NCBI GenBank assembly: GCA_913041085.1
Contig: CAJWHN010000006.1
Location: forward strand, 1-40,176
DNA length: 40,176 nucleotides
Source: an uncultured Flavobacteriales bacterium
GTDB taxonomy: Bacteria > Bacteroidota > Bacteroidia > Flavobacteriales > UBA7312
Direction: 5' to 3'
Part shown: positions 1-40,176 of the stretch, in pieces
How positions within the stretch are numbered: the stretch's first letter is position 1
Layout: each line of letters opens with the position of its first letter
Translations under genes and position numbers: made by a program
The notes under the pieces: model-generated
What the model was told of the DNA's origin: nothing
What the model saw: the letters and a program-made list of their open reading frames with translations, nothing else
The model's database searches: none

Positions 1-215
1 AAGGTTCATCTGCTCTCATCCCGACTACATTTTTACTCCATTTTCTAAATGTTTTTTAAAAAATTCTAAAACTTAATAATGTTTTAAAGTTCGTCACTAT
101 CTGTAAAAGTATCGAAACTAACTTTTGTTGATTAAATTAATGGAATGGATTTCATATCTAATCTCTTATTATTTTAGAATTATTGAGCTTAAAAATTAGT
201 ATAGTAGGTTAAAAA

Positions 216-833
216 TTAAGGATTATAACGTTTTATGCTACAACCAATAGCTTTTGTTTTTGAAACTTCAATTTCTTTATCAGCAACTAAAAATCTTATT
301 GCATCTTTTAAATAAAATTCTTTAACCCCAGCTGCAGATTCATAATTATCATCTATTGCACCTTTGTATACTAATTTACTGAATTCATCAAACATAAATA
401 TGTGGGGTGTTGTTTTTGCACCTAGGACATTTGCAAGTTCACTTTGCTCATCCAATAAATATTCAAAAGTATATCCCTTTTTTTTGGCATGTGTTTGCAT
501 AGCTTTAAATGAGTCAACCCCGTCTCTTCTATTGTGATTAGAATTGATGTAAAGCATATCCAAATTATATCTTTGACATAAATTTTCAATAATTTTATAG
601 CGGTCTTCCCAAGCTTCAACAAATGGACAACTATTACTTGTAAAAATGATAATTAAACCATCATTATTTAAATGTTGTGAAACTCTATGTTCTTTTCCAT
701 AAATGGACATCATTGGGTGATCAATGTGAGACGTAGGAAAAACTTCACCAATTTCAATTGATTGAATGACTTGACTGTATGATGCATTGAATAACATCAA
801 ATTCAAGCTTAATAAAAAAATTATCTTTTTCAT
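216..833 (-). CDS. thioredoxin/redoxin-like secreted protein with a single active-site Cys (SNSCPFVEAW)
   Basis: N-terminal signal peptide-like segment; NSCPFVEAWEDRY motif; TTPHIFMFD cis-Pro-like motif; C-terminal GCSIKR. Confidence 0.75.
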   Translation of the reverse strand: MKKIIFLLSLNLMLFNASYSQVIQSIEIGEVFPTSHIDHPMMSIYGKEHRVSQHLNNDGLIIIFTSNSCPFVEAWEDRYKIIENLCQRYNLDMLYINSNHNRRDGVDSFKAMQTHAKKKGYTFEYLLDEQSELANVLGAKTTPHIFMFDEFSKLVYKGAIDDNYESAAGVKEFYLKDAIRFLVADKEIEVSKTKAIGCSIKRYNP

Positions 834-957
834 AATTACAAATTAACAATATTTTTTTAATAATAAGGTTTTTAAATTTTTTAGTAAAATTAAATATATT
901 TTCAGGACAAGATGTTATAATTTAGTTTAATTACATTTTATAAGTTAAAATTGTTTT

Positions 958-1116
958 ATGAAGAATCTTTTAATCTTTTTTTCAATATTATCGTTTTTTG
1001 TTTGTAGCAAAAAAGATGAAGATATCTCATCACTAAATATTTCAAATCAAATCGATTCAAATGACATTGACTTAACTGGAATTAGGATACTACTTTATAG
1101 GCACAAGTACTTTTAA
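958..1116 (+). pseudogene. short lipoprotein-like ORF (MKNLLIFFSILSFFVCSKKDEDIS...), possibly frame-disrupted near its 3' end
   Basis: Manual translation: signal peptide plus Cys lipobox-like FVCSKK; 52 aa; the alternate frame downstream reads YYFIGTSTFKAK*. Confidence 0.4.
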
Positions 1117-1153
1117 AGCTAAATAGTTAAATCAATTAAAACCTTAATGTTAT

Positions 1154-1552
1154 TTATTGAGATGATTTGCAATTTTCATTTTCACACTTATTGAATTTTA
1201 AATTGTAAAAGTGAAGTGCAACAACAGTTAAGGCAGGTATATAAATGAAATACTTTGGAACTATTGATAAACTGAAAGAATGTTCAAGAGTTGCAAATAG
1301 TAAAACAACCCAAGCTATCCAAAAGAAAACGTTTAGCCAAGGCTTTGTTGGTTTTCTAGTTGTAAAATAAATAGCTACGAATGAAATGATTAAAAATAGA
1401 TAGTCTATCATTAGCCACCAAATAGGTGCGTTAGAACAACAAGTTGCAGAACATGCCTTAGCAATAAATATAAAGGGGGTTCCTATACAATGAATCATAC
1501 ACAATGAACTTGAAATGATTCCTATTTTATCGTAATGTAATTCTAATCTCAT
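1154..1552 (-). CDS. MerC-domain membrane protein
   Basis: Cys-rich small TM protein (LCMIHCIGTPF, CSATCCSNAP) typical of the MerC family; start set to MRLELHYDKIG rather than the longer ORF start at 1579. Confidence 0.7.
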   Translation of the reverse strand: MRLELHYDKIGIISSSLCMIHCIGTPFIFIAKACSATCCSNAPIWWLMIDYLFLIISFVAIYFTTRKPTKPWLNVFFWIAWVVLLFATLEHSFSLSIVPKYFIYIPALTVVALHFYNLKFNKCENENCKSSQ

Positions 1553-1564
1553 TTTTATTAATGC

Positions 1565-1577
1565 GCAACAATGTTGC
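1565..1577. promoter_or_regulatory. candidate operator palindrome GCAACA-A-TGTTGC upstream of the merC-like gene
   Basis: 6-bp perfect inverted repeat arms with 1-nt spacer, 12 nt upstream of the likely merC start. Confidence 0.4.
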
Positions 1578-1615
1578 AAACATAAAAATATTTTTTGAAT
1601 ACAAATCGATATAAA

Positions 1616-1647
1616 TTTGTGTTTGGCTGTATCATAAATTATTTTTG
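1616..1647 (+). promoter_or_regulatory. Bacteroidetes-type promoter candidate (TTTG-N20-TATTTTTG)
   Basis: TTTG at 1616-1619 and TAnnTTTG box at 1640-1647 upstream of the CDS at 1665. Confidence 0.4.
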
Positions 1648-1664
1648 TATTATTATATTCAACA

Positions 1665-2690
1665 ATGAGTGCATTATTTTTTTATCTCTTTATTGCTTTA
1701 TTTGTATCGTTTGTATGCTCATTAGCAGAAGCAGTACTATTATCCGTCCCTCAATCTTACTTAGCCACTATCAAGGATAAGTACCTTTGGGCTGATTCTT
1801 TTTTGAATTTCAAACAAAACATTGACAAGCCTTTATCGGCCATATTAGCTTTGAATACCATAGCACATACAATAGGAGCAGCAGGAGTAGGAGCAGAAGC
1901 TAGTAAACTCTTTGGTCATACTTCTTTAGGAGTAGTATCAGCAATTCTAACCTTATTGATACTTATCTTTTCTGAGATAATTCCCAAAACACTTGGAGCA
2001 CTTTATTGTAAGAGTTTATCAAAATTGACTTTTTATTCTATCAAGTTTATGATGATTTTGACTTATCCTTTAGTATTTATTTCAATTAGAATTACACAAC
2101 TATTTGCTAAGAAAAAAAATCAAATTATCTCCAGAGAAGAGTTATCTGCAATGGCAAATTTAGGATACGACGAAGGAGTTTTTTCAAAAGATGAAAATAG
2201 GATCATTCAGAATATATTAAACCTAAAAAAGATTAAAGTTTCCGAAATTTTAACGCCTAGAGTAGTGGTTGTTTCTGCTGACGAGAACTTAACAATAGAT
2301 GGTTTTAAATCTCAAAAACAGTTTTTAAATTATTCTCGTATTCCACTTTTCTCTAATCAAAATGAAAAAATTACTGGCTATATTTTATTACAAGACGTCT
2401 TAAAAAATAATTCGGATAATAAAAATGTAAAAACTTCTTTAAAGGAATTTAAACGAGATATCTTAACCGTACCCAACACCATTAACTTATTTGTACTATT
2501 TAATCGCTTAGTAGAAAAAAAAGAACATATTTCTGTTGTTGTAGATGAGTATGGAGGACTTGATGGCATCATAACAATGGAAGATGTTATTGAAACTTTT
2601 CTTGGACTAGAAATAATGGACGAAAGCGATCAGGTTATCGATATGCAAAAGTATGCCAAGCAAAAATGGCTAAAAAAGAATGTAAAATAA
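1665..2690 (+). CDS. hemolysin/CNNM (CorC/HlyC) family transporter with DUF21-like TM region and CBS domains
   Basis: N-terminal TM block, IIPKTLGALYCK, CBS-type VSEILTPRVVVVSADE and HISVVVDEYGGLDGIITMEDVIE. Confidence 0.88.
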   Translation: MSALFFYLFIALFVSFVCSLAEAVLLSVPQSYLATIKDKYLWADSFLNFKQNIDKPLSAILALNTIAHTIGAAGVGAEASKLFGHTSLGVVSAILTLLILIFSEIIPKTLGALYCKSLSKLTFYSIKFMMILTYPLVFISIRITQLFAKKKNQIISREELSAMANLGYDEGVFSKDENRIIQNILNLKKIKVSEILTPRVVVVSADENLTIDGFKSQKQFLNYSRIPLFSNQNEKITGYILLQDVLKNNSDNKNVKTSLKEFKRDILTVPNTINLFVLFNRLVEKKEHISVVVDEYGGLDGIITMEDVIETFLGLEIMDESDQVIDMQKYAKQKWLKKNVK

Positions 2691-2712
2691 CTATATAATT
2701 AATAAATTTAAA

Positions 2713-2931
2713 ATGGACACTCAACTTATATTGACATTAATTCTACTTGTTATCGAATTGATAGCCTTTGCATGGCTAATTAATGATTTAAATAAATCTA
2801 AAAAGAAACAGGATAAGATTATTGAATTGGAAAATCAAATCTTAAATCTTGAAGGTTCTATATTGGAGCAAGAACAAAATATTATTTTCGAGATAAAAGA
2901 ATTGAAAGGAATACTCAATAATCAACAATAG
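2713..2931 (+). CDS. small single-TM coiled-coil protein
   Basis: 72 aa; N-terminal TM segment then charged heptad-like region. Confidence 0.5.
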   Translation: MDTQLILTLILLVIELIAFAWLINDLNKSKKKQDKIIELENQILNLEGSILEQEQNIIFEIKELKGILNNQQ

Positions 2932-3033
2932 CCCAAATTTATTTTGCTTCAGAATTTAAATATAGTAAAAATAAAACCCCTTATTGTTAACGCACTCAAT
3001 TCAGTCCACAAAATAATTTTGTTTATTTGCTAA

Positions 3034-3819
3034 ATGCAATACCAAATTTTTCAAGTTGATGCTTTTGCTAATGAGGTGTTTAAGGGCAATCCCGCTTGTG
3101 TGGTTTCTTTAAAAAAATGGTTGCCTGATGATATTTTGTTACAAATTGCGAAAGAAAATGCAGTTGCCGAAACAGCCTTTTTTATTCAAGAAGGAGATGT
3201 ATTTCATTTGAGGTGGTTTACACCTGATTTAGAAATGGATTTATGTGGTCATGCTACTTTAGCAACAGCACATGCCATTAAATCCGAATTAAATTATTCG
3301 TCAGATAAAATATATTTTAAAACACTTAGTGGTAATTTATTTGTGTCTTTTGATGATGATTTTTACTATTTAAATTTTCCATCTAGAAAAGCGGATAAAA
3401 CAATTCTTCCACAAGAGATAAAATCTGCATTAAATATTCAACCCAAAGAAGTGTATAAGTCAAGGGATTATATGCTAGTTTACGATAATGAAGAAGAAAT
3501 ACATAACATACAAATTGACAGACCTATTTTTGATAAAATAAATCTAGGTACTGGTGGAGTTATTGTTACGGCCAAAGGAAATATTTCCGACTTTGTTTCT
3601 CGTTTTTTTACGCCTCAAGCTACCATATTAGAAGACCCTGTTACAGGCTCTGCACATTGTACGCTAATACCTTTTTGGTCGGAATTACTTTCTAAAAAAC
3701 AATTAACGGCTTTACAGATTTCTGAAAGGGGAGGAGTATTATCTTGTGAAAATAATGGTGATAGAGTTTTAATTGGTGGTCAAGCAGTGGTATTTTCAAA
3801 GGGTTGGTTCACTATTTAA
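3034..3819 (+). CDS. PhzF family phenazine biosynthesis-like isomerase
   Basis: QIFQVDAFANEVFKGNPACVV, DLCGHATLATAH, EDPVTGSAHCTL signatures. Confidence 0.92.
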   Translation: MQYQIFQVDAFANEVFKGNPACVVSLKKWLPDDILLQIAKENAVAETAFFIQEGDVFHLRWFTPDLEMDLCGHATLATAHAIKSELNYSSDKIYFKTLSGNLFVSFDDDFYYLNFPSRKADKTILPQEIKSALNIQPKEVYKSRDYMLVYDNEEEIHNIQIDRPIFDKINLGTGGVIVTAKGNISDFVSRFFTPQATILEDPVTGSAHCTLIPFWSELLSKKQLTALQISERGGVLSCENNGDRVLIGGQAVVFSKGWFTI

Positions 3820-3854
3820 AGTGCTTTTATTATCTTTGCTACTCAAATACATTT

Positions 3855-4247
3855 ATGATGAAAAATATTTTCTTATTAACACTGACTTCTTTTATTTTAC
3901 TTACTGTTGCTTGCGAAAAATCTGAGGATATTGGCACAGAAATTATTAGCAATGATGCTATAGAATTACGTTCTGAACTTCAAGATGAAGGATACATTGA
4001 AACAATTGTTGATTCCATCAATAAACAAGAATGTTATTTTGAGGAGTGGAAAAAAACAGTTTTGACTCCTGTATCAGGCTTAATAGAGTTTTATGATACT
4101 GATAGCAATTGGGTTGCTACAATTGATTTTGGTTCAGGAGAATGTGACCAATGGGCTACAAAAACTTGGGATGTAAATTTTTTTCCAGATAGTCCTGAAG
4201 GTGAAGAAAAATTTTCTGTCTTTTCATTCTACAAAAAAGAAAAGTAA
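3855..4247 (+). CDS. putative lipoprotein
   Basis: MMKNIFLLTLTSFILLTVACEKSE signal peptide and lipobox; start trimmed from the ORF track start at 3804. Confidence 0.6.
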   Translation: MMKNIFLLTLTSFILLTVACEKSEDIGTEIISNDAIELRSELQDEGYIETIVDSINKQECYFEEWKKTVLTPVSGLIEFYDTDSNWVATIDFGSGECDQWATKTWDVNFFPDSPEGEEKFSVFSFYKKEK

Positions 4248-4431
4248 ACAACCTATACCACATTTTTTAAAAAGTGAGCTTCACAAGGTTATTTTTTTGA
4301 AATTTAATCTAATTAAAATTCAACTCTATATTTTGTGTTCTTACAACAAAAAATTACTTTATTTTTGCAACCATTAAAGTTGCGTAGGATTTTTTGCGAT
4401 TTTATTTTAATAGTTCAGGGTGTAATTTTAA

Positions 4432-5055
4432 ATGATAAACAACACTTCAAATAGTAAATTAGGTAAGCGTCTCAGCTTAATGAATCGTTATTTTAAAATA
4501 ACGCAATTTTATTCTTTCATTAAGAGCACTGCTTTTAAAGGAGCAATTGTTGCGCTTATTTTTATTTTACTGTTATTATTTGTTGATACCTTTGTTGTTG
4601 ATATAGGCTCTTTACTTACCAATCTAGTTGAGACATGTTCTCCATTTGTTATTTTTTCAGTTTTTTTAATATCGGAGTCATTTTTAGGTTTAATACCTCC
4701 AGAAATATTCATTGCATGGGCGTCTAAATCCTCTCACTCTTTTTTAAATCTATTCCTTTTATCTACCATTTCATATATTGGTGGTATTATCTCTTACTTC
4801 ATTGGTAGTAGACTATTTCTAATTCCAGCTGTCAAAGATCATATCGAACATAAAATTGCCAAGCACATTGTTAATTTAAGAAAGTGGGGTGGTATCTTTG
4901 TTTTCCTTGGTGCAGTTTCTCCTCTTCCTCATTCAATAGTTAGTATGGCTTGTGGGCTTATTAAGTATAATTTCAAACACTATTTATTGTGGTCCTTATT
5001 TAGATTTGCAAGATTCATTGTTTATGCTCTAGTCATCTTTCAAGTTTTTGATTAA
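4432..5055 (+). CDS. VTT/SNARE-associated (DedA/YqaA-like) membrane protein
   Basis: Multiple TM segments; GSRLFLIPAVKDHIEH, GGIFVFLGAVSPLPHSIVSMACGLIKYNFKHYLLWSLFRFARF. Confidence 0.72.
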   Translation: MINNTSNSKLGKRLSLMNRYFKITQFYSFIKSTAFKGAIVALIFILLLLFVDTFVVDIGSLLTNLVETCSPFVIFSVFLISESFLGLIPPEIFIAWASKSSHSFLNLFLLSTISYIGGIISYFIGSRLFLIPAVKDHIEHKIAKHIVNLRKWGGIFVFLGAVSPLPHSIVSMACGLIKYNFKHYLLWSLFRFARFIVYALVIFQVFD

Positions 5056-5185
5056 ATATCTATAATTTTTTTATAAATTTATTTTTAACAAAGTGTTAAT
5101 AATACACTTTTCAAAACGTCAATTATGTATATATTTTTAATAAAAAAAATTATGCGTTTAAGAATCTAACTATTACTAAATTTTA

Positions 5186-5293
5186 ATGGATAATAATTCT
5201 TATGGGCAAGGTAGAAGTAGTAAAGACTATCAGGTTTCTGCTAAAATTGTTTTTTATTTCACCTTTGTAATGCTTTTTATACTTTTTCTATAA
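5186..5293 (+). CDS. 35-aa predicted single-TM mini-protein (MDNNSYGQGRSSKDYQVSAKIVFYFTFVMLFILFL)
   Basis: Manual translation, below the ORF-track length cutoff; polar N-terminus then hydrophobic C-terminal helix. Confidence 0.35.
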   Translation: MDNNSYGQGRSSKDYQVSAKIVFYFTFVMLFILFL

Positions 5294-5323
5294 TCAAAAA
5301 GGGTTTTTATAAATAAAGTATAG

Positions 5324-8020
5324 CTAGTTTATTACAATTTTACTCCTGTTTTTATTGTTTTGAGATTTTATTTCTAAAATATAGACTCCGCTTGAGAGCT
5401 CATCTTTTCTTACGTTCAATTTTCTTTTATCTACATTTTTATACTCTCTTACTTTTCTTCCTTTTGTATCTATGATATAAATCTGTAAAATATTGCTTTG
5501 AAACTCTGATAAGTCTAATATGGCTTGATTTTTAAATGGGTTTGGATAAAGATTCATACTAATTTCTTTATATGTTTCCTTAATATCAACTTTAGATTGA
5601 AAACTTATATCGTTTGATAGTATAGAACAGCTATTAGTTGTAATTTGTAATTGATATATTCCACTAGTTGGTTGAATCAAAATACTATCTGTAGAAAATG
5701 GTATGCCGTTTTGATACCATTGATACAAATAAAAGTTATTTGATGACATCACATCGGAATAAATATTATTCTTGTCAGAATATATCGAAGCTGATATGAT
5801 ATCCTCGCATTTTTCGAAGTTAGCCTTAAATTCTTGGTAGTCGTTTAAATTAACAAATAGATTACCTTCTTCAGAAATTATGTTATCATCTAAGTCGGTC
5901 CAATGGGTAAAGGTGTAGCCGCTGTCTGCAATAGCAGTAAGACTGATTTCACAACCGTTATAGTAGACACCTTCCCAAGGAAAGTTTTGCAAGGACAAGG
6001 TGTTTAAATCAATTCGTCCTGAATTACTTGGAAATACATCTAAACTGACATCTACCATACCTTCAAGGTTTAAAGTATTGTCTAAAAAGTATCGTGCTGT
6101 ACTCACTCTATTTGAATAATAACTCAAGATGTTATTTATGCTATTTTCCCAAGCTGGCATAGAGCTTATAGTACCGTTCATATTATTAGAGTTTTCCCAC
6201 CTTTCAATATGTCTTGGCATAGCATTATACATATCGTTTTTAATAATGTTAGCTTTTTCTTCTGCATTTTCAAGAGATAGCGTAGTGTTTATCAAATCTG
6301 CATACCTATTGCTGAATTGGCACCTGAACTCTTGATTTTGCAATACCTGATTAAAAATTTGCGAGTGATTATTGACATAGGCTGGGTTTATAGCATATGC
6401 TAAGTAGTTATCATAATAACTTTGCCCAAAGTATCCTAGCGCTCCATCTGTATCATACAATACATAACTCCATTTACCATTTTCTGTTTGAGGTCTCCAT
6501 AGTTTGATATTATTAGCACCCCATGCAATTCCTAACCAATCCATATTTTGAATAAAGGTTTGAATGATGAAGTAATCCATATAGTTATCTATATTCCACA
6601 AGGATGAAAAAAGCTCATAAAATCCATCGCTTTCAGGGTCTTCATTCATTATTGAGAAATAGGTATTGTTTGCATTGAAATCACTTCCTGTTAGTACACC
6701 AAAAGAGTTTAATAAATCAATACTATCGGAATTGAAACCATAATTATCTTCGATGTAATGCTCATCAATTTTTTCTCTTATTCCATATACTCCCCAGTAT
6801 TCTCCATTTAAATAGGCTATACAAGGGTGATAAGCCATATAATTAACATTTGTTTCAGCGGCAATTTTTGAAATTAAAGCATCTTGTATTTTATCTGTCC
6901 ACGTATGTTGTCCACCATTTCTCAAATTGAAATTGTTGTAGCTTTCAATGTGGCTTTTAGAAGGTATAATTGCCTCTTCGAGTCTTCCTGTGTACTTAGA
7001 CTTGAAATCCAATCTGAATGATTTTTGTGGTTCTGCTCTGGACCAACCTCCATGTATTTCTAAATCGATACTTTCTTCAGCTTTTTTAGACTTATTTTCG
7101 TCAAAATATTCTATTCTAGAAAATCGAGACCAAGGCTGCCAAAAATTACTTCCGTAGTAGGGATAATCTACACTAGGGTTAGCACCAGAAACGTATATAC
7201 CACTTTCTTCACTCCACAAGTTAATAGGGTCTGTATGAATTGAAAATACTGGCAGTTGATGGTTGTCTTCTTCAAAAATGAAAGTTCTGTCATTTAGTTT
7301 AGAGGGTAGTTTATTAGAAGAAAATGACCGAAAGGATAGTATGGTATTTTCATTTATGTTGATAGCTTGTGTATAGGGTATATCATTTATTGTTGGTATG
7401 CTTCCGTCAGTAGTATAGAATACAATTGTATTTGCTTGAGGTTCTATTATAATAGTTTGCTCATTATCATACCAGCCTGATTCGATATTCAAACTTGCTT
7501 CGCTAGTTATGCCTAAAAAACAAATACTTGGAGCATTGGTAGAGTTTGGAGTTGTAATATCGAAATAGCACCATTGATTTGAGCCGTCAGGATATTTGCC
7601 CATAGAAAGACCAAAATATAAATCGCTTGTGATAAATGTACTATCTATAATTTCGCTACCATTATATAAGGCGATATATTCAGAAGGTGAGAGCTTGAAA
7701 TTAGTGTGGTAAAATTCGTTTAGGCCGTCATTAAATTGTGTATTCTTTCCAGAGGCAAAGAAAGTAATGCGTTGGTAGGGCATCAAGAGAATATCAGGTA
7801 GCGGCCATTTTTCGAGTTCATTTAAATTATCAGTTAAATAAAAACCAGATAAATTCTCAGCTTGATTGCTATTGTTATAAATCTCTATCCAGTCACTTTC
7901 TATATTGTTTTCATCGTATATGCCTTTGTGGGCTGAAAACTCATTAATAACGACTTGGGAATAGGAATTACCATAAATTATTAGTGATAATAATATTAAG
8001 AATCTTTTCAGTATAAGCAT
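5324..8020 (-). CDS. CotH kinase-like secreted protein with lamin-tail domain and T9SS type A C-terminal tail
   Basis: N-terminal VVINEFSAHKGIYDENNIESDWIEIYNNS (LTD-like), HGGWSRAEPQKSFRLDFK and YVLYDTDGALGYFG (CotH-like), C-terminal MNLYPNPFKNQAILDLSEFQSN...GVYILEIKSQ. Confidence 0.85.
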   Translation of the reverse strand: MLILKRFLILLSLIIYGNSYSQVVINEFSAHKGIYDENNIESDWIEIYNNSNQAENLSGFYLTDNLNELEKWPLPDILLMPYQRITFFASGKNTQFNDGLNEFYHTNFKLSPSEYIALYNGSEIIDSTFITSDLYFGLSMGKYPDGSNQWCYFDITTPNSTNAPSICFLGITSEASLNIESGWYDNEQTIIIEPQANTIVFYTTDGSIPTINDIPYTQAININENTILSFRSFSSNKLPSKLNDRTFIFEEDNHQLPVFSIHTDPINLWSEESGIYVSGANPSVDYPYYGSNFWQPWSRFSRIEYFDENKSKKAEESIDLEIHGGWSRAEPQKSFRLDFKSKYTGRLEEAIIPSKSHIESYNNFNLRNGGQHTWTDKIQDALISKIAAETNVNYMAYHPCIAYLNGEYWGVYGIREKIDEHYIEDNYGFNSDSIDLLNSFGVLTGSDFNANNTYFSIMNEDPESDGFYELFSSLWNIDNYMDYFIIQTFIQNMDWLGIAWGANNIKLWRPQTENGKWSYVLYDTDGALGYFGQSYYDNYLAYAINPAYVNNHSQIFNQVLQNQEFRCQFSNRYADLINTTLSLENAEEKANIIKNDMYNAMPRHIERWENSNNMNGTISSMPAWENSINNILSYYSNRVSTARYFLDNTLNLEGMVDVSLDVFPSNSGRIDLNTLSLQNFPWEGVYYNGCEISLTAIADSGYTFTHWTDLDDNIISEEGNLFVNLNDYQEFKANFEKCEDIISASIYSDKNNIYSDVMSSNNFYLYQWYQNGIPFSTDSILIQPTSGIYQLQITTNSCSILSNDISFQSKVDIKETYKEISMNLYPNPFKNQAILDLSEFQSNILQIYIIDTKGRKVREYKNVDKRKLNVRKDELSSGVYILEIKSQNNKNRSKIVIN

Positions 8021-8914
8021 TTAAAAACGTTGACTTGCACCGAACATGGGTATGATAGCCCCATCTAGTAATGAAGACATAAATAATTGAATATCAAATG
8101 TTTTTGCTCCAGCACCGTTTTTGGCACTAACTCGATTAATTTTTCTGTAATACCTAACGCCAGGTCCGCCTAATGCAATAGGTTCATCGCTTCCAATATT
8201 TAATAGCCAAGCTTCAAAGATTAAAGAGAATCTCCTAGAGGTTCTAGTAACTCCACCAACATTCAATGCTAGCCTATCAATGGCATCTATATCACCATTT
8301 GATATTTCTTGAAGATTATAGCCAAATCCTAGAGATAAATTTTTCTCTTTACTTCCAGTAGTTAATACAGTATAAGGTAAGTTTACAAAAGAATTTTCAT
8401 CACCACCTGTAACATTAAATAAATCACCTACCCAAAAATATCCGAATGCAGCATTCAAATTCTTTTTTAACTCTTGGCAGTATTTAACATTTAATGAAGT
8501 TGGTAAACCAATAAAAGTTGTACCAAAGCCTACGGATAAATCATCGGATATTCCGTATTGCATTTGCCATAAAAACCAGTAGGAGTGACCATAATACCCT
8601 TCTCCTTCATCAAGTCCAAAGGCTGATGGAGAGAAAAAATATCTAGTGTCGTGTAAGTTAGGAAACCAATATTCTCCGTTAACAATATTGTTTTCATTGG
8701 CCTCGTGTACCTGAGCTACCATTACTCTTGGTAAATACACTTCATCATTCAACAAGTCTTTTATCCAAATATTACCTTCTTTACTATAAAGATAGTTTCC
8801 GATTATTGTTGTTCCATCTCTAAACTCAAAAATGTATTTTTTATCCTTTAAAAGATCTTGAGCAAAAACAGAAGAACAAAATAGAAATGTAAGTATTAGT
8901 GAGAAAAACTTCAT
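8021..8914 (-). CDS. putative outer-membrane beta-barrel-like protein with signal peptide
   Basis: Signal peptide MKFFSLILTFLFCSSVFAQ; alternating aromatic/glycine strands; stop abuts the CotH-like start codon. Confidence 0.6.
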   Translation of the reverse strand: MKFFSLILTFLFCSSVFAQDLLKDKKYIFEFRDGTTIIGNYLYSKEGNIWIKDLLNDEVYLPRVMVAQVHEANENNIVNGEYWFPNLHDTRYFFSPSAFGLDEGEGYYGHSYWFLWQMQYGISDDLSVGFGTTFIGLPTSLNVKYCQELKKNLNAAFGYFWVGDLFNVTGGDENSFVNLPYTVLTTGSKEKNLSLGFGYNLQEISNGDIDAIDRLALNVGGVTRTSRRFSLIFEAWLLNIGSDEPIALGGPGVRYYRKINRVSAKNGAGAKTFDIQLFMSSLLDGAIIPMFGASQRF

Positions 8915-8971
8915 AAGGTAAGCTTGTTGTTACTTACCCAAAGTTATAAATATATATCAATTAATCTGTAC

Positions 8972-11900
8972 TTATCTGAGCAAACTTATTTCTCCCATAA
9001 AGAAGTGTGACTTTCCTATCATATCTATGACATCAATACGATAAGCATAAACGCCGTTTATAGCATTTTTTCCGTCCCATTCATCTTCTATATCATTGGA
9101 ATTAAAAACTAGCTCTCCCCAACGATTTACTATACTAATGGTAAATGTTGCTATGCCATATCCTTTACATCCAAAAGCATCGTTGATTCTATCACCATCT
9201 GGCGTAAAAGTATCAGGTATATACAGCTCAAAATTGGGATGTATAATAACTTGTTTAGTAATACTATCCGTACAGCCAAATTCATTAGCTACAAATAACT
9301 TAATATCGTAATTGCCAGCACTTTCATAATCGTGTTCAGTATCCATATCATAATATAGCTCAGTACTATCTCCAAACGACCATTCGTAATAATTAGCAAA
9401 TAGCGATTGGTCATTGACATAAATAGTAGGCTCATTGATAGACGTTTCTCTAGGATAAAGGGTAAATTCAGCCTGTGGTCTATTCCTTAGTAAAAGATTG
9501 AATTCTTCAGAATTTTCACCATTACAGAAGGCATCCTTCAGATTGGATACTCTATAATAGCCCAAATCTGAAATTAATAGACTTTGTTGTCCATCGGACA
9601 TATCCGAATAACTTAAAATAGTCTCATTGTTTAACTCTAGCTCATAACTGAGAGGACTAATTCCAGTTGTAATTATGTTTAACTGAATATTACTATCGGC
9701 AAAGCATAAAAATTCATCAGAAAAAATGTTGACTTGAGGTTTGTAATTTAAGATAAGCAAAGATGTGTCTGACGAATAACAATCTTCCAATTCAGCTCTT
9801 AGGTATAAGTTGATTTCTTGATTGTTTAAATCCTCATCACTAAACACATAGTCTGTAAATGGAAGGTTTTGATTTTGAAATGTTCCATTTCCACTTGTTG
9901 TCCAAAGATAGGAACTAGCGTTAGTAGAACTTCCTTCTAGAATAACACTTTCATCCTCACAGCCATAGGTTGTATCCTCCAAAATATTAATGTTGGGTTG
10001 TTCCAAAAAGTTAATATTCACTGATGAATTAGATTCACAGCCAAAGGCATTGGTTTCAGTCCAAGTAAAGCTATTCACTCCATAAAAATCATTAATGATA
10101 TCAGTTGTTGGAGAATTTACCGACGTTAGGGTAGCATTGTTAGATGACCAGAATCCAAGATTCCCATTGTCAATAGCTTGTAATTGGTATTCTAGTCCAC
10201 ATACATTTGTGCTTGCTCCTGCATATGCAGTAGGGTTAGCATGAATGATTACTTCTACTGTGTCTTGATTAAAACAATTATAAATGTTATTGGCTGTTAC
10301 TATAAATTCATATTGTCCTACTTCTGGATTGAAAGGAATATCGTTTTGAACTCCATTATTCCAAAAGTAGTTTACCCCTCCGTTACCATTTAGGGTAATA
10401 GATTCTCCAAAACAAACTGCTGTATCATTACCTGCATAAATATTAGGAAGAGGGTTGATAATTTGCGATATGGTAGTTGGGTTACTCACACAATTATTTT
10501 CTGATGTTTCTGTAATATAAACGCTTGTAGTCCCTAATGAATAAGGAATTTGATAAACTTCAGATTGTACAATCAAATTACTTAAAGCTAAATTACTATA
10601 CCATTGAATAGTAGAATTTTGTTCCTCCGGTAATATGGTGATTGCATTTATAGTTTCATCAGCACAATATTCGTATAAGTTCGTAGTATTGGGATTGCTA
10701 GGAACGAGGTAAACCTCAACATTTTGTTCACTTGAGCTTGAGCATGAGGATAAGCTACCAGGGGTAGAATATTCGATAGTATATATACTGCCAGATGTGG
10801 TGTTGCTAAGCTCACCATTAATGCTATCTATAAGAGCTCCATCAGGATTATTAGTTAATGAAAACTGACCTGCTGTAACTCCTGTAATCACGGCGTTATT
10901 GCTACTTCCATAACAAAAGTTATCTATTGTGAAACTAGCGTCTTCAAATGGTAAAACACTTAAATTTTGAGTAGATGAGTTTGGGCAATCCCCATTGGTT
11001 TGGTACATTATTTGATAATCAGCACCAATATTAGTATTTGATAATTCACCATTTATAGGATTTATAGTTGTTGCATCTGATGAGTTAACAAGTGAAAATA
11101 CACCATTTTCAAGTCCAGTAATCGTCGCTGAGTTATTAGAGCCTTGACAAAAGCTTTCAACACTAAAAGAGGCATCATCCAAATTTATTACAGAAAGATG
11201 AAATGTATCGGAACGTACTTCACAATCACCAATATCCCCAGTTAGTACGTAGATACCACTATCAGCTTGAGAAATAGAACCAAAGTCATAATCATTACCT
11301 GTGGCAGTAAAGCCATTAGGTCCTTCCCACGAGTAATTTACATTTGTTAAAACCTCACCACTTAGCACTAGTGTTTCTCCTTCACAATAGGATTCTGTAG
11401 ATGAAGTGATATTATGACTGAAGGTATTGTAATTACTAAAGTATCCATACCTACTTGATGACTCACGTCCCATTATGATACCAACGTGAAAAAAATCTGT
11501 GCTGTTAGTGATATTCGAATTTTCTAGTATTTCAACATATGTTGGGTTAGAAATAGAAGCGAATTTCCATTCTCCATTAGTATTAGGTACATCGCTAAAG
11601 TCTGCTGCTGTTATCAAATTAGGGTTTCCATTTAATGAAAAGTCATCTTCAGCACCTGATTTTACAAGAAGGTTTAATTTAAAAAATGGGTTGTCTAAGG
11701 AGCGAATAAAAGACACATCTTGAGAGCCTGTGCAATTAATAGGAGGTAAGATAGCACCACATACTTCTGAGCCATAACCTGTCATGTGTAAAGCAATAAC
11801 TGGACTAGAAGTTGAAAAGTAAATAGCATCATTGGGTAAGCTTAGTTCATAGGTTTCTCCGGTATTAATAGTAGAAAGAATATTTCCCCCAGAGGTTATG

Positions 11901-12736
11901 GTAGTATTATCTTCAGAGGCAGTTATATATATTTTATCATCTAGAGTAAGTTGACCTTTGATGCCAATGTATTCTTGCCCCATTTTGTTGACTGATATGA
12001 GTTGATCGGCAAGTAAATCGTAATTATTTCCACCATAATAAGATAGACCAAGTATGGAGTCATCACTTATTGTAACAGCTATAGGTTTATCACTAGCTAT
12101 ATGAGTTCCACTTGGACGTAAAAAAGAGAGAGTACTTGCTGAACGTAAAGAATAGGTTTGCCCTCTGTTTAAAGTGATAGAAAATGTAGTGTTTGCAGGA
12201 TAGCCAACTAGGTTTTGAGTGGGTGTAATTTCTATTGTGGTATTATCTTCTGTAGCTACGATGTCTATACCAGCTTTGCTTTGGGAATAATAACTATTTA
12301 ATAAATTCTGAAAAGGAGTGTAAAACTCAGTACCTAAAGCATTATTTCCTTTTAGAGAAAGTAAATCAGGATTATTGATAGATGCTTCTTCATAATATGC
12401 AGTAATAGGTACAGTAGAGCTGATATAAATACCGTAGTTAAGAATTTGATTGACGGGTTTATTTTCAATGATGTTTAACCAATTAGTAAGATTAATAGAT
12501 TGTGCGTCATTGGCATTAAGACTAACGGTTTGTTCTGGAAAGCCTGCGTTGGCGGGTTGAGTAATGCTAACAGTGGCAGGGCTGTCAAAGGAGGCGAAGC
12601 GCAAGTATATTGGGCTATCACTATGACCTGCCCACACTTCAGGAGCAACAAACCAAAAGGCAGTATCGGTTTGTGCATTTGTTTTTAGAGCAAATACACA
12701 ATACAGAAAGAATAAAAATAAAAAATACTTTTTCAA
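8972..12736 (-). CDS. large secreted adhesin-like protein: IgGFc-binding-like N-terminus, internal repeats, PKD, gliding motility-associated C-terminal (T9SS type B) domain
   Basis: DTAFWFVAPEVWAGHSDSPIYLRFASF N-terminus; PKD-like WSFGDST..YDMDTEHDYESAGNYDIKLFVAN; C-terminal LYIPDTFTPDGDRINDAFGCKG...FTISIVNRWGELVFNSND..EWDGKNAINGVYAYRI. Confidence 0.88.
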   Translation of the reverse strand: MKKYFLFLFFLYCVFALKTNAQTDTAFWFVAPEVWAGHSDSPIYLRFASFDSPATVSITQPANAGFPEQTVSLNANDAQSINLTNWLNIIENKPVNQILNYGIYISSTVPITAYYEEASINNPDLLSLKGNNALGTEFYTPFQNLLNSYYSQSKAGIDIVATEDNTTIEITPTQNLVGYPANTTFSITLNRGQTYSLRSASTLSFLRPSGTHIASDKPIAVTISDDSILGLSYYGGNNYDLLADQLISVNKMGQEYIGIKGQLTLDDKIYITASEDNTTITSGGNILSTINTGETYELSLPNDAIYFSTSSPVIALHMTGYGSEVCGAILPPINCTGSQDVSFIRSLDNPFFKLNLLVKSGAEDDFSLNGNPNLITAADFSDVPNTNGEWKFASISNPTYVEILENSNITNSTDFFHVGIIMGRESSSRYGYFSNYNTFSHNITSSTESYCEGETLVLSGEVLTNVNYSWEGPNGFTATGNDYDFGSISQADSGIYVLTGDIGDCEVRSDTFHLSVINLDDASFSVESFCQGSNNSATITGLENGVFSLVNSSDATTINPINGELSNTNIGADYQIMYQTNGDCPNSSTQNLSVLPFEDASFTIDNFCYGSSNNAVITGVTAGQFSLTNNPDGALIDSINGELSNTTSGSIYTIEYSTPGSLSSCSSSSEQNVEVYLVPSNPNTTNLYEYCADETINAITILPEEQNSTIQWYSNLALSNLIVQSEVYQIPYSLGTTSVYITETSENNCVSNPTTISQIINPLPNIYAGNDTAVCFGESITLNGNGGVNYFWNNGVQNDIPFNPEVGQYEFIVTANNIYNCFNQDTVEVIIHANPTAYAGASTNVCGLEYQLQAIDNGNLGFWSSNNATLTSVNSPTTDIINDFYGVNSFTWTETNAFGCESNSSVNINFLEQPNINILEDTTYGCEDESVILEGSSTNASSYLWTTSGNGTFQNQNLPFTDYVFSDEDLNNQEINLYLRAELEDCYSSDTSLLILNYKPQVNIFSDEFLCFADSNIQLNIITTGISPLSYELELNNETILSYSDMSDGQQSLLISDLGYYRVSNLKDAFCNGENSEEFNLLLRNRPQAEFTLYPRETSINEPTIYVNDQSLFANYYEWSFGDSTELYYDMDTEHDYESAGNYDIKLFVANEFGCTDSITKQVIIHPNFELYIPDTFTPDGDRINDAFGCKGYGIATFTISIVNRWGELVFNSNDIEDEWDGKNAINGVYAYRIDVIDMIGKSHFFMGEISLLR

Positions 12737-12890
12737 GAAATGCCTTATTTGATTAAGTGTGATTACTACACAAATTTATTAAAACTAAAGTTGTTTTCAA
12801 ATCTTTTTCTAGTATAGTATATCTTATAAAAATGTTGCAATTTTTAGTTTTAAAAACTAATATTGACAAATAGATTTTATCAAAAAAATT

Positions 12891-14786
12891 ATGTTAAAAA
12901 TTAATTCCTTAGAACAATACCAATCTGACTACAAAAGAAGTGTTGAAAACCCTGAATTATTTTGGGAAAGTATAGCTGTTAGTTTTGAGTGGAAAAAGAA
13001 ATGGGATAAGGTGCTGGACTGGAATTTTGACGAGCCAAATGTCAAGTGGTTTGATGGAGGACAGTTAAATATTACGGAGAATTGTCTCGACAGACACCTA
13101 GATAGCATTGGTGATAAAGTTGCTTTTCACTGGGTTCCTAATGATATAAGCGAAAAAGGAAGAAAAATAAGCTACAGAGAATTACACGCTGAGGTGTGTA
13201 AATTTTCCAATGTTTTATCAAGAAATGGTGTTAAAAAAGGGGATAGGGTATGCCTTTATATGCCTATGGTTCCCGAACTTGTTATTGCTGTTTTAGCTTG
13301 TGCTAGAGTAGGTGCTATACACTCTGTTGTTTTTGCTGGATTTTCTGCTCAATCACTTTCTGATAGAATTAACGATTGTAATTGCAATCTAGTAATAACT
13401 GCTGATGGAGCATTTAGAGGTGCTAAAACAATTGATTTAAAATCCATTGTTGATGAAAGTTTATTGACTTGTTCTTCTGTTAAAAGGGTTATTGTTTTGG
13501 AAAGAACAAAAACAGAGGCTTCAATGCTAGAAGGTCGTGATGTTTGGTGGCATGATGAGATGCTAAATACGTCTCCAAATCATCAAGCTGAGACCATGAA
13601 TTCAGAAGACACCTTATTTATCTTATATACTTCGGGTTCTACAGGAAAGCCAAAGGGTGTAGTTCATAGTACAGCAGGATATATGATATATGCTGAATAT
13701 TCATTTAGAAATGTTTTTCAGTATCAAGAGGATGATATTTTTTGGTGTACCGCCGATATAGGTTGGATAACAGGACATTCATACATTATTTATGGCCCTC
13801 TATTAGCTGGTGCATCTAGCATAATGTTTGAAGGAGTGCCTACTTATCCTAATGCAGGACGTTTTTGGGATATTGTCGATAAATACCAAGTTAATCTTTT
13901 TTATACTGCTCCAACAGCTATACGTGCTTTACAAGCAAAAGGTTTAGAATATATCAAACCTTATAAATTAGATACTTTAAAAGTATTAGGAACCGTCGGA
14001 GAACCGATTAATGAAGAAGCTTGGAATTGGTATAATGATGAGATTGGAAAAGGTAAATGTCCTATAGTTGATACGTGGTGGCAAACAGAAACAGGAGGTA
14101 TTCTTATTTCTCCTTTAGCTGGTATCACACCCCTAAAACCTACTTATGCTACTTTACCATTGCCCGGTATTCAGGTTTGTTTAGTTGATTCTGAAGGATA
14201 TGAAATTTTGGGTAATGATGTGTCAGGAAATTTATGTATTAAATATCCTTGGCCGTCTATGATAAGAACTAACTATGGTGACCATGAACGTTGCCGACAA
14301 GTGTATTTCTCGACCTACAAAGGAAAATATTTTACTGGTGATGGTTGTAAAAGAGATGAAGATGGTTATTATAGAATTACGGGTAGGGTAGATGATGTCA
14401 TTAATGTATCTGGTCATAGAATAGGAACTGCTGAGTTAGAAGATGCTATCAATACTTCTGATAAAGTCATTGAATCTGCTGTTGTTGGTTTTCCACACCC
14501 AATAAAGGGTCAGGGTATTTTTGCTTTTGTTATTTCGAGTAGTAGTGATAATGAAAATTACATTGAAGAAATTAGAGCACAAGTCACGAAAGTTATTGGA
14601 CCTATTGCCAAGCCAGACAGAATCCTATTAGTTGATGGCTTACCAAAAACACGTTCTGGTAAAATTATGAGAAGAATACTTAGAAAAATTGCTTCTGGGG
14701 AATTCTCTAAAATGGGAGATACAAGCACTTTACTTGACCCTGCTGTTGTTGAACATATTTGTGATGTCTATTCACAAGAAAAATAA
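12891..14786 (+). CDS. acs: acetyl-CoA synthetase (acetate--CoA ligase)
   Basis: YTSGSTGKPKGVVHS, WWQTETGGILISP, YFTGDGCKRDEDGYYRITGRVDDVINVSGHRIGTAELE, PKTRSGKIMRRILRKIA. Confidence 0.96.
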   Translation: MLKINSLEQYQSDYKRSVENPELFWESIAVSFEWKKKWDKVLDWNFDEPNVKWFDGGQLNITENCLDRHLDSIGDKVAFHWVPNDISEKGRKISYRELHAEVCKFSNVLSRNGVKKGDRVCLYMPMVPELVIAVLACARVGAIHSVVFAGFSAQSLSDRINDCNCNLVITADGAFRGAKTIDLKSIVDESLLTCSSVKRVIVLERTKTEASMLEGRDVWWHDEMLNTSPNHQAETMNSEDTLFILYTSGSTGKPKGVVHSTAGYMIYAEYSFRNVFQYQEDDIFWCTADIGWITGHSYIIYGPLLAGASSIMFEGVPTYPNAGRFWDIVDKYQVNLFYTAPTAIRALQAKGLEYIKPYKLDTLKVLGTVGEPINEEAWNWYNDEIGKGKCPIVDTWWQTETGGILISPLAGITPLKPTYATLPLPGIQVCLVDSEGYEILGNDVSGNLCIKYPWPSMIRTNYGDHERCRQVYFSTYKGKYFTGDGCKRDEDGYYRITGRVDDVINVSGHRIGTAELEDAINTSDKVIESAVVGFPHPIKGQGIFAFVISSSSDNENYIEEIRAQVTKVIGPIAKPDRILLVDGLPKTRSGKIMRRILRKIASGEFSKMGDTSTLLDPAVVEHICDVYSQEK

Positions 14787-14802
14787 ATCGTTTTTTATAT
14801 AA

Positions 14803-14835
14803 AAAAAGCCCCAAGCATTTAGCTTGGGGCTTTTT
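14803..14835. terminator. bidirectional rho-independent terminator between convergent acs and photolyase-like gene
   Basis: AAAAAGCCCCAAGC-ATTTA-GCTTGGGGCTTTTT perfect hairpin with A/T tracts on both sides. Confidence 0.92.
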
Positions 14836-14898
14836 AATTTATAAGATTTCGAATAGCCAAAAATCCAAATAAACAAAGTAAATTTTTTTAAAAAATAA

Positions 14899-15984
14899 TC
14901 ATTTAATGTGTTTTTTACACTTATTCCAATACTTGAAAAAGCTAGGAAAATAACCCTTGACAGGAAATATCCAATCTCTATCTTCCTCTGTTCCTTCATA
15001 ACAATGATTTTGAGGATGTTCTTTATAGTAAATATGACTTTCTTTGGTAACTTTTTTTAATTCCTTGAACTCGCCAACAAATAATTTTATGCCATTAATA
15101 TTTTTAGATAAGTTTAACATAAATTCCATTGATTTTTTAGAAATCGGGTAATTTTCAAAAACAGATGGTTCGACAAGAAGAATTCTATTCGCATCAACAT
15201 TTATTTTCCATTGTGGGTCGAGGTTATAAAAGTTATATATAAATGTAGGCTTATTGGTGTCAATTTTAATTTCTTCAGTCATTTTGGGCAGAGGTGTAGT
15301 CAGTTTTAAGTCCTTAAGTTCTGCTAATTCATTGGGAATTTTTAAATCATTAAACTGATGGTACTCAATATCAAGAAAAGTATTTTTTTGAGAGGTATAG
15401 CAGTATTTGTTGATATTGTTCTGATTAGCATAATACAATTTATTACTATTGCTACCGCATACCCATTGCCAACTCAAAGCATTACTTGCCCAATCTGCAT
15501 CTAACAAATGATAATACATCCATTGAGCAGGTAATTTCCAATGAGACTTAGCCACATTACAACAAAGTGATGCTATGTACATACGCAGGTGGTTGTGTAT
15601 GTATCCACTTTCATAAAATTCTATTATACTATCATCTATGGCTTTTATAGAGGTTTTTCCGTCAATAATAGCTTTTGGTATAAGGTGATTTTTAACCTTT
15701 TCTTGCTTATTTTTTAAATCAAAATTGATTAGAGTGCCTTTTTCTATCCAAATTTGTTGCCAATAATCTCTCCAAGCTAATTCTTGTACAAATTTTTCGA
15801 TTTTATAAAATGGATAACTTTGAGCCATGACATATTCAAAAACTTGTTTGGTAGAAATGACACCTCTAGAAATATAAGGTGATAATTTACTGACATCTCC
15901 ATCAATAAAATTACGATTCTTAGCGTATTCAACAGGTTTGAGTAGGACTAACTTCTGAAGTATTTGTGAGAAGTCTGTATGCAT
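14899..15984 (-). CDS. photolyase/cryptochrome-family FAD-binding protein lacking an N-terminal antenna domain, with a C-terminal alpha/beta-like extension
   Basis: LSPYISRGVISTKQVFEYV, FVQELAWRDYWQQIW, YIHNHLRMYIAS, LLDADWASNALSWQWVCGSNSNKLYYANQNNINKYC; C-terminal RILLVEPSVFENYPISKKSMEFMLNLSKNINGIKLFVGEF...GYFPSFFKYWNKCKK. Confidence 0.87.
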   Translation of the reverse strand: MHTDFSQILQKLVLLKPVEYAKNRNFIDGDVSKLSPYISRGVISTKQVFEYVMAQSYPFYKIEKFVQELAWRDYWQQIWIEKGTLINFDLKNKQEKVKNHLIPKAIIDGKTSIKAIDDSIIEFYESGYIHNHLRMYIASLCCNVAKSHWKLPAQWMYYHLLDADWASNALSWQWVCGSNSNKLYYANQNNINKYCYTSQKNTFLDIEYHQFNDLKIPNELAELKDLKLTTPLPKMTEEIKIDTNKPTFIYNFYNLDPQWKINVDANRILLVEPSVFENYPISKKSMEFMLNLSKNINGIKLFVGEFKELKKVTKESHIYYKEHPQNHCYEGTEEDRDWIFPVKGYFPSFFKYWNKCKKHIK

Positions 15985-16067
15985 TTTGTAGAACTATAAA
16001 GTTAAAAAGCTATACAAAAATACAGTTTTAAGCGATTGCATAACTAAAAGCTGACTATAAAAACCAT

Positions 16068-16373
16068 TTATTTGTTTCTATTTCCTCTAAAAGCTTGATA
16101 CAATTTTTCTTTAATTTCTTCTTCCATATCCGCTTCTGCTTGCAAGTAGCCTTCTTTTCTACCAATAATCATAGCAATAAAAATAGCTTCTCTAAGATTA
16201 TGACCTTTTTGAAGAATTTTCATCATAGCGTCATAGGTATATTCTGTTTCATCAGCGATTTGTAGAGCACGCTTTTCAAATTCTACTAATTCTTGTTGGT
16301 CGCATTCTAACAGATGGCATAGCTTTTCTATTTCGAAGGAGCTCAGGTGTTGTATTTTACTTGGAATATTCAT
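16068..16373 (-). CDS. hypothetical cytoplasmic protein
   Basis: 101-aa ORF with no recognised domain; charged helical C-terminus. Confidence 0.45.
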   Translation of the reverse strand: MNIPSKIQHLSSFEIEKLCHLLECDQQELVEFEKRALQIADETEYTYDAMMKILQKGHNLREAIFIAMIIGRKEGYLQAEADMEEEIKEKLYQAFRGNRNK

Positions 16374-16549
16374 AATTCTTAATTTCTATTATAATTCATT
16401 TCAAATATTATGCCAATGTTAAATTATAGTCAAAATGTCAGTTAGATAGAACTTCATAAATATTTGTTATTAATCAAAAGAATAGATTAATGATTTTATG
16501 GAAGTTATTTTTTTTAACTAAATTTGATAAAACTTAATCTAATAAACCA

Positions 16550-17884
16550 ATGTTCAAAAAAGTTTTACTATTTCTACTTTTTTCGCCATTTATTTTAAAA
16601 GCTCAAGACTGTATCGACTCAACAGCTATTGACCCGGGTTGTATTTGTTTTTTAATCTATGATCCTGTTTGTGGATGTGACGGTGAATTGTATAGCAATG
16701 CGTGTGAGGCCACACAGTGTTTTGGTGTTACATCATATGTTTCGGCATACGATACCAATGGGAATATAATAGATTGTTCTTCAGTATCCTCAGATAATTC
16801 TATTTGCGACTCTATTAATGTGGATGTAGAATCATTTAATTTTGTGTCAGATGATGGAGAAGCTTCTTTGACTATAAATATGTCCACCTTCTTTACTTCA
16901 TCAGATTTCTTTGGTTATGCAGGTTTTGTATTTTTAAATTCCGATGGAGAAGAAATTGCTGAGGAAGGTATGGACGCTGGAAATGTGTATGGTTTTGGTG
17001 CTAACTACAGTGATACGAGAACATTATATTTTGAAGAATTTTTTAGTATTCCTTTTGAAGGAAGCTTGTTGCTTTATGAAGGATTTTTTGCTGGAAACCC
17101 TGAGCTTGCATGTTCATTTCCTATTAGCTTTGGTCTTGATGGTTCTGGTATTTCTTTAGAGGGACAATATCATTTAGCCGAAGAATACGATTATGTGGAG
17201 TTTACTTCTGATTCTTTATTTGTTTATGACTTTGAAGAAGATATGGAATGCTACGAGTATATTGCCTTTAGTTATTTAGCATCAGACTCTCAGTTAGTAC
17301 TTACTAGTATAGAACTTGAGGAGCAAATTTTGTTTGATTATGAATTTTCTGAAAATAATATAATGCTAATGACTACTGAAGATAATATTTTGTTGGATTA
17401 CACCTCTTTTGATGCTTCAGAGTGGGAAGAGTGTAATGAAGATTCTACAGACTGTATTATTTCTAATGTATTTGCTGAGGCAGGTGAATGTGATAGCTTA
17501 GGTTATTTTATGGTTGATATAGAATTTGATGTGGAAAACCCTATTGCTTACACCTTTACTATTCAGGGTAATGGCACGAATTACGGTTCTTTTGAATATG
17601 GAGAGCCCTTTTATCAATTAGGACCTTTTTTAGGTGATGGTGAGACCGAATATGAGTTTGCTATTACAGACAATGAGGATTCAGAATGTTCTGACTACTA
17701 CGTTTTAGGAACGGTAAGTTGTGATGTTATTTCTAGTATCACCAATTTCGAAATATCAGACAAACGACTTTTATTCATCAAGAATATTTTAGGTGAAACG
17801 GTCAATAAGCTAGAGCCTAATAACCCATACATCTACTTTTATGACGATGGTAGTTTTGAAAAGAAGATTATTTTTGTACAGTAA
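16550..17884 (+). CDS. secreted acidic protein with N-terminal Kazal-like domain and DGSFEKKI-type C-terminal tail
   Basis: Signal peptide MFKKVLLFLLFSPFILKAQ; CICFLIYDPVCGCDGELYSNACEATQCFGVTSY Kazal-like; C-terminal NPYIYFYDDGSFEKKIIFVQ. Confidence 0.78.
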   Translation: MFKKVLLFLLFSPFILKAQDCIDSTAIDPGCICFLIYDPVCGCDGELYSNACEATQCFGVTSYVSAYDTNGNIIDCSSVSSDNSICDSINVDVESFNFVSDDGEASLTINMSTFFTSSDFFGYAGFVFLNSDGEEIAEEGMDAGNVYGFGANYSDTRTLYFEEFFSIPFEGSLLLYEGFFAGNPELACSFPISFGLDGSGISLEGQYHLAEEYDYVEFTSDSLFVYDFEEDMECYEYIAFSYLASDSQLVLTSIELEEQILFDYEFSENNIMLMTTEDNILLDYTSFDASEWEECNEDSTDCIISNVFAEAGECDSLGYFMVDIEFDVENPIAYTFTIQGNGTNYGSFEYGEPFYQLGPFLGDGETEYEFAITDNEDSECSDYYVLGTVSCDVISSITNFEISDKRLLFIKNILGETVNKLEPNNPYIYFYDDGSFEKKIIFVQ

Positions 17885-17901
17885 TTTTTTTTTGAGCACC
17901 C

Positions 17902-18666
17902 TTGTTAAAATTTAAGCATTTCATAAAATCTGACGATGCCGCTTGGATAACATTTATTCATGGAGCTGGTGGCAGTAGTACCATTTGGCACAAACAGGTC
18001 AAAGTGCTAAAAGAACATTTTAATTTATTACTCATCGATTTAAGGGGACACGGTATGTCGAACGACCTTCCTGTAAACACGGACTATTCTTTAGGTTTTG
18101 TGGTAGACGAAGTGGTTGAAGTTATTCATCATTTAAGCATCAAAAAATCTCATTTCATTGGAGTTTCATTAGGAACAATTATCATTACTAAGATTTCTGA
18201 CCTTTATCCTAATATTGTCGATAAGGTAATACTAAGCGGTGCTATTACCAGCTTTTCAACTCGTACATTATTTCTTTTAAGAACAGCACAGGCGATAAAG
18301 GGGTTTACTCCTAACATCATTTTATACCGTTTGTTTGCCCTAATTATAATGCCTAGCAAAGAACATAGAGTTTCTAGAAGAATATTTATCAATGAGGCCA
18401 AAAAGATTAAGAATAGAGCCTTTAAAAATTGGCTGAGATTATTGCCTGAAATTAAGCATACTATTGACGATATTTCTAAACTCAAGCTTTCTAAACCTAC
18501 CTTATTTATTTCAGGAATAGAGGATTACCTTTTTGTGCGACAAATTGAAGAATATGTAAAAGATAAGTCCAATTGTTTTTTAGAAAAAATAAATAATTCA
18601 GGACATATTGTCAATATTGATCAATACCAAACTTTTAATAAATTTGCATTAAAATTCTTAAAATAA
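17902..18666 (+). CDS. alpha/beta hydrolase
   Basis: WITFIHGAGGSSTIW oxyanion loop, LIDLRGHGMSN, FIGVSLGTIII nucleophile elbow, C-terminal NNSGHIVNIDQ; TTG start. Confidence 0.85.
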   Translation: MLKFKHFIKSDDAAWITFIHGAGGSSTIWHKQVKVLKEHFNLLLIDLRGHGMSNDLPVNTDYSLGFVVDEVVEVIHHLSIKKSHFIGVSLGTIIITKISDLYPNIVDKVILSGAITSFSTRTLFLLRTAQAIKGFTPNIILYRLFALIIMPSKEHRVSRRIFINEAKKIKNRAFKNWLRLLPEIKHTIDDISKLKLSKPTLFISGIEDYLFVRQIEEYVKDKSNCFLEKINNSGHIVNIDQYQTFNKFALKFLK

Positions 18667-18668
18667 TC

Positions 18669-19382
18669 ATGAAAAACTTTATAATCCTAATTAGCTCAGT
18701 TCTGTTGTTAGGCTGTAGTTCAAACTCCCAATCATTCATCAATTTAAACCCTATTGAATTCCAAACAGCTATTGAAAAAGAAGGAGGCATTATTTTAGAC
18801 GTTAGAACACCGCAAGAGGTCAGTAGTGGTGCCATAGAAAATGCCAGTACAATAGATTTTTACGACCATAATTTTGAGCGAAAAATCAGCAAAATTCAAA
18901 AAGATAAAACCGTCTATGTTTATTGTAAGAGTGGAGGTAGAAGTTCTCAAGCTGCCAAGTTGCTAGTCAAGTCTGGACAAGCCAAGGTGGTCAATTTGAG
19001 TGGAGGAGTTATGGCATGGCAAGCCACTCAATTACCATTAATACGAACTTCCAAAAAAGAAGATAAATCCATTCAGGAGTTATCCATTTCTGACTTCGAT
19101 ACTATGCTTAGTCAAAATAATTTAGTGTTAGCAGATTTTCATACTTTATGGTGTATGCCTTGTCGTAAAATATCTCCTATAATAGACGAGCTAAAAGAAG
19201 AATATGTAAGCTCGGCGCAAGTCCTTCGCATTGATATGGATAATAGTGAATTACTAGCAGAATCTTTTGAAATTAAGGCTGTACCAACTCTAATACTATT
19301 TAAGAATTCTAAAGAAATATGGAGACACACTGGCTTAATAAGTAAAGAAGAACTGACTCAGCTATTGGATTCTCACCTGTAG
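18669..19382 (+). CDS. lipoprotein with fused rhodanese and thioredoxin domains
   Basis: Lipobox LLLGCSSN; rhodanese ILDVRTPQEV...YVYCKSGGRSSQAAKLL; thioredoxin VLADFHTLWCMPCRKISPIIDEL...AVPTLILFKN. Confidence 0.88.
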   Translation: MKNFIILISSVLLLGCSSNSQSFINLNPIEFQTAIEKEGGIILDVRTPQEVSSGAIENASTIDFYDHNFERKISKIQKDKTVYVYCKSGGRSSQAAKLLVKSGQAKVVNLSGGVMAWQATQLPLIRTSKKEDKSIQELSISDFDTMLSQNNLVLADFHTLWCMPCRKISPIIDELKEEYVSSAQVLRIDMDNSELLAESFEIKAVPTLILFKNSKEIWRHTGLISKEELTQLLDSHL

Positions 19383-19394
19383 TTTAGTCTAAAG

Positions 19395-19762
19395 TGGAGC
19401 TGGTGGGAATCGAACCCACGTCCAAACAAGGAACTTAAGCGCTTTCTACATGTTTATTGCTTTTTGATTGTCGGGAAGGGTAAGGAAAAACACAACCATA
19501 CTCCAACCTTATCTTCTTAAATTTCGCTTTTTAGTCGAAGCACTAAAAAACTAGCCCAATCTTTTTATGATGCTTCATATGAACAAAAGCGCTGAGCCTT
19601 CTTTCATTCGGAAGCAAAGGCGTCCTAAATACTATACTTAGGCAGCCATAGCGTAGTTATACTCGCCATTTAAAAGTGTGTGAATTGATATTTACGAGCC
19701 AACAAACAACGCTCGACATGCTTACGGTTAACTTCATCTTGTAGTCAAAACCAGTCAGCCCC
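19395..19762 (-). ncRNA. ssrA: transfer-messenger RNA (tmRNA)
   Basis: 5' GGGGCTGACTGGTTTTGACTACAAG; tag ORF GGCGAGTATAACTACGCTATGGCTGCCTAA (GEYNYAMAA*) at 19638-19667; 3' GGACGTGGGTTCGATTCCCACCAGCTCCA. Confidence 0.95.
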
Positions 19763-19782
19763 AATAACTAAAGAACGATTAG

Positions 19783-19790
19783 CAAAAATA
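19783..19790 (-). promoter_or_regulatory. -7 box (TATTTTTG) candidate for ssrA
   Basis: TAnnTTTG on minus strand about 20 nt upstream of the tmRNA 5' end; no clear -33 TTTG at the expected spacing. Confidence 0.35.
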
Positions 19791-19862
19791 CAACTTTTTA
19801 CTTTGATTTAGCCGAATTTATAAAAGGCTATCTTTTATAGATAAAACATAAAGATATATACG

Positions 19863-20039
19863 ATGAAATCAGATTTTAAAGATATAAATGTAGAAGAAAA
19901 TGACGTTCCATATGCTTAGGAATATGTTAGTTTGTTAGTCAAACAAACAAAAATAGATGCCTATGAAGCGGTTAAAAATTTTTTAACTTCAAAAGAAGCG
20001 ATTTTAAATTATATGCATAAAAGAAAACGTAAGCGCTAG
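19863..20039 (+). pseudogene. small ORF with one in-frame amber codon: MKSDFKDINVEENDVPYA*EYVSLLVKQTKIDAYEAVKNFLTSKEAILNYMHKRKRKR*
   Basis: Manual translation; TAG at 19917-19919; the frame stays open on both sides with protein-like composition. Confidence 0.45.
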
Positions 20040-20094
20040 TTTTATTGTTTGGTATATAAGTTTTTTATTGCATAATTTCTCTTAATTTTGAGCT

Positions 20095-21309
20095 ATGGCT
20101 GAAATCAAAATTGGAATACTTAAAGAGGGTAAGACCCCACCAGATAAAAGAGTGCCTTTGACACCTATTCAGTGTAGGGATTTGATAACTCAATATCCAA
20201 ATCTAAGCTTGGTGGTTCAAAAAAGCTCTATTCGTTGTTTTGATGACGAAGAATACGCTAATTTAGGTATTCAACTAGTAGATGATGTATCCGATTGCGA
20301 TGTGTTATTTGGTGTAAAAGAGGTTGTAAAATCAGAATTAATTGAGCGTAAAACCTACTTCTATTTTTCTCACACTATTAAGGAACAAAGCTATAATAGA
20401 GTCTTGTTGCAAACTATGATTGCTAAAGGAATTTCAATGGTGGATTACGAAACCTTAACTCATGCAAATGGCAGACGTATTCTAGGTTTTGGTCGCTATG
20501 CTGGGGTTGTGGGCTGTTACAACGGATTTTTAGCTTATGGAAAAAGAACAAAACGATATTCTTTGAAAGCGGCTCATCTGTGTCATAATCGATTGGAAAT
20601 TGAACAGGAATTGCAAAAAGTGGATTTGCCAGCTGTTAAAATTATTGTTTCTGGTAATGGTAGAGTAGGGCAAGGGGCATTAGAAATAATTAAGCAATTA
20701 AATATTAGAGAAGTCAGTAAAGAAGAATTTGTATTACAAAGTTTTGACGAGTCTGTCTATGTGCATTTGGATTTTTACGATTATAACGAACGAATTGATG
20801 GTTCTGCCTTTTCGAACAAAGATTTTTTCTCAAATCCTCAATGGTTCCAGTCTTCCTTTATGAATTATGCTTCTTGTGCAGATATCTTCATTGCTGGGCA
20901 TTATTATGGTAAAGGTTCTCCATTTCTATTTACCAGAGAAGATGCAAAGTCCTCAGATTTTAAAATACGTACTATTGCTGATATTTCTTGCGATATTGAT
21001 GGTCCAGTAGCCTCAACTATTCGACCTTCTACCATTGCAGAGCCAATTTATGGCTATAACCCTCATACAGAATCTGAAGATGTCTTTGATAAAGATGATG
21101 TAATAGCTGTAATGGCTGTAGATAATTTACCTTGTGAGTTGCCGAAAGATGCTTCTGAAGATTTTGGTAATGCACTCATTCAACATGTCTTTCCTTGTTT
21201 GCTTGGTGAAGACTCAGAGCAAATTATTGCTCGAGCTACAATTTGTGAGAATGGTGATTTGAAAGCTAACTACGAGTATTTAAGAGAATACGTCAATACT
21301 AAAGACTAA
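20095..21309 (+). CDS. saccharopine dehydrogenase (LYS1-like)/AlaDH-PNT N-terminal domain oxidoreductase
   Basis: IGILKEGKTPPDKRVPLTPIQC, MVDYETLTHANGRRILGFGRYAGVVGCYNG, IIVSGNGRVGQGALEI, TIADISCDIDGPVASTIRPSTIAEPIYGY. Confidence 0.85.
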   Translation: MAEIKIGILKEGKTPPDKRVPLTPIQCRDLITQYPNLSLVVQKSSIRCFDDEEYANLGIQLVDDVSDCDVLFGVKEVVKSELIERKTYFYFSHTIKEQSYNRVLLQTMIAKGISMVDYETLTHANGRRILGFGRYAGVVGCYNGFLAYGKRTKRYSLKAAHLCHNRLEIEQELQKVDLPAVKIIVSGNGRVGQGALEIIKQLNIREVSKEEFVLQSFDESVYVHLDFYDYNERIDGSAFSNKDFFSNPQWFQSSFMNYASCADIFIAGHYYGKGSPFLFTREDAKSSDFKIRTIADISCDIDGPVASTIRPSTIAEPIYGYNPHTESEDVFDKDDVIAVMAVDNLPCELPKDASEDFGNALIQHVFPCLLGEDSEQIIARATICENGDLKANYEYLREYVNTKD

Positions 21310-21956
21310 ATCGATTTTAAATCGGCAATAGTTTGTGTAGGGTTTTCAGATTTGAAAACAAAACTTCCTGCTACCAATACATCTGCTCCAGCTTCTTTCA
21401 AGAGGGGTGCGTTACTAGAGTTAACACCGCCGTCAATCTCGATTTTAGTAGAGGCATTTTTACTTTGAATTAAGCTTTTCAATTCTCTGACTTTTTGATA
21501 TGTATTTTCTATAAATGATTGACCGCCAAAGCCAGGGTTTACTGACATTAAACAAACCAAGTCAATATCTTGAATAGTGTCTTTTAACAAGTCTACAGAA
21601 GTATGAGGGTTAAGTGCCACTCCTGCTAGCATACCTTCTGCCTTTATAGCTTGTAAAGTTCGGTGCAAGTGAGTACAAGCTTCATAATGTACCGTTAAGA
21701 TATCTGCACCTACTTCTTTAAAGGTTTTGATATACCTATCTGGATCTACAATCATCAGATGTACGTCCATTGTTTTTTTACTGTGCTTTTTGATAGCTTT
21801 AATAACAGGCATACCAAAAGATATATTGGGTACAAAAACACCATCCATCACATCGATATGAAACCAATCGGCTTGACTTTCATTAAGCATTTCACAATCC
21901 TTTTGAAGATTGGTAAAATCGGCAGCTAAAAGTGAGGGTGCTATTAAATGTGACAT
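21306..21956 (-). CDS. rpe: ribulose-phosphate 3-epimerase
   Basis: IAPSLLAADFTNL, WFHIDVMDGVFVPNISFG, MSVNPGFGGQSFI, IEIDGGVN, GADVLVAGSFVF. Confidence 0.95.
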   Translation of the reverse strand: MSHLIAPSLLAADFTNLQKDCEMLNESQADWFHIDVMDGVFVPNISFGMPVIKAIKKHSKKTMDVHLMIVDPDRYIKTFKEVGADILTVHYEACTHLHRTLQAIKAEGMLAGVALNPHTSVDLLKDTIQDIDLVCLMSVNPGFGGQSFIENTYQKVRELKSLIQSKNASTKIEIDGGVNSSNAPLLKEAGADVLVAGSFVFKSENPTQTIADLKSI

Positions 21957-21981
21957 AGTTATTAGATTATTTTGTGCAACA

Positions 21982-22013
21982 AAGTTAAAAAAAAAGAGAG
22001 CCGAAGCTCTCTT
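21982..22013 (-). terminator. rho-independent terminator downstream of rpoD
   Basis: AAGAGAGC-cgaa-GCTCTCTT hairpin followed on the minus strand by a U tract. Confidence 0.85.
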
Positions 22014-22017
22014 AAGT

Positions 22018-22881
22018 TTATCCCAAATAGGTTTTTAATATTTTACTTCTAGAAGTATGTTTCAGTCGGCGAACAGCTTTTTCCTTAATCTGTCTCACTC
22101 TCTCTCTAGTTAAGTCAAAGGCTTCGCCAATTTCCTCAAGAGTCATAGCGTGAGCACCATTCAAACCAAAATAGGCTTTAACCACTTCACCTTCTCTAGG
22201 TGTTAGTGTAGCTAAAGCTCTTCCGATTTCTTGTCTTAGTGAATCAATCATTAAGCCTTCATCTGGATTAGGACTATCTTCACTACCGATGACATTATAC
22301 ATATTACTGTCTTCTCCTTCTACTAATGGAGCGTCCATAGAAACGTGACGACCAGAATTTTTCATAGCCTGTTTGACTTCATCTTCAGACAAATCCAATT
22401 CTTTAGCCACTTCCTCAGCTGTTGGAGGTCTTTCCAATTGTTGTTCCAATAAGGCGTAAGCTTTATTGATTTTATTGATAGAGCCAATTTTGTTTAGTGG
22501 AAGTCTTACAATTCTAGACTGCTCAGCTAATGCTTGAAGAATAGACTGACGAATCCACCATACGGCATAGGAGATGAATTTAAAACCACGCGTTTCATCA
22601 AAACGTCTAGCAGCTTTTATCAAACCAAGGTTTCCTTCGTTGATTAAATCAGGAAGTGATAAACCTTGATTTTGATATTGCTTAGCTACTGAAACTACAA
22701 AACGTAGATTGGCTTTGGTAAGCTTCTCTAAAGCCATTTCATCACCTGCTTTGATACGTTGAGCTAATTCGACCTCTTCTTCTGCAGTAATAAGGTCTAC
22801 ACGACCAATTTCTTGCAAGTATTTATCTAGTGAAGCGGTTTCTCTGTTAGTTACCTGTTTGGTGATTTTTAGCTGTCTCAT
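22018..22881 (-). CDS. rpoD: primary RNA polymerase sigma factor RpoD/SigA (short Bacteroidetes form)
   Basis: [26 protein letters not shown] start; [81 protein letters not shown]-like C-terminus. Confidence 0.95.
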
Positions 22882-22958
22882 TTTGTAAGTTAAAATTAAT
22901 AATTCGGTTGTTCTAGCATTCTTATACGCTGTAAACAATCAAAGGTTACAACTATTGA

Positions 22959-25070
22959 TTATTTTTTTTCAGGTTTCGGTAAAAGTACTTTTCTTGACAA
23001 CCTTAACTTACCAGATTTAGCATCAATTTCAGTTAATTTAACTTCTACTTTATCGCCTTCTTTTAAAACATCTTCAACGTTTTCTACTCTTTCCCAATTG
23101 ATTTCAGAAATGTGTAATAAACCGTCTGTTCCTTTGCCAATATTTACAAATGCACCATAAGGCATAACAGAGCGAACAGTACCTGTATAAACATCTCCTA
23201 CTTCAGGAGTAAATGTCAATGCTTTAATTTCAGAAATAGCATTATCCAATAACTCTTGAGTAGTTCCTAAAATTTCTACCTTTCCTTGATTATCGATTTC
23301 CTCGATAGTTATTGTGGTGTCGGTATCAGACTGAAGTTGTTGGATAATTTTTCCACCAGGTCCAATTACTGCTCCAATAGTATCTTTTGGAATAAACATG
23401 ACATGTATTTTTGGTACATGAGGTTTAAGTTGAGCTCTTGTTTCAGAAATAGTATCCGTTAATTTACCTAAGATATGTAGTCTTCCAGCGTTGGATTGTT
23501 CTAACGCTTGAGTAAGGATCTCATAAGATAAGCCTTCAATTTTGATATCCATTTGACATGCAGTAATACCATCTTTAGTACCACATACTTTAAAGTCCAT
23601 ATCACCTAAGAAATCTTCATCTCCTAAGATGTCAGATAATACTGCAAAATTACTGCCATCAGTAATTAATCCCATAGCAATTCCAGAAACAGGTTTTCTT
23701 AGTTGAACACCTGCATCCATTAGTGCCATAGTACCTGCACATACCGTTGCCATAGAAGACGAACCATTAGATTCGAGTATGTCAGAAACTACTCTTACTG
23801 TGTATGGGTTGTCTTCATCAATCATTCTAGATAAGGCCCTTTGTGCTAAGTTACCGTGACCTATTTCTCTTCTGCTTACTCCTCTAATTGGTCTTGCTTC
23901 ACCTGTAGAAAATGGAGGGAAATTATAGTGTAGATAGAATCTTTCAGAGCCAACTTGGGTTACACCATCAATTCTATTCTCGTCCATTTTAGTACCTAAA
24001 GTAACTGTTGTGAGAGATTGTGTTTCTCCTCTAGTAAATAGAGCAGAACCATGAGGTCTTGGTAGATAATCTATTTCACACCAAATTGGACGAATGTCAG
24101 AAGGGCTACGGCCATCTAAACGAACATTTTCATTAAGTACCATATCTCTAACAGCTTTTTTCTCCGCTTTCTTGAAGTAAGCACCAAGCATAAAGCTCTT
24201 TTCTGCTAATTCTACTTCAGAAAGTGTTTCTTTGAAAGCGTCTTTAATGGCTTTGAAGTCGTTGCTTCTAGCGTGTTTTTCAGAGGCTTTTTTTGCTACA
24301 GCGTAGAATTTGTCATAGCAATATGCCATTACATTATCCTCTAATTCTTTATCGTGATTCTCGTGAGAGTATTCTCTTTTAGTTTCTGTGCCTACTGATT
24401 TAGTTAGTTCCAATTGAACAGCACAGTGGGTTTTGATTTCATCGTGAGCAAATTTGATAGCCTCTACCATTTCTGCTTCAGAAATTTCGTCCATTTCACC
24501 CTCAACCATTGCTACGCTATCTGCTGATGCTCCGATAACCATATCAATATCTGATTCTTCTAATTGAGCAGGGGTAGGGTTAGCTATTAATTCGCCATTG
24601 ACACGACCCACTCTAACTTCAGAAATAGGACCATTAAATGGTATGTCAGAAACTGCAAGTGCAGCAGATGCACCTAAACCTGCTAGCGCTTCTGGGCATA
24701 CGTTTTCATCGTGCGAAACTAGTGATAACATAATTTGTGTTTCAGCATGGTAGTCACTAGGGAAAAGTGGACGTAGTATTCTGTCTACTAATCTCATTAT
24801 TAATATTTCGTGATCTGTTGGTCTAGCTTCACGCTTTAAAAATCCTCCTGGAAAACGTCCATCTGCGGCGAATTTTTCTCTATAATCTACGGTAAGTGGT
24901 AGAAAGTCTACATCGTCTTTGGCCTCTTTGTTAGATACTACAGTAGCTAACAGAACAGAATTACCCATTCTCAATTCAACTGAACCATGCGCTTGTTTAG
25001 CGAGTTTACCAGTTCTTATTTCAATGGTTCTACCATCTTTCTGTTCAATTTTTTTTAAAATTTCTTTCAT
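22959..25070 (-). CDS. pnp: polyribonucleotide nucleotidyltransferase (PNPase)
   Basis: Two RNase PH domains, KH motif [14 protein letters not shown]1 domain [33 protein letters not shown]. Confidence 0.97.
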
Positions 25071-25109
25071 TTTTCTTTGTCTATTTACATACTAACGGAT
25101 TTATACACA

Positions 25110-25135
25110 AAAAGGCAATTGAAAAATTGCCTTTT
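25110..25135 (-). terminator. hairpin between rpsO and pnp (terminator or attenuator/processing site)
   Basis: AAAAGGCAATT-GAAA-AATTGCCTTTT inverted repeat in the rpsO-pnp spacer. Confidence 0.75.
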
Positions 25136-25160
25136 GCGTATTGTCCGCTTAGAAGATACC

Positions 25161-25430
25161 TTATCTTCTTATTCCTAAATCTTTGATTAGCGCTCTATAT
25201 TTCTCGATATCTTTATTCATTAAGTAATCCAGAAGACCTCTTCTCTTACCGACAAGAAGTTGTAGCGAACGCTGTGTGTTTTTATCTTTTCTGTTATTTT
25301 TTAAGTGAGCTGTTAGGTAAGATATTCTGTTGGTAAATAAAGCTATTTGACCTTCAGTTGAACCTGTATTTTTTGAGTCACCGCCATATTTTTTAAAAAT
25401 GGCGTCTTTTTCTTTAGCAGTTAAATGCAT
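25161..25430 (-). CDS. rpsO: 30S ribosomal protein S15
   Basis: FGGDSKNTGSTEGQIA-like, RISYLTAHLKNNRKDKNTQRSLQLLVGKRRGLLDYL. Confidence 0.97.
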   Translation of the reverse strand: MHLTAKEKDAIFKKYGGDSKNTGSTEGQIALFTNRISYLTAHLKNNRKDKNTQRSLQLLVGKRRGLLDYLMNKDIEKYRALIKDLGIRR

Positions 25431-25512
25431 TCTATATTATTTTTTATATCCTAAAAATTGGTCTGCAAATATAGAAAAACTTTTAAATAAAGAAAGATAA
25501 TTCTCTTTATTT

Positions 25513-26358
25513 CTAGGAAGTGTACATATCTAGTAACAGAGAGACTTTGGATTTAAGGTTTTTTCGTTCAACTATAAAGTCTAAAAATCCGTGCTCTAAA
25601 ACAAATTCAGAGGTTTGAAATCCTTCGGGTAAACTTTTACCAATTGTTTCTTTAACTACTCTAGGACCAGCAAAACCAATTAGGGCTCCAGGTTCAGCAA
25701 TATTGACATCACCTAACATAGCAAATGATGCTGTTACACCACCTGTTGTAGGGTCGGTTAATAGTGAAATATAGGGCAGTTTAGCTTGTGCGAGCAAAGA
25801 GAGGTTAGCTGATGTTTTTGCCATTTGCATCAATGAAAAAGCGGCTTCCATCATTCTTGCTCCTCCAGATTTTGATATCATCATGAAACCACACTTTTGC
25901 TTGATAGCATGTTGTATAGCTCTACTGATTTTTTCTCCAACAACAGCACCCATAGAACCTCCAATGAAATTAAAGTTCATACAGGCAATAACAAGTGGTT
26001 TGCCTTCTATTTTACCAAATCCTGTAGTAATAGCATCTTTAAGACCTGTTTTTTCTTTAGACTGAATAAGTCTGTCTTTGTACTTTTTGGTATCCTCAAA
26101 TTTTAAGGGGTCTTTGGATTCCATTTTAGAATCTAATTCCTTGAATTTGCCGTCGTCAAAAAGAATTGCAAAATAGCGGCTGGCATTTATTCTTTCATGA
26201 AAGCCACATTTTTGACATACGCTTAAGCCTGATTCATGCTCTTCGGTTGGTACTATATGTTTACACTTAGGGCATTTATACCACAATCCTTCTGGGATTT
26301 CCTTTTTGTCATTGGTGGAAGTAGTAATGCCTCCGTGTATTCTTTTAAACCAACCCAT
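25513..26358 (-). CDS. accD: acetyl-CoA carboxylase carboxyltransferase subunit beta
   Basis: N-terminal zinc ribbon [77 protein letters not shown]. Confidence 0.96.
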
Positions 26359-26363
26359 TTTGT

Positions 26364-27425
26364 TTATTTCAAGGTATTAACGTTATTTAAATCAGCAAAG
26401 GCTTGATTGAGACGAATTTTGAAGGCTTCTTCGCCTTTTCTTTGCCATACTCTAGGGTCGTAATATTTTTTGTTTGGAATATCACTACCATCAGGGTTTC
26501 CTATCTGACTAGAAATATAATCTTTCTTTTCGTTCATGTAGTCCCTTACTCCAGAGGTAAAAGCGTATTGAAAATCTGTATCTAAATTCATTTTGATGAC
26601 GCCATATCCGATAGCTTCTCTAATATCTTCTACAGAGGAGCCTGAGCCTCCGTGAAATACAAAATTAACTGGATTTTCTTTGGTGCCAAATTTCTCCTTG
26701 ATGTGTATTTGAGAGTTTTTAAGAATTTTGGGTTGTAAATCAACATTGCCAGGCTTATAAACGCCGTGAACATTTCCAAATGCAGCAGCTACTGTAAATT
26801 TATCACTAACCTTCATTAACTCTTCGTATGCATAGGCTACTTCTTCGGGTTGAGTGTAAAGTTTTGAACTATCTACGTCAGAATTATCTACACCATCTTC
26901 TTCACCACCAGTAATGCCTAATTCAATTTCCAAAGTCATATCCATTTTGCTCATTCTTTCTAAATAGCGTTTACAGATATCAATATTTTCTTCTAATGGT
27001 TCTTCGGATAAATCTATCATGTGTGAGCTATACAATGACTTACCATGAACTCTATAAAAATCTTCACTGGCATCAAGTAGTCCATCTATCCAAGGTAAGA
27101 GCTTTTTAGCACAATGGTCGGTGTGTAAAATAATTGTAGCACCATATAGTTCTGCTAATTGGTGGGTGTGCATAGCACCTGAAATACCACCTGCTATTGC
27201 TGATTGATGCTTATCGTTTGACAGCCCTTTTCCAGCAAAAAATTGACTTCCTCCAGCTGAAAATTGAACCATTGCTGGAGAGTTATTATCTCTTGCAGCT
27301 TCCAAAACAGCATTAACACTACTTGTGTTAACTACATTGATTGCTGGTAATGCATACCCGTGTTTTTTAGCATGTTCAAAAATCTCTTGCACTTCGTTTC
27401 CTGTGGCTACGCCCGCTTTTATCAT
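26364..27425 (-). CDS. fbaA: class II fructose-bisphosphate aldolase
   Basis: [66 protein letters not shown]. Confidence 0.95.
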
Positions 27426-27535
27426 CTTAAAATTAAATTATGTTAGTTATTAGGGCAAATGTATTAAATACTATTTTTTATTGAATGTTTCATAAATATA
27501 TTTTTTTACTTTCGGCTTAAAGTTTTAAACACAGA

Positions 27536-28240
27536 ATGTTAACTAAAAATCAAATTAAATTAATTCGTTCATTATCTCTTAAGAAGAATAGGCAAAAACA
27601 CGGTTTATTTATTGTCGAAGGGGAGAAACTAGTAAATGAAGTCCTCAGTTCTGACTGGGAGGTAGAGGGTATCTACGCTACAAAAGAATGGTTAGGAGAA
27701 AATGCAACAATCATTTCTAATAACGATTTAAGTAGGATTTCATCTCTAAAGACGCCAAATAAGGTAGTAGCCGTGGTTAAAATTAAAAAAGGTACATTGG
27801 ATATTAATAGTAATACAGTTTTAGCTTTAGATGGTATCAAAGACCCTGGCAATCTTGGTACTATTATACGTCTTGCAGATTGGTTTGGAGTTGAAGATAT
27901 TATTTGTTCAAATGACTGTGTAGATTATTTAAATCCTAAAGTGGTTCAGTCAAGTATGGGTTCGTTTACTAGAGTTAATCTTAATTATACAAGTTTAATG
28001 GATGCATTCAAAAAATATTCTGATTACAAATTGTTAATGACAGTATTAAATGGCACTCCACTTAGCGAAATGACAAATGCTGATAAAAAGATTGTTGTGA
28101 TGGGTAGTGAGTCTAAGGGAATTAGTAATAAGATTTTAGAATTAACAAGTGATAAAATTACTATTCCTAAATCTAAATCTTCAAAGGCCGAATCATTAAA
28201 TGTATCTGTTGCTGCAGCAATTATTCTTTCTGCTATTTAA
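27536..28240 (+). CDS. TrmH/SpoU family RNA 2'-O-methyltransferase
   Basis: LDGIKDPGNLGTIIRLADWFGVEDIICS, VVMGSESKGIS, ITIPKSKSSKAESLNVSVAAAIIL. Confidence 0.93.
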   Translation: MLTKNQIKLIRSLSLKKNRQKHGLFIVEGEKLVNEVLSSDWEVEGIYATKEWLGENATIISNNDLSRISSLKTPNKVVAVVKIKKGTLDINSNTVLALDGIKDPGNLGTIIRLADWFGVEDIICSNDCVDYLNPKVVQSSMGSFTRVNLNYTSLMDAFKKYSDYKLLMTVLNGTPLSEMTNADKKIVVMGSESKGISNKILELTSDKITIPKSKSSKAESLNVSVAAAIILSAI

Positions 28241-28505
28241 ATTTTTTGGTGTACTTAGCCAATAAGCCTGTCCATTTACAAGATTTACAATAAAAACGCT
28301 TAAAACCAAAAATACTGAGAGTTAGTGTGTTAATTTGTTTGTCGTATATTTTGCTTTTATATCTGTCTAGAGGGTTACTGCAAATAGGGCAACAATTACT
28401 GTAAGTTTTGTTTTTTAATCTAGACTTGTAGAGTTTTAATCTTAGAGTACACAAAACTAAAAGATATACGAAAATTAAAAGAATAAATAAAGCAATGAAA
28501 TCCAA
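28233..28505 (-). CDS. small TM protein with two CxxC motifs (zinc-ribbon-like)
   Basis: N-terminal TM; CCPICSNP...FYCKSCKWTG. Confidence 0.55.
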   Translation of the reverse strand: MDFIALFILLIFVYLLVLCTLRLKLYKSRLKNKTYSNCCPICSNPLDRYKSKIYDKQINTLTLSIFGFKRFYCKSCKWTGLLAKYTKKFK

Positions 28506-28565
28506 TTGGATAAAGGTTAGTGTTAAAAATACATTATTGCTAACTTAGGTAAATTTTTAATGACT

Positions 28566-30104
28566 TCAAATTTTTTCAGCTACTTTTTTTCCATCTATTG
28601 CAGCAGATACTATTCCTCCAGCATATCCTGCACCTTCACCGCATGGGTAGAGTTTTTTAATTCTTATGTGTTGAAGAGTTTCATTATCTCTAGGAATTGA
28701 TAAGGGAGATGATGTTCTACTTTCTAAGCCAATAATATTAGCTTCATTGGTTAAATAGCCTTTCATTTTTTTTCCAAACACTTTAAAACTATTAGAAAGT
28801 GAATGAGCTATACTTTCAGGTAAAATTTCATGTAAAGGTTGGGATAAAATTCCTGGTTGATAAGATGTTTTATTTAATTTATTGGATATTTTTCTATTGA
28901 TAAAATCAACCATTCTTTGAGCAGGAGCAACTTGTAATACAGGCGTTATTTTACACATACTTTTCTCTAAAGCCATTTGATAAAATAAGCCTTTCAATTC
29001 TCCATATTTTTCATATGGTGTCAAGTCTTCTTCTTTTACCTCTACTACTATTCCCGAATTAGAAAACACAGAATCTCTTTTAGATGGTGACATTCCGTTG
29101 ACGACTATTTCGCCGCTATTTGTCGCTGCGGGAACAATAAAACCACCTGGACACATACAAAAGGAATAAACACCTCTATTATTTGTTTGTGTAACTAATT
29201 TATAAGATGCTGGAGGCAGGTAAGGCCCTCTTTCAGAGCACGAATATTGAATTTGATCAATTAAGCCTTGAGGATGTTCAATCCTTATACCCATAGCAAA
29301 TGGTTTGTTTTTGATTTCTATAGATTTTTTATCTAAAAGTTTAAAAATATCTCTAGCAGAATGACCTGTCGCTAAAATGGTGTTTTTGGCCAATACTTTA
29401 TCGTTGTTTTGTAAGACAACACCTTTGATAGTGTTACTTTCTATTATAAAGTCAACAACTTTGGTATCAAAATGTATTTCGCCACCATGAGACAAAATAG
29501 TTTCCCTAATATTGGCAATAATTTTGGGTAATTTATTGGTTCCTATATGAGGTTGAGCTTCTATAAGAATGTCTTCCTTGGCACCATGAAATACTAAAGT
29601 TTCTAAAATATCAATTATTGAACCTCTTTTTTTAGAACGTGTATATAATTTACCATCCGAATATGTGCCAGCCCCACCTTCTCCAAAACAGTAATTTGAC
29701 TCTGGATTTACAATATGATTTTTATTAATTGCTGCAATGTCTCGCCTTCTACTTCTTACATCTTTACCTCTTTCAAAAATAATTGGTTTTTTACCTCTTT
29801 CTAATAAGGTTAGAGCAGCAAAAAGTCCCGCTGGTCCTGAGCCTATTATTATTACTTCTTCAGAATTAGAAACATCTTTATAATGTTTTTCAATTTTCAG
29901 TTTTTCTTTTATTTCTTTTTCAAAGATTTCAATTCTAAGTTGAATTTTAACTTCTTTCTTTCTGGCGTCAATTGATTTTTTTAAGATTTTCCATTGGGAA
30001 GGCTCGATGTCACTTGAATTCAATTCCTTGCAAATGTGATTATTTATAGAATCATCAAAAGCAGCATTTTCTGGGCTGAGTGTTAAGGAAAGTATTTTAG
30101 ACAT
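28566..30104 (-). CDS. NAD(P)/FAD-dependent oxidoreductase (COG2509-like)
   Basis: VIIIGSGPAGLFAALTLLERGKKPIIFERG, NYCFGEGGAGTYSDGKLYTR, LATGHSARDIF, YPCGEGAGYAGGIVSAAIDGKKVAE. Confidence 0.92.
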   Translation of the reverse strand: MSKILSLTLSPENAAFDDSINNHICKELNSSDIEPSQWKILKKSIDARKKEVKIQLRIEIFEKEIKEKLKIEKHYKDVSNSEEVIIIGSGPAGLFAALTLLERGKKPIIFERGKDVRSRRRDIAAINKNHIVNPESNYCFGEGGAGTYSDGKLYTRSKKRGSIIDILETLVFHGAKEDILIEAQPHIGTNKLPKIIANIRETILSHGGEIHFDTKVVDFIIESNTIKGVVLQNNDKVLAKNTILATGHSARDIFKLLDKKSIEIKNKPFAMGIRIEHPQGLIDQIQYSCSERGPYLPPASYKLVTQTNNRGVYSFCMCPGGFIVPAATNSGEIVVNGMSPSKRDSVFSNSGIVVEVKEEDLTPYEKYGELKGLFYQMALEKSMCKITPVLQVAPAQRMVDFINRKISNKLNKTSYQPGILSQPLHEILPESIAHSLSNSFKVFGKKMKGYLTNEANIIGLESRTSSPLSIPRDNETLQHIRIKKLYPCGEGAGYAGGIVSAAIDGKKVAEKI

Positions 30105-30115
30105 CGTATGTTGTT

Positions 30116-30811
30116 TTATTCAAATGTAAATGATATTGAAAAACCTCTTGTTTTCATTCCTTTTATTGAACGACTATAAATACTACCATCATTAACAACT
30201 AAATTTGTTAATCCAAAATTAGCTTTTAGTTCGGGAGAAAACTTAAAATAGGGTAGGTAGAAGTCTAAGCCCAATCCAATTTCATATAAAAAATCATCTT
30301 TTTTAATTTTCACAATTTCCAAGCCTTCATCATCAATATTTCGCTGAGAAGCTAAGTCCAAAGAATACTTTAAACCTGTCATTATATATGCTCTGCCATT
30401 ATTGTATCTTGAAGATTTGTACTTTATGCTTACGGGAAATTCAATAAAAGTAGATTCAATTTTTTTGTTTTCATCTCTTAGAACAGTAATATCATTTAAG
30501 GTGTAAAATATTCTTCTTTCAGCCAATGATAATGTTGGTATAAATCTAAAGTCTAAATTGTTTCCGAGCCTCATGTTACTGACTACACCAAGATTAAAGC
30601 CTTTTTGATTTTGAGATTGAATTACAAACAATTCATTTTCAACATTAGAAACAGTAGTGAGTTTAAAGTCTAGAGTATTTAACCCAATTAAGAAACCAAA
30701 ATGAATGGGTTTATTATCATAATTAGGTAGGTTTAATGGCACGTTATAGCGTTGAGCAAAAAGGTTTTGGCTTAGGAGCAAAATTATAGCGACTTTGTAA
30801 ATTTTTTTCAT
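30116..30811 (-). CDS. porT: PorT/SprT-like outer-membrane beta-barrel protein (T9SS component)
   Basis: Signal peptide; beta-barrel-like NKPIHFGFLIGLNTLDFKL, SLAERRIFYTL; located next to ubiE as commonly seen in Bacteroidetes. Confidence 0.8.
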   Translation of the reverse strand: MKKIYKVAIILLLSQNLFAQRYNVPLNLPNYDNKPIHFGFLIGLNTLDFKLTTVSNVENELFVIQSQNQKGFNLGVVSNMRLGNNLDFRFIPTLSLAERRIFYTLNDITVLRDENKKIESTFIEFPVSIKYKSSRYNNGRAYIMTGLKYSLDLASQRNIDDEGLEIVKIKKDDFLYEIGLGLDFYLPYFKFSPELKANFGLTNLVVNDGSIYSRSIKGMKTRGFSISFTFE

Positions 30812-30837
30812 ACTGCAATATCGTAAAAAAAATAGAA

Positions 30838-31587
30838 TTATTTTGTTGCTGTATACAAAGCTGCTATGCCAAACGTTAAGGCCTTAAATTTTGGCTCTTT
30901 AAAGCCCGCTTTCTCTAGTTCTTTTATAAAAGCATTTCTACTAGGAAATGCAGCTACAGATTCAGGCAAGTAGGTGTAGGCGGAGTTGTCTTTAGAAAAA
31001 AGTTTGCCAAGAAGTGGCAGTATAACTTTAAAATAAAGCCCATAAAATTGTTTAAATGGGAAAATTGTCGGTTCGGCAGGCTCTAAAATAGCAAGTTTAC
31101 CACCAACTTTCATTACCCTACACATTTCGCTTAACCCTTTATCCAAGTTTTCGAAATTTCTGACACCAAATCCTGCGGTAACAGCATCAAAAGTATTGTC
31201 TTCAAAACTTAAATCTTCAGAGTCTCCATATTGCATATCGATTAGTTTGTCTAGAGATTTCCTTTTCATTTTTTCTCTACCTACATCTAGCATATTATTA
31301 GAAATATCTACTCCAATTACTTGGGTTGGGTTAAGCCGACTTGCTTCGATTGCCAAGTCTCCTGTTCCAGTAGCGATATCTAAAATCATTTTAGGATTTA
31401 CTTTAGCAATTTCTCGGACTGCTATTTTTCTCCAAACAATGTCTATTCCTAATGATAAAAAATGATTTAAGAAGTCGTACCTACTTGCTATAGCATCGAA
31501 CATTTTGGCTACTTGTTCTTTTTTAGAGGTTTTGTCTTTGTTATATGGAGTGATTTTTGTTCCCAATGTTAAAATTTTAGGGTACAA
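30838..31587 (-). CDS. ubiE: demethylmenaquinone methyltransferase UbiE/MenG
   Basis: MFDAIASRYDFLNHFLSLGIDIVWRK, ILDIATGTGDLAIEA, DNTFDAVTAGFGVRNFENLDKGL. Confidence 0.95.
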   Translation of the reverse strand: MYPKILTLGTKITPYNKDKTSKKEQVAKMFDAIASRYDFLNHFLSLGIDIVWRKIAVREIAKVNPKMILDIATGTGDLAIEASRLNPTQVIGVDISNNMLDVGREKMKRKSLDKLIDMQYGDSEDLSFEDNTFDAVTAGFGVRNFENLDKGLSEMCRVMKVGGKLAILEPAEPTIFPFKQFYGLYFKVILPLLGKLFSKDNSAYTYLPESVAAFPSRNAFIKELEKAGFKEPKFKALTFGIAALYTATK

Positions 31588-31608
31588 AGATAGCTAAATA
31601 CTATTCTT

Positions 31609-33846
31609 TTATTCAATATCTTTCTTGTTGATACTGTTTACAAATAAGATATTACCTAAGCTATCGTAACCTTCAAAAATATCGAGCTTTTGTTTTTTTA
31701 CTAATTCTCCTCTAAAGCCAATAATTGTTAAATCTGAATTTGAAGAGCGTTTGTTTATGATTTCTTTGATACTTACGTCCTCATCGTGAGGAACCATTTT
31801 CATATTTCTAGGCGATATTGGAAGTCGTCCCGACTCTATATAGTCAAACATTTGGTTTTTGTATTCTTCGAATTTATCTTCTGGGTAAACAGTGAATACT
31901 TTTATTTGAGCCTTTTTCCATTCTGGATGACCTAAGATGATGTAACCTAATAGAATCATCATATTTGAATTTTCATAGTCTCTTGATGATATCCAAATAT
32001 GTATTTCTTCTTTTTTGTCAACTTTTTTATCATTGGAGCGCATTATGGCTACGTCATAGCCAGTTGTATGAAGTAAATTAAAGTTACTCATTACATCTTC
32101 GAAAGATTCTTTATCAGATTCTCCATATTCTAATAGTATTAGATTGTTTTCTGTTCCAGATATACTCGATAGTTGTACTACTTGAGCAAGAGCTGATGTA
32201 TACGATGGCGAAATAAGCGTATCTACATAGACATTGGTTCTTTTGCCTTCTATGAGTTGATGTTTGATGTCTTTGGATTGCTCAAAAGTTTGTTTACTCA
32301 AGTATCCATTTATATAGTGTATGTATGTTCCAAAACCATATTTGTATGCTATCCAACGAGTAATATCAAATGCACTTTTTCTTGTTAATGAAGCGTCACT
32401 AATACTTACTACAAATGGACGCCAATGCACATTAGTAGAAACTGCACTTTCATTCTTTCGTTGCAAAAATATTTGTAATTGTCTAGCTACTTGCTCTAAC
32501 ACATCTTTAAAGAGGTTTACAAACTCTCTTTTATCGGAAGACTTTTTACTAATGAAATAGTAAAAAGTAATCATAATAATTATGGACAGAAAAGCAAATA
32601 ATGTGTCCATTTTGAACATGAGCCATAGTGATAGGACTGCTCCTAATAAAGAGATGTACCATCTAGATTTAAATACAGGACGATAGGAAGGGTCTCCTGA
32701 AAAATGTTCTAAAAATGATATGAGACAAATTGCTCCGTATGTTACCATGAAAAACATAGATATAATACGAGCAACAAAGTTAATATCTCCAATATAAACA
32801 AAGAAAAATGCTATAACGCAGGTTACTAGTGTGCCATTAAGAGGTTCATTATTTTCTTTTTTTCCCTTAGCTAACCAAAAATCCCATTTTTTGTAAGGAA
32901 AAATCCTATCTTTTCCTAATGCTTGTAGTGTTCTAGGCGCTACAATTATTGAACCTAAGGCAGAAGAAATAGCAGCACAAGCCAGTCCAATAGGAATTAT
33001 TGGTCCCCAGATTGCAATGTCACTCATTACTAGTTGATTATTAGCAAGATTGTTTAAGTCGGTAGAAATAGTCAATTTGAAAGCCACCAAAACATAAATT
33101 ATTGCTCCAAGAATAGTTGCAACAATTGTTCCTCTTGGTATGGATTTTCTAGGTTCTTTTAAGTCACCAGATAAACCAAGTCCAGCAGAAATTCCAGTAA
33201 AAGCAGGAAATATAATGGTAAAGACGTAAAAGAAATTATCAGCATTTTCTGCTTTAGAAAAGAAGTTAACTTGTTCCCAGTCGATTTGACTTTCCCCAAA
33301 GAAGAATAATAGTAGAGAAACGAATATGACTGAGGCGACAACATATAGTGCTTTTACTCCTAAATCAGCTCCTTTTGAAATTATAAGGAGAGATAAAAGA
33401 GACATTGAGATTAACCCTATTGCTTTTCTATCTTCCATAAAATTACCCAATAGCCCTAGATTGGATATTTCGTTTAGATATTGACCAAAAGGAATAAAAG
33501 ACTCTGCAAAAGCAATGATATAAAATGAAACACTTATAGCTTGAGACAGAAATAGTGCAATTCCAATAGCTGCGCCTATATTTAGCCCAAATGATCTAGA
33601 AATGACATAATAATCTCCACCACCTTCTACTTTTCTGTTAGTAGCAATTTCAGCTACTGCTAGAGCTGTTGGTATAGTAACGGCATGACCTAAAATGATA
33701 ATTGCTATAGCACCAAAAAAACCAACATTTCCAACTGCATAGCCAAAACGTAAAAATAAAATAGCACCTAAAATAGTGCTGATTGAGGCCATAAAAACAG
33801 GAGTAGTTCCAAATTGTCCACGATTATCTTTTAATTTCCTAGGCAT
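31609..33846 (-). CDS. SLC12-like cation-chloride cotransporter / amino acid permease-family membrane protein
   Basis: N-terminal GTTPVFMASISTILGAILFLRFGYAVGNVG, FPAFTGISAGLGLSGDLKEPRKSIPRGTI, long soluble C-terminal domain. Confidence 0.88.
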   Translation of the reverse strand: MPRKLKDNRGQFGTTPVFMASISTILGAILFLRFGYAVGNVGFFGAIAIIILGHAVTIPTALAVAEIATNRKVEGGGDYYVISRSFGLNIGAAIGIALFLSQAISVSFYIIAFAESFIPFGQYLNEISNLGLLGNFMEDRKAIGLISMSLLSLLIISKGADLGVKALYVVASVIFVSLLLFFFGESQIDWEQVNFFSKAENADNFFYVFTIIFPAFTGISAGLGLSGDLKEPRKSIPRGTIVATILGAIIYVLVAFKLTISTDLNNLANNQLVMSDIAIWGPIIPIGLACAAISSALGSIIVAPRTLQALGKDRIFPYKKWDFWLAKGKKENNEPLNGTLVTCVIAFFFVYIGDINFVARIISMFFMVTYGAICLISFLEHFSGDPSYRPVFKSRWYISLLGAVLSLWLMFKMDTLFAFLSIIIMITFYYFISKKSSDKREFVNLFKDVLEQVARQLQIFLQRKNESAVSTNVHWRPFVVSISDASLTRKSAFDITRWIAYKYGFGTYIHYINGYLSKQTFEQSKDIKHQLIEGKRTNVYVDTLISPSYTSALAQVVQLSSISGTENNLILLEYGESDKESFEDVMSNFNLLHTTGYDVAIMRSNDKKVDKKEEIHIWISSRDYENSNMMILLGYIILGHPEWKKAQIKVFTVYPEDKFEEYKNQMFDYIESGRLPISPRNMKMVPHDEDVSIKEIINKRSSNSDLTIIGFRGELVKKQKLDIFEGYDSLGNILFVNSINKKDIE

Positions 33847-33931
33847 TATTTAATAGAAATTTTTTTTTCAAATGTATAAAAATTAAAAATCAATATGAGT
33901 ATCCGAAATAGTTATTAAATTCGCTGAATCT

Positions 33932-34729
33932 ATGACAAAAGATAGACTTCACGAAATTATTTTTGAAGCAGATACTAAAAAAGGTAAACTTTTTGATGTT
34001 ATACTGTTAATTGCTATTCTTATTTCAGTATTTGGAGTAATTCTCAGTAGTGTTGAAGGTATTGAAAGAGAATATGGTCATCTTTTGAGATTCACGGAAT
34101 GGGTATTTACTATATTATTTACTATTGAATATATACTTAGAATATATTCTATTAAAAAACCTTTCAAGTACATCTTTTCATTTATGGGAATTATCGATTT
34201 TTTATCGATTATCCCTACTTACTTGGTATTTTTATATCCTCCTATATATGTACTAGTAGATATTAGAGCCATCCGTCTTATAAGGATATTTAGAGTGTTT
34301 AAACTGTCTCGATATTTAAGAGGTGCAAATATTATGCAAATTGCTCTTAAATCCTCTAGACCAAAGATTATAGTTTTCTTGCTATCGGTTATTTTGATTG
34401 TTATCATTTTAGGTACTTTAATGTACATTGTTGAAGGACAAAAGAACGGTTTTGAAAATATACCTAAATCCATATATTGGTCGGTTGTTACTCTAACAAC
34501 GGTAGGTTATGGAGATGTAGTTCCAGTAACAACATTTGGTAAGTTTTTAGCTTCTATTATTATGATACTTGGTTATGGAATAATTGCTGTTCCTACTGGT
34601 ATTGTTTCTGCTGCAATAGTAAAGTCTGCTGGCAAAGTAACGACACAATCTTGCAGGGTTTGTTCTAAAGAAGGACATGACCTAGATGCTAAGCATTGTA
34701 AATTTTGTGGCTCTATATTAGACGAATAG
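33932..34729 (+). CDS. voltage-gated K+ channel-type ion transporter with C-terminal zinc ribbon
   Basis: S4-like IRAIRLIRIFRVFKLSRYLRG; selectivity filter TTVGYGD; C-terminal CRVCSKEGHDLDAKHCKFCG. Confidence 0.92.
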   Translation: MTKDRLHEIIFEADTKKGKLFDVILLIAILISVFGVILSSVEGIEREYGHLLRFTEWVFTILFTIEYILRIYSIKKPFKYIFSFMGIIDFLSIIPTYLVFLYPPIYVLVDIRAIRLIRIFRVFKLSRYLRGANIMQIALKSSRPKIIVFLLSVILIVIILGTLMYIVEGQKNGFENIPKSIYWSVVTLTTVGYGDVVPVTTFGKFLASIIMILGYGIIAVPTGIVSAAIVKSAGKVTTQSCRVCSKEGHDLDAKHCKFCGSILDE

Positions 34730-35681
34730 CCTCGTTTAATAAATTTTCCCTGTTAATAGGGTTAACACCAACTTTCTCGCATGATAATCCACCCGCTAAA
34801 TTGGCAAGTTGTGCCAGAATATGATAATCTAGTTTTTGAGCTAGGGCTAAAGCTGCAGTAGCAATAACAGCATCACCAGCACCTGATACATCAATAATTG
34901 TTCTTTTATATGCGGGGTAGTGGTGTTCTTCCTCATTATCGGTTTGAATAAACACACCTTTTTCTGATAAAGTTAGAAGAAACGACTTAGCGTTAAGCTG
35001 TTTTCTTTGCTTAGTGACAATCTTTGAAATATTTTCTAGACTTAGTGCTTCTTTTTCAGAATTACTTTCAATTAGCTCTTTAGCATTTGGTTTAAAAAGA
35101 TTAATCCCTTTGTAATGCCAGTAATTTTCTTTTTTTGGATCTACTAAGGTGGGTATCTGTTTCTTTGTGGCAAAGTCGACTAAACTATTTATAACATGTT
35201 TTGTGAGTACTCCTTTATTGTAATCTTGAAAGATAACCACATGTACATTACTCATCAAATCAATAGAGTGTTTTATGAAATCGGATTCATTAATAATGGG
35301 GAAGGTGTCTTCTTCATCGACTCTTAACTGATGTTTGTTTTCACTTATTATTCTAGTTTTTACAGTCGTTTTCCTTTCTTCTTGCAGAATGCCTTTAGCA
35401 GAAAGGTTTTCACGCTCCATTAAATCAAAAAAGCCTTTATCCTCATTTCCTATTACAGAGCAGAGTATGGGAGTAGCACCCAGAGCTTTAATGTGTGATG
35501 CTACATTGGCAGCTCCACCTAATCTTTTTTCATGTTTTTCAATATCCACAATTGGTATAGGTGCTTCAGGAGATTGTCTATTTATAGAGCCCCACATGTA
35601 GGAATCAATCATGGCATCGCCAACAATTAATACCTTAATTTTTTTAAAATCGTTGAAAATGCTATGCCAATTTGTATTCAC
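34713..35681 (-). CDS. RfaE1-type D-glycero-beta-D-manno-heptose-7-phosphate kinase (PfkB family)
   Basis: VLIVGDAMIDSYMWGSINRQSPEAPIPIVDIEKHEKRLGGAANVASHI, IIDVSGAGDAVIATAALAL; kinase half only. Confidence 0.92.
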   Translation of the reverse strand: MNTNWHSIFNDFKKIKVLIVGDAMIDSYMWGSINRQSPEAPIPIVDIEKHEKRLGGAANVASHIKALGATPILCSVIGNEDKGFFDLMERENLSAKGILQEERKTTVKTRIISENKHQLRVDEEDTFPIINESDFIKHSIDLMSNVHVVIFQDYNKGVLTKHVINSLVDFATKKQIPTLVDPKKENYWHYKGINLFKPNAKELIESNSEKEALSLENISKIVTKQRKQLNAKSFLLTLSEKGVFIQTDNEEEHHYPAYKRTIIDVSGAGDAVIATAALALAQKLDYHILAQLANLAGGLSCEKVGVNPINRENLLNEAIRLI

Positions 35682-35685
35682 TATT

Positions 35686-36879
35686 TTATTGAAGTTTTGC
35701 TAATGATTTTTTCATTCTTTTTACTGCTTCTATAAGGTTTTCTTCAGATGCAGCATAGGAAATCCTAACGCAATTAGGTGAGCCAAAAGCTTCACCAGCT
35801 ACTAAGGCTACATGGGCATCGTTTAGAATATACATACAGAAGTCACTTGAGTTTGAAATTGTTTTTTCACCATCACTTTTACCGAAATAATGAGATACGT
35901 CAGGGAAGATATAAAATGCCCCATCTGGTGTATTAGTTCTTATTCCAGGTATTTCAGAAAGCATTTCTAACATTAAATCTCTTCTTTTGTGAAATGCTAT
36001 TCTCATATGTTCCACTTCAGAAGGTGAGGCTAACATAGCTGTTTCCGTAGCCTTTTGAGCAATTGCACAAGTTGCTGAAGTCACTTGGCCTTGTATTTTA
36101 TTACAAGCACTAGCAATCCATTGTGGGGCTGCGATATAACCAACTCTCCATCCAGTCATTGCAAAGCCTTTGGAAACTCCATTAACTGTAATGACTCTAT
36201 CTCTTACGGAATCTATTCTTGCTATACTAAAATGCTTAACTCCGAAATTAATAAGTTCGTATATTTCATCACTTACCACATATATATTAGGGTAATTTTC
36301 CAACACTTTGGCCAATTCTTTAAGTTCTTGTTGACTATATACTGTTCCACTTGGATTGCAAGGAGAACTGAAAATAATCATTTTAGTATTTGGTGTAATA
36401 GCGTTTTCTAAGTCTTGAGGACTCATTTTAAAGTCATTGTCAATACTACTTTTTACGACTATTGGAGTTGCTTCCCCTAGTTTAACGAGTTCATAGTAAC
36501 TTACCCAATATGGAGCAGGTAGAATAACTTCATCGCCTGAATTTAATAAACTTAAACAAACGTTAGCAATTGACTGTTTGGCTCCGGTCGATACAACAAT
36601 TTGATCATGACTGTAGTCTAATTTATTATCCCTTTTCAATTTTTTACTTATGGCTTCTCTTAGTTCTAGTAAACCAGGAACAGGGGTGTAGTGAGAGTAG
36701 TTGTTGTCAATAGCATTTTTGGCAGACTCTTTTATGAATTCAGGGGTGTCAAAATCTGGCTCACCCAGACTAAGTGCTATAACATTGTGTCCTTGAGCTT
36801 TTAGCTCACGGCTCATTCTTGCCATTGCAAGAGTAGCTGATTCTGACAATTGCTTTAGGCGATTTGAAACTTGTTGCAT
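35686..36879 (-). CDS. class I PLP-dependent aminotransferase (AspC-like)
   Basis: ALSLGEPDFDTPEFIK, FSSPCNPSGTVYS, VVSDEIYELINFG, GVSKGFAMTGWRVGYIAAP. Confidence 0.94.
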   Translation of the reverse strand: MQQVSNRLKQLSESATLAMARMSRELKAQGHNVIALSLGEPDFDTPEFIKESAKNAIDNNYSHYTPVPGLLELREAISKKLKRDNKLDYSHDQIVVSTGAKQSIANVCLSLLNSGDEVILPAPYWVSYYELVKLGEATPIVVKSSIDNDFKMSPQDLENAITPNTKMIIFSSPCNPSGTVYSQQELKELAKVLENYPNIYVVSDEIYELINFGVKHFSIARIDSVRDRVITVNGVSKGFAMTGWRVGYIAAPQWIASACNKIQGQVTSATCAIAQKATETAMLASPSEVEHMRIAFHKRRDLMLEMLSEIPGIRTNTPDGAFYIFPDVSHYFGKSDGEKTISNSSDFCMYILNDAHVALVAGEAFGSPNCVRISYAASEENLIEAVKRMKKSLAKLQ

Positions 36880-37011
36880 TGTTGAGATAATAAATAATGA
36901 TTAGTTGCAAAAATACTAATTTACAGATGTCATATATCTTTAATTAAAATCATTTCCATTTATTTTTTATTATGATTAACTTTGTATTAATCATTTAACC
37001 TTTTCTCAATC

Positions 37012-38457
37012 ATGCAGTTTCGTTTATTACCCATTTTATTATTATTTGTTACAACTCATTTGTTTTCTCAAGAGTGCCCTCAGCCTACAGGCCTTTTTAC
37101 TGATAATTATACTTTTAATTCATCATATGCTTCTGTTAATGCAAATTGGGAATCTTTATTAGGTACGGGTGTTCAGCATTTCTTGGTTAATTACAAACAG
37201 CTTGATTCCTTAGAATGGAATAATTTGGCAAATTTAGATAGTACAGCTACTAGTAAAATAATGCCTTTTCTTGATTTTAACACCACATACGTATGGAGAG
37301 TAGGCTCGTTTTGTTCTGAAAATTATCAAGACCCAGCACAGTGGTCTGTTGTGGATACGTTTACAACAATGGAATATATTGATTGCCCTGAGCCTACCAA
37401 TATTTATTCTGATAATGTTATTGTTACTGAGGTAACAGGATTTACAGATGGCCATTGGGATTCTATGCTTGATATGGGTGTTGATCATTTTTTACTTGGA
37501 TACAAAAATGTGAATGACACTTCGTGGAGTTATATCTCCAATATGGATAGCACCATCAACTCTAGAACAATAGGTGGAGATCTTGATCACGATAATTATT
37601 ATGAATGGAGAATTCAGGCTTATTGTTCTCAAAATCAAAGTTATTATTCAGAGTGGTCTGTTAGAGATACTTTTTACATTGGCAATTTTGTAGCTGAGGA
37701 GTTTACTCCAGAAATCAATATTACCTTATCATCATTAATTTGTGAGGAACTGTCAGATATTAATTTCATAACAGAACAAGGTTTAAATGAACCAGATATT
37801 CAATCAACTTCTGTTACTTCAAATTTGGGTTATATAAATCTAGATAATTTAGAGATGGGACAAAATGTGGGAAATGCAACTGCTATTGCAGGTATCAATA
37901 ACTTTATCAATAATGAATATTCACTAGAAATAATTGAAATTAATTCTGTCGAGAATTCAATAGAAATTGATTTAGTTAATGATGATGAAGAAACTCAATT
38001 TTCTTTTACTATTGAAAATTTAGAAGGTGGAGGTGTAGAAATGTCTATTGTTTCTCCTTCAGATAATAATTCTTACACTTCTGGCAATAGTTTAGATATC
38101 AATTTAACAGGAATTTTTATGAATCCTAGCCCTTCATTATTGCAGTTTGATGTAACTGTTTTTTCTGAGTTAAATGATGATATTTTTAATCAATTTGATT
38201 TTAACATTGACTGTGCAAATACTATTGCTACTTTTGATAATGTTAGTTTATTTTATCCTAATCCTACATATTCTGTTGTGAATTTGATGGTTGAAAATTT
38301 GAAAGCGATTAAAATATTTGACACTAAAGGGCAATTGATGTTGTTTGATGAAAACCCTACTAATAGTATAGATGTTAGTCAATTATCTCAAGGTTTGTAT
38401 TTCGTGGAAATAATTAGTGATGGAAAAAGTAGTGTAGAGCATTTAATCGTTAGATAA
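37012..38457 (+). CDS. secreted protein with two fibronectin III-like repeats and T9SS type A C-terminal tail
   Basis: Signal peptide; duplicated CPxPTxxxxDN...YxWRxxxxCSxN blocks; C-terminal FYPNPTYSVVNLMVENLKAIKIFDTKGQ...LSQGLYFVEIISDGKSSVEHLIVR. Confidence 0.87.
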   Translation: MQFRLLPILLLFVTTHLFSQECPQPTGLFTDNYTFNSSYASVNANWESLLGTGVQHFLVNYKQLDSLEWNNLANLDSTATSKIMPFLDFNTTYVWRVGSFCSENYQDPAQWSVVDTFTTMEYIDCPEPTNIYSDNVIVTEVTGFTDGHWDSMLDMGVDHFLLGYKNVNDTSWSYISNMDSTINSRTIGGDLDHDNYYEWRIQAYCSQNQSYYSEWSVRDTFYIGNFVAEEFTPEINITLSSLICEELSDINFITEQGLNEPDIQSTSVTSNLGYINLDNLEMGQNVGNATAIAGINNFINNEYSLEIIEINSVENSIEIDLVNDDEETQFSFTIENLEGGGVEMSIVSPSDNNSYTSGNSLDINLTGIFMNPSPSLLQFDVTVFSELNDDIFNQFDFNIDCANTIATFDNVSLFYPNPTYSVVNLMVENLKAIKIFDTKGQLMLFDENPTNSIDVSQLSQGLYFVEIISDGKSSVEHLIVR

Positions 38458-39615
38458 GGCTTTTAATTTCAAACTTGCTAATAAGCTAGTAATTCCAACA
38501 ATTACCCCTAATAATAAAAAACTTTGTTCTAGAGTGTAAATATCGGCTATCCAACCCATAAGTGGTGCCATAATAGCAAAGGTTACTCTAATGCAAAAAC
38601 TTCTTACAGATAAGACTGTCGCTCTCATATTAGAAGGTGTTATATCGTTTATATATGTTCTCATAACAGGAGTAGCTAACCCTCTAATGATATATGCTGT
38701 CGTAATCAAAATTAATCCCAATATGGCTGATGATTTTGAAAGTAAAAAAATAGATATGCTAATGCCTAAACTTATGAATATCAAAAAACTATTTTTAGAA
38801 AATAATCCTTGCAATCTATAGGCGTTTATAGAGGAAAAGCCAGTAGTTAGGTTTAAAAACGCCCAAGCAAATCCAAAGTATTTTATGGGCATGTCAATGC
38901 TTTTAAAATAAGGTTGAGCAAACCATGCAAGAGATAGGGTAGCAAAGCCAATAGATGATGATAGGATTATCAACCATTTCAGTAATTTGTTTTCTACTAG
39001 AGAAAATTTAACAACTTGCCATATAGCTTTGAAACTCTTTGGTAGTTTATTTTGTTGATGTTCTTTAGGCTCTACTAATAAAAAAGTAAATGGTATAATG
39101 AGCCCAGCTACAACAACTTGAACCTCCCAAGGTAATCTTAAAGATATTTCTGCTAATAAACCACCACAAATTCCTGCAATGGCCTCTGAGAAGTTTCCTA
39201 TGCCATAAGCTACTCCTTCAACTTTAGTGTATTCATTTTCTTTTTTACTTTCAGCAAGAGAATCATACAAAATAGCTGAATCTGCTCCAGAAATAAAACT
39301 TGAACCAATACCTAAAATTATCTCACCAATGATAAAATACCAAAAGCTGAATGAAAGGCTGATGATTAGAAAGCCAAAAAAACAGAAAATTGCTCCTAAC
39401 ATCAAGGTGTTTTTTCTACCAAAGACATCGGCTAAATAGCCTGAAGGAATTTCCATTGCTGCCACCATAAAGGAATATATACCTTGAAGAATCATCACCT
39501 CTTGAAGACTTAATCCATTTTCTTGAAAAAATAGCACAACAATAGGCATGACTATCATAAACCATTTCAATCCTTTAATTACATAAAGTTTCCAGATATT
39601 AGAGTAAATATTCAT
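38443..39615 (-). CDS. MFS transporter
   Basis: 12-TM-like hydrophobic pattern; EIPSGYLADVFGRKNTLMLGAIF, RGLATPVMRTYINDITPSNMRATVLS. Confidence 0.9.
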   Translation of the reverse strand: MNIYSNIWKLYVIKGLKWFMIVMPIVVLFFQENGLSLQEVMILQGIYSFMVAAMEIPSGYLADVFGRKNTLMLGAIFCFFGFLIISLSFSFWYFIIGEIILGIGSSFISGADSAILYDSLAESKKENEYTKVEGVAYGIGNFSEAIAGICGGLLAEISLRLPWEVQVVVAGLIIPFTFLLVEPKEHQQNKLPKSFKAIWQVVKFSLVENKLLKWLIILSSSIGFATLSLAWFAQPYFKSIDMPIKYFGFAWAFLNLTTGFSSINAYRLQGLFSKNSFLIFISLGISISIFLLSKSSAILGLILITTAYIIRGLATPVMRTYINDITPSNMRATVLSVRSFCIRVTFAIMAPLMGWIADIYTLEQSFLLLGVIVGITSLLASLKLKALSND

Positions 39616-40176
39616 TTATGACCTTGGATGATGTGATATTATGGATTGTCTTAAAAATTCTCTGTTGATGTGTGTATAAAGTTGAGTAGTTGTAATGGAT
39701 TCATGCCCAAGCATTTCTTGTACTGCTCTAAGGTTAGCACCTCTTTCTATTAATTCAGTGGCAAAGCTGTGTCTAAATGTATGAGGACTTATATTTTTCT
39801 TTATTTGTGCCTTTTCAGCAAGTTCTTTAACAATATTAAAGATGGATACTCTACTTAAATGCTTACCTCTTTTACTCAAAAAAATGTAATCTTCCTGTCC
39901 TTTTTGAATACTTAGATGGCATCTGACTTCGTCAACATATATTTTCAGTACTTTGACTGTTACATTACCAATTGGAATCAAACGCTCTTTATTACCTTTT
40001 CCAATTACTTTTATAAACCCATCATTTTTATACCAATTGGAAAGTTTTAGATTAATAAGTTCTGAAACTCTTAAACCACAGCCGTATAATGTTTCTATTA
40101 TAGCTTTATTGCGTTGTCCTTGTGGGTGGCTTAAATCAATAGCGTTTATAATTTGGTCAATTTCTTCAGTACTTAA
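39616..40176 (-). CDS. xerD: tyrosine recombinase XerD-type, N-terminus truncated by window edge
   Basis: LYGCGLRVSELINLKLSNWYKNDGFIKVIGKGNKERLIPIG, SPHTFRHSFATELIERGANLRAVQEMLGHESITTTQLYTHI; the frame stays open to 40176. Confidence 0.92.
   Translation of the reverse strand, partial: LSTEEIDQIINAIDLSHPQGQRNKAIIETLYGCGLRVSELINLKLSNWYKNDGFIKVIGKGNKERLIPIGNVTVKVLKIYVDEVRCHLSIQKGQEDYIFLSKRGKHLSRVSIFNIVKELAEKAQIKKNISPHTFRHSFATELIERGANLRAVQEMLGHESITTTQLYTHINREFLRQSIISHHPRS

Follow-up and report, generated by a model that had tools for sequence, protein, structure and literature searches.

Inverted domain order in photolyases is not itself new: reports of it in other bacteria go back to about 2020. 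For picocyanobacteria, Haney et al. 2022 (PMC9426592) described photolyases of 'reverse domain order', Phr4/5/6, reported Phr4/Phr5 and Phr6 as contributing to UV survival, and took the Fe-S cysteines of Phr4/5/6 to suggest (6-4) activity. Phr7-type photolyases with a Z-domain, active on cyclobutane pyrimidine dimers (CPDs) in single-stranded DNA (ssDNA), are attributed to Emmerich et al. 2020 as cited in PMC9426592, and NewPHLs and SPLs are presented in PMC13274461 as an inverted-topology class that repairs CPDs in ssDNA.

The window analysed here, a stretch of 40,176 nucleotides from an uncultured Flavobacteriales bacterium, encodes on its minus strand a 361-aa photolyase whose domains are best read as lying in inverted order (open reading frame 14899-15984, 361 aa plus stop, ATG start). 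The product is most likely a FAD-dependent CPD photolyase of the inverted-topology superclade (NewPHL/SPL/Phr6-like), filling the niche of cry-DASH. In the proposed mechanism, the N-terminal helical domain would bind FAD, blue or near-UV light would drive the electron transfer that repairs the CPD, and the displaced, shortened C-terminal alpha/beta domain would pack on the catalytic domain and close the FAD site, giving a FAD-only enzyme that probably lacks an antenna pigment.

A genome scan found at least 80 full-length homologue loci among 208 candidates, 55-81% identical to the 361-aa protein and, over the roughly 80 loci compared, with similar starts and lengths. This shared full length indicates that the open reading frame is not a frameshift artefact. 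An antenna domain hidden upstream by a frameshift, which the sequence-only reading of this DNA had named as grounds for abandoning its proposal, did not appear: the minus-strand frame is already shut three codons before the ATG, and none of the approximately 80 full-length homologues carries such a domain. That the protein is a conventional photolyase which lost its N-terminal half through frameshift or deletion might be supposed from the class I-like FAD domain seen by Pfam, but start and length are the same in at least 80 homologues and the C-terminal domain is conserved; we rejected this explanation on the family-wide conservation of full length and give it practically no credence. Bacteroidota-type genes were also seen in four records titled Rhodobacteraceae, Verrucomicrobia or Gammaproteobacteria (L026, L036, L042 and L059), through either misbinning or transfer.

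Table 1. Features of the inverted-order photolyase, in window coordinates
Feature	Position	Strand	Basis
N-terminal FAD-binding helical domain, residues 1-210	15355..15984	minus	Pfam PF03441, PDB photolyase matches, Foldseek
E68-W71-R72 = E274-W277-R278 of E. coli photolyase (substrate/FAD contacts)	15769..15783	minus	invariant 74/74
N131-H132-L-R134-M135; N131, R134, M135 = N341, R344, M345	15580..15594	minus	alignment
D162, D164, N168, W172, W174 = D372, D374, N378, W382, W384	15463..15501	minus	alignment
Linker, residues 211-245, least conserved part	15250..15354	minus	mean column identity 0.50
C-terminal alpha/beta domain, residues 246-361, putative reduced counterpart of the canonical N-terminal domain	14902..15249	minus	AlphaFold2 (AF2), in-register profile match

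The claim that the protein opens with the photolyase FAD region and has no N-terminal alpha/beta domain agrees with both Pfam and the relatives. The sole Pfam domain is FAD_binding_7 at residues 65-187 (E 3e-20, profile positions 1-128 of 203); PF00875 (DNA_photolyase) has no Pfam match anywhere in the 361 aa, N-terminal antenna domain included, and the PF04244 N-terminal domain that marks FeS-BCP/DPRP was likewise not found by Pfam. A weak RVT_connect match was dismissed as falling below its own cut-off. Photolyase models of NCBIfam match weakly, far under their cut-offs, and solved photolyases in the PDB align by sequence with residues 16-183. With the whole AF2 model as query, every Foldseek match listed was a photolyase or a cryptochrome, the best spanning about 208 columns, as expected because only one half can be aligned sequentially; no solved inverted photolyase was found in the PDB searches.

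Residue correspondences to E. coli photolyase, taken from PDB and family alignments with established numbering, point to a class I-like set of residues in the FAD domain. E68, W71, R72, N131, R134, W149 (W359 in E. coli), D162, D164, N168 and W172 are invariant in all 74 aligned sequences, W174 is retained in 73 and M135, the CPD-type Met, in 72, while H132 stands where the E. coli enzyme has R342. By alignment, the residue set is class-I CPD-like and not DASH-like: the FAD and CPD contact residues E274, W277, N341, M345, N378 and W384 are conserved, Met and Trp are kept where DASH has Gln and Tyr, and the protein scores 61 bits against the 317-bit cut-off of the DASH model TIGR02765. Unlike class I CPD photolyases, the family has the reversed order, no recognisable antenna domain and no outer triad Trp; all 74 sequences have I, L, V or M at the position of E. 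coli W306, so photoreduction must use another path. Repair of (6-4) photoproducts, as Haney et al. suggest for the Fe-S inverted photolyases Phr4/Phr6, is a rival reading, but the four Fe-S cysteines are absent from the 74-sequence alignment (only C142 and C195 are well conserved in the FAD domain), Met135 is of the CPD type, and a DPRP ((6-4)-type) photolyase is already present in all 16 Bacteroidota genomes with the gene (below), so that we regard this activity as very improbable.

The C-terminal region was claimed from the letters alone to hold an alpha/beta fold of about 110 aa, and AF2 models bear this out with an ordered alpha/beta domain of about 115 aa; the unstructured tail that was named as the contrary outcome is not what they show. 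Built from 74 aligned sequences, the whole-chain model has a pLDDT of 96.4 and a pTM of 0.92, with C-terminal strands and helices at residues 247-251, 266-271, 283-293, 299-303, 306-313, 318-321, 332-334 and 349-360, and the domain modelled alone again gives a confident fold (pLDDT 92.5). Mean column identity over these residues is 0.70-0.74, about equal to that of the FAD part, with the family motif YNfYNlDP.W..NRiLLLEPshF..YPvS...VGeF..L..iyyKEHPLN..Y.G..e.RdWmF.v.GYypSFFkfWKKcKK, and dN/dS in this stretch, measured against the closest relative, is about 0.2, which indicates purifying selection. This conservation and the dN/dS value argue that the region is a selected domain, neither a tail nor a product of chance.

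Two lines of evidence connect this domain to the one that canonical photolyases carry at the N terminus. First, Deinococcus relatives (L104, L138 and L139) have the FAD part in common with the Bacteroidota family, but their C-terminal domain is longer. In L104, that domain matches PF00875 with E 7e-4, under the Pfam cut-off, and the Deinococcus tails match a profile of the canonical N-terminal domain with 96% probability (E 2.7e-9, 112 columns); by these PF00875 and profile matches, inverted order is established at sequence level for the Deinococcus outgroups. Deinococcus sp. QL22 encodes the FAD and alpha/beta halves in two overlapping adjacent genes (L140:1396-2169 and 2166-2687), a split that resembles cyanobacterial phr4/phr5.

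Second, the C-terminal profile of the Bacteroidota family itself aligns, as a weak match, in register with the canonical domain through strand 2, helix 2, strand 3, helix 3 and strand 4. Against the combined canonical profile it scores 26.0, higher than all of 200 column shuffles (maximum 21.9) and nine unrelated decoy families (maximum 16.8). Against the four Deinococcus tails alone, the match does not rise above shuffles (37 of 200 as high), and the alphaproteobacterial tails have no detectable profile similarity to the domain. Direct Pfam and NCBIfam matches to the domain are also lacking, a sequence search of its profile against the PDB found nothing, and Foldseek with the domain alone against the PDB gave no confident match, with no photolyase domain among the 50 matches listed. 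Because Foldseek gives no confident match, the homology of the domain rests on the weak profile signal and the Deinococcus intermediates.

The domain could instead be an unrelated small alpha/beta module (HUP/Rossmann-like) attached to a truncated photolyase, with no true inversion. The weak leaders of the Foldseek search are nucleotidyltransferases, methyltransferases and a universal stress protein (best E 0.2, nucleotidyltransferase-like), the Bacteroidota family is itself without a PF00875 match, and the comparison with the Deinococcus tails is no better than shuffles. Nucleotidyltransferases, Usp and the photolyase alpha/beta domain are placed together in the HUP superclass, and HUP-type leaders are thus compatible with a photolyase alpha/beta origin and by themselves not evidence. 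Against an unrelated module stand the order and register of elements, which are those of the canonical domain and are matched in score by 0 of 200 shuffles, the presence, in the corresponding position of the nearest outgroups, of an alpha/beta domain still recognisable as that of photolyases, and the single clade formed by the inverted proteins; we consider such a module unlikely. The inverted order proposed in the sequence-only reading is thus supported by the profile register and the Deinococcus tails, and the circular permutation proposed with it is indistinguishable here from simple domain swapping.

Judged by predicted secondary structure, the domain no longer has equivalents of canonical helices 1 and 4, and their loss would take away a large part of an antenna pocket. 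Such shrinkage of the alpha/beta domain argues for no antenna, and the smaller C-terminal lid probably holds none; nothing points to the different chromophore that the sequence-only reading had raised as a possibility.

In a tree of FAD domains, the Bacteroidota family is one clade (support 100/99). The inverted proteins, comprising the Bacteroidota family and plasmid-borne alphaproteobacterial and Deinococcus proteins taken as proxies for published NewPHL/SPL, group together against canonical photolyases with support of 100/100 without the long-branch rows of DPRP and of CPF490, a photolyase homologue described below, and of only 89/79 with DPRP (and CPF490) included. The tree tells neither the ancestral domain order nor permutation from domain swapping. 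Judged from these sequences and set apart through the proxy rows, the family forms a well-supported clade of its own, belonging to Bacteroidota, among the inverted photolyases.

From what citing sources say of NewPHL (Emmerich et al. 2020)/Phr7 with a Z-domain, the Bacteroidota family resembles it in an N-terminal FAD domain, a short C-terminal domain and no Fe-S cysteines, but its clade is separate from the alphaproteobacterial NewPHL-like rows of the tree. SPL (Xu et al. 2021, as relayed by citing papers) has a similar class I/III-like FAD part; four Fe-S cysteines are ascribed there to some SPLs, whereas the Bacteroidota family has none. In the same secondary accounts SPLs are without an alpha/beta domain, whereas the Deinococcus relatives have one at the C terminus; the Deinococcus tails show that proteins of a kind described as lacking the domain can have it at the opposite end of the chain. 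In picocyanobacterial Phr4/Phr5 and Phr6 (Haney et al. 2022) the FAD domain likewise comes first and the photolyase domain second, but Fe-S cysteines are present, the photolyase domain is recognisable, and the two are sometimes split between two genes.

The distribution of the gene among genomes points to a relationship with cry-DASH. The family is a widespread branch and shows that inverted photolyases are common in Bacteroidota, beyond proteobacteria, Deinococcus and cyanobacteria. The inverted photolyase gene is present in 16 of 198 Bacteroidota genomes. All 16 also have a DPRP photolyase, compared with 49 of the 182 others (p 5e-9), and in nine of them the gene lies no more than 3 kb from DPRP. 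Among genomes with DPRP, a true DASH occurs in 1/16 with the gene versus 39/49 without it (p 2e-7), a difference that holds at genus level (1/12 versus 22/28, p 5e-5); over all 198 genomes, with no conditioning on DPRP, avoidance of DASH is not significant (1/16 versus 44/182, p 0.13).

Neighbouring genes sharpen this relationship. A common operon in relatives combines the inverted photolyase with CPF490 (about 490 aa), a Flavin_Reduct protein and the DPRP photolyase. Within 3 kb of flanking sequence, DPRP was found at 60 of 79 loci; CPF490, counted under the labels CPF_PF00875 and CPF2, directly follows the inverted photolyase gene at 34 of the 79, and the Flavin_Reduct gene (L004:4079-4732 and similar), which could keep the photolyase flavin reduced, lies in its operon at 34/79. 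CPF490 also directly follows DASH in the four genomes read. Allowing for some phylogenetic dependence, the exclusion of DASH and the shared CPF490 slot support a like-for-like replacement; the inverted photolyase appears to stand in for DASH in Bacteroidota, often in the DASH operon slot, and, filling this niche, it would probably favour DNA that is single-stranded or locally melted. NewPHL, too, is reportedly an apparent substitute for DASH.

CPF490 is probably not an ordinary photolyase. In 43 sequences (L066:4077-5537, L078:4062-5531 and 41 more; L151-L157), its active-site changes are near-invariant: E274 to R in 42, and R278 to H, N341 to F, M345 to A, N378 to H, W382 to F and W384 to M in all 43. 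It adjoins the inverted photolyase or DASH, and has a very long branch in the FAD-domain tree. Frequent operon sharing with a homologue so altered, together with loss of the W306 triad residue, would fit a cryptochrome-like light sensor in place of a repair enzyme. We find this improbable given the conserved class I FAD- and CPD-contact residues, the lack of an extra signalling tail and the DNA repair carried out by published relatives, and we retain CPD repair as the predicted function. More tentatively, and with considerable doubt, a minimal, antenna-less inverted photolyase specific to Bacteroidota may have displaced cry-DASH in a conserved light operon and may work with CPF490, which accompanies DASH elsewhere. 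Because the swap occurs beside the same partner genes, it allows one to ask directly whether two enzymes of different build perform one and the same task.

In the window genome, the inverted photolyase gene stands apart from CPF490, Flavin_Reduct and DPRP. DPRP, as a separate gene (G000:C8), and the class I photolyases are encoded in a light-response region (L145, G000:C8:14000-32000) that also holds a MerR/B12-binding regulator, two flavin reductases, a CrtI-like (phytoene-desaturase-like) gene and carotenoid-type genes. Within the window itself, 16550-17884 (+) encodes a protein that looks secreted and whose N-terminal segment is rich in cysteine and Kazal-like (YDPVCGCDGELYSNACEA), as judged by eye only.
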